Shown here: positions 1 through 64,000 of the stretch, in pieces | Layout of the letters: each line of letters opens with the position of its first letter | Numbering within the stretch: the stretch's first letter is position 1 | Source: Bacillus sp. NEB1478 | Lineage (GTDB): Bacteria > Bacillota > Bacilli > Bacillales > Fictibacillaceae | Assembly (NCBI RefSeq): GCF_031582965.1 | Contig: NZ_CP134049.1 | Location: 1,550,001-1,614,000 of the forward strand | DNA: 64,000 nt | Reading direction: 5' to 3' | The notes under the pieces: generated by a model | What the model was told of the DNA's origin: nothing | Databases searched by the model: none | What the model saw: only the letters and a program-made list of their open reading frames with translations | Made by a program: the position numbers and the translations under genes

Positions 1-472
1 GAAGCTGATCCAGATCGCCAACATTTTCTACAAGATGGACGATGTGCGGTGCTATGCCAATTGCCCCTTCTGGTTCAGGGTGTCCTTTTTTTCCGATATA
101 AACTATCTCATATCCTTCTTTTTCTTTTTCGCGAATCAAGTCATGTGTTTTCGTAACGTCTGGACAAGTTGCATCAATTTCATATAATCCTTTTTCTAAA
201 GCAATTCTTCTTACTTCTGGTGAAACTCCGTGAGCAGTATAGATAACTGTGCCAGATTCAATTTTTCGAATGATATCTAATCGGTTATTCCCATCAAGTG
301 TAATGATACCTTCTTCTTCAAAAGCATCAGTTACATGTTTGTTATGAACAATCATACCTAATATATATATCGGTCTTGGAAGGGTAGGATCCTTAGCAGC
401 TTGGCGAGCCATCACCATAGCATCTACAACTCCGTAACAATACCCTCTTGGTGAAATTTTTATAATTTCCAT
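1..472 (-). CDS. ispH: 4-hydroxy-3-methylbut-2-enyl diphosphate reductase, N-terminal part (C-terminus cut by window edge)
   Basis: This enzyme carries out the last step of the MEP (non-mevalonate) isoprenoid pathway, reducing HMBPP to IPP and DMAPP with a 4Fe-4S cluster. The reverse strand gives an open frame of 157 codons running off position 1. The N-terminus reads [18 protein letters not shown], which contains the first cluster cysteine, followed by the IHNKHV and [11 protein letters not shown] blocks typical of IspH/LytB. The ATG at 472 has an AGGAGAGG ribosome binding site just upstream. It lies downstream of yqfQ on the same strand, as in B. subtilis (yqfP). About half of the expected ~315 residues is present. 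Identification is firm; only the end is missing. Confidence 0.95.
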
Positions 473-492
473 GGTATACCTCTCCTTTACCA

Positions 493-520
493 TATAAAAG
501 ACAGCACAGAATGCGCTGTC
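493..520 (-). terminator. Rho-independent terminator of yqfQ
   Basis: On the minus strand the sequence forms a GACAGC/GCTGTC hairpin (500-505 with 515-520) followed by TTTTATAT. It sits between the stop of yqfQ and the start of ispH, so it should separate their transcripts at least partly. The stem is only 6 bp. Confidence 0.55.
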
Positions 521-584
521 TCGGGAGATTTTATTTCTGTAATTCAATTATAAAGGAGAGAGCAAAAGAACTCAAACACAATAC

Positions 585-1208
585 TTACACATACAATTTT
601 GGTCCTGAAAGATGATACCCTTTAGGCTTCTTAGATTGTGGATACGAGGGTACTGTTTTTGTAGATGGTGACCTTTTTTGTGATTGTCTTGAATGTTTCT
701 TTTCAGATTCGGGCTCTGAAGCAGCGCTATTCTCTTTTTTCTCTTTGGTTTCCTTTTTTTCTTTGGTTTCCTTTTTTTCTTTACTTTGTTTATTGAGTTC
801 AGTATGTTCTTTTTTATCTTGATTTTTCTCTTTTATCTCAGCTTTTTTGGAGGTTTCTGGACTTGCAGAATCATCGTCCGTTTTACTAGATCCCCCAGAT
901 TGGAAGTCCTTAAAAGCAGACATTAAAGATGGAAGATTTCTCATTGCAGGACCATATTGTTTTATCATTGGTCCCATCGTTTCAGCAACTTTTAAGACTT
1001 TCTGCACGTTTGTTAACATCGTAAATACATTCGTGCCGCCTGTCATCCCGCCACTGCCAATACTACCTAGGAATCGGTCGACAGATCCGGGATGAGGCGG
1101 CATTGCAGTCATCCCGGGCATTCTATTCATGCCGTACATGTGCGGATTGACTTGAAAGGGCTGCATAGGATGTTGCGGCTGAGTTGGATATCTGTAATAA
1201 GGCTGCAT
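585..1208 (-). CDS. yqfQ: YqfQ/VrrA-family protein
   Basis: The protein has 207 residues. It starts with a Pro/Met/Gln/Tyr-rich segment (PYYRYPTQPQHPMQPF), has a central part (residues ~45-105) resembling the YqfQ family, and ends in a highly charged Lys/Glu repeat tail containing three near-perfect KEKKET units, a weak internal repeat at DNA level around 740-785. I chose the ATG at 1208 because it follows an AAGGAGGAGGAATT ribosome binding site; an upstream ATG in frame has none. Position between ispH and cshB matches B. subtilis yqfQ. The related B. anthracis vrrA is known for variable repeats. The molecular function is unknown. Confidence 0.8.
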   Translation of the reverse strand: MQPYYRYPTQPQHPMQPFQVNPHMYGMNRMPGMTAMPPHPGSVDRFLGSIGSGGMTGGTNVFTMLTNVQKVLKVAETMGPMIKQYGPAMRNLPSLMSAFKDFQSGGSSKTDDDSASPETSKKAEIKEKNQDKKEHTELNKQSKEKKETKEKKETKEKKENSAASEPESEKKHSRQSQKRSPSTKTVPSYPQSKKPKGYHLSGPKLYV

Positions 1209-1385
1209 AATTCCTCCTCCTTTCCATAATAATACGCTCATATACAGAATATGAAATTCTGTCAAACTTGTGTGATATTTATCCCGGTTTTCATTGTTTT
1301 ATCTAAGGAACATTGGCGGAAAAGCAAAAGTTAATCTATAATACTAAAAGTGAACAGAATTTGATCTTAAAGAAAAGGTGAACTT

Positions 1386-2666
1386 ATGAAAACTCCGTTC
1401 GAACGGTTAAAAATAAATGAATCATTGCAAGATGCTCTAATGAAAATAGGATTTAAAAAACCAACAGATATTCAGGAACGTGTAATTCCTGGAATTATTA
1501 ATGGACAGGATATGATCGGGCAATCTCAAACTGGTTCAGGAAAGACGTTTGCTTTCTTACTTCCTCTTATGCATAGAATTGATAACAACAAAGATGAAGT
1601 ACAAGCAGTGATCACAGCTCCAACTAGAGAATTGGCTCAACAAATCTATAATGAGTTTTTGAAGATTTCAGAACAGATGCCTGAAGAAGCACAAATCCGT
1701 GCTAAAGCAATCGTAGGCGGTACGGATAGAAAGAGAATGGCTGAAAAACTTAAATCAGTACCTCAGCTTGTTATTGGTACTCCTGGACGGATTAATGATC
1801 TTGTAAAAGCACAAGAACTAGTTGTTTACACTGCTAATATGCTTGTTGTTGATGAAGCAGATCAAATGCTCGATATGGGCTTTATTGAAGATGTAGACCA
1901 TATTGCATCCAGAATGGCGAACGAACTGCAAATGATGGTATTTTCAGCAACTGTTCCTGAAAAGCTGCAGCCTTTCTTGAAAAAATATATGAAGAATCCT
2001 AAACATGTTCATGTTGAGCCCCAACATGTTACAGCTAAAGATATTAAGCATGTTCTACTTGAAACGAAGCACAAAGATAAATTAACGATGCTGATTAAAA
2101 CAGCAAAAGATTTTAATCCGTTTTTTGCTATCATTTTTGCGAATACGAAAAAAACAGTCGATGAAATCGCTGACGCTATGGCTGGTGAAGGGCTGAGCGT
2201 AGAACGTTTGCATGGAGATATTCCGCCTCGAACAAGAAAAAACATTATGAAACGTGTTCAAAAAGCAGAATTTCAATTTCTAGTTGCTACTGATCTTGCA
2301 GCTAGAGGTATCGACATAAAAGGTGTTAGCCATATTATTAATTACGAATTCCCGAAAGACCTCGACTTCTATATCCATCGTGCAGGAAGAACAGGCCGGG
2401 CTGGAATGTCGGGAATATGCGCATCTTTATTTGAACCAACAGACCAGCATGCTGTTCAAAAGCTAAAAGAAAAAAAGATTAGCTTTCAGTTTGAACAATA
2501 TAAAAACGGTGAGTGGGTTGCTGTTAAGCAGAGAGAAAAGACAAGTACCAAACCACAAGACAGTGTTTATGTTCCTAAGCCAAGAAAGGTGAAACCGGGA
2601 TATAAAAAGAAAATTGACGAACAAAAGAAAAAATTAATGAAGAAGAGTAGAAGAAATCAGAAATAA
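1386..2666 (+). CDS. cshB: DEAD-box ATP-dependent RNA helicase CshB
   Basis: A 426-residue cytoplasmic RNA helicase of the cold-shock CshB (YqfR) type, expected to remodel RNA or ribosome assembly intermediates. All helicase motifs are visible: Q motif around residues 5-28, motif I SQTGSGKT, motif Ia [12 protein letters not shown], motif II DEAD, SAT, then the second RecA domain with [10 protein letters not shown] and [11 protein letters not shown] basic C-terminal tail ([12 protein letters not shown]...) follows, suited to RNA binding. The ATG is preceded by AAAGGTGA. A TATAAT hexamer at 1338-1343 may be its -10. It is followed 25 bp later by nfo on the same strand, as in B. subtilis. Confidence 0.95.
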
Positions 2667-2691
2667 AGTTTCACTGGGGAGAGGGATAAGT

Positions 2692-3582
2692 ATGGTTAAA
2701 ATTGGTTCACATGTTTCAATGAGCGGCAAAAAAATGCTTTTGGCTGCGAGTGAAGAAGCTGTTTCATATGGTGCGAATACTTTTATGATCTATACAGGTG
2801 CACCTCAAAACACTAGACGTAAGAAAATAGAGGACCTGAATATTGAAGCGGGCACTAAGCATATGCTCGAAAACGGTATAACCGATATCATTGTTCATGC
2901 TCCTTATATTATTAATATTGGTAATGCCGTTAAGCCTGAGACTTTTCAGCTGGGTGTAGATTTTTTAAGAAGTGAAATTGAACGTACTGGTGCTTTAGGG
3001 GCTAAGCAAATTGTTCTTCATCCTGGTGCACATGTTGGCGAAGGCAGTGAAGCAGGAATTAAAAAAATTATTGAAGGTTTAAATGAAGTTCTTACGAAAG
3101 AACAAGACGTTCAAATTGCATTGGAAACTATGGCAGGTAAAGGTTCGGAGTGCGGGAGATCTTTCGAAGAATTAGCACAGATCATCGAGGGTGTAACTCT
3201 TAATGAAAAACTGTCTGTATGTTTTGATACTTGTCATACTCATGATGCAGGGTATGATATTGTTAACGATTTTGATGGGGTATTAAATCAATTCGATAAA
3301 ACGATCGGTATTGACAGAATCAAGGTTTTTCATATTAATGACAGTAAAAATATTTGCGGAGCATCAAAAGATAGACATGAAAATATTGGTTTTGGCCATA
3401 TCGGTTTTGACGCTTTAAATTATATTGTTCATCATAAGCAGTTCAAAGACATACCCAAAATTTTAGAAACTCCTTATGTTGGAACGGACAAGAATAATAA
3501 AAAAGCTCCATATCAATTAGAAATTGAAATGATTAAACGAAAAGAATTTGATGCAGAACTTCAAAACAAATTGTTGTCTTAA
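2692..3582 (+). CDS. nfo: Endonuclease IV (AP endonuclease)
   Basis: A 296-residue class II AP endonuclease that cleaves 5' of abasic sites in base-excision repair. Endonuclease IV signatures are present: [13 protein letters not shown] at the N-terminus, [40 protein letters not shown] and FHINDSKN..., which supply the His/Glu/Asp ligands of the trinuclear zinc site. Its length is that of the family. The start has a GGGGAGAGGG ribosome binding site. It is probably cotranscribed with cshB and ends at a strong terminator. Confidence 0.95.
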
Positions 3583-3641
3583 TTAAAGATCAATGTATAA
3601 TCGACGGTTAGTTTCACGCATAAAAACCCACAATTTCTATT

Positions 3642-3671
3642 AAAAAAACCGCACTCTTGTGCGGTTTTTTT
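3642..3671. terminator. Bidirectional terminator between nfo and yqfT
   Basis: A 13-bp perfect stem (AAAAAAACCGCAC with GTGCGGTTTTTTT) and a 4-nt loop. The A and T runs on both sides let it end nfo on the plus strand and yqfT on the minus strand. Confidence 0.9.
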
Positions 3672-3679
3672 AATAGAAC

Positions 3680-3940
3680 CTATCTGTCAATATACGTTTG
3701 GATTAAGTATTGAATATAATTCGCTTTTTCAGGACTAACTTCTTTTGCGATTGTTGCGATTATTTGTTTGCGCTGAGTTTGATTGTTAATGTCAATTGTC
3801 TGCCTTCGTAGGATAGCTACAATCTGTTCTGCTTCTCTTTGAGTAATCGGAAGCTGGTATTGTGCAGCAAGTGAAATCAATTCCTTCGGGCTTATTGAAT
3901 TCAATTTTTGATTTACGAAATGGGCGATAATTGGATTCAT
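3680..3940 (-). CDS. yqfT: DUF2624 family protein (YqfT)
   Basis: A small soluble protein of 86 residues, mostly alpha-helical by composition, resembling the DUF2624 family (B. subtilis YqfT). It starts MNPIIAHFVNQKLNSIS and has no membrane segment or catalytic motif that I recognise. The ribosome binding site AGGAGGGG stands eight bases before the ATG. Its place directly after nfo, in opposite orientation, matches B. subtilis. Function unknown. Confidence 0.8.
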   Translation of the reverse strand: MNPIIAHFVNQKLNSISPKELISLAAQYQLPITQREAEQIVAILRRQTIDINNQTQRKQIIATIAKEVSPEKANYIQYLIQTYIDR

Positions 3941-4002
3941 AGGAAAAATCCCCTCCTGACTTTTTCATTCTATGAGTCAAGAGAAGAGAAAGTGCTAAAA
4001 AA

Positions 4003-4034
4003 ATAAAGACTTTGGAATAATCCAAAGTCTTTTA
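4003..4034. terminator. Bidirectional hairpin, terminator of the NCS2 permease gene
   Basis: A 12-bp perfect stem AAAGACTTTGGA/TCCAAAGTCTTT (4005-4016 and 4021-4032) with a 4-nt loop. On the minus strand it is followed by TATTTTTTT, directly after the permease stop codon. Confidence 0.9.
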
Positions 4035-4041
4035 ATTCTTT

Positions 4042-5301
4042 TTATACAATTGTATGAAGTACAAAGTTCATAAAAAACAAGAAAGCTATTACATACATCG
4101 TAACTGGGACTTGTTTCTTTTGTCCTGTTACCCACTTTATCAATGGATAAGCAATAAACCCGAACGCAAGTCCATCAACAATACTGTATGTTAACGGTAT
4201 TAATGCGATTATGAGAAATGATGGAAACATTTCAGTAAAATCAGCTAAAGGAATGTGCTGAATTTGCTGAACCATCAATCCGCCGATGATTATTAATACA
4301 GGCGCGATGGCTCCATCAGGAATATAAGCAATATACGGTGCTGCAAACAGCGTTCCAAGGAATAAAATAGCAACGGTGATACTCGTGATACCTGTTCTTC
4401 CGCCTTCAGTTATTCCCGATGCACTCTCGACCGTCGAGATTGTTGGACTTGTTCCAAATAATCCAGATACGATTGATGATGCAGCATTTGCTTGAAATGC
4501 TTTTGGAAATTTTTCTTGATCGGGAAGCAAACCATACAATAAACCCATATTTTCAAAGGTAATAATCATTGTAAGTGAAAAAGTTGCAATCCAGAATGAA
4601 AGTTCAGTAATTCCTGATAAATCGAAAGCAAACAGAAGCTCACCAAAAGGTTTTAATGAAAACCCGTCAGACATTCCTGTTACTTGCTGTTTGTGACCCA
4701 TCAAGAATCCAACAATTGTTGTTACAGCAATACCAATAAGAAAACTGCCCTTAACATTTCTTGCAAACAAAGTCAGTGTCAAAACAAGCCCGACAATTGT
4801 TAAAATTGCATCTGGATTATTGAGATGCCCTAACTTAACAAAGGTCGCAGAACTTGCTTCAATAATACCGCCTTTCTGAAGTCCGATAAATGTTAAAAAC
4901 AATCCGATACCGACAGTAATACTATGCTTCAAAGACTGAGGTATGCTTCTTGATAGTATATCTTTCAGCGGTGTTGAAGCAGTGATCATAAATAATATTC
5001 CTGAAATGACTACTGCAGCAAGAGCTTCCTGCCAGCTTAAATTCATTCCTTGAACAATCGTATAGGTAAAAAATGCATTAACTCCCATACCTGGTGTTAA
5101 AATGATAGGAGCATTTGCATAAAGTCCCATTATTAAACATCCAACAACAGAAGTTAAAATCGTTGCAATTACAACACCTTCATACGGCATGCCAGCATCT
5201 GCTAATATTAATGGATTAACGATAATAATATAAGCGATTGTAAAGAACGATGTTAAACCTGCAAGTACTTCTTTTTTGATCGAAACGAAATTTTGTTTCA
5301 T
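4042..5301 (-). CDS. NCS2-family purine permease (PbuG/PbuO type)
   Basis: A 419-residue integral membrane transporter with about 12-14 hydrophobic segments, expected to import purine bases (hypoxanthine, guanine or adenine) with protons. Family marks include EVLAGLTSFFTIAYII near the N-terminus, NPLILADAGMP, TPGMGVNAFFTYT, and SASGITEGGRTGITS in the second half. I chose the ATG at 5301 because it has an AGAGAGGA ribosome binding site; in-frame codons further upstream would run through a hairpin leader. It has no counterpart at this place in B. subtilis. Substrate specificity among PbuG, PbuO and similar proteins cannot be decided from sequence alone. Confidence 0.88.
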   Translation of the reverse strand: MKQNFVSIKKEVLAGLTSFFTIAYIIIVNPLILADAGMPYEGVVIATILTSVVGCLIMGLYANAPIILTPGMGVNAFFTYTIVQGMNLSWQEALAAVVISGILFMITASTPLKDILSRSIPQSLKHSITVGIGLFLTFIGLQKGGIIEASSATFVKLGHLNNPDAILTIVGLVLTLTLFARNVKGSFLIGIAVTTIVGFLMGHKQQVTGMSDGFSLKPFGELLFAFDLSGITELSFWIATFSLTMIITFENMGLLYGLLPDQEKFPKAFQANAASSIVSGLFGTSPTISTVESASGITEGGRTGITSITVAILFLGTLFAAPYIAYIPDGAIAPVLIIIGGLMVQQIQHIPLADFTEMFPSFLIIALIPLTYSIVDGLAFGFIAYPLIKWVTGQKKQVPVTMYVIAFLFFMNFVLHTIV

Positions 5302-5320
5302 GTGTTCCTCTCTAAAATCT

Positions 5321-5382
5321 AAAAAAACCCTCTCCCACCCAGCAGAAACCTGCCAGAAATGATTATATATGAAAAGAGGCAA
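5321..5382 (-). promoter_or_regulatory. Possible attenuator in the leader of the purine permease gene
   Basis: Read on the minus strand, CCTCT (5375-5379) can pair with AGAGG (5329-5333), enclosing a small GCAG/CTGC hairpin, and is followed immediately by seven U residues (5321-5327), all just upstream of the SD. This looks like a terminator-type attenuator. The stretch ATATAAT...GTTTCTGC resembles isolated parts of the purine aptamer, but the P2 and P3 arms of a purine riboswitch are not present, so no riboswitch is called. Confidence 0.3.
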
Positions 5383-5510
5383 CAAGGCTAGGAAATGTTT
5401 TTATAAACAAATAAAGCAATTAAAGTGATTTGTTTTTTTACTTTATATATTAAGCTTTTTTTCTAAAAATTGTTGCTTTTAAATTATTTTCTAATAGACT
5501 TCATTGTCAA

Positions 5511-5722
5511 GATGATTGGAGCGTAAAGTACGAGGCTCAGACTAGGAACAGCGTGCCTTTTCCCCTGAGGATCCTTCTGGCAAGGCATGCGACGAGGAGC
5601 CTTTCGATGTTGATTTGCTTGCAGACGCAGGTGCACACATGCTTCCTCAATATGGATCTTCATCTACCGTGGCTCACCGCCCGGGCAGCGGAAAGTGGGC
5701 ATCCTAGAGCGGAAATCAACCA
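5511..5722. repeat. Dispersed intergenic repeat, copy 1
   Basis: A GC-richer block between the permease and HAD genes. It opens with TGATTGGAGCG and closes with GAGCGGAAATCAACCAC, the same ends found in copies at 15185-15374 and 36395-36651. Internal motifs (CGAGGAGCC, GGCTCACCGCCC, GGAAAGTGGGCATCCT) match the general pattern of repeats I recall from other Bacillales genomes. No open frame of merit lies inside. The flanking sequence AATTGTTGCTTTTAAA (5468-5483) is the complement of a stretch near copy 2. The rest of the 5302-5799 gap holds only the permease leader. Confidence 0.75.
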
Positions 5723-5799
5723 CTTATAACAGCAGTAATGGTTACGCAAACAGACTTATTTGAAAAGAAAACCCATGTCAATAAAGGAAGGTAATAGAA

Positions 5800-6447
5800 A
5801 TGAAAATTAAAGCAGTATGCTTTGATATGGATGGAGTTCTAGTCGATACAATGCCTCATCATGTAGAAGCATGGCTCCATTCATTTAAAGAAAAAGGATT
5901 CCATCATGAAGAAATAGAGTTTTATCTGAGAGAAGGAATGCCTGGAAAACAAACGATTCAAGATATTTTTGATACTTTTGAAGTAAACGCTGCAGAACAA
6001 GAAATAGAAGATATCTATAAAGAAAAAAGGAAATATTTTAAAAAGCACGCTAAATACACATTTATTAAAGAAACGATAAGTTTACTGCACTATTTAAAAG
6101 AAAGAAATATACCTTGCTGTTTAGTAACAGGAAGCAGAAGGGAATTTGTTGACGAAGTATTGAAAACACTTTCTTTTGAATTTCATTATGTGATCTCAGG
6201 TGATGATGTTAATCACGGGAAGCCATTACCAGAACCATATGAAAAAGCTATGAGTCATTTTTCTTACAACCCTTCAGAATGGCTTGTTATAGAAAATGCA
6301 CCGCTTGGAATAGAATCTGCTAAAAAAGCAGGTGCGCTTTGTTTGGCAGTGGAAACAACACTGAGTGAAAAATACTTGGAGGCAGCTGATGTAATCGTGA
6401 AGCCATCTATGCTGTTGCAAATTGTGAAAAGTCTCATTAATGAGTAG
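5800..6447 (+). CDS. HAD-superfamily hydrolase, beta-phosphoglucomutase-like
   Basis: A 215-residue cytoplasmic HAD subfamily IA phosphatase or phosphomutase. Motif I is FDMDGVLVDT with the nucleophile Asp9 and acid/base Asp11, then a helical cap (residues ~15-80), motif II VTGSR, motif III lysine in HGKPLPEP, and motif IV as VIENAPLGIESAKKAG rather than the usual ED, with Glu-Asn replacing Glu-Asp. The start has GGAAGG upstream. The substrate is not predictable; sugar phosphates are typical. It stands alone between the repeat element and the zinc operon. Confidence 0.85.
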   Translation: MKIKAVCFDMDGVLVDTMPHHVEAWLHSFKEKGFHHEEIEFYLREGMPGKQTIQDIFDTFEVNAAEQEIEDIYKEKRKYFKKHAKYTFIKETISLLHYLKERNIPCCLVTGSRREFVDEVLKTLSFEFHYVISGDDVNHGKPLPEPYEKAMSHFSYNPSEWLVIENAPLGIESAKKAGALCLAVETTLSEKYLEAADVIVKPSMLLQIVKSLINE

Positions 6448-6488
6448 ATCTTATTTAAACATGACAGCATGTCTAGCGGACATGTTGT

Positions 6489-6550
6489 TTTACTTTCTTA
6501 TTTTTTCGTGTATACTATGAGACAGTCTAAATCGTACTCATTACTACTTA
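6489..6550 (+). promoter_or_regulatory. Promoter and Zur operator of the zinc transport operon
   Basis: A TATACT -10 (6511-6516) with TTTACT 16 bp upstream precedes TCGTACT-C-ATTACTA (6532-6546). This agrees at 12 of 14 arm positions with the known Bacillus Zur 7-1-7 operator TCGTAAT-N-ATTACGA. The site overlaps the expected transcription start, so zinc-loaded Zur should block transcription. Confidence 0.75.
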
Positions 6551-6573
6551 TCAATTTTTAGGGGAGATTTGCC

Positions 6574-7350
6574 TTGGATGAAAAATTACAAATCCCAGCT
6601 GTTACAATAAATGATTTGTCATTCCATTATGGAGGGAAAAACGTATTGGAACATGTGACAATGAAAATAAAACAAGGTTCTTTTTTAGGACTTGTTGGAC
6701 CAAATGGATCTGGGAAATCTACATTAATTAAATGTCTATTAGGACTCCAAAAACCCCAGAATGGCAGTGTTCATTTGTTTGGGGAAAAAGTAAATAAATT
6801 TAATAAATGGGATAAAGTCGGATATGTATCCCAAAAAGCAAATAGTTTTAATACAGCTTTTCCAGCCACAGCATTCGAAGTGGTTTCAATGGGGCTATTT
6901 GGGAAGGTAGGGCTTTTTCGTTTCCTGAAAGACTCTGACAAACAAAAAGTATGGTCTGCCTTAAAGGCTGTTAATATGGAGAAATTTGCCGGTAGAAATA
7001 TTGGAGAGCTTTCTGGGGGACAACAGCAGCGGATCTTTATTGCCAGAGCTCTTGCCAGTGATCCCGAACTGTTGATTTTAGATGAACCCACGGTTGGAGT
7101 CGATGCAGAGTCATCAGCATCGTTCTATAAAATGCTAAAACAGCTGCATCAAGAAAAAAAAATGACTCTCGTTTTGGTCACACACGATGTTGGTGTTATG
7201 ACAGATTATGTTACGGATGTAGCCTGTTTAAATAAACAAATACATTTTCATGGAAATACTCAAGAATTTGAAGAAGGTTCGTTGGATAACATTTCTGCAT
7301 TTTATGGACATCATGTCCATGTCCTTCACCATGACCATGATCATGATTAA
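6574..7350 (+). CDS. znuC: Zinc ABC transporter ATP-binding protein (ZnuC/AdcC)
   Basis: The ATPase subunit (258 residues) of a high-affinity metal ABC importer, very probably for zinc. Walker A GPNGSGKST, the Q loop, signature LSGGQQQR and Walker B LLILDEPTVGVD are all present. The C-terminus ends in a histidine cluster, HHVHVLHHDHDHD, a feature common in zinc transport proteins. The start is TTG at 6574 behind AGGGGAG. It is followed 12 bp later by the permease gene and then by zur, with a Zur box in front, which supports zinc as substrate. The cluster lacks a substrate-binding lipoprotein, which must be encoded elsewhere. Confidence 0.9.
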   Translation: MDEKLQIPAVTINDLSFHYGGKNVLEHVTMKIKQGSFLGLVGPNGSGKSTLIKCLLGLQKPQNGSVHLFGEKVNKFNKWDKVGYVSQKANSFNTAFPATAFEVVSMGLFGKVGLFRFLKDSDKQKVWSALKAVNMEKFAGRNIGELSGGQQQRIFIARALASDPELLILDEPTVGVDAESSASFYKMLKQLHQEKKMTLVLVTHDVGVMTDYVTDVACLNKQIHFHGNTQEFEEGSLDNISAFYGHHVHVLHHDHDHD

Positions 7351-7362
7351 GGGGATAAATAC

Positions 7363-8211
7363 ATGTTACCTTTTTTAAAATATGAATTTTTACAAAATGC
7401 ATTTTTAACAGGGATTATGGTAGGACTTCTTGCACCAGTTTTAGGGGTGTTTCTTGTAGTTAGACGACAGGCGCTGATAGCCGATGCTCTTTCCCATATC
7501 ACTCTTGCGGGAATAGCAGCTAATTTATTGTTAGGAAAGTGGTCCGTATTCTTTGCTTCAGCTAATCCCATCTACTTTGGCATGTTATTTTCTGTGGCAG
7601 GCGCCATATTTATCGAACAGCTGCGCAAGGTGTATAAACATTATGAAGAGTTGGCTATTCCGATTATTATGTCTGCTGGTATCGGTTTAAGTGTCATTTT
7701 TATATCGATGGCAGATGGGTTTAACACTGATTTATTCAACTATTTATTTGGGAGTATCATTGCTGTTAAACAATCTGATGTTATAACCGTTTTTGCAATC
7801 TTAATCATCGTCCTCTTATTTGTCTTTTTTATGTATAAAGAATTATTTGTCCTTTCATTTGATGAAGAACAAGGAAAGTTATCTGGAATAAGGAGCAATT
7901 GGATATTAATTGCTTTTATGGCCATCACAGCATTAGTCATCGCTGCCTCCATGAAAATTGTTGGAATTCTTCTTGTTTCTTCTCTTATGACTTTACCTGT
8001 TGCTGCAAGTATTAGAATTGCAAAAGGCTTTAAACAAACGATCTGGTTATCCATACTGTTTGGAGAGATTGCGGTTATTTCAGGAATGTTTTTGTCGTAT
8101 TATTTAGATCTTGCTTCTGGCGGTACCATTGTTGTTTGTCTCGTCATCATTTTATGTGTTTGTATATTTTATAAAAAGTTCACGAGTTCACGAAAGGCGG
8201 CGCATTCATGA
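7363..8211 (+). CDS. znuB: Zinc ABC transporter permease (ZnuB/AdcB)
   Basis: A 282-residue membrane permease of the ABC-3 metal family with about eight or nine hydrophobic segments. Family hallmarks are FLVVRRQALIADALSHITLAG near residue 28-48 and the KIVGILLVSSLMTLPVAAS block in the C-terminal third. It pairs with the preceding ATPase. The stop overlaps the zur start by four bases (ATGA), indicating translational coupling in one operon. Ribosome binding site AAGGGG is 9 bp upstream of the ATG. Confidence 0.9.
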   Translation: MLPFLKYEFLQNAFLTGIMVGLLAPVLGVFLVVRRQALIADALSHITLAGIAANLLLGKWSVFFASANPIYFGMLFSVAGAIFIEQLRKVYKHYEELAIPIIMSAGIGLSVIFISMADGFNTDLFNYLFGSIIAVKQSDVITVFAILIIVLLFVFFMYKELFVLSFDEEQGKLSGIRSNWILIAFMAITALVIAASMKIVGILLVSSLMTLPVAASIRIAKGFKQTIWLSILFGEIAVISGMFLSYYLDLASGGTIVVCLVIILCVCIFYKKFTSSRKAAHS

Positions 8212-8633
8212 AATACGATCTTTCAATAGCAGAAGCAATGGAACTTTTAAAGAAAAAAGGCTTTAAACATACTGAAAAAAGAAAAGACCTTCTCACACTT
8301 TTTGCTGAAGAAAAAAGATACCTTTCTGCGAAAGAAGTTCAGGAAGGATTGAAGGAACAATATCCAGGACTAAGCTTTGATACGATTTATAGAAACTTAA
8401 CCACCTTTGTCGATCTCGGATTACTTGAAGAAACAGAGTGGGAAGGGGAAAGAAAATTCAGGTTTACTTGTTCTCACAATGAACACCATCATCATCTGAT
8501 CTGTTTAACCTGCGGAAGTACGAAATCAATTCATACATGTCCAATGGAAGTGCTAAACAGTGAATTAAGCGGTTTTAATGTGACGGGGCATAAGTTTGAG
8601 GTTTATGGATATTGCGGTGAATGTAAGAACTAA
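8208..8633 (+). CDS. zur: Zinc uptake regulator, Fur family
   Basis: A 141-residue Fur-family repressor. The N-terminal winged helix (residues ~10-80) contains the KEVQEGLKEQYPGLSFDTIYRNL recognition region. The C-terminal metal domain carries HNEHHHHLICLTCGS and a final YCGEC, giving the two CxxC pairs of the structural zinc site. Position matches B. subtilis yqfV (zur). Because it lies in an operon with the ZnuCB genes behind a Zur box, it likely represses itself together with the transporter. PerR and Fur are alternatives, but context favours Zur. Confidence 0.9.
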   Translation: MKYDLSIAEAMELLKKKGFKHTEKRKDLLTLFAEEKRYLSAKEVQEGLKEQYPGLSFDTIYRNLTTFVDLGLLEETEWEGERKFRFTCSHNEHHHHLICLTCGSTKSIHTCPMEVLNSELSGFNVTGHKFEVYGYCGECKN

Positions 8634-8654
8634 ATAAATTTATTTTTAAGTATG

Positions 8655-8698
8655 CTCCTCCTTTTTTTAGCCAAGCTAATAAGAAAGGAGGTTTTTTT
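8655..8698 (+). terminator. Hairpin after zur whose 3' arm is the SD of the next gene
   Basis: CCTCCTTT (8657-8664) pairs with AAAGGAGG (8684-8691) and is followed by TTTTTTT, giving a standard terminator shape. The AAAGGAGG arm is also the ribosome binding site of the gene starting at 8699, so the same hairpin could end zur transcripts and hide the SD in read-through RNA. Confidence 0.6.
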
Positions 8699-8911
8699 AT
8701 GCCAGAAGTAAAATGTAATGTCTCAAACTGCACTTATTGGGGAGAAGGAAACAGCTGTGTGGCAGATGCGATTTTGGTGGAAATTGACAGACATGCAAAT
8801 AATGCATATGACATGAGTGCGGATGGAAGTCTCCAAGGTGATGCTTCTCACAAAGACCGTGCTGAAGATACTGCTGAAACTTGCTGCCATACGTTTAGAG
8901 CAAAACATTAA
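8699..8911 (+). CDS. DUF1540 domain-containing protein
   Basis: A 70-residue cysteine-rich protein of the DUF1540 type. The N-terminal CNVSNCTYWGEGNSCVADAI and the C-terminal ETCCHTF give conserved cysteines (C6, C11, C19 and C63/C64 approximately), suggesting a small metal-binding fold. Function is unknown; such proteins are common in spore formers. The SD AAAGGAGG lies within a hairpin. Its place after zur may hint at metal biology, but that is inference. Confidence 0.85.
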   Translation: MPEVKCNVSNCTYWGEGNSCVADAILVEIDRHANNAYDMSADGSLQGDASHKDRAEDTAETCCHTFRAKH

Positions 8912-8915
8912 TTAA

Positions 8916-8942
8916 GAAGCCTCTATTCAGGGGCTTTTTTTG
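8916..8942 (+). terminator. Terminator of the DUF1540 gene
   Basis: AGCCTC pairs with GGGGCT (one G-T pair) around a six-base loop, followed by TTTTTTT. Confidence 0.8.
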
Positions 8943-9049
8943 CTTTTATTAGTGATTTTTTTGAGATGTCCATATCTTAACATCTATGAAAAATCTCTAT
9001 TAAAGCCATAATAAGAACGCTCCTTAAAGCTGAAAGAGAGGGAATTGAA

Positions 9050-9415
9050 ATGGCAGATGAAAGAAATACAAACGATTTTAATGATAGTGAATATAGGGAA
9101 GAAACAGCAGCTGAAGTAGCACCGCTTAGAAGTGATCTAACTTATCCGGAAAACGAACATCCGCGTTTTGCTGAAAGGGATCACAGAATTGATGATGAAG
9201 AAAGACATGAAAGAGAAGGTGGGAAAGCAACGGGCGTGATCGCCATCATACTCTCTGTTCTATCTTTATTTATCATCCCTGTATTGTTTGGTGCAGCTGG
9301 TATCATCGTTGGTTTTTTTGCTCGAAGACAAGGGGCACATACTTTTGGAAATTGGGCAATCGGAATCGGTATTGCTTCGATTCTAATCTCCTTATTTTTT
9401 GCACCGTTCTTTTAA
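9050..9415 (+). CDS. yqfX: Small membrane protein, YqfX-like (DUF4190-type)
   Basis: A 121-residue protein with a very acidic, charged N-terminal half (residues 1-62, rich in Glu/Asp/Arg) and two transmembrane helices (GVIAIILSVLSLFIIPVLFG and AIGIGIASILISLFFA) separated by a short FFARRQGAHTFGNW loop, the layout of DUF4190/YqfX proteins. The ATG at 9050 follows AAAGAGAGGGAATTGAA. It lies between the zur cluster and ispG as in B. subtilis. Function unknown. Confidence 0.75.
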   Translation: MADERNTNDFNDSEYREETAAEVAPLRSDLTYPENEHPRFAERDHRIDDEERHEREGGKATGVIAIILSVLSLFIIPVLFGAAGIIVGFFARRQGAHTFGNWAIGIGIASILISLFFAPFF

Positions 9416-9429
9416 TGTATTAAGGAGCT

Positions 9430-9456
9430 AAGAAGGAGCTATTGGCTCCTTCTTTA
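9430..9456. terminator. Bidirectional terminator between yqfX and the HIT gene
   Basis: AAGAAGGAGC pairs with GCTCCTTCTT around a short loop, placed between two convergent genes and flanked by T residues on the plus strand. Confidence 0.8.
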
Positions 9457-9882
9457 TTTTGTTATTTCACTTATAGCGTCACGCAGTTTTGTTTTTATTA
9501 CAGTTAAGTCAGTTTTTTCTGTTATTGAACCGGATTCATTTTCTAAATAAAAAGTGGAAAATGACTGATTTTTGTATCTTGGTACAACGTGCATATGATA
9601 ATGAGTTAACTCATCAAAAATCCCGCCGTTTTGGCATATCGTAATACCGTCTGGATTAAACATTTTTTGTACTGCCTTTGATATTAGAATAGACGCTTTC
9701 ATGATTGAATCGGCAGTACTTTCATCAAGGTCTGCAGCCTCTTTAAAATGTTTTTTCGGCAATATTAACACATGGCCATCGTTGTATGGATCATGATCTA
9801 AAAAACAACAAACATAATTATTTTCATAAACGACGTATACTGATTCGTTTTTATTTGCTAAATTACATCCCAAACATTCCAT
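9454..9882 (-). CDS. HIT-family hydrolase
   Basis: A 142-residue histidine-triad protein, a nucleotidyl hydrolase or transferase. The triad is seen as HYHMHVVPR near residues 94-102 (HxHxH), preceded by DGHVLILPKKH, the conserved first helix-strand region. The N-terminal MECLGCNLANK contains a CxxC-like pair that may bind zinc, as in several HIT proteins. The ribosome binding site is weak. No counterpart exists at this place in B. subtilis as far as I recall. Likely substrates are adenosine phosphoramidates or dinucleoside polyphosphates. Confidence 0.85.
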   Translation of the reverse strand: MECLGCNLANKNESVYVVYENNYVCCFLDHDPYNDGHVLILPKKHFKEAADLDESTADSIMKASILISKAVQKMFNPDGITICQNGGIFDELTHYHMHVVPRYKNQSFSTFYLENESGSITEKTDLTVIKTKLRDAISEITK

Positions 9883-9980
9883 TTATACACATCCGATGAT
9901 TAAATTGGTATTTTATATTAAATAAAGTTTAGCATAGGTTGTAGACTTAGGTGACACATTATTTTGATTTTATAAAAAGT

Positions 9981-10008
9981 AAAAAGCCTCCACTAAGGGA
10001 GGCTTTTT
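9981..10008 (-). terminator. Terminator of ispG
   Basis: AAAAAGCCTCC pairs with GGAGGCTTTTT over 11 bp with a 6-nt loop. It lies directly after the ispG stop codon on the minus strand. Confidence 0.85.
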
Positions 10009-11107
10009 ATGCTTGCTGTGCTTTTAATTTTTCTTCATGAGCTTTTGCCAAAATATCTACTTCTTTTTTCAATTCGTCAAGAAGCTGATCTTCTGGAATC
10101 TTTCGGATGATTTCTCCGTGTCGAAATAATAGACCTTCTCCACGGGCACCAGCGATTCCGATATCCGCTTCTCTAGCTTCACCAGGACCATTAACGGCAC
10201 AGCCTAAAACGGCAACTTTGATAGGTGCCCGTATTTTTGAAATGTATTCTTCCACTTCATTTGCAATTGTAATCAAATCGATTTCAATACGTCCGCATGT
10301 GGGACATGAAATTAATGTAGCTGCATCTGAAAGCAGTCCGAATGATTTTAGCAATTCGCGTGCCACCTTAACTTCTTCTACTGGATCAGCACTTAAAGAA
10401 ATACGGAGTGTATTTCCTATTCCCTTATGAAGAATTACCCCAAGCCCAGCTGCACTTTTAACAGTACCTGCAAATAGAGTGCCTGATTCTGTAATTCCTA
10501 AGTGTAAAGGATAATTAAAAGCTTTCGATGCTTTTTCATATGCTTCGATCGCTAAGTTAACATCTGAAGCTTTCATAGAAACAATAATATCATGGAAATC
10601 CAGTTCCTCTAAAATTCGAATATGGTCCAATGCACTTTCAACCATTCCTTCGGCAGTTGGATAACCGTATTTTTCAAGATATTTTTTCTCAAGAGAACCT
10701 GCGTTAACACCTATACGAATAGGAATCCCTTTAGCTTTAGCTGCTTTAACTACCGCTTCAACTTTTTCGCGTCTGCCGATATTGCCCGGATTAATCCTAA
10801 TCTTATCAGCTCCGCCTTCAATTGCTTTGAGCGCAAGTTTGTAATCAAAATGGATATCTACTACAAGCGGAATATTGATTCTTGATTTTATGTCTGCGAT
10901 GGCTTCAGCAGCTCTCATGTCGGGACAAGCTACACGGACAATTTGGCATCCTGCTTCTTCTAAACGTTTTATTTCTGCTACTGTAGCTTCAACGTCGTGT
11001 GTTTTTGTTGTTGTCATACTCTGAACAATAACCTGATCTGTGCCGCCTATTGTATAGGGACCTACTTTTACAGGTCTTGTTTTTGAACGGTGGGTGATTT
11101 CACTCAT
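10007..11107 (-). CDS. ispG: 4-hydroxy-3-methylbut-2-en-1-yl diphosphate synthase (flavodoxin)
   Basis: A 366-residue enzyme (GcpE) of the MEP pathway that converts MEcPP to HMBPP with a 4Fe-4S cluster. It supplies the substrate for IspH encoded at the left edge of the window. The TIM barrel contains [14 protein letters not shown] and [10 protein letters not shown]. The C-terminal cluster domain has [12 protein letters not shown] and [16 protein letters not shown], giving the three cluster cysteines. I chose ATG 11107 behind AAAAAAGGAGC, since an upstream in-frame ATG lacks an SD. Position matches B. subtilis yqfY. Confidence 0.95.
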
Positions 11108-11206
11108 TTGGTGAATCGCTCCTTTTTTCAAATTGACAGCATAATGCTGTCCTATCATCAGTTCATTTTAGCAGGGATTATTTTGTTTTGACAAGTATTG
11201 TTACCT

Positions 11207-11539
11207 TTACTTGTTTTTATAAAGCGGAAATTTATATGTTTTTCCTATCTGGATGTGCTCAGGGTCTGTTCTTGGATTTAAAGCTTTGAAATCCTTTAAC
11301 ATCCCGGCAATAGTATATTTACCATTTATATTTACTTTCTCGACTACTGATATTAAAGTGTCTCCTGGTTTGACTTCATACATTTGATATTTTTCTTCTT
11401 TATTTTGTGTAATCTTAATTTTATTATCAATAACCTTTGCATTTACCGGTTGATTTTGAGGGAGTGTGCCAATTTTTAAATCATAAGCAACTGCATATAA
11501 AATAAGCAGGATAAAGCAGCCTGTAAGAAATTTTTTCAT
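11207..11539 (-). CDS. yqfZ: LysM-domain protein YqfZ
   Basis: A 110-residue protein with an N-terminal membrane anchor or signal (MKKFLTGCFILLILYAVAYDL) and one LysM peptidoglycan-binding domain at residues ~52-105 (YEVKPGDTLISVVEKV ... HIQIGKTYKFP). It is expected on the outside of the membrane, binding peptidoglycan. B. subtilis yqfZ, in the same place next to ispG, is to my knowledge a sporulation gene. AGGAGAGGG stands before the ATG. Confidence 0.8.
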   Translation of the reverse strand: MKKFLTGCFILLILYAVAYDLKIGTLPQNQPVNAKVIDNKIKITQNKEEKYQMYEVKPGDTLISVVEKVNINGKYTIAGMLKDFKALNPRTDPEHIQIGKTYKFPLYKNK

Positions 11540-11708
11540 TTGTTCCCTCTCCTTTCTTATGTAACACTTTATGCTTGTCCTAGCGTTTTATGACAGGTTT
11601 AAAGTGACTTTAATATAAGCATTGGTGTAAAATGGAAAGGTCTAATGGACAAAAAATGATTTTTTATACGTATCAATGTAGTTGTACCGAATAGGAGAGG
11701 TGAAGAGT

Positions 11709-12584
11709 ATGAAGAAAATAAAAGTACTTACCTTGCTATCTGTTATGATGCTTGCCTTATTAATGGCACCTTCAAAAATGTTTGCAGATGCAGCACCAGG
11801 GGATGTAATCGTTACACTTGGACAAAACTTATCTGAGGAACAAAAGAATTCTTTATTAAAAGAGATGGATGTTCCAACAGACGTACAGACTGTAACCGTA
11901 ACGAATGAGGAAGAGCACAAATATTTGGGGAATTATATTTCGAAAGCCCAAATCGGAACAAAAGCAATTTCCTCATCGAAGATTACGATTGGTGAAAAAG
12001 ATCAAGGTCTTTCTGTTAAAACAAATAATATAAATTGGGTAACAGAAGAAATGTATATGAATGCTTTATCTACGGCGGGAGTTAAAGATGCCGATGTATA
12101 TGTAACAGCGCCATTTGAAGTTTCCGGTACAGCAGCTTTAACTGGAATCTTAAAAGCGTATGAAACCACTGCTCAAATTGAAATTCCAGAAGCTCAAAAG
12201 CAAGTAGCAAATGAAGAAATGGTAAAAACAGCGAAGTTAGGCGAACGAATCGGTGCTAAGGACGCCACTGAACTTGTGAGTAGAGTTAAAGAAGAAATAG
12301 CAAAAAATCCGGTACAAACTGAGGATGATCTTCGGACGCTTATTCAAAAAGTTGCTAAAGATATGGGGATCGAGCTTACAGACAATGAATTAAACGGTTT
12401 AGTTGATCTGTTTAATCGCATGAAAGATTTAAATATCAATTGGGACCAAGTACAAAACGATCTTAAAAATGTTAGTGATAATTTAGGTGATTTTTTAAAT
12501 AAACCAGAAACACAATCTTTTATTCAAAAGTTGATTGACTTACTTATGCAGTTGATTGATGCTATCAAGTCATTGTTTAAGTAA
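11709..12584 (+). CDS. DUF1002 secreted protein, YpuA-like
   Basis: A 291-residue exported protein: signal peptide MKKIKVLTLLSVMMLALLMAP..., likely cleaved after MFADA, then a DUF1002 region beginning DVIVTLGQNLSEEQKNSLL. The C-terminal 80 residues are helical and predicted to form coils (DLFNRMKDLNINWDQVQNDL...). I chose ATG 11709, which has GGAGAGGTGA upstream. The B. subtilis homologue YpuA lies elsewhere on its chromosome, so its place between yqfZ and yqgB differs. A cell-envelope role is inferred from the signal peptide; biochemical function is unknown. Confidence 0.8.
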   Translation: MKKIKVLTLLSVMMLALLMAPSKMFADAAPGDVIVTLGQNLSEEQKNSLLKEMDVPTDVQTVTVTNEEEHKYLGNYISKAQIGTKAISSSKITIGEKDQGLSVKTNNINWVTEEMYMNALSTAGVKDADVYVTAPFEVSGTAALTGILKAYETTAQIEIPEAQKQVANEEMVKTAKLGERIGAKDATELVSRVKEEIAKNPVQTEDDLRTLIQKVAKDMGIELTDNELNGLVDLFNRMKDLNINWDQVQNDLKNVSDNLGDFLNKPETQSFIQKLIDLLMQLIDAIKSLFK

Positions 12585-12589
12585 ATAGA

Positions 12590-12620
12590 AAAAGCGGCTG
12601 CTAATCAGCCGCTTTATTTT
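12590..12620. terminator. Bidirectional terminator
   Basis: AAAGCGGCTG pairs with CAGCCGCTTT over 10 bp, between the convergent DUF1002 gene and yqgB. The plus strand continues ATTTTTTT. Confidence 0.9.
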
Positions 12621-13159
12621 TTTACAGGAGTATTATTAATGGATAATACTAAAATGATACAGGAAATCATCCAGAACCATAGGAAAGAATATGGAATCTG
12701 CACGTTAAAAGCAAATATAATCGTCAGTAAAACAACAGGCAGGGTTATAGAATAACAAGATATAACCCAGAGATGTCTGTAAGTCAGCTTCTTATTTCCT
12801 AATTTAGAAAAGATCAATCCGACGAATGATAAAACAGATACACCTGAAAATAAAATACCTGATAAAAGAATGTACAAAGTAAAATAAATGACAACTAATA
12901 CAATAGGCATTATGCCACTCATCGATTCGGCAAATTGCTGCATTTGTTCTTGATTTAAGCCGTAGTTGTGAAAATTGCTCAGGAGCTGTCCTTTGCTGTT
13001 ACTAAAAAGGTTAATTAAAAAGAGAAAGGCCATTGGAATCATACAAATAAATGTTAGTAGCAATACATACATAATCGTACTGCCAACACCGAATAACCGG
13101 AAGTGTGAAATTGAATTTAAAGAATATAAACTTTTAAGAAATCGTTTATGTAGTTTCAT
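12614..13159 (-). CDS. yqgB: DUF1189 membrane protein (YqgB-like)
   Basis: A 181-residue integral membrane protein with about five hydrophobic helices. The N-terminus MKLHKRFLKSLYSLNSISHFR followed by a first helix fits the DUF1189 family that includes B. subtilis YqgB. I chose ATG 13159 behind AAAAAAGGAG; codons upstream lack a ribosome binding site. It is shorter than some family members because the extracytoplasmic region between helices 1 and 2 is compact. Function unknown. Divergent from the Na/Pi gene. Confidence 0.7.
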   Translation of the reverse strand: MKLHKRFLKSLYSLNSISHFRLFGVGSTIMYVLLLTFICMIPMAFLFLINLFSNSKGQLLSNFHNYGLNQEQMQQFAESMSGIMPIVLVVIYFTLYILLSGILFSGVSVLSFVGLIFSKLGNKKLTYRHLWVISCYSITLPVVLLTIIFAFNVQIPYSFLWFWMISCIILVLSINNTPVKK

Positions 13160-13264
13160 GCTTGTGCTCCTTTTTTCGTATGGCAATAATAAGTTTACAT
13201 GATGCCTATGAAATGGACAATGACTAATACTTTGTAAAGGTATTGTTACATTTCTTGATTTTTC

Positions 13265-13294
13265 TTTACACTGTATAAACAAATTTAGGATAAT
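13265..13294 (+). promoter_or_regulatory. Candidate SigA promoter of the Na/Pi cotransporter gene
   Basis: TTTACA at 13265-13270 and GATAAT at 13289-13294 with an 18-bp spacer, about 40 bp before the start codon. Confidence 0.45.
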
Positions 13295-13334
13295 GACAAC
13301 GGTCAGTAGAAGTTAGGAAAAGGGGCTGCAAACC

Positions 13335-14954
13335 TTGGATTTACAAGATATCATTTTTCAATTTATAGGTGGATTAGGGATATTTTTATTTGGAATTAAA
13401 TATATGGGTGAAGGGTTGCAAAATTCAGCAGGAGACCGCTTACGGGAAATTCTTGATAAATTAACGACAAACCCTTTTATGGGAGTATTGGCAGGGATAT
13501 TTGTAACTGTATTGATTCAAAGCAGTTCGGGAACCACTGTTCTAACAGTTGGTCTTGTTAACGCCGGATTTTTAACTCTTCGTCAAGCAATCGGCATTAT
13601 TATGGGGGCGAATATCGGTACAACGATCACTTCGTTCATCATTGGGATTGATGTAGGTGGGTATGCTTTGCCGATTATGGCTGTTGGTTCCATTTTTATT
13701 TTCTTTTTTAAAAATTTGAAATGGATTTATGTCGGTCAAATCATTTTCGGATTTGGCGCTTTATTTTTAGGCTTAGACTTAATGGGCCAAGGTATGAAAC
13801 CATTAAGTGATTTTCGAACGTTTCAAGATTTGACAGTGTCAATGAGTGACAATCCTATTCTTGGGGTTATCGTAGGAACAATCTTTACAGGCGTTGTACA
13901 ATCTTCAAGTGCTACGATCGGGATATTGCAAGAGTTATATGCACAAAACATGATTGATTTGAAAGCGGCTTTGCCCGTTTTGTTCGGTGATAATATCGGA
14001 ACTACTGTTACAGCGGTTTTAGCAGCAATCGGCACAACGATTGCTGCAAGAAGGGCGGCTTTAACACATGTCATTTTCAATTTAATTGGTACATTAATTT
14101 TTATTATTTTCCTTGAACCATTTCGTAAATATATCGAATTTTTGGCTTTGAAACTTCATTTGCAGCCTGCCATGCAAATTGCTTTTGCTCATGGAACATT
14201 CAACATTACGAATGTACTTATTCAATTTTGGTTTATTGGATTCTTAGCTATGCTAGTTACTAAAATCATAAAAGGTGAAGATCAATTAATTGAGCACAAA
14301 CCTAAACATCTGGATGAAATCATATTAGAGACTTCACCAGTTATGGCAATAAGACAAGCAAAACTGGAGATTTTGAGAATGGCTAATTATGCTGAAACTG
14401 GTTTAAAAGAAGCCATTCAGTATTTGAATGTAAAAGAAAAGAAGAATGCAGAGCTTGCTCTCCAATATGAAGAGGCTATAAATAATTTGGACCGTCAAAT
14501 TACTTCTTATTTAATAAAACTATCTGTTCACCCCTTAACGAAGCAAGAATCTAATGAACATTCAATGCTTCTTGATGCATCACGTGATATAGAGCGCATT
14601 GGTGATCATATGGAAAACATCATTGAACTAGTGGATTATCAGCTGCGAAACAACGTACGTCTAACAGAGATAGCAAACAATGAAATTAATGAAATGTTTG
14701 ATCTTACACTAATGACATTAATGCGAGCCATTACAGCCTTAGAAAAAAATAATATTGAATTGGCTCAAGAGGTATTAGGATTAGAAGATAAAATCGATAA
14801 AATGGAACGCACACTTCGCAAACAGCACATTCTCCGTATGAACGAAGGAGCATGTGATGGAAATGCCGGAATTGTCTTTGTTGATATCATCAGCAACTTA
14901 GAAAGAATTGGAGATCACGCTGTTAATATTGCAGAAGCCGTTTTAGAAAAGTAA
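13335..14954 (+). CDS. Na/Pi cotransporter family protein with PhoU-like C-terminal domain
   Basis: A 539-residue membrane protein. The N-terminal ~310 residues hold two inverted Na/Pi-cotransporter repeats, each with the signature QSSSGTTVLTVGLV and QSSSATIGILQEL, plus GANIGTTIT and GDNIGTTVT. The C-terminal ~200 residues form a PhoU-like helical domain (ASRDIERIGDHMENI and SNLERIGDHAVNIAE). It likely moves phosphate with sodium; direction is uncertain. Start is TTG behind AAAAGGGG. It lies 7 kb upstream of the pst-phoU operon, though not in the corresponding B. subtilis order. Confidence 0.88.
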   Translation: MDLQDIIFQFIGGLGIFLFGIKYMGEGLQNSAGDRLREILDKLTTNPFMGVLAGIFVTVLIQSSSGTTVLTVGLVNAGFLTLRQAIGIIMGANIGTTITSFIIGIDVGGYALPIMAVGSIFIFFFKNLKWIYVGQIIFGFGALFLGLDLMGQGMKPLSDFRTFQDLTVSMSDNPILGVIVGTIFTGVVQSSSATIGILQELYAQNMIDLKAALPVLFGDNIGTTVTAVLAAIGTTIAARRAALTHVIFNLIGTLIFIIFLEPFRKYIEFLALKLHLQPAMQIAFAHGTFNITNVLIQFWFIGFLAMLVTKIIKGEDQLIEHKPKHLDEIILETSPVMAIRQAKLEILRMANYAETGLKEAIQYLNVKEKKNAELALQYEEAINNLDRQITSYLIKLSVHPLTKQESNEHSMLLDASRDIERIGDHMENIIELVDYQLRNNVRLTEIANNEINEMFDLTLMTLMRAITALEKNNIELAQEVLGLEDKIDKMERTLRKQHILRMNEGACDGNAGIVFVDIISNLERIGDHAVNIAEAVLEK

Positions 14955-15025
14955 ACTAAAAATCAAGAGAGCTTCACTTGATAACTTTTAAAGCTCATTA
15001 GTAACTATTGTCACTCTTCTTGGAA

Positions 15026-15160
15026 GTTGTTGATTTTCGTTACAGGATGCTCGCTTTCATCGGGCGTGCGGTGTGCCCACAGTAGAAGATAGATGAAGAT
15101 CCATATTGGAGGATCAATTCTCGAGCCAGAAGCAACAATCTTTTAGAAAGGCTGTATTCG
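15026..15160. repeat. Degenerate partial copy of the dispersed repeat (copy 2a)
   Basis: GTTGATTTTCGTTACAGGATGCTCGCTTTC resembles the end of copies 1, 2b and 3 in reverse orientation, but the body is short and diverged. It is followed by AGCAACAATCTTTTAGAAA (15130-15148), a stretch repeated at 15410-15428 and, complemented, beside copy 1. Confidence 0.55.
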
Positions 15161-15184
15161 TATTCATTGTTACTTTTGAAAGTA

Positions 15185-15374
15185 GTTGATTTCCGTTCCA
15201 GGTCGCTCGCTTTCCACGGGGTAGGCGGTGAGCCACATTCGCACGCTTCACGTATAAGTGTCTCACCTGCCCGCCTGTCCCGCAGGACAAGGAAAGCTTC
15301 GACAGCGTTACATCGCACGAAGAAAATGTGATTTTCATTTTCGAGGAGTCTCGCTACCTTCCACTCCAATCAAC
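15185..15374. repeat. Dispersed intergenic repeat, copy 2b (reverse orientation)
   Basis: It runs from GTTGATTTCCGTTCCAGG to CCACTCCAATCAAC. Its reverse complement shares about 65 bp of near identity with copy 3 (around 36419-36484), from GAGACTCCTCGAAAATGAA to GCTGTCGAAGC and TTCCTTGTCCTG. The GC-rich core CACCTGCCCGCC is unlike the AT-rich neighbours. The whole 14955-15459 gap holds only copies 2a and 2b and the flanking ACAATCTTTTAGAAA motifs; no gene is supported. Confidence 0.8.
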
Positions 15375-15459
15375 TGTCTAAGAAGATAATAAAAACGAGA
15401 TTTGAAAAGAAACAATCTTTTAGAAAACAGCCTTTCATTATGAAAGAAAGGGGAAAACA

Positions 15460-15948
15460 ATGGATATATTGTACTGGATATTGATTGCACTAGCTTTTGT
15501 TATTAGTTTTATTGCTTTAATATATCCAATTTTACCTGGTGTTTTATTTTTAGCGGGTGGTTTTTTGATTTATGGGTTTGCCTTTTCATTTGATCCATTT
15601 ACCCCGTTATTTATCATAATCCAAGTCTTGTTGTTCATTAGTCTATTCGTGATTGATTACGCAGGAAATGCTTATGCAATTAAGAAAAAGGGAGGATCCA
15701 AAGCGGCTATGTGGGGCAGTACGATAGGTTTGCTTGTTGGTCCATTAGTAATTCCTATCCCTGTAGCAAATATTATTATTGGACCATTTTTAGGAGCGGT
15801 ACTTGCCGAGCTCATTTTTCATAGAAAAGGATTTAAGTCTTCTGTTTCAATTGGAATAGGTACTGTATTGGCATTCGTAGGTACAACTGTAATCAAAGTG
15901 ATAACGCAAGCCCTTATGATCGGCTACTTTTATTATCAAGTTTTATAA
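15460..15948 (+). CDS. yqgC: DUF456 family membrane protein (YqgC)
   Basis: A 162-residue protein with about five hydrophobic helices and little outside the membrane. The LIYPILPGVLFLAGGFLIYG opening and the central GSKAAMWGSTIGLLVG segment after a charged loop are typical of the DUF456/YqgC family. The ATG follows AAAGGGGAAAACA. It lies just before sodA apart from the tRNA cluster, in agreement with B. subtilis (yqgB-yqgC-sodA). Function unknown. Confidence 0.8.
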   Translation: MDILYWILIALAFVISFIALIYPILPGVLFLAGGFLIYGFAFSFDPFTPLFIIIQVLLFISLFVIDYAGNAYAIKKKGGSKAAMWGSTIGLLVGPLVIPIPVANIIIGPFLGAVLAELIFHRKGFKSSVSIGIGTVLAFVGTTVIKVITQALMIGYFYYQVL

Positions 15949-16026
15949 ACAGTCTTGATTAAAACCTTGAGCCGTGCTATATTATTTTTGTTCTAAAAAA
16001 GTACATGTGTTCGTTTGAAAATGTTG

Positions 16027-16056
16027 TTGACATTGTTTGCGAATACATGCTATAGT
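16027..16056 (+). promoter_or_regulatory. Promoter of the tRNA cluster
   Basis: TTGACA (16027-16032), an 18-bp spacer ending in TGC, and TATAGT (16051-16056), about 33 bp before the first tRNA. Confidence 0.75.
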
Positions 16057-16088
16057 AGTTCTTGTCCTTAACAAAGTAAATTCATTAT

Positions 16089-16163
16089 TCCACAGTAGCT
16101 CAGTGGTAGAGCTATCGGCTGTTAACCGATCGGTCGTAGGTTCGAGTCCTACCTGTGGAGCCA
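16089..16163 (+). tRNA. tRNA-Asn (GTT)
   Basis: A 75-nt cloverleaf with CCA encoded. The acceptor arm TCCACAG/CTGTGGA pairs fully, the anticodon loop is CTGTTAACC with GTT, and the T arm contains GGTTCGAGTCC. It is the first gene of the cluster. Confidence 0.97.
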
Positions 16164-16167
16164 TTTT

Positions 16168-16244
16168 GGCGGTGTAGCTCAGCTGGCTAGAGCGTACGGT
16201 TCATACCCGTGAGGTCGTGGGTTCGACTCCCTCCGCCGCTACCA
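16168..16244 (+). tRNA. tRNA-Met (CAT), elongator type
   Basis: A 77-nt cloverleaf with encoded CCA. The anticodon loop TTCATAC gives CAT. The acceptor arm GGCGGTG/CGCCGC-type pairing and body match the elongator tRNA-Met of Bacillus rather than the initiator, which starts CGCGG, or Ile2. Confidence 0.92.
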
Positions 16245-16262
16245 AAATGTTTTTACCACGAT

Positions 16263-16339
16263 GGCGGTCGTGGCGAAGTGGTTAACGCATCGGATTGTGG
16301 TTCCGACATTCGGGGGTTCGATTCCCCTCGTCCGCCCCA
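16263..16339 (+). tRNA. tRNA-His (GTG)
   Basis: A 77-nt tRNA with the extra 5' G(-1) opposite C73, the anticodon GTG in ATTGTGGTT, and encoded CCA. The acceptor stem GCGGTCG with CGTCCGC has one U-U mismatch at pair 5:68; the other six pairs are normal. Confidence 0.95.
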
Positions 16340-16365
16340 TTTATCACTTACATAATTTTTTTCAT

Positions 16366-16442
16366 GGACCCTTAGCTCAGTTGGTCAGAGCGGTCGGCTC
16401 ATAACCGATTGGTCGTAGGTTCGAGTCCTACAGGGTCCACCA
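16366..16442 (+). tRNA. tRNA-Ile2 (CAT, lysidine-modified)
   Basis: A 77-nt cloverleaf, acceptor GGACCCT/AGGGTCC, anticodon CAT in GCTCATAAC, CCA encoded. The body resembles known Bacillus tRNA-Ile2, whose C34 is changed to lysidine by TilS so that it reads AUA. A second elongator Met tRNA is less likely. Confidence 0.8.
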
Positions 16443-16449
16443 AAATCGA

Positions 16450-16542
16450 GGAGGTATACCCAAGTCCGGCTGAAGGGATCGGTCTTGAAAACCGACAGGG
16501 GTTTAACGACCCGCGGGGGTTCGAATCCCTCTACCTCCTCCA
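16450..16542 (+). tRNA. tRNA-Ser (TGA)
   Basis: A 93-nt class II tRNA with long variable arm. Acceptor GGAGGTA/TACCTCC, anticodon TGA in TCTTGAAAA, T arm GGGTTCGAATCCC and CCA encoded. Confidence 0.95.
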
Positions 16543-16550
16543 CATTTTTT

Positions 16551-16669
16551 TTAGCTCGGTAGCTTCGAGCTTTACAACATAATGAACGACGAGTTGTCTC
16601 GACGGATATTCCCGAAGTGGTTCTTTTTAGAGGAAGTGACAGGGAACCGGCGGACAAATAATACTTCTT
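16551..16669 (+). repeat. Tandem tRNA-fragment repeat, unit 1
   Basis: It opens with AGCTCGGTAGCT, a decayed version of the 5' end of tRNA-Phe, then carries GAGTTGTCTCGACGGATATTCCCG and AGAGGAAGTGACAGGGAACC, both shared with unit 3, and ends ACTTCTT. No intact tRNA can be folded from it. The 16543-16927 gap consists wholly of units 1 to 3. Confidence 0.75.
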
Positions 16670-16803
16670 GGCTCGATAGCTAAGAGCGTTACTTCACGAT
16701 TAGGCTGCGATTTGTCTCGACGGATACACATAGTAGATAAGCTGGTAGAGGAAGAGACACAGTATTTTAATAAAAATCAAAAATTTTAGTTTTTGAAATT
16801 TTT
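16670..16803 (+). repeat. Tandem tRNA-fragment repeat, unit 2
   Basis: It starts with GGCTCGATAGCT, identical to the first 12 bases of tRNA-Phe, then TTTGTCTCGACGGATA and AGAGGAAGAGACA. Its end differs from units 1 and 3: an AT-rich segment with a CAAAAA/TTTTTG inverted pair. Confidence 0.75.
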
Positions 16804-16927
16804 GGCTCGATAGCTCAGTCACGAGCAAAACACCGTGATTAAAACTACGAGTTGTCTCGACGGATATTCCCGCAGTGCTTCTTATTAGAGGAAGAGACAG
16901 GGAACCGGCGGACAAATAATACTTCTT
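16804..16927 (+). repeat. Tandem tRNA-fragment repeat, unit 3
   Basis: It starts with GGCTCGATAGCTCAGTC, the first 17 bases of the adjacent tRNA-Phe, and then shares GAGTTGTCTCGACGG, ATTCCCG, AGAGGAAG and the final ACAAATAATACTTCTT with unit 1. TGTCTC/GAGACA and TTCCC/GGGAA can pair within the unit, so a structured RNA is possible. Confidence 0.75.
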
Positions 16928-17003
<76 letters not shown>

Positions 17004-17017
17004 TGTATACATATCAT

Positions 17018-17046
17018 ACCTTACGAATTTTCGTAAGGTTTTTTTC
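17018..17046 (+). terminator. Terminator of the tRNA cluster
   Basis: ACCTTACGAA pairs with TTCGTAAGGT and is followed by TTTTTT. Confidence 0.88.
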
Positions 17047-17159
17047 TATATAAAAATGTATTAGTGTTTAAGAATTGAAGTTTTAGTGTAAATTTGATAA
17101 GGTAAAATTAATCATTTACATCACTTTTTAAACAAGTAAGTTGACTAAATGGTTTCACG

Positions 17160-17178
17160 TTTCAAGGTTCCCTTGAAA
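17160..17178. promoter_or_regulatory. 8-3-8 inverted repeat upstream of sodA
   Basis: TTTCAAGG-TTC-CCTTGAAA is a perfect palindrome 24 bp before the sodA SD. It could be an operator or a leader hairpin. No clear SigA promoter could be assigned around it. Confidence 0.4.
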
Positions 17179-17215
17179 TCAAAAAAATTCTACATATTCT
17201 AAGGAGGAAATGAAC

Positions 17216-17827
17216 ATGGCTAAATTTGAACTGCCTGCATTACCTTATGAAACAAACGCACTTGAACCGCATATCGACAAAGAGACAATGGAAATTCACC
17301 ACGGTCGTCATCACAAAACGTATGTTGACAATTTGAATGCTGCTCTTGAAGGTAAAGCTGAATTTGAAAGCAAGGGTCTTGAGGATCTTCTTTCAAACTT
17401 AAACGCTCTTCCGCAAGACATTCAAAACGCTGTTCGAAACAATGGTGGAGGTCATGCTAACCACAGCTTGTTCTGGGAAGTTATTGCTCCAGGCGGTGCT
17501 AATGCTCCATCTGGTGAACTTGCTGACAAAATCAACAACAAATTTGGAAGCCTTGATGCTTTTAAAGAAGAATTTGCAAACGCTGGAAAAACAAGATTTG
17601 GATCAGGCTGGGCTTGGCTTGTAGTTAACAATGGCGAACTTGAAGTGACAAGTACTCCAAACCAAGACAACCCGGTTATGGAAGGTAAGACACCAATTCT
17701 TGGATTGGATGTTTGGGAACATGCGTATTACCTAAAATACCAAAACAAACGCCCAGATTACATTAATGCATTTTGGAATGTTGTAAATTGGGATGAAGTT
17801 GAAAAACGCTACAACGAGGCTAAATAA
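17216..17827 (+). CDS. sodA: Superoxide dismutase (Mn/Fe)
   Basis: A 203-residue cytoplasmic enzyme that dismutates superoxide. The sequence [20 protein letters not shown] opens the helical N-terminal domain with ligand His28 in MEIHHGRHH. Further ligands are the His in [11 protein letters not shown] and the Asp and His in [10 protein letters not shown] chose the second ATG (17216) because AAGGAGG lies eight bases before it, while the ATG at 17210 would be only two bases from the SD. Length equals that of other SodA proteins; manganese is the usual metal in this group. Confidence 0.97.
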
Positions 17828-17837
17828 TTTACAAAAA

Positions 17838-17867
17838 AGCTGCTGGGATCTCCAGCAGCTTTTTTTG
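17838..17867 (+). terminator. Terminator of sodA
   Basis: AGCTGCTGG pairs with CCAGCAGCT, followed by TTTTTTT. Confidence 0.9.
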
Positions 17868-17921
17868 TTCATTTTTTTAATATTAGAAATCATGCGGAAC
17901 CAGAGAAATAAGAGCTCTATA

Positions 17922-18161
17922 TTATAAACAGATATCATGCACGCTGAACGTTTTTGCCAGTTTAAGCAGTATTTCATCAAGAAGCATGTTTCCATCTCCA
18001 AATGGATTTTGAGATTGTATTACGAAAATATTTTTTGCTTGAAAATACCAAATATAATCTCCATGATACCGTAAGAACCCCTCATGCAATTGATACTCTT
18101 CCTTTCTTAATGAAAAAATAATTGTCTGTACATCCTCATTATAAATTCGGTATTCAAACAT
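17922..18161 (-). CDS. Hypothetical protein, 79 residues
   Basis: A short reading frame starting MFEYRIYNEDVQTIIFSL. An AAGGAG SD stands nine bases before the ATG, which argues that it is real. The protein is rich in aromatic residues and leucine, has no signal peptide, membrane helix or recognisable motif, and looks like a small alpha/beta domain. It lies alone on the minus strand between sodA and the MFS gene. I do not recognise the family. Confidence 0.55.
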   Translation of the reverse strand: MFEYRIYNEDVQTIIFSLRKEEYQLHEGFLRYHGDYIWYFQAKNIFVIQSQNPFGDGNMLLDEILLKLAKTFSVHDICL

Positions 18162-18263
18162 ATAGAGATTCTCCTTTATACAATAAAATCCAATTAGCTA
18201 AAAAGTGAATAGCTCCTTTTGTCTTGAAAGACACTAACGACGATATGTAAAGGGGCGAACAAC

Positions 18264-19550
18264 ATGATATTGAAAAAGTTCATGGAAAACGACCAGTACC
18301 CGAAAGATCTTTTTTTACTTTTGTTAGTAGGCGGGCTGTTTACATTGAGTACTGCCTTATCAAATACATTTGTTAATATCTTTTTATGGAAGCAATCAGG
18401 TGAAATAACTGATATAGCGTTCTATAATTTAGCCATCGTAGTCATGCAGCCAATCGCTTTTAATTGGGCAGGCTGGGCAGCAAAAAAGGTGGATCGGGTT
18501 ATTGTACTAAGAATAGGTGTTTTACTTTTAGCGCTATTTTATATAGGTGTACTTTTTATGGGTACTTTAGCCAGCAGTTTCTTACTCGCTTTAGGGGCTA
18601 TGCTCGGTCTCGGATTGGGATTTTATTGGCTTGCTTTTAATGTCCTTACACTAGAAGTAACGGAACCTGAGACTCGGGATTTTTTTAATGGTTATTTAGG
18701 TATTCTGAATTCCTTTTCAGGTATGCTTGGACCATTAAGTGCAGGTTTTATTATTACAAGAATGGACAAACAAATGGGATATGAAACCATATTTAGTATT
18801 TCTATGATTTTGTTTTTAATGGCAGTGGTCATTAGTTTCTTTTTGCAGCGTCGAAAAGCTGATGGACATTATGGTTTAAAAGAAGTTTTTCAAGAGCGAA
18901 AAGTAAATCATGCATGGAAGCAGCTTTTACGCGCTCATTTTTTTCAAGGGATGCGAGAGGGAACATTTCTGTTTTTAATAGTTATTTGGGTTTATACGGC
19001 AACAAAAAGTGAGTTTGCATTAGGAACGTTTGGATTTGTTCAGTCCATCGTCTCATTTATTGGTTATTATGTAGTTTCGCATTTTTTAAAGCCTTGGCAG
19101 CGAAAACAAGCAATCTTTGCTGGAGGTTTGCTCTTATTGATTTCCCCATTAATGCTGTTATTCCCAATTTCTTACCCATTGCTGCTCACCTATGGTATTT
19201 CTGTATCTGTTGCTTATCCGCTTTTGTTAGTTCCTTATGTTTCTTTAACTTACGATATTATAGGGAAGTGCCGGGGAATTTACGAAAAAAGAATCGAATA
19301 TATTGTAGTAAGAGAACTGTATTTAAATAGTGGAAGAATTACATCCATTCTTACGTTTATTATAGTGGTTTATTTTCTTTCGGAAGAGCGCGGAATACCT
19401 ATTTTGTTACCTGTTTTGGGTGCAGGGCATTTCTTAATTTATTTCTGCCTGAGGAATATTCCAGTACCTGCAAATCCAGTTGATTCAGTTACAGAATCAA
19501 TTGAACTTGCTGAAACCCAGCAAGATGGCAACAGTTCAACTAAACAATAA
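18264..19550 (+). CDS. yqgE: MFS transporter YqgE
   Basis: A 428-residue major facilitator protein with about 12 hydrophobic helices. The loop between helices 2 and 3 (AGWAAKKVDRVIVLRIG) has the MFS motif A character, and a longer cytoplasmic loop (residues ~190-215, QRRKADGHYGLKEVFQERK) divides the two halves. The ATG is preceded by AAAGGGG. Place between sodA and pbpA matches B. subtilis yqgE. Substrate unknown. Confidence 0.8.
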   Translation: MILKKFMENDQYPKDLFLLLLVGGLFTLSTALSNTFVNIFLWKQSGEITDIAFYNLAIVVMQPIAFNWAGWAAKKVDRVIVLRIGVLLLALFYIGVLFMGTLASSFLLALGAMLGLGLGFYWLAFNVLTLEVTEPETRDFFNGYLGILNSFSGMLGPLSAGFIITRMDKQMGYETIFSISMILFLMAVVISFFLQRRKADGHYGLKEVFQERKVNHAWKQLLRAHFFQGMREGTFLFLIVIWVYTATKSEFALGTFGFVQSIVSFIGYYVVSHFLKPWQRKQAIFAGGLLLLISPLMLLFPISYPLLLTYGISVSVAYPLLLVPYVSLTYDIIGKCRGIYEKRIEYIVVRELYLNSGRITSILTFIIVVYFLSEERGIPILLPVLGAGHFLIYFCLRNIPVPANPVDSVTESIELAETQQDGNSSTKQ

Positions 19551-19618
19551 TTTATCTTTTGACATACCAGGCATTTTAGAGATACTATTGTTATGTAAAA
19601 ATAATAAGTTTTTAAACT

Positions 19619-19655
19619 TGAGACACCTTTATTTGGGTGTCTGTGCTGTTTTTTA
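19619..19655 (+). terminator. Terminator of yqgE
   Basis: AGACACC pairs with GGTGTCT around a loop, with TGCTGTTTTTT following. Confidence 0.6.
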
Positions 19656-19674
19656 AAGGGAGATTTACAATATT

Positions 19675-21726
19675 ATGAAAACAAAATCCACTAAAAAGAG
19701 AAACCATGTTCCCATCAGAATTAATGCCCTTTTCTTAACGGTATTTTTTCTCTTTTCCATTCTTGTGCTTCGTTTAGGCTTCATACAAATAGTTAAAGGT
19801 GAAGAATATAAGAGGGATGCTTATCTTACTGAGAATGTAACCACAAAATTAGATGCGCCGCGCGGAAAAATGTATGACACACATTATCGGGTTGTTGTAG
19901 ATAATGAACCTGTATTCTCCATTACATATACGAGAACACGTGATGCAGATTCGGACAAGCGATTAGCGATTGCTAAAAAGCTCGCAGATTTAATAGATAA
20001 AAATACAGATGAGCTTACCGACAGAGATAAAAAGGATTTCTACATTTTATTACATGAAAAAGAGGTAGAAAAAAGAATATCTTCGACTGAAGAAAAAAAT
20101 ACACCGCCTGAAAAGCTATACGATTTAATGCTAGAAAAAGTTACGGAAAAGGATATTTCAACTTTTTCCAACAAACAACTTGAAGTATTAGCTATTAAAA
20201 GTGAAATGGACAGAGGATATACATTATCACCACAACGAATAAAGATTGGTGCTACTCAAAAGGAAATGGCACTGATAAGTGAGCACTTACCGGAATTGCC
20301 TGGAGTTGATATAAAACCTGATGCATCAAGATCATATCCTTTTGGTGAATCATTCCGAGATATGTTTGGTCAAGTGAAACAAATTCCTAAATCAAAAATG
20401 GATTTTTATACTTCCAGAGGAAATGACCGCAATGACATGGTGGGTACCAGTTTTCTTGAAGAACAGTATGAGGCACTTCTTAGAGGTACAAAATCGAAAA
20501 TCAAATATATTACTGATAAAAAAGGCAACCCTGTTGGAGATCCAAAGGAGGAAGATGGAGCTAGGGGAAGCGATTTAGTACTAACAGTAGATATGGATTT
20601 GCAGAAAGAAGTAGAAAAAGTAGTAGAAGAAAAGCTGAAAGATGCGATTAAGGGCAAGTATGCGTATGACAATAAAGAATTAAATAAAGCCTATATCGTT
20701 ATGATGAATCCAAAAACCGGTGCAATATTATCTATGTCCGGTAAAGAATATAATCGGAAGACAGGGAAGTTCAGCAACATCCCATTCGGAAACATTTATC
20801 ATTCTTATGCAATGGGTTCAACTGTTAAAGGTGCAACCGTTCTAACAGGACTTCAGCAAGGTGTGATAAATCCTAATACTGTCATCTATGATGCTCCTTT
20901 AGTCTTTGGAGATGGGAAGAAACTAAAATCACATAACAACATGGGGCCGGTTAATGCTGTTGAAGCTTTAGAAAGATCTTCTAACGTTTTCATGTGGCAT
21001 ATAGCGATGCGTCTTTCAGGCTATGATTATGCCCACAAACGTTTCAATGAACATAAAGTGGACGAAGCGTTCCAAATTCTCCGTAATTCATATAGTGAAT
21101 TTGGGTTAGGAGTTCCTACAGGGATTGATCTTCCTTCTGAAGCTACTGGTTATCATACGGGAGTAAGTGATGCTTTATCACAAGCGATGTATTTTTCCAT
21201 TGGACAGTTTGATACGTATACCCCTATGCAAATGGCTCAATACGTTTCTACTATTGCAAATGGCGGATTAAGAATGCAGCCGCATCTATTAGAGGAAGTA
21301 AGAGAACCATCTGATGATCCTAATAAATTAGGGAAGCTTCTATATCACTTTGAACCTAATGTCTTAAATAAGATAGAAATGAAAGATAGCTATCTCGATG
21401 TTGTTCATAAGGGTTTTTATGAAGTAATGCACGGCAGTAATGGTACTGCTTCATGGGTGTTTAAAAATAAAGAATATAATCCCGCCGGCAAAACAGGTAC
21501 AGCTGAAGTGGATAAAGAATCTGGATTAGTAAACAAAACATTAATTGGCTATGCGCCTAATGATGATCCTGAAGTTGCATTTGCTGTAGTTGTTCCGGAT
21601 ATCCGTGAAGGTTATACGAATCTAGAAATTGCAGAAGGTGCCTTGGATGCTTATTTTGACAAGAAAAAAGAAGGTATTTCCACGAAACCAACATCTGAAA
21701 AGAAAGAGAAAAAAGAACCACGCTAA
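19675..21726 (+). CDS. pbpA: Penicillin-binding protein 2A (class B transpeptidase)
   Basis: A 683-residue membrane-anchored D,D-transpeptidase that cross-links peptidoglycan in cell elongation. One N-terminal helix (INALFLTVFFLFSILVLRLGF), a dimerisation/pedestal domain (residues ~50-300), then the transpeptidase domain with STVK (Ser382), SSN in LERSSNVFMW, and KTGTAE (Lys606). The C-terminus ends in a Lys/Glu tail. B. subtilis PbpA (yqgF) has the same position between yqgE and pstS and is somewhat longer (about 716 residues). The SD AAAGGGAG lies rather far (about 12 bases) from the ATG. Confidence 0.95.
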   Translation: MKTKSTKKRNHVPIRINALFLTVFFLFSILVLRLGFIQIVKGEEYKRDAYLTENVTTKLDAPRGKMYDTHYRVVVDNEPVFSITYTRTRDADSDKRLAIAKKLADLIDKNTDELTDRDKKDFYILLHEKEVEKRISSTEEKNTPPEKLYDLMLEKVTEKDISTFSNKQLEVLAIKSEMDRGYTLSPQRIKIGATQKEMALISEHLPELPGVDIKPDASRSYPFGESFRDMFGQVKQIPKSKMDFYTSRGNDRNDMVGTSFLEEQYEALLRGTKSKIKYITDKKGNPVGDPKEEDGARGSDLVLTVDMDLQKEVEKVVEEKLKDAIKGKYAYDNKELNKAYIVMMNPKTGAILSMSGKEYNRKTGKFSNIPFGNIYHSYAMGSTVKGATVLTGLQQGVINPNTVIYDAPLVFGDGKKLKSHNNMGPVNAVEALERSSNVFMWHIAMRLSGYDYAHKRFNEHKVDEAFQILRNSYSEFGLGVPTGIDLPSEATGYHTGVSDALSQAMYFSIGQFDTYTPMQMAQYVSTIANGGLRMQPHLLEEVREPSDDPNKLGKLLYHFEPNVLNKIEMKDSYLDVVHKGFYEVMHGSNGTASWVFKNKEYNPAGKTGTAEVDKESGLVNKTLIGYAPNDDPEVAFAVVVPDIREGYTNLEIAEGALDAYFDKKKEGISTKPTSEKKEKKEPR

Positions 21727-21748
21727 AATTAGTGTGGTTCTTTTTTTG
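21710..21748 (+). terminator. Terminator of pbpA
   Basis: AAAAAGAACCACGC pairs with GTGTGGTTCTTTTT (one G-T pair), running from the end of the coding sequence into a T tract. Confidence 0.9.
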
Positions 21749-21791
21749 AATAATTTAATTCGAACAACAAATCCTACAAAAGTAATAGTTC

Positions 21792-21830
21792 TTAATAATT
21801 TCTTTACAATGAGTTAAAACCTAATTAATA
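21792..21830 (+). promoter_or_regulatory. PhoP-box array upstream of pstS
   Basis: Four hexamers with exact 11-bp spacing: TTAATA (21792), TTTACA (21803), TTAAAA (21814) and TTAATA (21825). This matches the known PhoP-binding pattern of TT(A/T/C)ACA-like repeats with 5-bp spacers in B. subtilis. TAAATG around 21850 is a possible -10. It implies induction under phosphate starvation by PhoPR. Confidence 0.75.
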
Positions 21831-21937
21831 AATGAAGGTTATTGTTGTAAATGTAAGTGAAAAAGCTTTTAGGAAATGGATAGAAAACAAATTCTATCTA
21901 ACAAAAACAAAAAGTAGCTATTAGGGGGCCAATTAAG

Positions 21938-22837
21938 ATGAAGAAAATGAAGTCAGTTTATCTTTTAGCTGTAATGTCACTGCTTTTAGTATTTGCAGCT
22001 GCTTGTGGAAACAAAAGTGCTGGAACATCCAATGATTCCAAAGAAAAAGTTTCCGGTTCAATTGTAGTTTCTGGTTCAAGTGCGATGCAGCCATTAGTTG
22101 CTGCAGCAGCAGAACAGTTTATGGAAGAAAATCCTGAAGCTGATATTCAAGTACAAGCAGGCGGAAGCGGAACAGGGCTAAGTCAAGTATCAGAAGGTGC
22201 AGTGCAAATCGGTAACTCTGATGTTTTCGCAGAAGAAAAAGAAGGAATTCCAGCTGATCAATTGAAAGATCATAAAATTGCTGTAGTTGGTATGACAGCA
22301 GCAGTTAACCCTGAAGTAGGAATTAAGGATATTTCTAAAGAAGATTTAATTAAAGTATTTACTGGTAAGGTTAAGAACTGGAAAGAGCTTGGCGGTAAGG
22401 ATCAAAAGATCGCATTAATAAATCGTCCAGACTCTTCTGGAACGCGTGCTACATTCGTAAAATATGGTTTAGATGGACAAACTCCAGCGGATGGAGCGGC
22501 AACAGAGGATTCTTCAAATACAGTTAAAAAATTAATAAAAGAAACACCTGGAGCTATCGGCTACCTTGCATTCTCATATTTTAACGATAATTCTGTTACA
22601 CCTTTAAGTATTGACGGTGTTGAACCGAAAGATGAAAATGTTCAAAACGGTAAATTCCCTATCTGGGCTTATGAGCATTCTTACACAAAAGGTGAACCTA
22701 AAGAACTTACTAAAGCATTCTTGGATTATATGCAATCTGAAGATGTTCAAGGGAAGTTAGTACCTGATCAAGGTTATATTGGTGCTGACACAATGAAAGT
22801 TGAACGAGATGCTGAAGGGAAGATTTCAGAAAAGTAA
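21938..22837 (+). CDS. pstS: Phosphate ABC transporter substrate-binding lipoprotein
   Basis: A 299-residue lipoprotein that captures phosphate outside the membrane. The signal peptide ends in a lipobox with Cys23 (VFAAACGN), then a low-complexity linker. The binding-protein fold follows: SGSIVVSGSSAMQPL, the QAGGSGTGLSQV loop and RPDSSGTRATF, which supply phosphate ligands. SD AGGGGGCC precedes the ATG. First gene of the pst operon, behind PhoP boxes and separated from pstC by a strong hairpin. Confidence 0.95.
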   Translation: MKKMKSVYLLAVMSLLLVFAAACGNKSAGTSNDSKEKVSGSIVVSGSSAMQPLVAAAAEQFMEENPEADIQVQAGGSGTGLSQVSEGAVQIGNSDVFAEEKEGIPADQLKDHKIAVVGMTAAVNPEVGIKDISKEDLIKVFTGKVKNWKELGGKDQKIALINRPDSSGTRATFVKYGLDGQTPADGAATEDSSNTVKKLIKETPGAIGYLAFSYFNDNSVTPLSIDGVEPKDENVQNGKFPIWAYEHSYTKGEPKELTKAFLDYMQSEDVQGKLVPDQGYIGADTMKVERDAEGKISEK

Positions 22838-22871
22838 GAAAAATATGATATATTATTTACAAAGATAGACT

Positions 22872-22906
22872 ACAGGGTAAATATTCGATATGAATATTTG
22901 CCCTGT
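22872..22906 (+). terminator. Hairpin between pstS and pstC
   Basis: A 15-bp stem ACAGGGTAAATATTC/GAATATTTGCCCTGT with a 5-base loop (one G-T pair). No T run follows directly, so it more probably protects the pstS mRNA or causes partial termination, giving more PstS than permease. Confidence 0.75.
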
Positions 22907-22931
22907 TATGGTGTTTTTGGGAGGTACGAAG

Positions 22932-23870
22932 ATGAATAAAATGAATGGTTCTTCAGCTAGAGACCGGTTGCTAAAAAGTTCGAACAAGCTAGCTATTAAT
23001 ATGGAAAGACGCGGTAGGTTTCTTGTATTGTTTTCAGCATTGATTATTATTAGTGCCACAATTGCGATTACAATTTTTTTAGGAAGCAAAGGACTACAAT
23101 CGTTTATCCAAAATGGTGTTAATGTAATTGACTTTTTAACGAACACAAATTGGAATCCTACAGGAAGTGCTGAAAGTGGCGGTCCCACATATGGAGCAGT
23201 CCCTTTTATTCTTGGTTCGTTTGCTGTTACATTTTTAGCTGCCCTTATAGCTGCACCACTAGGTATCGGCAGTGCGATCTTTATGACGGAAATCGCACCG
23301 TCTTGGGGAAAAAGAATTTTACAGCCGGTTATTGAATTGTTAGTAGGTATTCCTTCAGTTGTTTATGGTTTCATTGGTCTATCGGTTTTAGTTCCGTTTA
23401 TTAGAAATCATTTTGCGGGAAATGGTTTTAGTTTGTTGGCAGGTATGATTGTCTTATCTATTATGATATTACCAACGGTCACGAGTATTGCAACAGATGC
23501 GATGAGTTCCTTGCCTAAAGGATTACGGGAGTCTTCTTATGCAATTGGTGCTACAAGGTGGCAAACGATTTGGAGAGTATTGATCCCAGCTGCATCACCT
23601 ACATTATTAACAGCTATTGTTTTAGGGATGGCACGTGCATTCGGGGAAGCACTCGCGGTACAAATGGTCATAGGAAATGTTAGAGGAATTCCTAATTCAT
23701 TATTTGACCCTTCAGCTACATTAACTACAATCATTACTTTGAACATGGGTCATACAACTTTTGGAAGTGTGGATAATAATGTTTTATGGTCACTAGCTTT
23801 AATTCTGCTGGCGATGTCCTTCGTATTCATTATAATTATCCGTTATCTTTCTTCTAGGAGGCAGTTTTAA
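22932..23870 (+). CDS. pstC: Phosphate ABC transporter permease PstC
   Basis: A 312-residue permease with six hydrophobic helices. The ABC permease EAA loop reads ESSYAIGATRWQTIWRVLIPAASP, and APLGIGSAIFMTEIAP and LVGIPSVVYGFIGL are PstC-type blocks. ATG 22932 follows GGGAGG, whereas a start further upstream would lie in the intergenic hairpin. The stop overlaps the start of pstA by one base (TAATG). Confidence 0.94.
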   Translation: MNKMNGSSARDRLLKSSNKLAINMERRGRFLVLFSALIIISATIAITIFLGSKGLQSFIQNGVNVIDFLTNTNWNPTGSAESGGPTYGAVPFILGSFAVTFLAALIAAPLGIGSAIFMTEIAPSWGKRILQPVIELLVGIPSVVYGFIGLSVLVPFIRNHFAGNGFSLLAGMIVLSIMILPTVTSIATDAMSSLPKGLRESSYAIGATRWQTIWRVLIPAASPTLLTAIVLGMARAFGEALAVQMVIGNVRGIPNSLFDPSATLTTIITLNMGHTTFGSVDNNVLWSLALILLAMSFVFIIIIRYLSSRRQF

Positions 23871-24757
23871 TGAACAGTAAAGTTACGGACCGGATAGCAA
23901 CCGGTATTTTTATATTAATTGCCATTATAATTACCTCAGTACTTTTTGGATTATTAGGATATATTATTTTTCATGGTTATTCTAAGCTGACTCTTGATTT
24001 TTTAACTTCTCCTTCAAGTTCTTTTAGAGAAGGGGGAGGAATAGGAAATCAATTATTTAATTCTTTCTACATTTTGTTTCTAACGATGCTTTTTACAATT
24101 CCGCTTGGTCTAGGCGGCGGTATTTATATGGCGGAGTATGCGAAACCAGGTAAAGTTACTAACATTATTCGAACGTGTATTGAAGTTTTGGCTTCATTGC
24201 CATCTATTGTAATTGGTATGTTTGGTCTTTTGATGTTTGTTAATTTAACAGGCTGGGGCTACTCTATTATTGGAGGGGCATTGGCATTAACTGTTTTTAA
24301 CCTGCCCGTAATGGTCAGGGTATGTGAAGATGCGATCAGATCAGTACCCAACGATCAGAAAGAAGCTAGTTTAGCGCTTGGAATCACACATTGGTACACG
24401 ATCCGGAAGGTATTGCTGCCATCTGCATTTCCATCTATTTTGACAGGAGCAATTTTAGCATCTGGACGAGTGTTTGGAGAAGCTGCAGCATTACTTTTTA
24501 CAGCAGGACTGACTACACCAAGGCTTGATTTTGCAAACTGGAATCCATTTGATGCTAATTCACCATTAAATGTTTTTAGACCTGCTGAAACCCTTGCTGT
24601 TCATATTTGGGCCGTAAATACACAAGGATTGATTCCTGACGTGCGTGAAGTGGCAGATGGGTCATCCGCGGTCTTAGTTATAGCTGTTTTGATTTTTAAC
24701 TTATTAGCAAGATGGATAGGAAGTATTGTTCATAAGAAAATAACTTCTTCAAAATAA
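23870..24757 (+). CDS. pstA: Phosphate ABC transporter permease PstA
   Basis: A 295-residue second permease subunit with six hydrophobic helices. Family blocks are [28 protein letters not shown] and the EAA loop [24 protein letters not shown]. It forms the membrane channel with PstC. TAATG overlap with pstC indicates coupled translation; an AGGAGG lies upstream inside pstC. Confidence 0.94.
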
Positions 24758-24777
24758 TATTTGAGGTAGGTGATTAC

Positions 24778-25587
24778 ATGAAAGTCTCAATTGGCACAAA
24801 AAACCACAATGTTACTAAACAAAGTGAAGACTATAAATTAGCACTGAAAGTAAAAGATTTAAATATCTATTATGGAAACAATCATGCCATCAAGGATGTA
24901 AATATAGATATTAAACAAAATGCTGTAACTGCATTGATTGGACCTTCTGGGTGCGGCAAATCAACTTTTCTGCGTTCGATCAATCGAATGAATGACCTAA
25001 TTCCCATTGCACGCAGTACAGGTGAAATTTTATATGAAGATGTAAATTTAGTCGGAAATGATATAAATATTGTGGCATTAAGAAAAGAGATTGGGATGGT
25101 ATTTCAAAGACCAAATCCCTTTCCGAAATCGATTTATAACAATATTACTCATGCACTTAAGTTTTATGGAGTTAAATCGAAGAATAAATTAGACCAAATT
25201 GTAGAGGAAAGCTTAAAGAAAGCTGCTTTATGGGATGAAGTAAAAGACCGATTGCACGACTCAGCTTTATCTTTGTCTGGCGGGCAGCAGCAGCGTTTGT
25301 GTATTGCGAGAACACTTGCGATGAAACCAAATATTTTATTATTAGACGAACCTGCATCTGCGCTTGATCCAATTTCAAACGCAAAAATAGAAGACTTAAT
25401 TGTAGAATTAAAAAAAGATTACACAATCATTATTGTGACGCACAATATGCATCAGGCATCAAGAATATCAGACAACACTGCTTTTTTCTTAAATGGTGAT
25501 CTTATTGAAATGGATGAAACGGATAAAATCTTTACTAATCCTACGAAAAAGGAAACAGAAGATTATATTACAGGTCGTTTTGGTTAA
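24778..25587 (+). CDS. pstB1: Phosphate ABC transporter ATPase, first copy
   Basis: A 269-residue ATPase that powers PstCA. Walker [25 protein letters not shown] (a PstB hallmark), signature [16 protein letters not shown] and Walker [12 protein letters not shown] are present. A variable N-terminal extension of about 20 residues precedes the domain. Second copy follows directly, as with yqgJ-yqgK in B. subtilis. ATG behind GAGGTAGGTG. Confidence 0.94.
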
Positions 25588-25599
25588 GGGGGTAATCAT

Positions 25600-26376
25600 T
25601 TGAATCAAGTGATTGATACGAATAAGAAAGAGATCTTTAATATAAAGAAATTAAACCTATGGTATGGTGAAGATATTGCTTTAAAAGAAATTGATTTCCC
25701 TATCTATAACAATGAAATTACAGCAATCATCGGACCTTCTGGATGCGGTAAATCAACTTTTATCAAAACGTTAAATTTAATGGTTTCGATGGTTCCTTCT
25801 GTAAGAATGTCAGGCGAGATCAATTTTGATGGGAAGAATATTCTTAATAAGGTGGATTTAGTTGAACTTCGCAAAAAAGTGGGTATGGTATTTCAAAAGC
25901 CAAATCCGTTTCCGAAAACAATTTATGAAAATGTGGCATATGGACCAAGAGTTCATGGAATTAAAAAGAAATCACAAATTGATGAGATTGTAGAAAAGTC
26001 ATTAAAAGATGTTTTTTTGTGGGAAGAGGTAAAAAATAGATTAGATACTAACGCAATGGGGCTATCAGGTGGACAGCAGCAGCGCTTATGTATCGCTCGT
26101 GCACTTGCAACTACACCTGACGTTCTATTAATGGACGAACCTACTTCAGCACTTGATCCAATATCTACAATTAAAATTGAAGAATTAGTCTTGGAATTAA
26201 AGAAAAAGTTTTCTATCGTAATGGTTACTCATAATATGCAGCAAGCAGCCAGAGTATCTGACAAAACAGCCTTCTTCTTAATGGGAGAACTTATTGAACA
26301 TGCAGATACCGCAAAAATATTTTCTACACCGTCAGATAAAAGAACGGAAGATTATGTTACAGGTAAGTTTGGATAA
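25600..26376 (+). CDS. pstB2: Phosphate ABC transporter ATPase, second copy
   Basis: A 258-residue ATPase very similar to the preceding protein: [40 protein letters not shown] and [12 protein letters not shown]. The start is TTG behind AAGGGGGT. The two copies probably arose by duplication and may form homo- or heterodimers; which one serves PstCA in vivo cannot be told. Confidence 0.94.
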
Positions 26377-26394
26377 ATTAAGGAGTGACATAAA

Positions 26395-27054
26395 ATGGTC
26401 GTTAGAGAAAACTTTCAATCTCAATTAAATGAGTTAAAGGGATTATTAATTGAGTTAGGCACATTAACAGAAACTGCTTTAAAAGAGAGTCTTATCGCAC
26501 TAAAAACTCAAGATGTAGAAAAAGCTTTGGAAATCATTGAAAACGATGCTCGAATAAACGAATTAGAGGATGAGATTAATGATTTTGCTATTCTTCTTGT
26601 AGCAAAGCAAGCTCCTGTAGCTTCTGATCTGAGAAAAATTATTGCAGCCATAAAAATCTCTGCAGATGTTGAAAGAATGGCGGATTTTGCCGTGAATATC
26701 GCCAAATCTACCATAAGAATCGGTGAGAAAGAATTTATCAAACCGTTAGAAGAGCTTCCTAAAATGGCCGAATTAGCGATCGAAATGCTAACGAAGGCAA
26801 TTAAAGCATACATTGATGAAGATGTAGCACTTGCAAAAAAACTTTCAGAAATTGATGATGAAGTTGATGAAATGTATGGGAAAATTATTCAAGAACTGCT
26901 TAGTCTTATGACAAAGCACGAAGATAGCCTGTCACAAATTACTCAGTTATTATTTGTTTGCAGATACATTGAACGTACAGCAGACCATGCTACGAATATA
27001 GGTGAAAATGTGATATACCTTGTAAAAGGAAAAAGATTTGGTTTAAACGATTAA
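26395..27054 (+). CDS. phoU: Phosphate signalling regulator PhoU
   Basis: A 219-residue all-helical protein built of two three-helix PhoU repeats, each ending in an E/DxxxD-type metal-binding motif: ISADVERMADFAVNIAK and CRYIERTADHATNIGE. It links the Pst transporter to phosphate signalling. SD AAGGAG before the ATG. B. subtilis lacks phoU in its pst operon to my knowledge, so this is a difference from the model. Confidence 0.93.
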   Translation: MVVRENFQSQLNELKGLLIELGTLTETALKESLIALKTQDVEKALEIIENDARINELEDEINDFAILLVAKQAPVASDLRKIIAAIKISADVERMADFAVNIAKSTIRIGEKEFIKPLEELPKMAELAIEMLTKAIKAYIDEDVALAKKLSEIDDEVDEMYGKIIQELLSLMTKHEDSLSQITQLLFVCRYIERTADHATNIGENVIYLVKGKRFGLND

Positions 27055-27086
27055 AAAAGAGCGGACGAAATGTCCGCTCTTTTTTA
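27053..27086. terminator. Bidirectional terminator after phoU
   Basis: AAAAAAGAGCGGAC pairs with GTCCGCTCTTTTTT over 14 bp with a 5-base loop. Confidence 0.93.
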
Positions 27087-27098
27087 TGTATATTCAAA

Positions 27099-27554
27099 TT
27101 ATGAACTCGTAATTTCTTTTGCGATCTCGTCAAAACTCATCTTACTGTTTACTTGGTGAGTTTCCGCTCTAACTAAACCTTCAAGATTATGTGAACGTAA
27201 ATATTTTAAGAATTCTTTGCCGTCTTTAATAATTTTTCCTTGCTGTAACAGATCGCATACCTCTCCAGTACTCATTCCTTGAGTAATCGTTAGGTTCATC
27301 TCTGTTACTTTTTCTTCTTCTTTAACCGGTTCAGTTTTGTTCGCTGAAACGGGTGCTGCGCTTTTCGTTTCTTTTAATGATGTGTACTCATCTTCTGAGA
27401 TTGCTAGCTCGCCTTTTTCAGAAAGATATTGCTCTACTGTCTCTTCAGTTAATTCAGGATTATTGTTGGAGCTGTTAGTGAAATAAACTCCAGCTAATAT
27501 CCCAGTAGAGATGATAATACCTGCTGAAAATCCGCGAAGGTTTTTGCTTGTCAT
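27099..27554 (-). CDS. Membrane-anchored MltG/YceG-like domain protein (YqzC-like)
   Basis: A 151-residue protein with an N-terminal membrane helix (GFSAGIIISTGILAGVYF), an acidic linker (residues ~33-90) and a C-terminal region (NLTITQGMSTGEVCDLLQQGKIIKDG...MSFDEIAKEI) resembling the LysM-like part of MltG endolytic transglycosylases. The catalytic MltG domain is absent, so enzyme activity is not expected. SD GAGGGGAAACGT precedes the ATG. Place after the pst operon and partner gene 27576-27767 resemble B. subtilis yqzC/yqzD; that equivalence is a guess. Confidence 0.6.
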   Translation of the reverse strand: MTSKNLRGFSAGIIISTGILAGVYFTNSSNNNPELTEETVEQYLSEKGELAISEDEYTSLKETKSAAPVSANKTEPVKEEEKVTEMNLTITQGMSTGEVCDLLQQGKIIKDGKEFLKYLRSHNLEGLVRAETHQVNSKMSFDEIAKEITSS

Positions 27555-27575
27555 ACGTTTCCCCTCACAAATCTA

Positions 27576-27767
27576 TTAGTTCTTATCATTGATCATCATT
27601 TCGTCTTCTAACACTTTCATTTTCTTTTTAATTTGATAGATTTCTTTCATTAATTGAATCGAAAAATTTTCCAGCTGAGTTTCAACAGAAGTTTCACGAT
27701 TTTTTCTAAAGGAAAGAATCAATAGAACAATTCCAATGATTAATAATCCAACGATGGCAAACTCCAT
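27576..27767 (-). CDS. Small membrane protein with coiled-coil tail
   Basis: A 63-residue protein: one N-terminal helix (AIVGLLIIGIVLLILSF), then a charged, heptad-like helical tail (QLMKEIYQIKKKMKVLEDEMM). AGGAGGGTATTT stands before the ATG. It is the first gene of a two-gene minus-strand unit with the MltG-like gene. It may correspond to B. subtilis yqzD, but I cannot confirm this. Function unknown. Confidence 0.6.
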   Translation of the reverse strand: MEFAIVGLLIIGIVLLILSFRKNRETSVETQLENFSIQLMKEIYQIKKKMKVLEDEMMINDKN

Positions 27768-27865
27768 AAATACCCTCCTAATTTAAAGCTTTTCCCTTTA
27801 CTTTTATATCATAGTATTTAATCTGGGTATAGTTTTTTTCGCAAAAGTACACATAAAATACTACA

Positions 27866-28037
27866 ATTCGACTATTGTTGTGCTGAAGATATTGAAATAG
27901 AAAATGAAAAGCTGAAATAGTCGAAAATCATGTATTATTTTGTCGTATTTTCAGAATAATCAGTCGAAGCAAACGGTTTCAAAAACTTTACATAAACTGT
28001 TATCTCTTGCGGGATTTGGAAGCGTCATTTTTCGACT
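27866..28037. promoter_or_regulatory. Cluster of AGTCGAA/TTCGACT motifs (Spo0A-box-like)
   Basis: TTCGACT at 27867-27873, AGTCGAA at 27919-27925 and 27962-27968, and TTCGACT at 28031-28037; also TTTTGTCGTA at 27938-27947. The known Spo0A box core is TGTCGAA, from which AGTCGAA differs by one base. They fill the 372-bp gap before the glycan operon, which holds no gene. Confidence 0.5.
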
Positions 28038-28048
28038 TTTTTGACACA

Positions 28049-28077
28049 TTGTTTAAAAAAATAGCTGGTGTTACGAT
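28049..28077 (+). promoter_or_regulatory. Candidate promoter of the glycan operon
   Basis: TTGTTT (28049-28054), a 17-bp spacer, and an extended -10 TGT-TACGAT (28069-28077), 63 bp before the start of the DUF4912 gene. Confidence 0.45.
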
Positions 28078-28139
28078 TATTAAAAATGTTGGAATAAAAA
28101 TATTTCTATAGAATATTTGATGTAGATGAGGTGATTAAT

Positions 28140-28784
28140 TTGATAGAAGAAATTGTGAAACTGAAGAATAAAGGACTCACACTTCAAGAAATTGCTGAAA
28201 AGATGGAGATGTCTTTAGGCAAGGTACAATATCGCTGGAATAAATATAGAAAGGATCTTGTACCTGAAGAAATAGCATCTATCCCCTTTATCGAAAAACA
28301 CAAGGAAAAAAAGTGGGAAATGCCTTTTGAATATAAAGAAGCTAGTATCTGTTTAATGCCTATTTCGTCAAATCGTTTATACGTTTATTGGAGCTTTTCT
28401 GATGCGATTAAAAATATGGCCGAACAGCATTTCCGTTCAGAGTGGGATAGCCTTCCAAACGTGCTGAAAATATATGATGTTACAGATATCATATTTTTTG
28501 GACATAACGCACACCGTACGTTCGAAGTTGATCTCCCGCCAATGACAAACAATTGGTTTATTCACTCGCTAGAACCAGACCGAACGTATATTGTGGATGT
28601 TGGTACACGTACGTACGACGGCAGTTTCTTTACTCTTTTAAGATCTAACCCAGCAGAAACGGATCCTTCTCAAAATAGTGCACCTTTTGATGAAAAAATA
28701 GAACGATGGAAACAGCAAAATGTGAGTCAGCCTGAATGGCTAGAAAATTTTTCGACTTATTCGTACTATCAAAAAATCAAATAG
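28140..28784 (+). CDS. DUF4912 domain-containing protein
   Basis: A 214-residue protein. Residues ~1-40 form a helix-turn-helix-like segment (LKNKGLTLQEIAEKMEMSLGKVQYRWNKY). The remainder is a DUF4912 domain of beta-sandwich character with ICLMPISSNRLYVYWSF, NVLKIYDVTDI and SLEPDRTYIVDVGTR, resembling carbohydrate-associated immunoglobulin-like folds. I chose TTG 28140 because AGGTGATTAAT precedes it; GTG 28131 would overlap the SD. It leads a four-gene operon of glycan enzymes (12-bp gap to the next). DUF4912 genes are known to sit beside GH57 genes in other phyla. It may be a regulator or a glycan-binding subunit. Confidence 0.82.
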   Translation: MIEEIVKLKNKGLTLQEIAEKMEMSLGKVQYRWNKYRKDLVPEEIASIPFIEKHKEKKWEMPFEYKEASICLMPISSNRLYVYWSFSDAIKNMAEQHFRSEWDSLPNVLKIYDVTDIIFFGHNAHRTFEVDLPPMTNNWFIHSLEPDRTYIVDVGTRTYDGSFFTLLRSNPAETDPSQNSAPFDEKIERWKQQNVSQPEWLENFSTYSYYQKIK

Positions 28785-28796
28785 GAGAGGTACAGA

Positions 28797-31595
28797 ATGA
28801 ATAACGGGTATTTTTCATTGGTTTTACACGCTCACCTTCCTTATGTAAGGCATAAAGAAGCGAATCGGTTAGAGGAAAGATGGGTATATGAGGCAATGAC
28901 AGAGACTTATATCCCGTTGCTTTGGGTTCTTGACGAACAGCCAGAATCGATATCATGGACGATATCCTTTTCCCCTCCAGTACTTGAATTACTTAGTGAT
29001 TCCGTCATACAAAAAAGATATTTAGAGCACCTCGATACTACTCTTAAACTACTTCAAAAAGAAAAGAAACATACTAAAAATAAAAAAGAAGCAGAAATTA
29101 TTGACTTTTATGAAAAACGCTATCGGAGAATAATGGATACGTATCAAAAAACGGATTGTCAAATACTTAAAGCATTTAAATCCTTCATGAAGGAAGGAAA
29201 GGTATCTTGCATAACCTCATCAGCTACTCATGCTTTTCTTCCCTATACAGCAACGGAACAAGCGGTGAATGCACAAATTGATGCAGGTATTAAAACGTTC
29301 GAAAAATATTTCGGGGAAAAGCCTGCTGGTTTTTGGCTGCCTGAATGTGCGTATGCACCAGGTATAGATAAACGATTAGCTGATGCAGGGATTCGTTATA
29401 CATTTGTAGACGAACAAACATTATTATTGAGTAAGCCACAACCAAATAAAGGAATAGACACACCAGTTTATTCTCCGCATGGTGTGGCATTATTCCCAAG
29501 AAATCAATATATCTCAGAAACCATCTGGAACTCGTCTTTAGGTTACCCAGGTGACTATGATTACCGTGAATTTTACCGTGACGTTGCGTATGAGAGAGAG
29601 CTTGAATATATTCAAGGATTTATCCATCCAGAAGGTATTCGAATAGACACAGGACTCAAGTATTGGCGGATCACAGGAAAGACTGAAGAAAAAGAGTGGT
29701 ATAACAGAAAAAGCGCAGAAGACAAAATAAATCAGCATGCTTGGGATTTTAATCATCGCCTCATGGATTATTTACATAAGCATGATCAATTTTTTCCTCC
29801 TACATTAATAACCGCACCTTTTGATGCAGAATTATTCGGACACTGGTGGTTTGAAGGTCCAGAGTTTTTAGCAAAAACAATGGAAGTTGCACTAGAAAAT
29901 AACGTCAATTGGATTACACCTCAAGAATTTTTACACAGACATTATCAAGACCTTGAAACGGTAAGACCTCACTTTTCGACATGGGGAAGAAATGGAACTG
30001 GAGAAGTATGGCTGAACGAAACAAATGCCTGGATGTATCGCCATCTTCATCATTGTGAAAAGAAATTGGTTGAAATTGCTGCATATCTTTCTCATGGAAG
30101 AAACTCGAACATGATCGTGGAGCGTTATGCAGACCAAATGGTAAGAGAGTGGATGCTGGCTGCGAGTTCGGATTGGGCATTTATCGTGGATCAAAATAGC
30201 GCTTCTCAATATGCAAAGAACAGATTTCAAGAGCACATTGAAAGATTCCATGCTCTATATGAGTCTATTAAAAATACTGAATATAACATGAATGAAATTA
30301 TGGAATATGAAAAAGAATATCCCTTTATGAACATTCCTTTATGGTCTTATTTCACCAGTCCTCATGATCAATATGTTCAACAAAATTTTAATAAAGATAG
30401 TGAAGCTAAGAAAATTTTAATGCTGACTTGGGAATATCCTCCTATGGTTGTAGGCGGGCTATCGAGACATGTATATGATTTATCTAGAAAACTCGTTTCA
30501 TTAGGTAATGAAGTTTATGTCATTACATCATTTGTTGATGGATATCCAGAATATGAAGTTAACAACGGTGTGCACGTCTATAGAGTTTTAGGAAAACAGC
30601 CAAATTTTGAGTCTTTCTTTCATTGGGCCGGCAGCTTAAACATGGCAATGGCCGATCAAGCATTGGAAGTATTCAAAAAAGTTGAATTTGATTGTATTCA
30701 TGCGCACGATTGGCTTGTATCGGTTGCTGCACTTGCGTTAAAAAAAGCATTAAACATTCCTTTAATATCAACGATTCATGCTACAGAACATGGCAGGAAC
30801 AACGGAATCACTTCTCCTCTTCAATATGAGATCAATCAAAAAGAATGGGAGCTGATGGAGTGCTCTGATAAACTGATCGTCTGCAGTAAATATATGAAAC
30901 ATGAACTTACAGACGTGTTCAGGATACCTGAAGAGAAAATAAGCATCTTACCTAACGGGATTGACCCAGATTTGCTTGAAATTAACCAAAAAAACCAGGA
31001 AGATCATGAATTTGGAAATAAGGAAGGGCTGCTTATTTTTTCGGTTGGCAGACTAGTAAAAGAAAAAGGCTTCCAGACAATAGTTCAAGCCGCAGAACTT
31101 TTAAAACAAAAAGGAGTAGCAGTAAAATTTGTAATTGCAGGTAAGGGTCCATTACATGATGAGCTGGCTGAATTGATAAAAGTCAAACAAGTAGATAATT
31201 ATGTTGAGCTAGCAGGCTTTGTTAGTGACGAAGAAAGAAACAAGTGGCTGAATAAAGCGGATGCTGCTCTATTCCCAAGTCATTACGAGCCCTTTGGAAT
31301 TGTTGCTCTAGAGGGAATGGCATCGGGAAAATTAACAATCGTCTCAGATACAGGCGGTTTAAAAGAAATTATTGATCACGAAAAAACAGGATTAAAAGTG
31401 TACCCGGATGATGCTCAAAGTATTGTGTGGGCGGTTGAATATATACTGTCTAATCCTGAACAGTGCAAACAAATGGCTGAATTAGGAGAAAAAACAGCAA
31501 GAACAATTTTTAACTGGGATTCCATTGCAGAAAGAACTGCTTATTTATACGAACAAATCCACAACGAGAATGAAATATTAGGAGGAGTGCTGTAA
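28797..31595 (+). CDS. GH57 alpha-glucan branching enzyme fused to GT4 glycosyltransferase
   Basis: A 932-residue fusion protein. Residues ~1-530 are a GH57/DUF1957 branching-enzyme module: motif 1 HAHLPYVRH, nucleophile Glu183 in FWLPECAY, and general acid Asp343 in APFDAELFGHWWFEGPEF. Residues ~538-932 are a GT4 (GT-B) module: LMLTWEYPPMVVGGLSRHV, IHAHDWL, LPNGIDP, and the EPFGIVALEG motif with two glutamates. One chain can therefore elongate and branch an alpha-glucan. SD AGGAGAGG before the ATG. Stop overlaps the next start by one base. Separate proteins are the norm; the fusion is unusual. Donor sugar nucleotide is unknown. Confidence 0.88.
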   Translation: MNNGYFSLVLHAHLPYVRHKEANRLEERWVYEAMTETYIPLLWVLDEQPESISWTISFSPPVLELLSDSVIQKRYLEHLDTTLKLLQKEKKHTKNKKEAEIIDFYEKRYRRIMDTYQKTDCQILKAFKSFMKEGKVSCITSSATHAFLPYTATEQAVNAQIDAGIKTFEKYFGEKPAGFWLPECAYAPGIDKRLADAGIRYTFVDEQTLLLSKPQPNKGIDTPVYSPHGVALFPRNQYISETIWNSSLGYPGDYDYREFYRDVAYERELEYIQGFIHPEGIRIDTGLKYWRITGKTEEKEWYNRKSAEDKINQHAWDFNHRLMDYLHKHDQFFPPTLITAPFDAELFGHWWFEGPEFLAKTMEVALENNVNWITPQEFLHRHYQDLETVRPHFSTWGRNGTGEVWLNETNAWMYRHLHHCEKKLVEIAAYLSHGRNSNMIVERYADQMVREWMLAASSDWAFIVDQNSASQYAKNRFQEHIERFHALYESIKNTEYNMNEIMEYEKEYPFMNIPLWSYFTSPHDQYVQQNFNKDSEAKKILMLTWEYPPMVVGGLSRHVYDLSRKLVSLGNEVYVITSFVDGYPEYEVNNGVHVYRVLGKQPNFESFFHWAGSLNMAMADQALEVFKKVEFDCIHAHDWLVSVAALALKKALNIPLISTIHATEHGRNNGITSPLQYEINQKEWELMECSDKLIVCSKYMKHELTDVFRIPEEKISILPNGIDPDLLEINQKNQEDHEFGNKEGLLIFSVGRLVKEKGFQTIVQAAELLKQKGVAVKFVIAGKGPLHDELAELIKVKQVDNYVELAGFVSDEERNKWLNKADAALFPSHYEPFGIVALEGMASGKLTIVSDTGGLKEIIDHEKTGLKVYPDDAQSIVWAVEYILSNPEQCKQMAELGEKTARTIFNWDSIAERTAYLYEQIHNENEILGGVL

Positions 31596-34006
31596 TGAAA
31601 GGTGTAATCATGGCGGGTGGTAAAGGAACCCGATTAAGACCACTTACTTGTAACATGCCAAAACCAATGGTTCCGATGCTTCATAAACCAGTAATGGAAT
31701 ATGGTATTGAGCTCTTGAAAAAGTTTGGAATTACAGACATTGCGGTTACTGTCCATTACCTTCCGGATACGATAAAAAATTATTTTGGAGACGGAAGCAG
31801 CTTTGGAGTGAATTTACACTATTTTGTTGAAACAACGCCTCTTGGAACGGCTGGATCGATAAAAAATGCAGAAGATTTTCTTGATAAACGATTTATGGTA
31901 ATCAGCGGGGACGGATTAACAGATTTTAATTTAGAAAAAGGCATCCGTTTTCATGAAGAGAAGAACTCTTTAGCAACTATTTTTATGAAGCAAGTTGAAT
32001 CGCCATTAGAATATGGTGTTATCATGACAAACCAAGATGGGAAAATTATCAGATTTCTTGAAAAACCAAGCTGGAATGAAGTCTTCAGCGATACGGTCAA
32101 TACAGGAATATACATTTTAGAGCCTGAAATCTTTTCTTACATTGAAAAAGATATACCATTTGATTTCAGTAAAGATTTATTTCCCATTTTAATGAAAGAA
32201 AATAGAAACCTATATGGCTATCAAGCAGAGGGGTATTGGTCAGATATCGGAAATCTGCAGCAATATCGCCAATCACATTATGACATGTTAAATGGGCTTG
32301 TTAACCTTCCTATTCAAGGGAAAGAACAAAACCCGGGAATTTGGGTGGGGGAAAATGTAACAATTGAAGAGGGTGTAACGATTGAAGGGCCTGTGAGTTT
32401 TGCAGACGGATCTGTTATCCGAAAAGGAGCTCACGTCGGAAAGCTTTCAGTTGTAGGAAAGAACAGTGTAATATCAGCAGGCAGTTCATTGAAAAAGTCA
32501 GTATTATGGAATGATGTTTTCGTCGGGACACATTGTGAGCTTAGAGGAGCTACAATTGCTAATGGAACGAAAATAGAAAAAGATGTCTCTGTATTTGAAC
32601 ATGCAGTAGTCGGTGATCATTGTACAATTGGCAAGAAAGCAACTTTAAAGCCAGACGTGAAAATTTGGCCTGAAAAAGAAATTTATGAAGAAGCACTTGT
32701 ACATACCTCAATTGTATGGGGTAAAAAAGCGACAAAATCCTTATTTGGAAGCAGGGGTGTTTCAGGAATTGCGAATGTAGAAATTACACCTGATTACATC
32801 GCAAGACTTGCCTCAGCGTATGGAGCTGTTCTTCCATATGGGTCTAAAATCCTCATCGCGAGTGATTCACACGATTTTTCAGTTATGATTAAGCAATCAT
32901 TTATACAAGGTCTTCATTCATCAGGTGTTCATACACTCGATATAAGTCCAACCGTTGCACCCGTTGTAAGATTTTCAATTGAAGATGAAATATTGCAAGG
33001 TGGCGTATATGTTAGATTCTCAAATTACACAGGTGAAAAAGAATTAATGATCGAATTCTATGATAATAAAGGGCTGCCGATTCATTCAGACCTAGAACGA
33101 AAAATTGAAAATGCCTACTGGCAGGAAGATTACAGGCGTGCTTCTTTTGACAGGATAGGAAAAGGGGCTGTTCAAGCGAACAAACATGAAAGTTATATTT
33201 CTGCCCTTTTAAGTGATATACAAGTGGAACGAATCCAGAAAACCAAGTTTCGTGTTGTAGTTAACTATAATCACCAACCTTATCTAAATTTCATTCCTAA
33301 TCTGTATAACCAGCTCAATTGTGAGATATTAACGGCTCCATATCAAACACAGGCTGATGAAATGGCATCTTTTGTAAAGGTAACAAACGCAAATATTGGT
33401 GTTCTAATTGGGGAATCTGGCGAAACACTAAGGCTCATAACAGAATCCGGTGAAGTATTAGATGAAGAAACGATGCTTGCTCTATATGTATTTACATCAT
33501 TCTTGCATGGCAAACAAAAAGAGATGGCGGTCCCTGTTTATGGTTCGTCAGCTTTAGATTCGATTGCAGAACGCCTTAACGGAAAGCTAGTGCGAACGAA
33601 AGCAAACCCCCGATCGATAATGGAAGTGGGAGAGGGAGTGTTGAACTATCAATATGATGCACAATACGCATTTGTTCACATCCTTGAAGTAATGGCGATC
33701 GAACAAATCACACTCTCTGAGCTGGTAAAGCTCCTTCCTGATGTGCACATGCTAAGAGAATATGTAACATGTCCTAAAGATAAAAAAGGACGTGTAATGC
33801 GAAAGCTGATGGAAGATATCCGGGATAATAATGTAGAGCTGCTCGATGGAATAAAAGTTTTTCATCCTGAAGGAGGCTGGACACTCATTTTACCTGACGT
33901 AGAACAGCCAATCTTTACAGTGTACTCACAAAATAAAAATCCGGAACAAGCCAAACAATCAGCTTTGCAGTATATAGAAAAAATCCAATTATATCAGCAG
34001 GTGTAA
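31595..34006 (+). CDS. Sugar-nucleotidyltransferase fused to a degenerate phosphomannomutase domain
   Basis: An 803-residue protein. Residues 1-235 are a nucleotidyltransferase with GGKGTRLRPLT and VISGDGLTDF; residues ~250-370 show hexapeptide (left-handed beta-helix) repeats; residues ~385-800 align with phosphomannomutase/phosphoglucomutase (FGSRGVSGIANVEITP, ASDSHDFSVMIKQSF). In the mutase part the active-site loop TASHNP is replaced by RFSNYT (Ser476 kept, HNP lost) and the metal loop DGDxDR by GESGET (606-611). It probably makes an NDP-sugar (GDP-mannose, or NDP-glucose) for the GT4 domain, while the mutase domain may be structural or regulatory. Third gene of the operon. Confidence 0.85.
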   Translation: MKGVIMAGGKGTRLRPLTCNMPKPMVPMLHKPVMEYGIELLKKFGITDIAVTVHYLPDTIKNYFGDGSSFGVNLHYFVETTPLGTAGSIKNAEDFLDKRFMVISGDGLTDFNLEKGIRFHEEKNSLATIFMKQVESPLEYGVIMTNQDGKIIRFLEKPSWNEVFSDTVNTGIYILEPEIFSYIEKDIPFDFSKDLFPILMKENRNLYGYQAEGYWSDIGNLQQYRQSHYDMLNGLVNLPIQGKEQNPGIWVGENVTIEEGVTIEGPVSFADGSVIRKGAHVGKLSVVGKNSVISAGSSLKKSVLWNDVFVGTHCELRGATIANGTKIEKDVSVFEHAVVGDHCTIGKKATLKPDVKIWPEKEIYEEALVHTSIVWGKKATKSLFGSRGVSGIANVEITPDYIARLASAYGAVLPYGSKILIASDSHDFSVMIKQSFIQGLHSSGVHTLDISPTVAPVVRFSIEDEILQGGVYVRFSNYTGEKELMIEFYDNKGLPIHSDLERKIENAYWQEDYRRASFDRIGKGAVQANKHESYISALLSDIQVERIQKTKFRVVVNYNHQPYLNFIPNLYNQLNCEILTAPYQTQADEMASFVKVTNANIGVLIGESGETLRLITESGEVLDEETMLALYVFTSFLHGKQKEMAVPVYGSSALDSIAERLNGKLVRTKANPRSIMEVGEGVLNYQYDAQYAFVHILEVMAIEQITLSELVKLLPDVHMLREYVTCPKDKKGRVMRKLMEDIRDNNVELLDGIKVFHPEGGWTLILPDVEQPIFTVYSQNKNPEQAKQSALQYIEKIQLYQQV

Positions 34007-34009
34007 GTA

Positions 34010-35974
34010 ATGCCGAGACATTTAGTGTTAGGAAACGGAAAGCTGTTAATTAATTTAGATCAGAATTTGCAGATAAGAGATATTTATTTCCCGTATGTGG
34101 GCCAGCAGAATCATGTTCAGGGTCATGTTAACCGTTTAGGAGCCAGTATCAATGGCTCCTTTTCTTGGCTTTCTTCGAATGAATGGGAGATCAAGCCAGG
34201 TTATCATAAGGATTCTCTTGTGACACAATCATTTGCAATTAATCACAAAGAAAGAATAACCTTGAAAATTGAAGATGCTGTTCATCAAAGAGAAGATATG
34301 TTCATGCGGCGTATTACAGTTATGAATGAATCGGATGAGAATAAGGAAATTAAACTGTTTTTTCACCAGGATCTTTCAATTTATGAAACAGAGGTAGGGG
34401 ATACGGCTTACTATGATCCTGAAAGATCCGTAATTATTCACTACAAGAAAAATCGGTATTTTCTCTTTCATGGAATGTTTGATGGTAATGGAATGAATCA
34501 ATATACAACAGGTGTAAAGCGATTCTTAAGTGCAGAAGGAACCTGGAAAGATGCTGAAGATGGGTACCTTCATGTAAATCCGATTGCTCAAGGGTCTGTA
34601 GACAGTACGTTTTCTGTTAAAGGAATCGTTCCTCCAAATCAGAGTAAAAATGTGTTCTATTCTTTAACGGTAGGAAGAAATCGGGATGAGGTTTTTTCAC
34701 TATTTGATTATTTAATGGAAATCGGACCGTCTTTAACACTTGATAAAATCGATGTGTACTGGCGCAGATGGGTTAATAAAACAACGCTTAACTCTTGTGA
34801 TCTTTCTGCAGAATTGATGGATTTATATAATAGAAGTTTATTGATCATCCGCACACAAACGAATGAAAATGGATATATCATAGCAGCAAATGATTCTGAT
34901 ATCCAGCAGTATAATCGGGACCATTACAGCTACATGTGGCCGAGAGACGGGGCATTAATCGCGGTGTCTGCTGCAAAAGCTGGATATCATGGTATGGTAA
35001 AAAACTTTTATAGACGCTGTGCTGATGTCTTAACAAAAGAAGGGTACCTTCATCATAAATATAATCCTGATGGATCGATTGGTTCGTCATGGCATCCTTT
35101 GTTAAATAAAGAAGGGGAAAGCCAGCTGCCTATTCAAGAAGACGAGACAGCCCTAGTATTATGGGCGTTTTGGGAACATTATAATGAAACGGGTGACATT
35201 GAGTTTGCTCAATCTTTATACCGTTCTTTAGTTAGACCTAGTGCACGGTTTTTGCTGCAATATATGCATGATGAGCTTGAACTTCCGCTTCCTTCTTACG
35301 ATCTTTGGGAAGAAAGGCGCGGTATCTTCACCTTTACGGCTAGCAGTGTATACGGCGGATTGATGGCAGCTTCTAAATTTGCCACACTTTTTGGCGAAGA
35401 TGATCGTGCAGAACGCTACAAAAAAGGTGCTGAGAAAGTTAAGTCGGGTATGGAGAAACATCTGTATGATGAGGATTCCGGGAGATTTCTCAGGGGAATT
35501 TATCTGTTGGATAATAACGCATATAAAAAGGATTTTACAATGGAGTCCAGCATGTATGCCTTGTTTGCTTTTGGTGTATTTTCGGCAGAGGATGTTCGAG
35601 TTGTACGAACTATGCAAGCGATGGAAAAAGAATTAAGCATTAAAACGAACGTTGGAGGGTTTGCAAGATATACAAACGACTATTACTTTCAGCAGACACA
35701 TGAGATAGAGAAGGCACCGGGTAATCCTTGGCTGATATGTACGCTATGGCTTGCTAAGTGGTACATTCAATGTGCAAAATCCAAAGAAGATCTGAAAGCT
35801 CCGCGTCAAATATTGGATTGGGTACAGAAACACAGTTATTCTACCGGTGTCTTATCGGAACAGCTCCATCCATTCACTGGAGAAGCACTGTCGGTTGCGC
35901 CATTAACATGGTCTCATGCTACTTTTGTAGACGTAGTAAATGAATACACAACTGTTTATGAGAAACTTTCATAA
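34010..35974 (+). CDS. Glycoside hydrolase family 15 (glucoamylase-like)
   Basis: A 654-residue enzyme. Residues ~1-260 are the N-terminal beta-sandwich of prokaryotic GH15 proteins (NGKLLINLDQNLQIRDIYFPYVGQQNHV). Residues ~270-654 are the (alpha/alpha)6 barrel with SYMWPRDGAL, general acid in QEDETALVLWAFWEHY, and the base glutamate in GVLSEQLHPFTGEAL. No signal peptide is seen, so it acts in the cytoplasm, releasing glucose from alpha-glucan ends or cleaving trehalose-like sugars. Last gene of the operon, 3 bp after the previous stop; a natural degrading partner of the GH57-GT4 enzyme. No terminator is visible behind it. Confidence 0.88.
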   Translation: MPRHLVLGNGKLLINLDQNLQIRDIYFPYVGQQNHVQGHVNRLGASINGSFSWLSSNEWEIKPGYHKDSLVTQSFAINHKERITLKIEDAVHQREDMFMRRITVMNESDENKEIKLFFHQDLSIYETEVGDTAYYDPERSVIIHYKKNRYFLFHGMFDGNGMNQYTTGVKRFLSAEGTWKDAEDGYLHVNPIAQGSVDSTFSVKGIVPPNQSKNVFYSLTVGRNRDEVFSLFDYLMEIGPSLTLDKIDVYWRRWVNKTTLNSCDLSAELMDLYNRSLLIIRTQTNENGYIIAANDSDIQQYNRDHYSYMWPRDGALIAVSAAKAGYHGMVKNFYRRCADVLTKEGYLHHKYNPDGSIGSSWHPLLNKEGESQLPIQEDETALVLWAFWEHYNETGDIEFAQSLYRSLVRPSARFLLQYMHDELELPLPSYDLWEERRGIFTFTASSVYGGLMAASKFATLFGEDDRAERYKKGAEKVKSGMEKHLYDEDSGRFLRGIYLLDNNAYKKDFTMESSMYALFAFGVFSAEDVRVVRTMQAMEKELSIKTNVGGFARYTNDYYFQQTHEIEKAPGNPWLICTLWLAKWYIQCAKSKEDLKAPRQILDWVQKHSYSTGVLSEQLHPFTGEALSVAPLTWSHATFVDVVNEYTTVYEKLS

Positions 35975-35981
35975 ATCTCTC

Positions 35982-36010
35982 TTGCTCGTTACATTAGAAT
36001 TTGTTATCAT
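35982..36010 (+). promoter_or_regulatory. Promoter of rpmG
   Basis: TTGCTC (35982-35987), a 17-bp spacer and TATCAT (36005-36010) with an extended TGT in front. It lies 84 bp before the L33 start. Confidence 0.7.
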
Positions 36011-36093
36011 GTTAAAGTATGGTTTATTAGATGGAAAATGACTGTTAGTAACCATGAAAATGTACTTTGGTAAAGATTTGGAGGGAAACAACA

Positions 36094-36243
36094 ATGCGTG
36101 TAAATATTACTTTAGCTTGTACTGAAACTGGTGATCGTAATTACATCACTACAAAAAACAAGCGTACAAATCCAGACCGTTTAGAGCTTAAAAAATACAG
36201 CCCACGTTTAAAGAAATACACAGTTCACCGTGAAACTAAGTAA
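36094..36243 (+). CDS. rpmGA: 50S ribosomal protein L33, zinc-free (C-) type
   Basis: A 49-residue large-subunit protein starting [20 protein letters not shown]. The zinc-binding CxxC pairs of the C+ type are lost: the first reads CTET and the second SPRL ([11 protein letters not shown]), so no zinc is bound. Bacilli commonly keep such a paralogue, and its position before yqgN agrees with B. subtilis rpmGA. It has TTTGGAGGG before the ATG, its own promoter and its own terminator. Confidence 0.95.
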
Positions 36244-36255
36244 TTTCACTTAAAG

Positions 36256-36298
36256 ACGCCTGCTCCCATGACATCATGTGGAATCAGGCGTTTTTTAT
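36256..36298 (+). terminator. Terminator of rpmG
   Basis: ACGCCTG pairs with CAGGCGT, with an inner CATGA/TCATG pairing in the loop, followed by TTTTT. Confidence 0.85.
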
Positions 36299-36394
36299 TT
36301 ACATATTAGTCTAGATTATTAGTCTAGAAATAAATATATGGCTGTTTTTTAAAAGTTTATTGTTTTTTTTATAAGTAGAAGCGTTTATGAAAAA

Positions 36395-36651
36395 GTTGAT
36401 TGGAGCGGAATTGACGAGACTCCTCGAAAATGAACTTCACATTTTTCTTCGTCCGATGTAACGCTGTCGAAGCCTTCCTTGTCCTGTGTGAGTACATACC
36501 AGCCACCTGAGTGTTCGTCTCTCAAGGCAAAAGTCCAGGGAGCTCGGTTCGCTGTTGTTTTTCTTGTAGGCGCTTGATCAGCACTTCATATATCCTCCAC
36601 GGTGCTCACCTTACCATCTTGGAAAGCGAGCATTCTGTAACCGAAATCAAC
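36395..36651. repeat. Dispersed intergenic repeat, copy 3
   Basis: It runs from GTTGATTGGAGCGGAA to CCGAAATCAAC. Compared with copy 2b it shares the block from GACTCCTCGAAAATGAA to CGCTGTCGAAGC and TTCCTTGTCCTG. The right half (GGTGCTCACC, GGAAAGCGAGCATTCTG) resembles copy 1. The 36244-36779 gap otherwise holds the rpmG terminator and a TTAGTCTAGA direct pair (36307-36330); no gene is supported. Confidence 0.8.
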
Positions 36652-36779
36652 CCCTTTCAAGAGCTTCAAAGATTGCGAAAGCAGCTAAAATAAATGACCT
36701 GCTAAAGTAGACTCTTAGGCTTTTATAGGAGAATATGAAATAATAAGATAAATGTATGAAAAAAATGAGGTGTTTACAT

Positions 36780-37337
36780 ATGACAAAATCGGAATGGCGA
36801 AAAAAGATAAAACAATTGTTAGTTTCCATTGAAGAAAACGAGAGGAAAGAAAGAAGTATTAAAATCTCGAAGCTTCTTTTACAAACATTACAATGGAAAA
36901 AGAGCAAATGTATTGGGATAACAATTTCGAGGAATTTTGAACTTGATACATCCATGATTATCGAAATGGCATGGAAAGAAGGAAAAACAATATGTGTGCC
37001 TAAATGTTATAAAGAGAACCGTAAGATGGAATTTAGAGAACTGCATTCTTTCGAAGATCTTGAAAATGTGTATATGGATTTATATGAACCAAAAGTTGAC
37101 AAGACGGAAGTGATTCAGCCTGAACGTATTGACTTGTTAGTTGTTCCTGGATTAGTATTTGATCGGTCGGGCTATCGAATTGGATATGGCGGAGGATATT
37201 ATGACCGGTATCTTGCAAATTTTAATGGAAATACTGTATCCCTTGCCTTTATTGATCAAATTAGCGAAAATCTGCCTCATGAAAAATTTGATATTCCTGT
37301 TGAACAGATTATCTCTGAAACAGGGTTGCAGATTTAG
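36780..37337 (+). CDS. yqgN: 5-formyltetrahydrofolate cyclo-ligase
   Basis: A 185-residue cytosolic enzyme converting 5-formyl-THF to 5,10-methenyl-THF with ATP. The family motif LLVVPGLVFDRSGYRIGYGGGYYDRYL is clear near residues 120-145, and the N-terminus KSEWRKKIKQLL with ERKERS is normal. I chose ATG 36780, preceded by TGAGGTG seven bases away. It abuts the DUF92 gene (TAG directly followed by ATG), suggesting cotranscription. Matches B. subtilis yqgN. Confidence 0.92.
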   Translation: MTKSEWRKKIKQLLVSIEENERKERSIKISKLLLQTLQWKKSKCIGITISRNFELDTSMIIEMAWKEGKTICVPKCYKENRKMEFRELHSFEDLENVYMDLYEPKVDKTEVIQPERIDLLVVPGLVFDRSGYRIGYGGGYYDRYLANFNGNTVSLAFIDQISENLPHEKFDIPVEQIISETGLQI

Positions 37338-38126
37338 ATGGATAGTTTCTTTATCGCGGGAATTGTTTTAATATGTATCTTATCCGTTTATTACGGATTT
37401 TTAACATTGAAAGGAAGTATTACAGCTTTTTTTACAGGATTATTTATTTATATATCTTTTGGGTGGGAAGGTCTTATTATTCTTGGGACCTTTTTTCTTA
37501 CGTCTTCATTATTAACAAAATGGAAAAAAGAAAAGAAACGGGATAAAAGAGCAAGTGAAGAAGAAAGGAAAGGGAGAACTTCTGGACAAGTGTTAGCAAA
37601 TGGCGGAGTGGCTTTAATGGCTGCTATTTTTCATTTGTTTTTTGAAAACTCTTTTTGGCTTGTTGTTTTCGTTTGCTCTTTTGCAGCTGCAATGTCAGAT
37701 ACCTGGGCTTCTGAAATTGGTATTTTATCAAAAAGGCAACCCTTCCATATTAAAAAATGGAGAAAAGTTGAAAACGGTTTATCTGGTGCAGTTTCATGGC
37801 TTGGAACTATTGCGTCTATTGCCGGAGCAGCTATAATCGGTATTTGTTTCTATTTTTTGTATCCAATAGCATCTTTTGCTATCGTGATTCTTATTATGTT
37901 TGCAGGTTTTATGGGTAATCTAACAGATACATTTTTAGGAGCGTGGTTTGAGCAAAGTTTTTATTGCTCTGTATGTAAAACACAAACTGAAGCTGCTTTT
38001 CATTGTGAAACAAAAACTTTAAAGGTTTTTGGATATTCCTGGTTTACTAATAATGTTGTGAATTTCCTTTCTACTTTAATTGGCGGGTGTATAGGGGGAG
38101 GGATATATTTATGTCTGAACAGCTAA
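37338..38126 (+). CDS. DUF92 family membrane protein
   Basis: A 262-residue protein with about six or seven hydrophobic segments. DUF92 marks include GRTSGQVLANGGVA, AAAMSDTWASEIG, ENGLSGAVSWLGT and GNLTDTFLGAWFEQ. In plants the family includes VTE6, a phytyl-phosphate kinase, so a polyprenyl-phosphate kinase role is possible, but it is not shown for bacteria. A CSVCKTQTEAAFHC pair may bind metal. It overlaps mobA by 16 bp. Confidence 0.82.
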   Translation: MDSFFIAGIVLICILSVYYGFLTLKGSITAFFTGLFIYISFGWEGLIILGTFFLTSSLLTKWKKEKKRDKRASEEERKGRTSGQVLANGGVALMAAIFHLFFENSFWLVVFVCSFAAAMSDTWASEIGILSKRQPFHIKKWRKVENGLSGAVSWLGTIASIAGAAIIGICFYFLYPIASFAIVILIMFAGFMGNLTDTFLGAWFEQSFYCSVCKTQTEAAFHCETKTLKVFGYSWFTNNVVNFLSTLIGGCIGGGIYLCLNS

Positions 38127-38713
38127 TTACAGCAGGCATAGTTTTAGCAGGCGGTGCATCTAGACGTTTTGGAAGTCCAAAAGCACTTGCACAATTACAT
38201 GGTAAACCATTTATTGCTGTATCAATAGAAATGCTGTCTGCAGTTACTGATTCTGTTATTGTCATCACACGCGAAGAATTGATCCAGGACATCAAACATA
38301 TTGATTCTAGTTCAGTTAAAGAAGCATTGATTATTACGGACGTTGACAGATTTAAAGAAAAAGGACCGTTAGCAGGAATATACAGTGCGATGATAAGAAA
38401 AAAAGCAGATTTTTATCTTGTTGTCCCATGTGATATGCCACTTATGGTAAGTGATATGTATCAAAAATGGCTTGAATTTGCTATTTCACATGAATATGAT
38501 TGCGTAATTCCAGTTGTTAATGGAAAGGTATATCCCTTGAATGGTATTTACAAACATACGTGTTTACGAGAAATATTTTTATCTTTAAGCTCTAAATCTT
38601 ACAAAGTAATGGAAGTTCTTGATCGTGTTAACACATTCTATATGGAAGTGGAAAAGAAAGATGAAAAATTCTTCATTAATGTAAATACAAAAAAACAGCT
38701 AAATCTTTTATAA
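38111..38713 (+). CDS. mobA: Molybdenum cofactor guanylyltransferase
   Basis: A 200-residue nucleotidyltransferase that adds GMP to molybdopterin cofactor. The signature GIVLAGGASRRFGSPKAL opens the protein, followed by VVPCDMPLM (the Mg-binding Asp) and PLNGIYKHTCL. I chose ATG 38111 with GGGGGAGGG upstream; it lies inside the end of the DUF92 gene. No other molybdopterin gene is nearby, so a different NDP-sugar or NMP role cannot be fully excluded. Confidence 0.82.
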   Translation: MSEQLITAGIVLAGGASRRFGSPKALAQLHGKPFIAVSIEMLSAVTDSVIVITREELIQDIKHIDSSSVKEALIITDVDRFKEKGPLAGIYSAMIRKKADFYLVVPCDMPLMVSDMYQKWLEFAISHEYDCVIPVVNGKVYPLNGIYKHTCLREIFLSLSSKSYKVMEVLDRVNTFYMEVEKKDEKFFINVNTKKQLNLL

Positions 38714-38736
38714 CAGATTGGTACACGAATAAAAAT

Positions 38737-38769
38737 ACCTCCTTGATGAGAAAGTAAGAGGAAGGAGGT
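38737..38769 (+). promoter_or_regulatory. Hairpin that includes the SD of the next small gene
   Basis: ACCTCCTT (38737-38744) pairs with AAGGAGGT (38762-38769), with TTTTATT following and the ATG at 38777. It is the same arrangement as at 8655-8698: terminator-like after mobA, yet the 3' arm is the next SD. Confidence 0.55.
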
Positions 38770-38776
38770 TTTTATT

Positions 38777-38953
38777 ATGAAAGGATTCATTGTTAAAGGA
38801 TTTTTAATATTTCTAGCATTAATGCTAGGTTACCGAATGCGATATCGACTAATAAATATGGTACTTGGTCAATCTTTCCTTAGACGCTTTCTAATTGGAA
38901 GCGCTATGTCATTTCCCGGGATGCGTTCAAAAATGATGGATGAATTGATTTAA
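38777..38953 (+). CDS. Small basic membrane-associated protein, 58 residues
   Basis: A short gene with a perfect AAGGAGG SD eight bases before its ATG. The protein has a hydrophobic N-terminal segment (GFIVKGFLIFLALMLGY), then a basic stretch (RMRYRLINMV ... LRRFLIGSAMSFPGMRSKMM). It is arginine and methionine rich, with no cysteine. The stop lies one base before the next start, so it is coupled to the HAD gene. I do not recognise the family. Confidence 0.7.
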   Translation: MKGFIVKGFLIFLALMLGYRMRYRLINMVLGQSFLRRFLIGSAMSFPGMRSKMMDELI

Positions 38954-38954
38954 T

Positions 38955-39686
38955 ATGCGTCCTGTGAATAATTGTGCTTTCTTTTTTGACTTAGATAATA
39001 CATTATTCAATTATGAAGCCTCCTTTAAGAAGGCTTCTTTATTTGCTTTTAATTCTATTTTTGTTCCTCAATTGAATCAATTAGTTGATCTGGAAAAATG
39101 GTTTCGATCATATAAAGGGTTTTGTGACTTGTACTGGTCTTCATATGAAACCAATAAAATAACCAAGGAAGAATATCGCAGAAATCGCCTTATTGCTTCA
39201 TTCATTGCATTGAATCTGCCTATTTCATTTAAAGAAGATGCGCTTTTACGGTATCAATCACTAGTCGAAGAGAGTATTCCTGCTTTTGTTGAACCATATC
39301 CCTGGATCGGGAAAATATGGAATAGGCTAAACGAGTCTTGCAGTCATGTTGGTGTGATATCTAATGGCGGCTCAAAATTGCAAAGAGAAAAACTGAAAAA
39401 ATTACGTCTGAATCTTTCAACTGCAACTATTTATATTTCATCAGAAATTTCGCTTGCTAAGCCGAGTGCAGAGGTTTTCACCTATGCAGCCAGCAAATGT
39501 TCAGCAAAGAATTATTACTATTGTGGTGATTCGTACGAATTTGATATACTTCCAGCCGTTCAAGCAGGTTGGACGGGAATTTGGTGGAACCCTGAAAAAA
39601 GGAAAGGGCATATAATGGATAAAAATATACAAATATGTCATACTTCCGAAAATCTATGGAACACTTTTATGAAATATATTGAATAA
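38955..39686 (+). CDS. HAD-superfamily hydrolase (subfamily IA)
   Basis: A 243-residue cytoplasmic phosphatase-like protein. Motif I FFDLDNTLFN gives the catalytic aspartates, motif II ISNGG, motif III the lysine in SLAKPSAEVF, and motif IV YCGDSYEFDILPA. The cap (residues ~20-110) is helical, as in YjjG- or YsaA-like nucleotidases. It directly follows the 58-residue gene; its own SD is weak, fitting translational coupling. Its 3' end overlaps the convergent gene by 20 bp. Confidence 0.85.
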   Translation: MRPVNNCAFFFDLDNTLFNYEASFKKASLFAFNSIFVPQLNQLVDLEKWFRSYKGFCDLYWSSYETNKITKEEYRRNRLIASFIALNLPISFKEDALLRYQSLVEESIPAFVEPYPWIGKIWNRLNESCSHVGVISNGGSKLQREKLKKLRLNLSTATIYISSEISLAKPSAEVFTYAASKCSAKNYYYCGDSYEFDILPAVQAGWTGIWWNPEKRKGHIMDKNIQICHTSENLWNTFMKYIE

Positions 39687-40530
39687 GTTGAATATTTTCT
39701 TTAGCAGCAGTTTGAAAAAGTACAAATAAGTGGGTTTTATCTTTACTGATTAATATATAAGGCATACTGCTGCCTATTGGACTTACTTTTTGGCCAGACT
39801 TCGTAGTGATATTTACAAAATAATTTTTGTAAAGACCTTCCCATAGCTTACCTATAATCTCCTGGCTTTTAGCGGGAGAAAAACCAGTGAGCGGTTTTTT
39901 ATTATAATTTGTTAATGACTCGAGTGATATAATTTCATATTTATTTTTGTCAATTTGAAAATGATTTGTGGACTCATTTAACGATCTTTGAAGAAATTGA
40001 TTCGTTTGCTGATCTAGTTGATTTTTTGATTGTCTTTCTTTTGCATTTTTAGGGTTTTTAAAGCCAGTATAAGTTCCGTTTGGAAGAATTGTATAAATAT
40101 AATCGTTCGTCATTTCTTGCATAGAACGATATTTTTCTTCATTAATATGAATTTCACCTTGATGATAAGAAACAGCTTCCCAAAGCCCGGGTGACTTTCC
40201 TTCTAATTCTTTTTCTACATGAATCTCATTGGCAGTAGTTTTCCATTCTGTCATTTTGTTATTAAATACTCCATTTTGAAAAACCATGGAAATGTCTTGC
40301 CGCAAATAAACTTTCTCTGATGATTTGGACTCGGCTATCCAATCTAAAACGTAATTTGCAGGTGTTCCTTTTTTAAATGTTAGTGTTGTAGATGTGTCAG
40401 CAAAAGTAAAGGTGCTGTCTAAAGGAAAAAAAGTAATGCTTTCTCTCGCTTCTTTTTTAATAAACGGCTGGTAGATGATTCCTATTACCAGTATAATTAT
40501 GAGCATGAAGATTGAAATTTTCCACTTCAT
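39667..40530 (-). CDS. Hypothetical membrane-anchored protein
   Basis: A 287-residue protein with one N-terminal helix (ISIFMLIIILVIGIIYQPF) and a hydrophilic remainder rich in Thr, Asn, Lys and Gln. The body is probably outside the cell; no lipobox or catalytic motif is seen. GAGGAGGCACCCTTA before the ATG supports the start. A short Asn/Gln/Lys-rich segment (residues ~155-190) could be a flexible linker. It is convergent with the HAD gene and divergent from the M42 gene. Family not recognised. Confidence 0.65.
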   Translation of the reverse strand: MKWKISIFMLIIILVIGIIYQPFIKKEARESITFFPLDSTFTFADTSTTLTFKKGTPANYVLDWIAESKSSEKVYLRQDISMVFQNGVFNNKMTEWKTTANEIHVEKELEGKSPGLWEAVSYHQGEIHINEEKYRSMQEMTNDYIYTILPNGTYTGFKNPKNAKERQSKNQLDQQTNQFLQRSLNESTNHFQIDKNKYEIISLESLTNYNKKPLTGFSPAKSQEIIGKLWEGLYKNYFVNITTKSGQKVSPIGSSMPYILISKDKTHLFVLFQTAAKENIQLIQYIS

Positions 40531-40650
40531 TAAGGGTGCCTCCTCTAGGACAAACTTATTGTTAAAATTTTATGCTCCCAATACAGATTTAGAAGATGGA
40601 AAGTCCAAAATCCAAGTTTTAAATATTATAGATGGCGAGGCGAGTGCATT

Positions 40651-41694
40651 ATGGAAATTCAAACAAAAGAAATAGTAGGTTATATTAAAGAGCTTGTACA
40701 TATTCCGAGTCCTTCAGGGGATACAGCAGCTGCGATCAATTATATGAAGAGATTTTTTGAAGAAAACCAAATATCCTATTGTTTAACTAATAAGGGTGCT
40801 GTTATCGCCACCATAAAAGGGGAAGATGATTCTAAGCATCGCCTTCTTACCGCGCACGTTGATACATTAGGGGCAATGGTCAAGGAAATCAAGAGTGATG
40901 GACGATTAAAATTAGATCAAATCGGCGGTTATTATTGGAATACAATTGAGGGTGAGTATTGTAATATCCATACTTCGAACGGAAAAACATATTCAGGTAC
41001 CGTTCTTATGCACCAAACTGCTGCACATGTCTATAAAGGAATGAATGATCTTAAACGTGATGAAAAAAACATGGAAGTGAGAGTAGATCAGTCTTTTAGA
41101 TCTAAAAAAGATGCAGTGGAAGCAGGAATTTCCGTTGGAGATTTTGTATCATTTACTCCTAGATATGAAGAGACAGAGAGCGGTTTTATCAAATCCCGTC
41201 ATTTGGATGATAAAGCAAGCGTAGCAATACTTATGCACTTGATTAAAGGGTTTAAGCAATCTTCTCTTTCACTGCCATTTACTACTCATTTTTTAATTAG
41301 TAATAATGAAGAAATCGGTTATGGCGGAAATTCCAACATTCCGGAAGCAACTGTTGAATATTTAGCGGTTGATATGGGTGCGATTGGGGATGGGCAGTCA
41401 ACAGATGAGTTTACAGTTAGTATTTGTGCGAAAGATTCTGGCGGTCCTTATCATTTTGGATTAAGAAAGCATTTAACAGCTTTAGCTGAAAAGCATAACA
41501 TTGAATACAAAGTGGATATTTATCCGTATTATGGTTCCGATGCAACGGCTGCTATCAGAGCTGGTGCAGATGTGGTTCACGGTCTGATCGGACCTGGAAT
41601 TGATGCATCGCATGCATATGAGCGTACACATATAACTTCTCTTGAACAAACCGCTTCACTTATAAAAGAATACTTATTATCTCCTCTTGCATAA
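40651..41694 (+). CDS. M42 family metallopeptidase (glutamyl aminopeptidase-like)
   Basis: A 347-residue cytosolic, probably dodecameric (TET-type) aminopeptidase with two metal ions. Metal ligands and catalytic residues appear in TAHVDTLG (His), RHLDDKAS (Asp), NNEEIGYGG (two Glu), AVDMGAIG (Asp) and DASHAYERTH (His). The insertion domain (residues ~75-170) carries the usual beta structure. GCGAGGCGAG precedes the ATG. It stands alone; substrates are peptides, with residue preference unknown. Confidence 0.88.
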   Translation: MEIQTKEIVGYIKELVHIPSPSGDTAAAINYMKRFFEENQISYCLTNKGAVIATIKGEDDSKHRLLTAHVDTLGAMVKEIKSDGRLKLDQIGGYYWNTIEGEYCNIHTSNGKTYSGTVLMHQTAAHVYKGMNDLKRDEKNMEVRVDQSFRSKKDAVEAGISVGDFVSFTPRYEETESGFIKSRHLDDKASVAILMHLIKGFKQSSLSLPFTTHFLISNNEEIGYGGNSNIPEATVEYLAVDMGAIGDGQSTDEFTVSICAKDSGGPYHFGLRKHLTALAEKHNIEYKVDIYPYYGSDATAAIRAGADVVHGLIGPGIDASHAYERTHITSLEQTASLIKEYLLSPLA

Positions 41695-41704
41695 AATGAG
41701 AAAT

Positions 41705-41741
41705 TAAATCCTGGTCTTTGGCTAGGGTTTATTCTTTTTTC
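41705..41741 (+). terminator. Likely terminator of the M42 gene
   Basis: AAATCCTGG can pair imperfectly with CTAGGGTTT, followed by ATTCTTTTTT. Confidence 0.5.
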
Positions 41742-41794
41742 AGGTATGAAAAAACTATAGGAAGAGAAGGATGATAGGCAGAGGAGTGATGAAA

Positions 41795-43258
41795 ATGACA
41801 TATCTGCCCAAAAAACAACCTCTTTCACCCAATTATGAAGAAAATGTTGAATATATGAAAAAACAACTCGGAGTTGATATAAGTTTTGACTGTCTGCACC
41901 TTGATTTGGAATATGCTGGTCGAAAAATGGCGATTTTTTTAATAGATGGTTTTGGAAAAGACGACATTCTTCATTATTTAATGAATTTATTAGCGGATAT
42001 TGAACCATGCCAATTAGATCCTGACCCTTTAATAAAGTTAATGAAAACATATATTCCGTATGTTGAAATATCTAAATCTGATGACTTGAATCAAGGGATT
42101 GACTGGGTACTGGCTGGTCCAACCATTTTATTGGTTGAAGGTCTTACCGAATTTATTCAGATCGATGCCAGGACATATCCAGTTCGCGGACCAGAAGAAC
42201 CTGATGTCGAACGAGTAGTTAGAGGTGCAAGGGACGGTTTTGTTGAAACGATTATTTTTAATACAGCTCTAACGAGAAGAAGAGTTCGTGATCGGTCTTT
42301 ACGGATGGAATATTTAAGTATTGGCAGGCGCTCAAAAACGGATATATGTGTTTCCTACATTGAAGATATCGTGGATATTCATATTGTTGAGCGTATTAAG
42401 GAATCTCTAAATAAAATTGATACGGATGGATTGCCGATGGGTGAAAAAACTGTTGAAGAATTTATATGCGGCGGTCACCTGAATCCATATCCGCTCGTAA
42501 GGTACACAGAACGTCCTGATACTGCTGCGGTTCATTTGTTTGAAGGCCATGTATTAATATTCGTCGATGGATCTCCATCTGTCCTGATTACTCCGACAAC
42601 ATTTTGGCATCATTTACAGCATGCAGAAGAATATAGGCAGAAGCCGATTGTAGGATCATATTTAAAGTTTGTTCGTTTCTTTGCGGTATGGTTATCGATT
42701 TTTCTGCTGCCGTTATGGTATTTAATGTCTACACATCAAGAACTGCTGTCACATCGATTATCATTTATTGGACCAGTAGAAATCGGGAACATTCCATTGT
42801 TTTTACAATTTATCTTTATAGAGGTTGGTATGGATATGCTGCGCATGGCGACGATTCACACACCTACGTCCGTTTCAACTGGCCTTGGATTAGTATCCGC
42901 TATTGTAATTGGTCAAGTTGCGGTAGAAGTCGGACTGTTTGTGAATGAAGTCGTCTTATATATTGCGATAGCTGCAATTGGTACTTTTGCGACACCGACG
43001 TACGAATTGAGTCTTGCCAACCGAATGCTTCGTTTAGCGTTATTAACTGTTACGGCTTTGTTGGGAGTTCCTGGTTATGTAATCGGATTAACGCTCACTG
43101 TATTATTTTTTGTTTCATTTAAATCTTTTCACATTCCATATTTATGGCCATTTATTCCGTTTAATCCTAAAGCGATTAGGGATGTAATTCTTCGTATCCC
43201 GATGCCGTTGAAGAACAGAAGACCTATTGTCCTTCATCCAAGAGATCCTGACCGCTGA
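41795..43258 (+). CDS. spoVAF: Spore germination protein, GerA-A/SpoVAF family
   Basis: A 487-residue inner-membrane protein. The N-terminal ~230 residues are the soluble GerA-A domain (EENVEYMKKQLGVDISFDC, PVRGPEEPDVERVVRGARDGFVE), then about five helices, and a C-terminal basic tail ending HPRDPDR. N-terminal features fit SpoVAF better than nutrient-receptor A subunits, and no B or C subunit follows. I chose ATG 41795, eight bases after GAGGAG. SpoVAF normally belongs to the spoVA operon; here it stands alone. It should be made in the forespore, but no clear SigG promoter was found. Confidence 0.72.
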   Translation: MTYLPKKQPLSPNYEENVEYMKKQLGVDISFDCLHLDLEYAGRKMAIFLIDGFGKDDILHYLMNLLADIEPCQLDPDPLIKLMKTYIPYVEISKSDDLNQGIDWVLAGPTILLVEGLTEFIQIDARTYPVRGPEEPDVERVVRGARDGFVETIIFNTALTRRRVRDRSLRMEYLSIGRRSKTDICVSYIEDIVDIHIVERIKESLNKIDTDGLPMGEKTVEEFICGGHLNPYPLVRYTERPDTAAVHLFEGHVLIFVDGSPSVLITPTTFWHHLQHAEEYRQKPIVGSYLKFVRFFAVWLSIFLLPLWYLMSTHQELLSHRLSFIGPVEIGNIPLFLQFIFIEVGMDMLRMATIHTPTSVSTGLGLVSAIVIGQVAVEVGLFVNEVVLYIAIAAIGTFATPTYELSLANRMLRLALLTVTALLGVPGYVIGLTLTVLFFVSFKSFHIPYLWPFIPFNPKAIRDVILRIPMPLKNRRPIVLHPRDPDR

Positions 43259-43265
43259 ATAATGA

Positions 43266-43298
43266 AAACAGCTGTTTAAATGCAGCTGTGTTTTTTTT
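43266..43298 (+). terminator. Terminator of the spoVAF-like gene
   Basis: AACAGCTG pairs with CAGCTGT around a loop, followed by eight T residues after a G. Confidence 0.85.
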
Positions 43299-43342
43299 GT
43301 AGAAAATTAGTGCAAAGGCATGCAACATTGAGTCATATTTTT

Positions 43343-43351
43343 TGTTATAAT
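43343..43351 (+). promoter_or_regulatory. Extended -10 promoter of yqgQ-glcK
   Basis: TGT-TATAAT, a perfect extended -10, ends only 19 bp before the chosen yqgQ start, so the mRNA leader would be about 12 bases or shorter. No good -35 is seen. Confidence 0.6.
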
Positions 43352-43370
43352 GACACTGGTGATGATGATG

Positions 43371-43562
43371 ATGAAGACAGTTTATGATGTACAGCAGCTT
43401 CTAAAAAGATTCGGGACGATCATCTATACAGGTAATCCACTTGGAGACCTAGAATTAATTCAAGATGAGGTTAGAGAACTGTACAATCAAAGAATGATAG
43501 ATGTAAACGATTTCAAACAAGCTATTATAATTATTCGTGCTGCAGTAAACAAATTACAATAA
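43371..43562 (+). CDS. yqgQ: YqgQ family protein
   Basis: A 63-residue soluble helical protein beginning MKTVYDVQQLLKRFGTIIYTGN, the YqgQ family pattern. It lies 21 bp before glcK as in B. subtilis. Four in-frame ATG codons occur in a row (43362-43373); the last one is chosen because GGTGAT lies seven bases upstream and homologues start there, but the true start may be any of them. Function unknown. Confidence 0.8.
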   Translation: MKTVYDVQQLLKRFGTIIYTGNPLGDLELIQDEVRELYNQRMIDVNDFKQAIIIIRAAVNKLQ

Positions 43563-43583
43563 ACCAAAAAGGATGAAATAAAG

Positions 43584-44543
43584 ATGGGAAAATGGTTAGT
43601 TGGCGTAGACTTAGGTGGAACTACAATCAAGATCGCTTTTATTACAATGGATGGTCATATTGTAGAAAAATGGGAGATACCTACAAATATTGAGAATGAC
43701 GGAAAAAGCATCGTAAAAGATATTGCCGAATCCATAAAGAATCAATTAGAGCTGCTTTCAGAGACTAAAGAAAAGCTGGCAGCAATCGGAATGGGGGCAC
43801 CTGGATTTATTGACATGAAAACCGGCTTTATTTACCATGCAGTTAATATCGGGTGGAGAGATTACCCGCTAAAAGAAGAACTTGAAAAAGAAACAGGACT
43901 TACTGTCATTATTGATAATGATGCAAATATTGCTGCTATCGGTGAAATGTGGCGCGGTGCAGGTGATGGAGAAGGAAACCTGCTTATGGTAACTCTTGGA
44001 ACGGGTGTTGGCGGCGGTATCATCGTTAATGGACACATCATGCATGGAACAAATGGTATGGCAGGTGAAATTGGACACATTACTTCAATTCCCGAAGGCG
44101 GAGCATCCTGCAACTGTGGAAAAACAGGATGTATAGAGACCATCGCATCTGCAACAGGCATAGCAAGAATCGCGAAAGAAAAAGCACAAAGTGATAAGTC
44201 ATCTGCTCTTTACAAAATCTTGTCAGATACTGGCGAGCTTATAGCGAAAGATGTAGCAGAAGCTGCAGAAAATGGAGATAATGCAGCCATTGAAACATTG
44301 GATGAAGTTTCATTTCATCTGGGACTTGTGATTGCAAATCTCTCCAATAGTATAAATCCCGGGAAGATAGTAATCGGAGGTGGGGTTTCCAAAGCTGGAG
44401 ACATTTTAATGTCCAGACTTGAAAAACAGTTTAGACGTTTTGCTCTTCCAAGAGTTGCAGAAGGAGCAGAACTGAAAGTCGCAACCCTCGGGAATGATGC
44501 TGGTATTATTGGTGGAGCCTGGCTTGCAAAACATAATATTTAA
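43584..44543 (+). CDS. glcK: Glucokinase, ROK family
   Basis: A 319-residue cytosolic kinase phosphorylating glucose to glucose-6-phosphate. The ATP loop VGVDLGGTTIKIA, sugar-binding catalytic NDANIAAIGE, TLGTGVGGGII, GEIGH and the ROK zinc motif CNCGKTGCIE are all present. Length agrees with B. subtilis GlcK (321). SD AAAAAGGATG. Free glucose released by the GH15 enzyme 8 kb upstream would be a fitting substrate (inference). Confidence 0.95.
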   Translation: MGKWLVGVDLGGTTIKIAFITMDGHIVEKWEIPTNIENDGKSIVKDIAESIKNQLELLSETKEKLAAIGMGAPGFIDMKTGFIYHAVNIGWRDYPLKEELEKETGLTVIIDNDANIAAIGEMWRGAGDGEGNLLMVTLGTGVGGGIIVNGHIMHGTNGMAGEIGHITSIPEGGASCNCGKTGCIETIASATGIARIAKEKAQSDKSSALYKILSDTGELIAKDVAEAAENGDNAAIETLDEVSFHLGLVIANLSNSINPGKIVIGGGVSKAGDILMSRLEKQFRRFALPRVAEGAELKVATLGNDAGIIGGAWLAKHNI

Positions 44544-44560
44544 TAGCTTTTTATGTGGTA

Positions 44561-44600
44561 AAAAGAACTGCTTTTTCAGGCAGTTCTTTTGTTTTTTTTG
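44561..44600 (+). terminator. Terminator of glcK
   Basis: AAAAGAACTGC pairs with GCAGTTCTTTT and is followed by GTTTTTTTT. Confidence 0.9.
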
Positions 44601-44712
44601 AAACTTTTTTACGGGAAGTTCGTCTAATGGTTTATGAGTGCGAAAAGCAGGGTAATATTAATATAGTTTTTGTGAAAAATTTGTCAGAATCTTGAAATAG
44701 TGCTTTTAGGTA

Positions 44713-44741
44713 TTGAATTCTTGTTCAAAACCATTTATTAT
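44713..44741 (+). promoter_or_regulatory. Candidate promoter of the LTA-synthase-like gene
   Basis: TTGAAT (44713-44718), 17 bp, TATTAT (44736-44741). The remaining 44601-44865 gap shows a long AT-rich leader with no gene. Confidence 0.45.
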
Positions 44742-44865
44742 ACTCTTTATGTAATCCTTTGATTAAGTTTTTGTAAACATGCTTTTAACAATTAATGGTG
44801 ATGGTTGAGTATATGATGGGAAATAAAAACAAGAGTTCTTTTTGATTGAGGAGGTCAGAGAACAT

Positions 44866-46737
44866 ATGAAAGAAAAAATGAAACAAGCATTTGCTGAATA
44901 TAGATTTTTCTTTATAGCAATTGCATTACTTTGGATCAAAACATATATCGTTTATAAGACAGCATTTGATATGCCTATGGACAACAAAATGCAGGAATTT
45001 ATCCTGTTTATCAACCCTATTAGTTCAATTGTTCTTTTCTTGGGGGTAACACTTTACTTTAAAGGGAAAGCACATAGAAGAATGATTGTTGCTATTAGTG
45101 CGATCATGAGTTTTGTTATGTATGCGAACATGGTATTTTACCGGTTTTTCACAGACTTTATTACCATTCCGGTATTATTCCAAACAAGTAACATGGGTGA
45201 CTTAGGAAACAGTATATTTGAACTGATTCAGCCTACAGACATTCTTTTATTTGTAGATATTATTGTACTTGCTTATTTCATGAGACGTTATGACTACCGC
45301 CCTGCACGAGCTTCACGCAAGCAGGTCACACTCACTTTTATGGCTGCATTAGTATTATTTATCGTCAATGTAGGAATTGCTGAAACTGAGCGTCCTCAGC
45401 TTCTAACTCGTACATTTGACCGTGAGATGCTTATAAAGAACATTGGAACATATAACTACCATATTTATGATTCCATTCTTCAATCTAAAGCGAAAGCACA
45501 GCGTGCTTTTGCTGATGGCAGTGAAATTACTGACATTGAAAACTATACACGTGCAAATTATAAGGAACCGAATCCAGAGATGTTTGGTAAGGCGAAAGGC
45601 AAGAATGTATTCGTTATTTCTTTGGAGTCTACACAAAACTTTGTAATTAACGAATCAGTAAACGGTAAAGAGATTACACCATTTTTAAATGATCTTACTA
45701 AAAACAGTTACTATTTCCCTAACTTTTATCATCAGACTGGTCAAGGGAAAACATCTGATTCAGAGTTTTTAGTGGATAATTCGTTATTCCCGCTTCCAAG
45801 TGGAGCTGTATATTTCACACATTCACAAAATGAATACAATGCTGCGCCAGAATTGCTCAAAGATAAGGGTTACTATACATCCGTTATGCATGCAAATAAT
45901 AAGAGCTTCTGGAATCGTGATATTATGTATCATAATTTAGGTTATGATCGATACTATTCATTAAAAGATTTTAATGTAACTCCAGAAAATTCAGTCGGTT
46001 GGGGCTTAAAAGATAAAGAATTCTTTAAGCAGACCATCCCACACCTGAAGGAACAGCCAAAACCGTTCTACACAAGATTTATTACGTTAACAAACCATTT
46101 TCCTTTCACTTTAAATGAGGAAGATGAAACGATACCTGAATGGACTTCAAATGACGGAACGGTAAATAGATATTTTACAACTGTCAATTATGAAGACGCA
46201 GCTTTAAAGGAGTTCTTTGATGAAGTTAAAAAAGCTGGATTATATGAGGATTCCATCTTCGTGATTTACGGAGACCACTATGGTATCTCAGAGAATCACA
46301 ATGAAGCAATGAGTCAGTTCTTAGGAAAAGAAATTACACCATTTGAATCTACACAGCTGCAAAAAGTACCTTTCTTTATTCATATTCCTGGTGACAAAGG
46401 GAAAGTGATGGATACAGTCGGCGGACAAATTGATATCAAACCAACGATTCAACATTTGCTTGGAAATGAAACAAAAGGTGATATCGATTTAGGTACTGAT
46501 TTATTCTCCAAAGATCGTGAAGATTTTGCAGTTCTTCGAGATAATTCTTATATTACTAAGAGTAATGTTTTCACTGACGGTAAGTGCTACGACAAAGCGA
46601 CTGGTAAACCAGTTGATGGGAAAGCATGTAAGCCTGGTGCAGAACGCGCGAAGTCAGATCTAGATGTTTCTGACAGAATTGTGTACGGAGACCTATTAAG
46701 GTTTTACGATAAAGACAAAGCAAAACAAAATAAGTAA
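44866..46737 (+). CDS. yqgS: LTA synthase family protein (YqgS)
   Basis: A 623-residue polyglycerol-phosphate lipoteichoic acid synthase-type enzyme. Five N-terminal helices (residues ~15-190) are followed by an extracellular sulfatase-like domain with the catalytic threonine in QGKTSDSEF, metal ligands in ISLESTQNF, and YGDHYGIS. It transfers glycerol phosphate from phosphatidylglycerol. Place between glcK and the M14 peptidase equals B. subtilis yqgS, one of the LtaS paralogues, with a role in sporulation reported there. GAGGAGG lies 11 bases before the ATG. Confidence 0.92.
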
Positions 46738-46741
46738 AATG

Positions 46742-46773
46742 AAAAGTGCTTAGCTTCGGCTAGGCACTTTTTT
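46742..46773 (+). terminator. Terminator of yqgS
   Basis: AAAGTGCTTAGC pairs with GCTAGGCACTTT around a TTCG tetraloop (one G-T pair), followed by TTT. Confidence 0.92.
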
Positions 46774-46832
46774 GCATATCTGCACTTCCTAAACATACAT
46801 CTTTAAGAGAACGTATTTTGGGAGGGTTCAGA

Positions 46833-48026
46833 TTGGAAATTACTATTCGTAACGGGGATTCACTTTGGTATTATTCTAGACTTTTGTCGATCCCTTTTAC
46901 TTTGCTTAAGGACTCTAATCCTAAATTATTGTCCCTTGAATTAGAACCTGGAAAAAAGGTTCGTATTCCGGGGATAACGATTCAAAGATACAAAATTAAG
47001 AAAGGAGATTCTTTTTTTGCAATTGCTGAAAAGAAGGGTATACCTGTCGATGCACTATATTTGTTCAATCAATCAGTGAATCCTAAAAAAATTTTTCCGA
47101 ACGACGAAATATTCATTCCAAAGTGTATGCCTTTTCCAATAATCAAGGCAAGACGTAAATACGATTTCAATGCTTTAAAGCAAGATATAGAATTGTTGAT
47201 GGATCATTATCCTTTTATAAAAAAACAAACCATAGGATTTTCGGTATTAGGAAAACCAATTGAAATGATATCCATAGGGAATGGGCAAAAAAAAGTACAT
47301 GTTAATGGATCGTTTCATGGTAATGAATGGATAACATCGGGTATACTTATGAATTTTATAAACGAGTATCTTCAAGCATTAACCTCAAATAGATTGCTCA
47401 ATGAGATAGAGCCACTGAGTCTATATAAAGATACTACATTGTTAGCTGTTCCTATGGTTGATCCGGATGGTGTTGATCTAGCCATAAACGGACCACCTGA
47501 AAATAAAGAATACCGAGAGCTGGTATTAAAAATTAATAATGGAAATCGTGATTTCTCAGATTGGAAAGCAAATATTCGAGGAGTGGATTTAAATAATCAG
47601 TTCCCTGCAAAATGGGAAATTGAACAAAAACGTAAACCTCATAAACCCGCATCAAGAGATTATCCAGGAGAGAAACCTCTTACTGAACCTGAGGCAATCG
47701 CCATGGCTGATGCAGCTGATAGATTTGAATTTGATCGGATAATTGCACTTCATACACAGGGCAAGGAAATTTATTGGGGATTCGAAGGTGATGAACCAAT
47801 GCCTGTATCTGCAGAAATTGTGGATGAATTTGAAAAAGCTAGCGGTTATAAAGCGATCCGTTATTTAGATAGTTATGCAGGATATAAAGACTGGTATATT
47901 CAAGAATATAAAAGACCGGGGTTTACAGTCGAACTTGGGATAGGTGTCAATCCTCTGCCACTCAGGCAGTTTGATCAAATATATAAGGATACACGAGGTC
48001 TCTTGCTTGCGGGGTTATATATGTAG
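46833..48026 (+). CDS. yqgT: M14 gamma-D-glutamyl-diaminopimelate peptidase with LysM domains (YqgT)
   Basis: A 397-residue peptidase that cuts peptidoglycan stem peptides. Residues ~1-100 hold two LysM-like modules (ITIRNGDSLWYYSRLLSIP and YKIKKGDSFFAIAEKKGIP). The M14 zinc carboxypeptidase domain follows, with zinc ligands in GSFHGNEW and ALHTQGKE and the catalytic glutamate in FTVELGIG. There is no signal peptide, as in the B. subtilis and L. sphaericus endopeptidase homologues acting in spore-related cell wall turnover. Start TTG 46833 behind GGGAGGG. Confidence 0.9.
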   Translation: MEITIRNGDSLWYYSRLLSIPFTLLKDSNPKLLSLELEPGKKVRIPGITIQRYKIKKGDSFFAIAEKKGIPVDALYLFNQSVNPKKIFPNDEIFIPKCMPFPIIKARRKYDFNALKQDIELLMDHYPFIKKQTIGFSVLGKPIEMISIGNGQKKVHVNGSFHGNEWITSGILMNFINEYLQALTSNRLLNEIEPLSLYKDTTLLAVPMVDPDGVDLAINGPPENKEYRELVLKINNGNRDFSDWKANIRGVDLNNQFPAKWEIEQKRKPHKPASRDYPGEKPLTEPEAIAMADAADRFEFDRIIALHTQGKEIYWGFEGDEPMPVSAEIVDEFEKASGYKAIRYLDSYAGYKDWYIQEYKRPGFTVELGIGVNPLPLRQFDQIYKDTRGLLLAGLYM

Positions 48027-48034
48027 AAGAAAAG

Positions 48035-48070
48035 AAAAAAGCCATCCGTTTTTAAGCCGGACGGCTTTTT
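48035..48070. terminator. Terminator between yqgT and yqgW
   Basis: AAAAAAGCCATCCG pairs with CGGACGGCTTTTT with one A-C mismatch. It is placed between convergent genes and can act on both strands. Confidence 0.85.
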
Positions 48071-48074
48071 AATT

Positions 48075-48260
48075 TTAGTGGCCAGTCGATCCACCGCTGC
48101 CGAGAAATACGTCTAATACTGTCATAACTGTAAACCAGCCAAAAACAGCAAATGTTAAGAACGCAAAGCCAGCAGCCATTAAGTTTTTAATTTTTAATGA
48201 ACGTAATAATCCGAATGCAGCTAATATAGCTACTAAACCAAATATAATGGCTAATCCCAT
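48075..48260 (-). CDS. yqgW: DUF2759 membrane protein (YqgW)
   Basis: A 61-residue protein with two hydrophobic helices (MGLAIIFGLVAILAAFGLL and FAFLTFAVFGWFTVMTVL) and a Gly/Ser-rich end, matching DUF2759. I chose ATG 48260 because AAGGGGG lies nine bases upstream. Located where B. subtilis has yqgW. Function unknown. Confidence 0.8.
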   Translation of the reverse strand: MGLAIIFGLVAILAAFGLLRSLKIKNLMAAGFAFLTFAVFGWFTVMTVLDVFLGSGGSTGH

Positions 48261-48370
48261 GAATAAGTGCCCCCTTGCTCTGGAGTATTCCAATCTTATG
48301 TATAACGCTTTCACTTAGGTAAACCCGAGTACTATTTTACTTGTTTTATCCAGATTTGTCGAGTGAACAT

Positions 48371-48778
48371 TTATGATATTAAAAAATCTATTTCAACCAA
48401 ATAAGAAGATGCCCACTTTTTAATCAATGGTTCATGGTGTCTTCCTAAAAGAAAAATCGTACTTTTTTCTTCATGAATTGCAATCAACTCTTCTTCAACT
48501 TGCAGTAAAAACATAGAAATCTGATGTTCATTCCCCCTTGTAATGGAGAAAGCGCAAATCATATCCAAATACAGATAACAATTTTGATTGTCCGAGAAAA
48601 ACCCGTAATCTTCAAAAAGGATTGTAGTCTTTTTAGGTTGAATAAGTAATAAGGGTATCGTTTCTACACTTTCTTGTAATGATAATGGCTCACTGACAAT
48701 GATTAAATCTTGTTCTTTATCAACAACTTCGATATATGAACAGTCTTCCCCTTTTTCATACCCATAATAAACAATCAT
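48371..48778 (-). CDS. Hypothetical protein, 135 residues
   Basis: A soluble alpha/beta protein starting MIVYYGYEKGEDCSY. GGAGG lies six bases before the ATG, which supports a real gene. It has alternating hydrophobic strands (TIPLLLIQPKKTTILFEDYGFF, CYLYLDMICAF) and no signal, membrane helix or motif that I recognise. It is divergent from yqgX, with a 70-bp gap holding both promoters. I do not know a B. subtilis counterpart at this site. Confidence 0.6.
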   Translation of the reverse strand: MIVYYGYEKGEDCSYIEVVDKEQDLIIVSEPLSLQESVETIPLLLIQPKKTTILFEDYGFFSDNQNCYLYLDMICAFSITRGNEHQISMFLLQVEEELIAIHEEKSTIFLLGRHHEPLIKKWASSYLVEIDFLIS

Positions 48779-48848
48779 GCATATCCTCCGTAATTTTAAT
48801 GATTTTAGTGTAAGATAGAAAGAAATAAGTTGCAATGGAGGAACGCTT

Positions 48849-49481
48849 ATGAAGTGGAAAAAAATAACTGTAGGGCCAGTCCAGGAAAATACATATATCA
48901 TTTATAATTCAAAAAACGAAGCGGTTATCATTGATCCGGGGAGTGAGGGAAAGCGAATTATTCAAAATATAGGTTCTCTTGGATTAAAGCCATTGGCAAT
49001 ACTCTTAACCCATGCGCATTTTGATCATATAGGAGCAGTTGATGAAGTGAGAGAACATTATAATCTACCACTTTATATTCATAAAAGAGAGGCAGATTGG
49101 TTAGGGAACACAAAAAAAAATGGTTCTTTGTATTTCGGCCAAAGAATTACAGCGAAACAGGCGAGCCATGTATTATCAGATAATGATAAGTTATTAAAAA
49201 TTGGTTCTTTTTCATTTGAAATTCTCATAACACCTGGTCATTCTCCCGGGAGTATTTCTTTTTACTTAAAAGGTGCTAACGCAGTTTTTTCCGGAGATGC
49301 ACTTTTTGCAGGCAGTATAGGCAGAACAGACTTACATGGAGGAAATCAGGAAGTATTGTTGCAAAGCATTCACGATAAGCTGCTTGTATTACCAGAGGAA
49401 ACGACAGTATTGTCCGGGCATGGGCCAGAAACAACTATTGGAATGGAAATGGATTCTAACCCTTTTTTAAGCGGGTTTTAA
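48849..49481 (+). CDS. yqgX: MBL-fold metallo-hydrolase (YqgX, glyoxalase II-like)
   Basis: A 210-residue cytosolic metallo-beta-lactamase fold hydrolase. The metal motif THAHFDHIG (HxHxDH), further ligands in TPGHSPGS, SGDALF and LSGHGPETT are present. Members act as hydroxyacylglutathione- or bacillithiol-linked thioester hydrolases or have unknown substrates. Matches B. subtilis yqgX in place. SD TGGAGG before ATG; stop is three bases before the next start. Confidence 0.9.
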   Translation: MKWKKITVGPVQENTYIIYNSKNEAVIIDPGSEGKRIIQNIGSLGLKPLAILLTHAHFDHIGAVDEVREHYNLPLYIHKREADWLGNTKKNGSLYFGQRITAKQASHVLSDNDKLLKIGSFSFEILITPGHSPGSISFYLKGANAVFSGDALFAGSIGRTDLHGGNQEVLLQSIHDKLLVLPEETTVLSGHGPETTIGMEMDSNPFLSGF

Positions 49482-49484
49482 ATC

Positions 49485-50570
49485 GTGTCACTCCAAACGA
49501 TTTTTAAAGAACGGTTAGATAAAAATATGTACTTAACGATGGAAAAATATATGGAGCTCGCACTTTATCATCCTGATTTTGGGTATTATATGAACCATCA
49601 AGAGAAAATCGGAAAAAAAGGAGATTTTTATACATCCAGTTCAGTTTCTGAAGTCTTTGGTGAAGTGTGGGCAAAAGTTTTTGTAAGAAGTATTAAAGCC
49701 CATAAATTAGATCCAATTGTTGTCGAATTTGGCGGAGGAAACGGGAATTTCGCGAAACAAGTGCTGCAGACATGGAAAAGAGAAGAGTATGGTGAGTCAT
49801 TATCTTATATCATTGTTGAGAAAAGTCCTTATCACCGTGAACTTTTAAAAGAGAAACTAAAGAAACTGCCCGTTACTATCATTAGCACATTGGATGATTT
49901 GATAAAGGAATTTCCATTATTCAAAGGAATTGTTTTTGCGAATGAAGTTTTAGATGCATTTCCGCTGCGAATATTTCAAAACAGAAGAGACAACTGGTTT
50001 GAGAAAACAGTATGGTTTAATCAAGCTGATAATCGTTTTAAATTTCAATATGTAAAGACGGAAACCAGTCTTTTTAAGCAATTAAATAGTATATTCAATT
50101 CCAGACCGATGCATTTTGACCTCGAAGTTTCTTTTCAAATGCTTGAGTGGCTAGAGGATGTGTATCGATGGGTGAAAGAAGATTCTTTATTGTTCTTTGT
50201 AGATTATGGATACATAAACGAACAATGGAGTATGGAAAGCTTAAAAGAAGGAAGTATAAGAGGTTACTTTCGTCATCAATTAGTAAATGACCCATTATCA
50301 AATACTGGTGAGATGGATATAACTTATCATGTCGATTGGGATCAAGTAATAAAAACAGCAAGTATGAATAATATTGAGACGATTGCGCTGCATTCACAAG
50401 GAGATTTCTTATTACAAGAAGGTTTGCTAAAATTTTTGACGAACTCTGTTCAAAGGGACCCTTTTTCTATGGAGCACAAGAGAAACAGGGCGATTCGTAC
50501 TTTTCTTCTTGATCATTCACTTGCTGGCGGTTTTCAAGTTCTCCAACAAAAAAAACGGTCCGTTAACTAG
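49485..50570 (+). CDS. Class I SAM-dependent methyltransferase, MidA/NDUFAF7-like
   Basis: A 361-residue cytosolic protein of the DUF185 family. MEKYMELALYHPDFGYYM and GKKGDFYTSSSVSEVFGEVWA mark the N-terminus, VVEFGGGNGNFAKQVL the SAM-binding glycine motif, and ANEVLDAFPLRIF and FFVDYGY later blocks. Mitochondrial homologues methylate an arginine of complex I; the bacterial target is unknown. GTG start without clear SD, placed three bases after yqgX, suggesting translational coupling. Confidence 0.85.
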   Translation: MSLQTIFKERLDKNMYLTMEKYMELALYHPDFGYYMNHQEKIGKKGDFYTSSSVSEVFGEVWAKVFVRSIKAHKLDPIVVEFGGGNGNFAKQVLQTWKREEYGESLSYIIVEKSPYHRELLKEKLKKLPVTIISTLDDLIKEFPLFKGIVFANEVLDAFPLRIFQNRRDNWFEKTVWFNQADNRFKFQYVKTETSLFKQLNSIFNSRPMHFDLEVSFQMLEWLEDVYRWVKEDSLLFFVDYGYINEQWSMESLKEGSIRGYFRHQLVNDPLSNTGEMDITYHVDWDQVIKTASMNNIETIALHSQGDFLLQEGLLKFLTNSVQRDPFSMEHKRNRAIRTFLLDHSLAGGFQVLQQKKRSVN

Positions 50571-50587
50571 CGGGTCCGTTTTTTTTG
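50551..50587. terminator. Terminator between the methyltransferase gene and yqgY
   Basis: AAAACGG pairs with CCGTTTT with an inner CCG/CGG pairing across an internal loop, followed by T residues. It overlaps the stop codon region. Confidence 0.8.
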
Positions 50588-50608
50588 TAACCGTTATTAA
50601 AATTGCTT

Positions 50609-50857
50609 TTAGTGGCCTCCGCCAGCACCAGGAGTCATCATAAATGTTGACCAGTATGTAAAACCTACAAAGAAAACTGTTAAATACGCACCAAAGATAT
50701 AAATATACATACGTTCAGATAAGTTCAAATAACCTAATGAAACGAACATAATGGTTTGTCCTAAGAACAATAACGCCATGTCTTGCAAATCTCCAAGATA
50801 AGCCATGACACCGATAATTCCTGTCCAAAAGCCCAACACTTTGTACATTCTTGACAT
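50609..50857 (-). CDS. yqgY: DUF2626 membrane protein (YqgY)
   Basis: An 82-residue protein with two or three hydrophobic helices and the start MSRMYKVLGFWTGIIGVMAYLGD, then a Gly-rich, His-ending tail (TPGAGGGH). I chose ATG 50857 because AAGGAGGG lies six bases upstream. Fits DUF2626 and the place of B. subtilis yqgY. Function unknown. Confidence 0.82.
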   Translation of the reverse strand: MSRMYKVLGFWTGIIGVMAYLGDLQDMALLFLGQTIMFVSLGYLNLSERMYIYIFGAYLTVFFVGFTYWSTFMMTPGAGGGH

Positions 50858-50983
50858 ATGTATCCCTCCTTTTTTAGCCAATACTTGTATCCTTTAGTAT
50901 TATATATGAGATTCCACTACGTTGTAAATGACTATTGTTTACTCACCATTACTCATTTGAAAAATATTACATTATGTTAGCAG

Positions 50984-51016
50984 AATTGAGTTTAGTATGA
51001 CTCAATTAAAGGTAAT
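50984..51016 (+). promoter_or_regulatory. Candidate SigB-type promoter with overlapping palindrome, mgsR
   Basis: GTTTAG (50990-50995), a 15-bp spacer, and GGTAAT (51011-51016), close to the SigB pattern GTTTAA-N13-15-GGGTAT. AATTGAGT/ACTCAATT (50984-50991 and 51000-51007) overlaps it. SigB control of mgsR is known in B. subtilis. Confidence 0.4.
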
Positions 51017-51041
51017 GTAAACTAAAAGGAGTGAAGTACGG

Positions 51042-51431
51042 ATGAATTCAATAACCTTTTACACATATCCTAGCTGCACATCTTGTCGGAAGGCTAAAAT
51101 GTGGCTTAAACAAAATAAAGTAACATTTGATGAGAGACACTTGTTTAAAGACACTCCATCGGTTGAAGAATTAAGAGAAATATTAAAATTAACGAAAGCC
51201 GGAACAGAAGAAATCTTAGCTAAAAGAAGCCAATCGTTTAAATCTTTAAAAGTAGATATTGATGAGCTATCAACGAACGAAATGCTTCAATTGTTGGTTG
51301 ATAACCCTAAATTGTTGAAACGCCCCATCGTTACAGATGGTACAAAATTAATTGCAGGGTATAGTCCTGGTGAGATGAAGAAGCTTTGCAGGAAAAAAGA
51401 AAAAGAACACATTTCAAGTCATGTGTCCTGA
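51042..51431 (+). CDS. mgsR: Spx/MgsR-family regulator
   Basis: A 129-residue ArsC/Spx-like protein. The thioredoxin-like fold carries the redox switch CTSC (Cys12 and Cys15) in FYTYPSCTSCRKAK, and the RPIVTDG block lies near residues 93-99. Such proteins bind RNA polymerase alpha and alter transcription during stress. Place after yqgY equals B. subtilis yqgZ (mgsR); a second Spx is the alternative. SD AAAAGGAG before the ATG. Confidence 0.88.
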   Translation: MNSITFYTYPSCTSCRKAKMWLKQNKVTFDERHLFKDTPSVEELREILKLTKAGTEEILAKRSQSFKSLKVDIDELSTNEMLQLLVDNPKLLKRPIVTDGTKLIAGYSPGEMKKLCRKKEKEHISSHVS

Positions 51432-51438
51432 TGCTTTG

Positions 51439-51467
51439 CACTCTTAAGTTTTTAAGAGTGTTTTTTT
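51439..51467 (+). terminator. Terminator of mgsR
   Basis: CACTCTTAA pairs with TTAAGAGTG, followed by TTTTTTT. Confidence 0.92.
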
Positions 51468-51468
51468 A

Positions 51469-51543
51469 TGGCTGGGCTAGCTGGATTCGAACCAGCGCAT
51501 GACGGAGTCAAAGTCCGTTGCCTTACCGCTTGGCTATAGCCCA
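51469..51543 (-). tRNA. tRNA-Gln (TTG)
   Basis: On the minus strand a 75-nt cloverleaf, acceptor TGGGCTA/TAGCCCA, anticodon TTG in CTTTGAC, T arm TGGTTCGAATCCA and encoded CCA. It is a single gene placed between mgsR and comGA. Confidence 0.97.
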
Positions 51544-51666
51544 ATGCAACAATAGTAGTATGAGCAGTGTCGAATTTTATATGCGCTGAAATTGAAAAAA
51601 GGTGCAGGATTTTTTTGAAAAGTGAAGTATTTCTTATTATACGCCAGGAAAGGAGGCTGATATCGA

Positions 51667-52734
51667 TTGCCAATAAAATTGTTGAGCCGTTCTATCTTAA
51701 CTGAAGCTGTTAAACAAAAAGCATCTGATATTCACTTTTTACCAATAAAAAAAGGGGGGATCGTTCAATTTCGGATCGACGAAAGACTACTCGAATTCAA
51801 GACACTTACTCAAGAGGAATACTTACGAGTTATCTCACATTTCAAATATTCAGCACGTATGGATATCGGAGAAATTAGAAAACCCCAAAGCGGCTCAATG
51901 GATACTATGGTAAACAACGAAAACGTACACCTTCGTTTTTCTTCAATACCTTCTGCGTTTAATGAATCTCTCGTAATAAGAATTCTCCCTCAGCAAGAAA
52001 CATTATCAATAGGTGAACTTTCACTTTTTCCTCAAACACTTCAGCTGCTTCTTTTACTCATTAGAAGATCCAGTGGACTTTTGCTGTTCTCAGGACCTAC
52101 TGGAGCTGGAAAAACTACTATTCTTTATACATTGCTCCAATTTCTTCAAAATCAATTCAAACGGCAAGTTGTCACATTGGAAGATCCCGTAGAACGTAAA
52201 GTTGATTCTTTCTTACAGATGGAAATCAACGAAAAGGCGGGTGTAACTTACAGAGAGGGGTTTAAGTCATTGCTTCGCCATGATCCGGATGTGATTATGA
52301 TTGGGGAAATACGTGATGAAGCAGCAGCCCGTTTAGTAATACGAGCATCTCTTACAGGACACTTAGTTCTATCTACAATGCATGCCACCGACTGTTTAGG
52401 ATGCATTGAACGGTTAAGAGAGTTTGGGATTCAAGAAACTGAACTCAAGCAAACACTAATGGGAGTCGTTTCCCAAAGACTTATATCAGTTCCATGTCCT
52501 TTTTGCGGTAATGAATGTAAAGATTTTTGTTTTAAACACAGGTCGTTCAGAAGAGCAGGGCTTTATGAAATATTAAGCGGGAACGACTTAGATAGCGCTA
52601 TCCATTCAAATACAGCTTATAACACAACTAGCCCATTGTATAAATCCCTTTCCTATTATTTTAATCATGCTTACGCTACCGGATACATTACAAAAGAAAG
52701 CTACGAGAAATGGATGGGAGCTGAGATTGAGTGA
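51667..52734 (+). CDS. comGA: Competence pseudopilus assembly ATPase
   Basis: A 355-residue traffic ATPase (PilB/GspE-like) on the inner face of the membrane that drives pseudopilus assembly for DNA uptake. An N-terminal domain (VKQKASDIHFLPIK) precedes Walker A GPTGAGKTT, the Asp box VVTLEDPVE, Walker B region DPDVIMIGEIRDEAAA and the His box LSTMHATD. The tetracysteine zinc motif is reduced to CPFCGNEC. TTG start behind AAAGGAGG. Stop overlaps comGB by four bases (GTGA). No clear pair of ComK AT-boxes was found upstream. Confidence 0.95.
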   Translation: MPIKLLSRSILTEAVKQKASDIHFLPIKKGGIVQFRIDERLLEFKTLTQEEYLRVISHFKYSARMDIGEIRKPQSGSMDTMVNNENVHLRFSSIPSAFNESLVIRILPQQETLSIGELSLFPQTLQLLLLLIRRSSGLLLFSGPTGAGKTTILYTLLQFLQNQFKRQVVTLEDPVERKVDSFLQMEINEKAGVTYREGFKSLLRHDPDVIMIGEIRDEAAARLVIRASLTGHLVLSTMHATDCLGCIERLREFGIQETELKQTLMGVVSQRLISVPCPFCGNECKDFCFKHRSFRRAGLYEILSGNDLDSAIHSNTAYNTTSPLYKSLSYYFNHAYATGYITKESYEKWMGAEIE

Positions 52735-53762
52735 TCATAAAACAATGGAAAAGGGCTTCTCAAGGAGAATTTCTGTATAAATTAGGGCAGCTATTGAATC
52801 AAGGGTATTCATTGAATAAAAGTATAGAAGTATTAAGACCTCAGCTTAGAAATAAAGAAAAACGGTACTTGGATCTTGCTTTAGATCGGCTGGATGAAGG
52901 ACATTTACTGATTGAATTTTTCTCAAAATTGAACTTGCCAAACGAGGTATTAAGTTCAATTGCTATTAACAGCGAAAATGGAAATATTGTTGAAAGTTTA
53001 ATGGAAAATGGCACATATATGAAGAAGAAAGCCGAATGGCTGGAGCGGTTAAATAAAACGTTGCGATATCCTTTGTTTCTCTTATTTCTTACGGTGTGGA
53101 TTGGTTTTCTCTTTTATCAATTTTTGTTTCCTCAGTTTTCACTCCTTTTTGCATCCCTTGAAATAAAGACCCCTATATTTACTTCAATCATGATTTATTT
53201 ACTAATGCTTACTCCAAAAATTTTGCTTTCTTTACTAGTAATACTGATAATTTGCGGAGTTGGTGCAATCATTGTTAAAAGCAGATTGAAACCATCTTCT
53301 AAAATGACTTTGTTAACCTCAATACCTATAGTCAAAAAATATATTAAGCTTTTGAACACTCATTTTCTGTGTGTTAATTTTGGTTCTATGCTGAAAAGTG
53401 GTTTATCAGTTACAGATTCCTTAATCGTAATGGAGAATCAAATGCAAATCGAATTTTTTAAGGATGAGAGTGTAAGAATTCAAAAGGGACTGATAAATGG
53501 TAAATCATTGCCTGACTTATTAAGGGATACTCCATTTTATGTACAGGAGTTAGCTGAAATTGTTCATTTTGGACAAGTTCATGGAAATTTAGGATCCGAC
53601 TTGCTCCAATATGGAGAATGGCTGTTCAATGCATTAGAAGATAAGATTTTAAATGCCATGCAAAAAATACAGCCCATTTTATTCGGCTTAATTGGTGGAT
53701 TTGTCCTTTTGCTGTTTGCCTCTATGTTATTACCTATGTTTAATCTTATAGAAGCATTATGA
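52731..53762 (+). CDS. comGB: Competence pseudopilus membrane platform protein
   Basis: A 343-residue GspF/PilC-type protein with three transmembrane helices (about residues 107-128, 155-178 and 318-340) and two cytoplasmic four-helix domains (LGQLLNQGYSLNKSIEVL and FGSMLKSGLSVTDSLIVM). It anchors the ComGA ATPase. GTG start overlapping the comGA stop; its stop touches the comGC region. Confidence 0.92.
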   Translation: MIIKQWKRASQGEFLYKLGQLLNQGYSLNKSIEVLRPQLRNKEKRYLDLALDRLDEGHLLIEFFSKLNLPNEVLSSIAINSENGNIVESLMENGTYMKKKAEWLERLNKTLRYPLFLLFLTVWIGFLFYQFLFPQFSLLFASLEIKTPIFTSIMIYLLMLTPKILLSLLVILIICGVGAIIVKSRLKPSSKMTLLTSIPIVKKYIKLLNTHFLCVNFGSMLKSGLSVTDSLIVMENQMQIEFFKDESVRIQKGLINGKSLPDLLRDTPFYVQELAEIVHFGQVHGNLGSDLLQYGEWLFNALEDKILNAMQKIQPILFGLIGGFVLLLFASMLLPMFNLIEAL

Positions 53763-53776
53763 GGAGGTTTTTATTT

Positions 53777-54088
53777 ATGAAAAATCAGGATGGCTTTACA
53801 TTGATCGAAATGATGATTGTTCTTCTGATCATTTCAATACTGATGTTAATCGCTCTGCCAAGTATGACAAAGAACAATAAAGTCGTGAAATCGCTTGGAT
53901 GTGAAGCTACTATAGACCTTGTACAAGGACAAGTTGGTGCATATGAGGCAGAAACGGGCAGCATACCAACCCCAGAAGAACTAAAGGATGGAGGATATGT
54001 TGATACAATTGTATGTCCTGATAAGAGCCAGTTAATAATTGATAGCGAAGGGAACGTTAGCGTAAATGAGGAAACTCCTGGAGGGTGA
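53777..54088 (+). CDS. comGC: Major competence pseudopilin
   Basis: A 103-residue prepilin. After a short leader (MKNQDG) the cleavage site G/FTLIEMMIVLLIISILMLIALP begins the hydrophobic helix, with the conserved Glu5 of mature protein. Two cysteines (in LGCEAT and IVCPDK) likely form the known disulfide. I chose ATG 53777, nine bases after GGAGG; the upstream ATG overlaps the SD. Processed by ComC peptidase. Confidence 0.93.
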   Translation: MKNQDGFTLIEMMIVLLIISILMLIALPSMTKNNKVVKSLGCEATIDLVQGQVGAYEAETGSIPTPEELKDGGYVDTIVCPDKSQLIIDSEGNVSVNEETPGG

Positions 54089-54528
54089 AATTAAATAAAG
54101 GTCAGTATGGATTTTCTCTAATTGAGATGATGATAGTGCTTTTAATCATATCAATTATGGTTACAATTGCGTTTCCTAAATTTGATGCGTTTCAAAAAAA
54201 TAGAAAAACGGAATATTTTATTGCTTCGTTTCAAAAAGATCTTCTTCACATTCAGCAAAGAGCAATTTTGGAAGGGAGTACGTACCGTTTGATTATTAAT
54301 AACGAAAATCATTTTTACGAAATACGCGGTTACAAATCAGGTCAGCCCGTTAAGAAGTATTTTCCTGAATTTATAACGTTTGTAACTTATTCGATGTCAT
54401 TAATCATTCAATACAATCAATTTGGAAACATAAATCGTGCAGGAACTCTGTATATTAATTCGGGAAATCAAACGTATAAGATGGTTTTTCAAATCGGAAA
54501 AGGAAAATTTAATGTATCGAAACAATAA
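54085..54528 (+). CDS. comGD: Minor competence pseudopilin ComGD
   Basis: A 147-residue minor prepilin with leader MKLNKGQYG and cleavage before FSLIEMMIVLLIISIMVTIAFP. The extracytoplasmic part (KNRKTEYFIASFQKDLLHIQQRAI...) resembles ComGD/GspH. GTG start with a four-base overlap with the comGC stop (GTGA). Confidence 0.9.
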   Translation: MKLNKGQYGFSLIEMMIVLLIISIMVTIAFPKFDAFQKNRKTEYFIASFQKDLLHIQQRAILEGSTYRLIINNENHFYEIRGYKSGQPVKKYFPEFITFVTYSMSLIIQYNQFGNINRAGTLYINSGNQTYKMVFQIGKGKFNVSKQ

Positions 54529-54844
54529 GGGATACCTTTTAATCGAATGCATGATGGGTCTTGTATTATTTACAGCTGTTTCAGCTATGAGCATTCACTT
54601 CATATATGATATTTATAAGGAAAGCAAAACTACAAAACAGTTATTATATGCAATCAACGAAGCAGATTTTACTGCAGCTAAATATGATACTGCTAAAATC
54701 ATCTTAGAAAATGCCGAATGGGAAAAATTAGGGACAACCTATTCATTATTTCAGAAAAAGGGTGTTTCAGATGAATATGAAATTTGTATTGTTTTCAAGG
54801 GGGAGAATGAAAAAGAATATAAAACCTGTGCTTCCTATTTTTAA
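54512..54844 (+). CDS. comGE: Minor competence pseudopilin ComGE
   Basis: A 110-residue small pilin-like protein with MYRNNKGYLLIECMMGLVLFTAVSAM as leader and hydrophobic helix. I chose ATG 54512, eight bases after AAAAGGAAAA and overlapping the comGD end by 17 bp. ComGE is poorly conserved in sequence, so the call rests on the pilin-like start and operon position. Confidence 0.82.
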   Translation: MYRNNKGYLLIECMMGLVLFTAVSAMSIHFIYDIYKESKTTKQLLYAINEADFTAAKYDTAKIILENAEWEKLGTTYSLFQKKGVSDEYEICIVFKGENEKEYKTCASYF

Positions 54845-55265
54845 AACTGTAAAAAGGGAAAACGGCACTACTTTATTGGAAGTTATCATCGCTTTAGGTG
54901 TCATGCTTTTGCTTACCTCTTTAATTCCACTGTTATTAATACCTATCCAAAAAGCTCCCTCATCTTCACAGTTAGAAGACACCATTCTATTTTTCTCGAT
55001 GCTCGGAAAAGAAATTAGAGAAGCTTCTTCAATTGAAATTCAAAACGATCAATTAATCATTACTGAAGATGATGGTAACGTAATGAGCTTTTCGAAATAT
55101 CATTCTCTTATTCGTAAACAAATCAATGGGCTTGGGCACGAAGTTTGGCTACAAAATATTCGTTCATTGGAAGTTGAAATCTTGTCAGAAGATTTTATAG
55201 TGGTTAAAATTCAAGATTTATTTGACCGCCAATTTGACCGTGTTTTTAGAAGGATTAATAAATGA
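54807..55265 (+). CDS. comGF: Minor competence pseudopilin ComGF
   Basis: A 152-residue minor pilin-like protein. The leader is relatively long (about 25 residues), followed by NGTTLLEVIIALGVMLLLTSLIPLLLIP with the typical Glu. The rest contains QLEDTILFFSMLGKEIREAS, a ComGF-like block. ATG 54807 lies directly after GGGGGAGA. Overlaps comGE by 38 bp and comGG by four bp. Confidence 0.85.
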   Translation: MKKNIKPVLPIFKTVKRENGTTLLEVIIALGVMLLLTSLIPLLLIPIQKAPSSSQLEDTILFFSMLGKEIREASSIEIQNDQLIITEDDGNVMSFSKYHSLIRKQINGLGHEVWLQNIRSLEVEILSEDFIVVKIQDLFDRQFDRVFRRINK

Positions 55266-55642
55266 ATAATCAAAGGGGTTTGATTTATCCTTTGATCGTT
55301 ATACTAAGTTTTATTGTCATTCTTTTCTTTGGTTATTTAATTGAAAGAGTATATTCAGAAAGACAGTTTGTTTACTATGAAGAAGATTTAAGGCGGGAAG
55401 AAAGGCTTTGCAGACAAGCTGTAGAAAAAACAGCTGATCTATTGATGGAATCCAATGAATCTTATCCAAAAGAATATTATTTTACTTGGAATGAGGGCAA
55501 TGTTAAAGTTACTGTCAACAAATTAAATGCCGAAGAGAGCCTTTTACAAATAAATGCCGTTACGAATCATCAACATACAAAAAATGTAGAAGTATATTAT
55601 AATGTAAACCAGAATCGTGTTACGAAATGGGTGGAGGGTTAA
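55262..55642 (+). CDS. comGG: Minor competence pseudopilin ComGG
   Basis: A 126-residue protein with MNNQRGLIYPLIVILSFIVILFFGYLIERVY as N-terminal helix. Like known ComGG it lacks the strict prepilin cleavage motif and glutamate and has a hydrophilic C-terminal body. Overlaps comGF by four bases (ATGA). Last gene of the pilin set. Confidence 0.85.
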   Translation: MNNQRGLIYPLIVILSFIVILFFGYLIERVYSERQFVYYEEDLRREERLCRQAVEKTADLLMESNESYPKEYYFTWNEGNVKVTVNKLNAEESLLQINAVTNHQHTKNVEVYYNVNQNRVTKWVEG

Positions 55643-55645
55643 GAT

Positions 55646-56158
55646 TTGAACACCATATATTTAGTAGGTTTTATGGGGTGCGGTAAATCATCAGTAGGAC
55701 AGCTTTTATCAAAAAAATTGGAAGTGCCGCCATATGATGTAGATACCACCGTTGAAAAACTTCGCGGTCAAACGATAAAAGAAATATTCGCAAGTGAAGG
55801 TGAAGAAGCTTTCCGCAATTATGAGTCTCTTGCAATAAGACAGCTGCCACTCGAACACGCTGTCGTTATGACAGGAGGAGGTGCTGTTGTTCGCGAAGAA
55901 AATTTATCTTACATGAAAAGCAAAGGAACAGTCATCTTTTTAAAAACAAGCTTTTCTGTATTATGGAATAGATTGATGAAGGAAGAGGAAAGAAATAAAA
56001 GACCAATTCTTCTTACTAAAACTAAAGAAGAAGTATTTGAACTTTATCAAATGAGGAATAAATTTTATGAAAAAAGTGATGTAACGATCGTTACGGATGA
56101 ATTAACTACGGAGGAAGTCTGCCTCCGTATATTGAATGAAATAAATAAAATCGTTTAA
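55646..56158 (+). CDS. aroK: Shikimate kinase
   Basis: A 170-residue kinase that phosphorylates shikimate in aromatic amino acid synthesis. Walker A GFMGCGKSSVG, the DVDT motif, shikimate-binding GEEAFRNYE and GGGAVVRE are present, with the lid arginine near EEERNKRPIL. TTG start behind GTGGAGGG, three bases after comGG, so it is probably cotranscribed with the comG operon, at least in part. Confidence 0.93.
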   Translation: MNTIYLVGFMGCGKSSVGQLLSKKLEVPPYDVDTTVEKLRGQTIKEIFASEGEEAFRNYESLAIRQLPLEHAVVMTGGGAVVREENLSYMKSKGTVIFLKTSFSVLWNRLMKEEERNKRPILLTKTKEEVFELYQMRNKFYEKSDVTIVTDELTTEEVCLRILNEINKIV

Positions 56159-56212
56159 TTCCTTAAAATTAAGACAAAACTAACAGTGATGTCTTTGTAA
56201 AGGGGTTAAGAG

Positions 56213-56401
56213 ATGGCTGCTGGAACTGATGTAGTGAAATATCTTACACAAAAAATAATCAAATATTTAGATGAGCCAAAAGCTGTAAGAACGGAAAGGA
56301 AGCGCGCAAAAAAGAATGAAAAAGAACCGATGCTCTCATACCTATTCGGGATGGTTCCGATGGGTTTGGGACTGGCAATTCGAAAAAAACGGAAAAAGTA
56401 A
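56213..56401 (+). CDS. yqzE: YqzE family protein
   Basis: A 62-residue basic protein: MAAGTDVVKYLTQKIIKYLDEPK, a Lys/Arg/Glu-rich stretch, then one short hydrophobic segment (LSYLFGMVPMGLGLAI) and a KKRKK end. It agrees with YqzE, which follows comG in B. subtilis and is thought to be ComK-controlled there. SD AAGGGG before the ATG. Confidence 0.85.
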   Translation: MAAGTDVVKYLTQKIIKYLDEPKAVRTERKRAKKNEKEPMLSYLFGMVPMGLGLAIRKKRKK

Positions 56402-56424
56402 TTGAAGAGGCTGGAAAAAGGGTA

Positions 56425-56460
56425 GAGGATGATCCGCATAGAGATCATCCTCGTTTTTAT
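56425..56460 (+). terminator. Terminator of the comG-aroK-yqzE region
   Basis: GAGGATGATC pairs perfectly with GATCATCCTC around an eight-base loop, followed by GTTTTTATTT. Confidence 0.92.
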
Positions 56461-56546
56461 TTAAGGCATTCTTTTAAATTATTCTGGTTTTTAGGTAGGT
56501 TTTGTAAAAGATATCGGCTGAAAAAGCAGCTGATCGGAACTTTATG

Positions 56547-57326
56547 TTATTGTGATAAATAAAACAGTCCGCCATTTATGATCTCAACCATAATTTTAGG
56601 TTCATACTGAGTTCTCAGTGCTTCTTTTTCAACATGATAAGATTCTGGCTTTGTTTCAATTTCTTCATAAAAACTTTCTAGCAGATCTTCATCTTCCTTC
56701 CACCGTTTCATTGCTTCATCTGCCCATGTGTGTTCATTTTGGTTTATGTTTTCCTGTATTCTTGCTTCAATTCTCTTTAATGCACTCTCAGGTTTAATAA
56801 AAGGAGAAAGGGTATAACAAAAGTCGGGTATTCGTTTTGTTAGCAACAGTTTTTGTAGTCGCAGATGAAATTGATCTTCAATCATTCCATTAATCAGTTG
56901 AATTCCATAAGACAACACTTGGTCTTTTTTCTGATCACATTGATAGGTTACTTTCACATTTAAGCAAGCCCACGGAATTAGCGGGACTTGAGCACCTTGT
57001 TGCGGTACAGATTCATACAGACGGATAAATGAAGCAAGCTTTTTTGAAGTTGCAAAAATTTGATGAAGACGCGGAGAGCCGAAATGTACAAATTCTCCTT
57101 TGCCATCTGGTGCTTGCTGTTGTCCGGTTACTAATGTAAGTGTCATCGGATTTGGAGTACCGCCGGTTTTTTCTAGGTAGTGCCAATAGAAAGGACGGTT
57201 CATGAGCACTTTATCAAGATCAACGGTAAGCTGAACCTTCATATAACTGAAATTTTTCTCAAGTATACGGCATTCATTAGCATCAAAGTATCTTTCAAGA
57301 AATCGATGAATCTCGTGCTGCTGCAT
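56547..57326 (-). CDS. yqhG: YqhG family protein
   Basis: A 259-residue soluble protein beginning MQQHEIHRFLERYFDANEC, with conserved blocks NRPFYWHYLEKTGG and FGSPRLHQIF, fitting the YqhG family. No catalytic motif is recognised. AAAGGATGGG precedes the ATG. Its first 32 bp overlap the end of the SNF2 helicase gene, so the two are coupled, as in B. subtilis. It may be a partner of the helicase. Confidence 0.85.
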   Translation of the reverse strand: MQQHEIHRFLERYFDANECRILEKNFSYMKVQLTVDLDKVLMNRPFYWHYLEKTGGTPNPMTLTLVTGQQQAPDGKGEFVHFGSPRLHQIFATSKKLASFIRLYESVPQQGAQVPLIPWACLNVKVTYQCDQKKDQVLSYGIQLINGMIEDQFHLRLQKLLLTKRIPDFCYTLSPFIKPESALKRIEARIQENINQNEHTWADEAMKRWKEDEDLLESFYEEIETKPESYHVEKEALRTQYEPKIMVEIINGGLFYLSQ

Positions 57327-58992
57327 GCTCTTCCCATCCTTTCTGTTTAATTCCTCCATCCAAGTTTATAAGAGAAGCCAGATTATCCATCTTTACTCTT
57401 ATTTCACCTTCACTATCCGATGTGCTAAAAATATCAGCGATATGTCGTTCTATATTTTTAAGTTCGAATTTTGTTAAGATTTCATCGAGTTCTCCGATTA
57501 CACTTTCAAACAGATTTATTTTGTTATACAAGAGATTCAAGATGTGTTCTTCTATGGTATTTTGTGTGGCGAAATTGTAAATATGAACATCACCCTGCTG
57601 CCCAATTCGATGGATCCGTCCTATACGCTGTTCAATTCTCATAGGATTCCATGGCAAATCATAATTAATGATATTCTGACAAAATTGCAGGTTAATCCCT
57701 TCGCCTCCAGCTTCGGTTGCGATAAGAACTTGAGCACGCGTTTTGAAGAGGTGTGTCATCCAGTCCTTTTTGCTCCGTTTAAATCCGCCTCTAAAAGGTA
57801 CGGATGAGATTCCATGCTGCTGCAAAAACCATTGAAGGTAAAGCTGGGTAGCCCGGTATTCCGTGAAAATAATGACCTTTGAATCTATGGATTGTATTAA
57901 TTCCAGTGCTTTTAATGCCTTTGAATTTTGATCAACTAATTCAATTTTTTTCATTAAGTTCACAATTCGATTTTCCATAGCTGGAGATGGGACATCTTTT
58001 TGAAGCATATTTTTTAATGTGAGAAATACAGCTTCTCTGGAACTGCATGCTTCACGCTGCAATGTCACAATTGAAAATTTACTGCGGTCAAAATAAGAAT
58101 CGGTTTTTAAAGTGGTGATCTCATCGTAAAGATCCCTTTCCGTTTTTGATAATGTAATAGGTATGGTTTTTACGATTCGTTTCGGCCATTCTAAACCAGT
58201 CTCTTCACGGCGGTTCCGAACCATAACTTTATTTACTAATTGTTTAAGCTTTTCCTCGTTCTTTAAAGAGTGTTTATCTTCTTTAAAGTCCTTGTCAAAA
58301 TTCTCTCTGTTGCCTAAATGACCAGGTTTTAGCAAAGAAACAAGGTTAAAGATCTCCTCGACCCTATTTTGAACTGGTGTAGCAGTCAATAGAAGACAAA
58401 ACTTCTTTTTTAGTAATTGAACAAACTCATAGTTTTTGGTTTTCTTGTTTTTTAATTTATGTGCTTCATCGATAATGATTAAGTCATAGTCTTGATTAAG
58501 AACAATATCTCTATGCGGTGCTCGTTTTGCTGTATCAATAGAAGAGACAACAACATCACACTGTTCCCAGACGTAAGCCTTTTTTTGAGCGATAGCAGGG
58601 ATGAAAAATTTCGAGTTAAGCTCGTTTGTCCATTGTATGACTAAAGAAGCAGGAACTAAGATTAGTATTTTCTTTGCCAGCCTGCGTATCATATATTCTT
58701 TTAGTATTAAACCAGCTTCTATTGTTTTACCGAGTCCGACTTCATCTGCAAGGATGGCTTTTCCGTTCATTTGTTCAATTACGGTCGTTGCAACGTCCAG
58801 CTGATGTGGAAGGAATGTCATATCAGGAAGATGATTGGGTGCTTGCAAGCCTAAAAACTCAGGGATTGCTAAATGGTTTTCTGCTTCTAGAGCTAAATTA
58901 TACAGCTCCCAATTTGCCCAAGGTCCATCTTCTTCAACACGTTTTAAGAATTCATCATGCCAGTCACGCTGAAACTGAACGTCGATTTTCAT
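57295..58992 (-). CDS. yqhH: SNF2-family DEAD/DEAH-box helicase (YqhH)
   Basis: A 565-residue SNF2/RapA-like ATPase. Motif I LADEVGLGKTIEAG, motif Ia LVPASLVIQW, motif II IIDEAHKLKN, motif III LLTATPVQN, then domain 2 with IIFTEYRATQLYLQW, ATEAGGEGINLQFC and RIGRIHRIGQ. It probably translocates on double-stranded DNA, perhaps displacing RNA polymerase. SD AAAGGAAA before the ATG. Divergent from the gcv operon, as in B. subtilis. Confidence 0.92.
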   Translation of the reverse strand: MKIDVQFQRDWHDEFLKRVEEDGPWANWELYNLALEAENHLAIPEFLGLQAPNHLPDMTFLPHQLDVATTVIEQMNGKAILADEVGLGKTIEAGLILKEYMIRRLAKKILILVPASLVIQWTNELNSKFFIPAIAQKKAYVWEQCDVVVSSIDTAKRAPHRDIVLNQDYDLIIIDEAHKLKNKKTKNYEFVQLLKKKFCLLLTATPVQNRVEEIFNLVSLLKPGHLGNRENFDKDFKEDKHSLKNEEKLKQLVNKVMVRNRREETGLEWPKRIVKTIPITLSKTERDLYDEITTLKTDSYFDRSKFSIVTLQREACSSREAVFLTLKNMLQKDVPSPAMENRIVNLMKKIELVDQNSKALKALELIQSIDSKVIIFTEYRATQLYLQWFLQQHGISSVPFRGGFKRSKKDWMTHLFKTRAQVLIATEAGGEGINLQFCQNIINYDLPWNPMRIEQRIGRIHRIGQQGDVHIYNFATQNTIEEHILNLLYNKINLFESVIGELDEILTKFELKNIERHIADIFSTSDSEGEIRVKMDNLASLINLDGGIKQKGWEEHAAARDSSIS

Positions 58993-59114
58993 ACCGGATT
59001 TCCTTTCTTATAAAAAAGTTCATTGCCTTTCCTTTTATAAAAATGATAGGATAATAATGTAGTAAACATAGTAATAGTATGTGCGACCTTGGACAATAAC
59101 ATACTCGCGAATGA

Positions 59115-59323
59115 AAGTAAGAGGAGAGACTGCGAATAGCGGCGCCGAAGGAGCAAACTTATGTGAAACTCTCAGGCAAAAAGACTCTTACTAGACGCAT
59201 CTCTGGAGAGTGCTTTTTTATAAATGAAAGCCACCAACGAAGAAACTCAAGGTTTTTTGAGAAACTTACAGGTTGCAGGACAGAGGATTCCTAAAAACTT
59301 AGGGGTCTTTCTGTCCTTTTTTT
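59115..59323 (+). promoter_or_regulatory. Tandem glycine riboswitch of the gcv operon
   Basis: The first aptamer has GAGGAGAGACTGCGAAT, GCGCCGAAGGAGCAAA, GAAACTCTCAGGCAAAAAGAC and CATCTCTGGAGAGTGC, as in known gcvT-type glycine riboswitches. The second, from about 59225, has CCACCAACGAAGAAACTC, AAACTTACAGGTTGCAGGACAGAG. A terminator-like stem GGACAGA/TCTGTCC with a run of Ts follows (to 59323), which fits transcriptional control by glycine. The 58993-59371 gap contains nothing else but the promoters. Confidence 0.93.
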
Positions 59324-59371
59324 GTCCAGAAATAATTGAAAATTTCAAGTTATGAAAAAGGAGGAGTTCAC

Positions 59372-60472
59372 ATGGCTACATTACTGCGTACACCGCTGTT
59401 TGATATATACAAAGAACATGGTGGAAAAGTGATTGATTTCGGTGGTTGGGAATTGCCTGTTCAATTCTCAAGTATTAAAGAGGAACATGAAGCAGTTCGA
59501 ACAAAGGCTGGATTATTTGATGTTTCACATATGGGTGAATTTGATGTAAAAGGGCCAAACGCTTTGTCATTCCTTCAGTATACGATGACAAATGATGTGT
59601 CCAAGCTGCAAAACGGCCAGGCTCAATATACTGCGATGTGCTATGAGAATGGCGGTACAGTAGATGATCTTTTAGTATACAAAAGAGCAGATAACGACTA
59701 CCTGCTTGTTGTGAATGCCTCAAATATTGAAAAAGATTTTGAGTGGCTTCAAAGTCATGTTACTGAAGGCGTGGAACTTGTTAACGTGTCTCCTGAATAC
59801 GCTCAGCTAGCTATCCAAGGGCCAAATGCCGAAAACATACTGCAAAAACTAACAGATACTAATCTATCTGAAATCGGATTTTTCCGTTTTAAGGAAGACG
59901 TTTCATTAGCAGGAATAACTGCTCTTGTATCAAGAACAGGTTATACCGGAGAAGACGGCTTTGAGATCTATCTTAACCAAGCAGAAGCAGAGAAATTATG
60001 GACTCAGATTTTGGAAGCAGGAAGCGAAGATGGTTTGCTGCCTTGTGGATTAGGAGCTCGTGATACGCTTCGTTTCGAAGCAAAGCTTGCACTTTATGGG
60101 CAAGAGTTAACAAAGGATATTACACCGCTTGAAGCAGGCATTGGATTTGCTGTAAAAACGGATAAGGAAGCTGATTTCATCGGGAAAGATGTCCTTGCTC
60201 AACAAAAGAAAGAGGGAGCACCGAGAAAGCTTGTCGGAATAGAAATGATCGATAAAGGTATTCCGCGTTCTCATTATGAAGTGTTTAAAGGTGACGTGAA
60301 AATCGGAGAAGTGACAACGGGGACACAATCACCAACGTTGAAAAAGAACCTAGGGTTGGCTCTTCTAGAAAAAGAATACAGTGAATTGGGAACTGAAGTT
60401 GAAGTTCAAATTCGCCAAAAGCGCTTAAAAGCAAAAGTAGTAGCTTCACCATTTTATAAACGAGGAAAATAA
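59372..60472 (+). CDS. gcvT: Aminomethyltransferase (glycine cleavage T protein)
   Basis: A 366-residue cytosolic enzyme that passes the aminomethyl carbon from the lipoyl H protein to tetrahydrofolate. Family blocks are [59 protein letters not shown] and, in the C-terminal barrel, [20 protein letters not shown] 59372 follows AAAGGAGGAG. First gene of gcvT-gcvPA-gcvPB; gcvH is elsewhere. Confidence 0.96.
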
Positions 60473-60496
60473 TCCTGTGCTAAGGGGGAGAAACCA

Positions 60497-61861
60497 ATGA
60501 CGTTCCGTTATTTACCTATGACAGACCAAGACAAAAAAGAAATGCTTGAAACGATCGGAATTGAAACGACAGAAGAACTTTTTCAGGATATTCCCGAGCA
60601 AGTGCGCTTCAGAGGAAGACTGCAAATTGAAGAAGCTCTGTCAGAGCCTGCTCTTGTAAAAGAAATGTCACGCCTTGCAGCAAAAAACAAAAATACAAAA
60701 GAATATGCTTCATTTTTAGGTGCAGGTGTATATGACCACTACACACCATCAATCGTGAATCATATGCTTTTACGATCTGAGTTCTATACAGCTTATACAC
60801 CATACCAGCCAGAAATTTCTCAAGGTGAGCTGCAGGCTATTTTTGAATTTCAAACGATGATTTGTGAACTAACGGGCATGGATGTAGCAAACTCTTCTAT
60901 GTACGATGGCGGAACGGCTCTTGCTGAAGCAGGATTACTATCTGCTGCTCAAACACGCAGAAAGAAAATCGTTGTTTCTAAATCTGTTCACCCTGAATCG
61001 CGTGATGTGCTGAAAACGTATGCAAAAGGACAGCATTTGGAAGTAGTTGAAGTAGATACAGAGAATGGGGTCACTTCACTTAACGGACTGCGTTCAGCTG
61101 TTAATGAAGATACAGCATGTGTCATTGTACAGTATCCTAACTTCTTAGGACAAATTGAGCCGTTAAAAGAAATTGAAGAAATTATTCACACCCAAAAAGG
61201 GATGTTCGTTGTTTCCTCAAATCCACTTGCATTAGGAGCGATTACGCCTCCAGGTAAATTTGGAGCGGATATTGTAGTGGGTGATGCTCAGCCATTTGGA
61301 ATCGCGCAAGGTTTTGGTGGTCCTCACTGTGGTTATTTTGCAGTCACTGCAAAACTCATGCGTAAAGTGCCAGGTCGTTTAGTAGGACAAACAGTTGATG
61401 AAGATGGAAAGCGTGGATTCGTATTAACACTTCAAGCGCGCGAACAGCATATCAGACGCGATAAAGCAACAAGCAACATCTGTTCGAATCAGGCGTTAAA
61501 TGCACTTGCTGCTTCAATAGCTATGACAGCACTAGGTAAAAAAGGTGTGAAGGAAGTAGCTTATCAAAACATTCAAAAGGCACATTATGCAAAAAAAATA
61601 GTTGAAGAAAAAGGCTTGAAAATAGCTTACGAAGGATCGTTCTTCAACGAATTCGTTATTGAATTAAAATGTTCAGCTAAAGAAGCAAACCAAAAATTGC
61701 TAGAATCAGGTATGATCGGCGGATATGACCTTGGTTTATCTTATCCTGAGCTGAAAAACCATATGCTGCTTGCCGTAACAGAAATGCGAACAAAAGAAGA
61801 AATTGACCAACTTGCAAATGTTTTGGAGGGATTATCATGCGTACAGAACATCAGTCATTAA
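60497..61861 (+). CDS. gcvPA: Glycine dehydrogenase (decarboxylating) subunit 1
   Basis: A 454-residue subunit of the PLP-dependent P protein, corresponding to the N-terminal half of one-chain GcvP. It starts [19 protein letters not shown] and contains [30 protein letters not shown] and [40 protein letters not shown]. Overlaps gcvPB by 25 bp. Confidence 0.96.
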
Positions 61862-63294
61862 TTTTTGAATTGTCAAAACCAGGCCGTGTAGGTTATAGCA
61901 TTCCTGATCTGGACGTTCCTGAAGTAGATGTGGAATCCATTATTCCTTCAGATTATTTGCGTACGGAAGAACCGGAACTTCCGGAAGTATCAGAACTACA
62001 GATTGTTCGCCATTATACAGCATTGTCAAACCGCAACCATGGTGTTGACTCAGGGTTCTATCCACTAGGCTCATGTACGATGAAATATAACCCGAAAATC
62101 AATGAGGATGTTGCTCGTTTCCCAGGGTTTGCTAATATTCATCCGCTTCAAGATGAAGAGACTGTTCAAGGTGCTATGGAGATGATGTACCGTCTTCAAA
62201 CTTCTCTTGCAGAAATTACTGGAATGGATGAAGTAACGCTGCAGCCGGCTGCGGGAGCTCATGGTGAGTGGACAGGTCTGATGATGATCCGTGCTTATCA
62301 TGAAGCAAATGGAGATTTTAACCGTACAAAGGTAATCGTACCTGACTCAGCACACGGAACAAACCCAGCATCTGCTACAGTTGCAGGATTTGATTCGATT
62401 ACCGTTAAGTCGGATGAACGCGGGCTGGTTGATTTAGAAGATTTGAAGCGTGTTGTAGATCATGACGTTGCAGCTCTAATGTTAACGAATCCAAACACAC
62501 TTGGTCTTTTTGAAGAACATATCCTTGAGATGGCCAAAATCGTCCATGAAGCAGGCGGGAAGCTTTATTATGATGGAGCCAACGCAAATGCTATTTTAGG
62601 ATTTGCAAGACCAGGAGACATGGGCTTTGATGTCGTACACCTTAACTTGCATAAAACGTTCACTGGACCACATGGAGGAGGAGGACCAGGATCAGGACCA
62701 GTTGGTGTAAAAGCTGACTTGATTCCGTTCTTGCCAAAACCGGTTCTTGTAAAAGAAAATGATATTTACAAGTTTGAATACGACAGACCGCAATCAATCG
62801 GCCGTGTTAAGCCTTACTACGGAAACTTCGGAATCAATGTCCGTGCGTTTACGTATATCATGACAATGGGTCCTGATGGCTTACATCAAGTGTCTGAGAA
62901 TGCTGTATTGAATGCGAACTATTTAATGCGCAGATTGGAACCGTATTTTGATCTGCCATTTACACAGCATTGTAAACATGAATTTGTATTATCCGGCCGA
63001 CGTCAGAAGAAGTTAGGCGTCAGAACATTGGATATGGCAAAACGTCTTTTAGACTTTGGTTACCACCCGCCTACAATCTACTTCCCATTAAGTGTAGAAG
63101 AAGCGATCATGATCGAGCCGACTGAAACAGAATCAAAAGAAACACTCGATGAATTTATCGATAAGATGATTCAAATCGCAAAAGAAGCGGAAGAAAGTCC
63201 TGAAATTGTTCAAGAAGCTCCACATACTACTGTAGTAAAAAGATTGGATGAGGCAACAGCTGCAAGAAAGCCAATCTTGAAATACAGCAAATAA
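61837..63294 (+). CDS. gcvPB: Glycine dehydrogenase (decarboxylating) subunit 2
   Basis: A 485-residue subunit carrying the PLP site: the lysine in [20 protein letters not shown], preceded by [12 protein letters not shown] and [12 protein letters not shown]. It forms an alpha2beta2 enzyme with GcvPA that decarboxylates glycine. GGAGGG stands before the ATG, within the end of gcvPA. Last gene of the operon, closed by a strong terminator. Confidence 0.96.
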
Positions 63295-63302
63295 AATGAA
63301 AA

Positions 63303-63346
63303 GAGGCTGTTTCAAAAGTATTTGATACTTTTGAACAGCCTTTTTT
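63303..63346 (+). terminator. Terminator of the gcv operon
   Basis: AGGCTGTTTCAAAAGTA pairs with TACTTTTGAACAGCCT with one bulged base, followed by TTTTT. Confidence 0.92.
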
Positions 63347-63534
63347 GTTTGATAGAAGAGCATTTTTGTTTGATAGAAGAGCATTTTTGTTTGATAGAGG
63401 AGCATTTTTGTCTGAAGAGCCTGCAATATTGTTTGATAGAGGAGCTTTTTTGTCTGAAAAGCCCCCTTGCTTGTTTGTTAGAGGTATTTTTATTGTCAAA
63501 GTGACCCTTTTTTTGTTTGGTGAACCTCTCTATT
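63346..63534. repeat. 21-bp minisatellite, nine units
   Basis: Nine head-to-tail units of exactly 21 bp start at 63346, 63367, 63388, 63409, 63430, 63451, 63472, 63493 and 63514. The best form is TGTTTGATAGAAGAGCATTT plus T. Units 1 and 2 are identical, unit 3 has one change, unit 5 has two, and the others are diverged. Both strands stay open in one frame across it, but there is no SD or start, so no gene is called. Confidence 0.85.
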
Positions 63535-63578
63535 TACTTAATCTGTATTATTTATGGAGAAATTAAGTGATTAAATGA

Positions 63579-63628
63579 AAAAAGCTAACTCCATTGGCCA
63601 ATAACGAGCCTTAGAGTTAGCTTTTATT
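63579..63628. terminator. Terminator of yqhL
   Basis: AAAAAGCTAACTC pairs with GAGTTAGCTTTT, with a 22-base loop containing TTGGCCAA. Positioned just after the yqhL stop on the minus strand, with T-rich sequence beyond it. Confidence 0.75.
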
Positions 63629-63634
63629 ATGCTG

Positions 63635-64000
63635 TTATGAATTTTTTACGCGGCCAGTCCATTTTTTGAACCCGCCTTGAAGATGATGGAGCTGAACGTA
63701 TTTTTTCTTTTTTAAGAATTGTGCGGCACGGGCGCTTCTAAATCCGCTCTCACAATATAAATAAACAGGCTGATCGTTTCTCACTTCTTTTAACCTTTGT
63801 CTCATTTGAGAAAGAGGAATGTTTCGTGCTCCAAGAATGTGTCCTTTTTTAAACTCTTCTGGCTCACGCACATCAATTAATTGCGCTTTACGATAACCAG
63901 CCTTGAATTCTTCTTCCGTTAATGTTTTTAAATATTTCTTTTGGTAAAAAGCCATACCCACCATATAGCCAATAACAGCTACTGCGATAACTAATAAAAT
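63635..64000 (-). CDS. yqhL: Rhodanese-like domain protein YqhL (N-terminus beyond window)
   Basis: At least 121 residues run off the right edge. The visible N-terminal part (ILLVIAVAVIGYMVGMAF) is a membrane helix. A rhodanese domain follows: LIDVREPEEFKKGHILGARNIP and the active-site loop CESGFRS with the catalytic cysteine. It probably handles sulfane sulfur at the inner face of the membrane. Position beyond gcvPB matches B. subtilis yqhL. An internal ATG at 63964 is in frame, but the hydrophobic codons before it argue for an upstream start outside the window. Confidence 0.88.
   Translation of the reverse strand: MLLVIAVAVIGYMVGMAFYQKKYLKTLTEEEFKAGYRKAQLIDVREPEEFKKGHILGARNIPLSQMRQRLKEVRNDQPVYLYCESGFRSARAAQFLKKKKYVQLHHLQGGFKKWTGRVKNS

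Follow-up and report, generated by a model that had tools for sequence, protein, structure and literature searches.

Introduction

The classical glycogen operon of Bacillus is glgBCDAP. In Bacillus sp. NEB1478, four close-packed genes on the + strand (A to D, ORF calls at 28131-35974 of the window, that is, of the whole 64,000-nucleotide stretch analyzed) encode another set of predicted glucan enzymes, which raises the question of what these genes make. A sequence-only reading had proposed a self-contained system that makes and recycles an unusual alpha-glucan, inserted into the B. subtilis gene order and possibly serving storage during sporulation. According to our analysis, the operon is best read as a predicted compact cytoplasmic cycle of a glycogen-like alpha-glucan (probability about 0.6); we infer activities, donor and polymer from domains, catalytic residues, modelled folds, gene order and the absence of canonical genes over cut-off.

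Results

Layout of the locus and its upstream region

The ORF coordinates reproduced the tight packing reported earlier, with spacings of 12 bp (A/B), -1 bp (B/C) and 3 bp (C/D). The features of the locus are as follows.

27968..27981, + strand: cre-like box AGCAAACGGTTTCA, one mismatch to the cre consensus, putative function
28049..28077, + strand: extended -10 promoter-like element TTGTTT-N17-TACGAT, its -10 preceded by TG; TGNTACGAT in 18/18 upstream regions
28131..28784, + strand: gene A, DUF4912 protein, 217 aa, GTG start (PF16258)
28140..28259, + strand: helix-turn-helix-like N-terminus, gene A residues 4-43 (predicted structure and alignment)
28332..28688, + strand: DUF4912 domain, gene A residues 68-186 (fibronectin-III-like beta sandwich in the model)
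28797..31595, + strand: gene B, GH57-GT4 fusion, 932 aa (Pfam/NCBIfam domains)
28818..30326, + strand: GH57 branching enzyme domain with BE_C, gene B residues 8-510 (E183, D343 kept)
30411..31559, + strand: GT4 domain, gene B residues 539-921 (R752, K757, E831, E839 kept)
31595..34006, + strand: gene C, nucleotidyltransferase - hexapeptide - pseudo-phosphohexomutase, 803 aa (domain searches, structure comparison)
31595..32290, + strand: sugar-1-phosphate nucleotidyltransferase domain, gene C residues 1-232 (NTP_transferase, 194.9 bits)
32339..32716, + strand: left-handed beta-helix (hexapeptide) repeats, gene C residues 249-374 (Pfam; model partly of low confidence)
32735..34003, + strand: phosphohexomutase fold, four catalytic loops lost, gene C residues 381-803 (PGM_PMM_I, 81.5 bits)
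34010..35974, + strand: gene D, GH15 glucoamylase-like hydrolase, 654 aa, without hydrophobic N-terminus (domain searches)
34010..34759, + strand: N-terminal domain, gene D residues 1-250 (relatives' ORFs)
34832..35938, + strand: GH15 catalytic domain, gene D residues 275-643 (E434 in SYDLWEE, E617 in LSEQ)

Position 28049, where the sequence-only reading began the locus, is the first base of the promoter-like element and no ORF start. The idea of an insert that breaks the B. subtilis order did not hold, as relatives carry the same locus at the same site; its flanks are common to several Bacillales families, in some of which the locus is eroded. No hydrophobic N-terminus and no membrane-like segment was found in proteins A-D (all Kyte-Doolittle 19-residue windows at or below 1.54), which fits the cytoplasmic location proposed for the GH15 protein. 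Between 27000 and 37400, Rfam gave nothing at gathering score and nothing with E <0.1, and its 7 weak matches all lie at 27000-27153. Strand folds of the repeat neighbouring the operon gave no signal.

The putative cre-like box upstream would point to control by carbon catabolite repression. Among the 18 upstream regions, 10 contain the pattern gcaa[ac]cg[gt]tt[at]ca and the others have variants of it. The promoter looks to be of vegetative type from its sequence. A stricter scanner did not list this site and reported 22 promoter-like sites, fewer than in shuffles (mean 29.2). Storage during sporulation found no support: the 18 aligned loci share an element of the extended -10 type, and no sporulation sigma consensus was seen by eye in their upstream regions.

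Gene A combines a DUF4912 domain with a helix-turn-helix-like start

Gene A, whose start position is kept in relatives, scores well over the Pfam cut-off for PF16258 (102 vs 29.4 bits). The structure model bears out the helix-turn-helix-like start, with helices at residues 4-13, 18-24 and 29-43 and a mean pLDDT of 87-97 at residues 1-40 and 65 at 41-50; the match of this segment to Pfam Sigma70_r4_2 (E 0.0029) is below cut-off and counts as a hint. Among 29 aligned sequences, this N-terminus is confined to the Bacillales versions. A PDB sequence search with gene A returned chance-level matches only (E 0.3 and 0.46). Within the open-access literature searched, DUF4912 appears in a single paper, which deals with cotton callus.

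Gene B joins a predicted GH57 branching enzyme to a putative GT4 synthase

Both GH57 (PF03065, 174.2 bits) and BE_C (PF09210, 80.5 bits) are over their Pfam cut-offs, and the GH57 half matches the solved structures 2b5d (429 bits), 3n8t, 5wu7 and 3p0b. 2b5d is the T. maritima enzyme and 3n8t that of T. kodakarensis, with further stand-alone GH57 branching enzymes in T. thermophilus and P. horikoshii. E183 and D343, which correspond to the catalytic Glu and Asp reported for the T. kodakarensis and T. thermophilus enzymes, are invariant in 9 rows of the alignment and kept in distant full fusions. Gene B lies below the branching-enzyme equivalogs NF041133 (307 vs 1000 bits) and NF041566 (265 vs 920 bits), which by name are narrow models (Thermococcales, Thermus). 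This half, a predicted branching enzyme, has the domain content and catalytic residues of the stand-alone enzymes and differs from them by its fusion to GT4.

The GT4 half (Glycos_transf_1, 137.9 bits) carries the GT4 Arg-Lys and E-x7-E motif, and all 33 GT4-bearing rows compared retain R, K, E and E. Its best model, glgA_Coryne (TIGR02149), shares the GT4 fold with it. At 150.1 bits against a cut-off of 302.4, the domain is not filed as GlgM (maltose-1-phosphate synthase).

Gene C carries a dead mutase

The nucleotidyltransferase domain of gene C keeps its catalytic residues; R13, K23, D106 and D217 are invariant in 17 aligned sequences. The "decayed mutase" of the sequence-only reading proved right, since comparison with 1wqa shows that each of the four catalytic loops is altered. 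They are absent in 17/17 aligned sequences, and among the matches listed 0/120 relatives, scanned over their whole sequences, show any of the four (114 of at least 780 aa, 6 partial), while 4/4 stand-alone mutases used as positive control have them. The predicted loss of mutase catalysis is thus ancient in this family. Many listed relatives are named guanylyltransferase, some with phosphomannomutase; we rejected a bifunctional mannose-1-phosphate guanylyltransferase/phosphomannomutase for gene C, which lacks intact mutase loops.

The best solved relative is 8x7s (tlr0611; 230 bits), followed by 7whr (151 bits). The former is named UTP-glucose-1-phosphate uridylyltransferase and, unlike gene C, is a 388-residue chain without mutase domain. 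Gene C is far below the GlgC model TIGR02091 (122.9 vs 424.9 bits). Hints on the nucleotide donor conflict, 8x7s pointing to UTP and NF052502 to GTP. Relatives of Rv3264c differ in specificity and one makes GDP-glucose, according to passages of PMC5247666. Of the NCBIfam models, the one closest to gene C describes a mannose-1-phosphate guanylyltransferase, below cut-off (247 vs 440 bits), an observation that speaks against the main reading.

Gene D is a predicted GH15 hydrolase

Gene D matches PF00723 (Glyco_hydro_15, 100.9 bits), and its two catalytic glutamates were assigned by motif. It is below the oligosaccharide amylase model TIGR01577 (338.3 vs 820.7 bits), which leaves its general GH15 membership unaffected. 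In 10/11 alkaliphile loci the N-terminal domain is the sole part left, as a separate ORF of 213-255 aa.

GlgC, GT5 GlgA and GlgP are missing over cut-off from Fictibacillus

GlgC, GT5 GlgA and GlgP are each without a match over cut-off in this genome, putatively of the genus Fictibacillus; each was found in 0/18 Fictibacillus genomes and in 0/7 genomes of the same family. The same searches work in order-mates, where they found GlgC in 12/16, GlgP in 10/16 and GT5 GlgA in 12/16. No GlgB or GlgE look-alike was present among the genome's 7 GH13 matches (six checked against NCBIfam), and a type I pullulanase is encoded elsewhere in the genome. The proposed self-containment does not hold in general. 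Of 299 genomes of the order, 34 have the fusion and 226 match GlgC, 225 of them over cut-off; by manual comparison 20 have both, one of which (G466) has only a weak GlgC match (6.8e-112). Fusion-bearing genomes have glgC less often (Fisher p 0.02, uncorrected for kinship). Coexistence in 20/34 means that the fusion is no strict substitute, and we rejected a strict replacement of glgBCDAP on this ground; it also misfits a simple replacement under the main reading.

All 18 Fictibacillus genomes have a full GH15 and no GlgP, whereas in all 11 alkaliphile genomes GlgP is present and the operon lacks a GH15 catalytic domain (beyond the operon, the GH15 search covered G026). This inverse pattern fails in distant Bacillota, with GlgP in 4/10 genomes with adjacent GH15 and in 4/10 without; G019 and G022 have the fusion and neither GH15 nor GlgP. 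We rejected the idea that GH15 generally takes the place of GlgP, and claim no such rule.

The gene set recurs in distant Bacillota and is reduced in some lineages

The four-gene order was found in 17/17 Fictibacillus loci and in 6/20 fetched loci of distant Bacillota, and DUF4912 adjoins the fusion in 28/28 named and 18/20 distant loci. In four database proteins, DUF4912 and this GT4 share one polypeptide without GH57. At the same place, locus L093 is left with DUF4912 and a 409-aa GT4 alone, and L091 shows the opposite loss, with gene C and a GH15 piece kept and A and B not found. In P0262, P0276 and P0279, the glutamate of GFWLPEC in GH57 is replaced by Y, K or R and the four GT4 residues are intact. 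The GT4 tree unites 16 Bacillales rows (support 97/92), with L085, L090, L092 and L093 on long branches, so we infer rather than observe that the short forms derive from the full fusion. Across Bacillota, the set occurs whole or in reduced form, GT4 and DUF4912 being at times all that is left and at times fused.

Discussion

In the proposed cycle, gene C would convert a sugar 1-phosphate to NDP-glucose or another NDP-hexose. The GT4 half of gene B would extend an alpha-1,4-glucan with glucose taken from NDP-glucose, and branching would fall to the GH57 half, which would cut chains and re-attach them through alpha-1,6 links, so that one polypeptide would both lengthen and branch. Gene D would free glucose at non-reducing ends, aided by the type I pullulanase. 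DUF4912, modelled as a fibronectin-like beta sandwich, may be the partner of the GT4 and probably serves to bind glucan or to dock; the Bacillales N-terminus of gene A may regulate the operon, and the dead mutase domain may act as a non-catalytic regulatory or sugar-phosphate-sensing module.

The chemistry would be that of glgBCDAP, namely NDP-glucose formation, alpha-1,4 extension, branching and breakdown, whereas the enzymes differ: GT4 for GT5, GH57 for GH13, GH15 for the GT35 phosphorylase, a nucleotidyltransferase far under the GlgC cut-off, and a synthase fused to its brancher. A 2024 Chem Rev review (PMC11046441), in the passages available, names T. kodakarensis, T. maritima, T. thermophilus and P. 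horikoshii in connection with GH57 branching enzymes, describes archaeal clusters in which a GT4 whose role is unclear is grouped with GH57 or debranching genes, and assigns a Sulfolobus GH15 glucoamylase to glycogen breakdown. The archaeal loci also contain GT4, GH57 and GH15; in contrast, these passages make no mention of a fusion, DUF4912 or a pseudo-mutase, and the term "GH57-GT4" was not found in 300,000 characters of text. In the open-access literature searched, we found no paper recognisably describing the four-gene operon.

Of the original proposal, what stands as the best reading in Fictibacillus, where GlgC, GT5 GlgA and GlgP are missing over cut-off and catalytic residues kept, is that the operon makes and recycles an alpha-glucan; the unusual nature of the polymer is conjecture. 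Some lineages have lost GH57, GH15 and gene C yet retain GT4 and DUF4912, and the core function may therefore be something other than glucan storage. It is conceivable, though unlikely, that the two form a core whose product is a short primer of alpha-glucan or some other alpha-glucoside rather than storage glycogen, with the other proteins as helpers dropped in several lineages. The remnant in L093, the GT4 residues kept in all rows compared, the proteins without the GH57 glutamate and the DUF4912-GT4 fusions favor such a core. However, intact modules keep their order over large distances, a point in favor of a single joint pathway. In addition, gene C and a GH15 piece remain in L091, where A and B were not found, and eroded genomes may have altered function.

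Breakdown or remodelling of imported maltodextrin, with GH57 and GH15 trimming chains and GT4 as a salvage enzyme, appears quite improbable. The pullulanase, the cre-like box and locus L036, with amylase-like proteins and putative sugar-transporter ORFs (read by eye), would suit it, but L036 is ~0.84 Mb away and neither a dedicated nucleotidyltransferase nor a synthase-brancher fusion would be needed. We give very little credence to a mannose-containing or surface polysaccharide made from GDP-mannose. The names of many gene C relatives and the nearest NCBIfam model point that way; against it, all 120 listed relatives lack the mutase loops, proteins A-D are free of membrane-like segments, and GH57 branching and GH15 enzymes work on alpha-glucans.

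Returning to the glycogen-like cycle, we tentatively put forward a more specific form, which we regard as possible: a further bacterial glycogen route independent of GlgC, GT5 GlgA, GlgB and GlgP, built on a GT4-GH57 polymerase-brancher, a DUF4912 docking protein and a dedicated nucleotidyltransferase whose fused dead phosphohexomutase might sense sugar phosphate, by analogy with eIF2B, which is nucleotidyltransferase-related and binds sugar phosphates. This would be the only glycogen route in Fictibacillus, old in Bacillota and left as a GT4-DUF4912 remnant in some Bacillaceae.

A survey by GlgC, GlgA, GlgB and GlgP alone would call Fictibacillus glycogen-negative, and a conserved alternative operon would alter such glycogen-gene counts. 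The common guanylyltransferase/phosphomannomutase annotation would be corrected, its mutase half being dead, and the operon would offer DUF4912 and the orphan GT4 proteins of Bacillaceae a first testable function.

Organization and distribution of the four-gene operon

The tightly packed gene set proposed in the sequence-only reading was borne out, while position 28049, taken there as the operon start, is a promoter-like hexamer at which no gene begins. The features of the window are as follows:

27099-27554, minus strand, short YceG-like protein (weak Pfam match, under the cut-off)
28131-35974, plus strand, genes A to D, with gaps of 12, -1 and 3 bp
36340-36700, intergenic dispersed repeat between rpmGA and yqgN

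According to Pfam and NCBIfam profiles, gene A encodes a DUF4912 protein, gene B a fusion of GH57, BE_C and GT4, gene C an NTP_transferase with hexapeptide and PGM_PMM domains, and gene D a GH15 protein. Gene B scores under the cut-offs of the NCBIfam branching-enzyme models.

A scan for close relatives gave 28 named loci, 17 from Fictibacillus and 11 from alkaliphilic Bacillaceae. The nearest named loci belong to Fictibacillus, so the genome is treated here as a probable member of that genus. The order DUF4912, gene B, nucleotidyltransferase gene is found in all 28, gene B being split into two separate frames in two alkaliphile drafts (L026 and L027). Full GH15 is present in 17/17 Fictibacillus loci, whereas its catalytic domain is gone from the operon in all 11 alkaliphile loci: ten keep a frame of 213-255 aa matching the N-terminal domain only (37-69 bits), and nothing is left in the other. 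This stub sits after gene C (L018-L024, L026, L027, L029). Conservation of the stub in the absence of the catalytic domain suggests an independent function, for example glucan binding.

In the phylum sample of 398 genomes, a full-length fusion (a listed row covering at least 800 of 926 positions) occurs in at least 40; 201 genomes give a match at 1e-60, with GH57 alone accounting for many of the listed rows. The same gene order was also recovered in distant Bacillota: among 20 loci fetched with flanks, picked mainly from the best matches, six carry the whole four-gene order, and a seventh does so with GH57 and GT4 encoded by two genes. DUF4912 adjoins in 18 of the 20. Among 29 aligned gene A sequences, the HTH at the N-terminus is seen only in the Bacillales versions.

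In 120/120 listed relatives of gene C from several phyla (P0121-P0240), none of the four catalytic loop patterns is present in the mutase half. Many are labelled mannose-1-phosphate guanylyltransferase and some phosphomannomutase too; judging from these sequences, such names are likely a common misannotation of the mutase half.

Canonical glycogen genes and the proposed pathway

The sequence-only reading had set the operon apart from glgBCDAP. In the NEB1478 genome (a single contig of 3.93 Mb), GlgC, GT5 GlgA and GlgP do not exceed their cut-offs. The same holds for all 18 genus genomes, this one included, and for the 7 same-family genomes, while GlgC, GlgP and GT5 GlgA are over the cut-off in 12, 10 and 12 of 16 order-mates, respectively. 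In 18/18 genus genomes, the top GlgC-like match falls within a reading frame as large as gene C, and the top GlgA-like match within one as large as gene B. No look-alike of GlgB or GlgE is found among the seven GH13 matches of the genome.

GH13 matches in the NEB1478 genome
Type I pullulanase: 754 bits against a cut-off of 504.5
Sucrose-phosphorylase-like protein: under cut-off
Two amylase/maltodextrinase-like proteins: both under cut-offs
1473-aa protein with an amylase region: as read from its sequence
Phosphotrehalase and a second protein of the phosphotrehalase family

As read at every step from family membership and kept residues, gene C would convert a sugar 1-phosphate to an NDP-sugar, the GT4 part of gene B would extend the glucan, its GH57 part would branch it, and gene D together with the pullulanase would hydrolyse it. 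The dead mutase could, at a guess, be a sugar-phosphate sensor.

Several observations weigh against the proposed pathway, the under-cut-off scores of gene B with the branching-enzyme models among them. The fusion occurs in 34 of the 299 genomes of the order sample, and 20 of the 34 have a GlgC match as well. Fictibacillus keeps GH15 and lacks GlgP, whereas GlgP is present in 11/11 alkaliphiles, which have no catalytic GH15 in the operon; this contrast is one between two groups, hence of few events. The inverse relation fails in distant Bacillota, where GlgP is present in 4/10 with an adjacent GH15 and in 4/10 without one. Full GH15 is present in 21/25 genomes of the family sample (the 18 genus genomes, G020, G021 and G023); in the same-family G019 and G022 the fusion is present but GH15 and GlgP are both missing, and G018 and G024 show neither of these two genes nor a frame of gene B size.

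Upstream and neighboring sequences

TGNTACGAT is present in 18/18 aligned upstream regions, although a stricter promoter scan did not include it among its sites, and a cre-like core matches by pattern in 10/18. The suggested link to sporulation found no backing, with no evidence of sporulation control in these regions.

The repeat at 36340-36700 has at least 60 matches in the genome, with 40 of 153 candidate places scored, and no Rfam match over its length. Two of its blocks are conserved, its middle is variable and its ends resemble, by eye, imperfect inverted repeats (GGCTGTTTT...), so it is MITE-like.

Probable gene loss at a single locus

The Fictibacillus operon is flanked by phoU or pstB and a yceG-like gene on the opposite strand, then by rpmGA or yqgN and DUF92. 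The YceG-like gene lies between phoU and the operon in 17/17 Fictibacillus loci. The same flanks, whole or partial, occur at L085, L088-L091, L093 and L095-L098; at L092 the yceG side alone is visible, as the contig ends there. Genes A and B remain at L089 and L090, DUF4912 and GT4 at L093, GT4 in a 589-aa frame with a short gene C at L092, and a shortened gene C with an N-terminal GH15 piece at L091, where genes A and B were not found. In the GT4 tree, the 16 Bacillales rows form one group (support 97/92), with L085, L090, L092 and L093 on long branches. Three database proteins (P0262, P0276, P0279) join GT4 to a GH57 remnant whose catalytic Glu is replaced by Y, K or R, and four others are DUF4912-GT4 fusions (P0244, P0258, P0323, P0337); the GT4 residues are intact in all seven. 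From these partial loci, remnants and fusions we infer a stepwise gene loss, in which GT4 and DUF4912 would usually be the last to go, L091 excepted. B. subtilis yqgL-yqgM may be a remnant of this GT4-DUF4912 type, the one observation here in its favour being a DUF4912 match in the B. subtilis control genome.

No recognisable account of the operon was found in the literature searched, which mostly left subscription journals outside its coverage, and it may be described elsewhere. The operon is real and conserved, and glycogen synthesis is already known in bacteria; the surprising parts are the old dead-enzyme domain in gene C and the orphan GT4-DUF4912 remnant.
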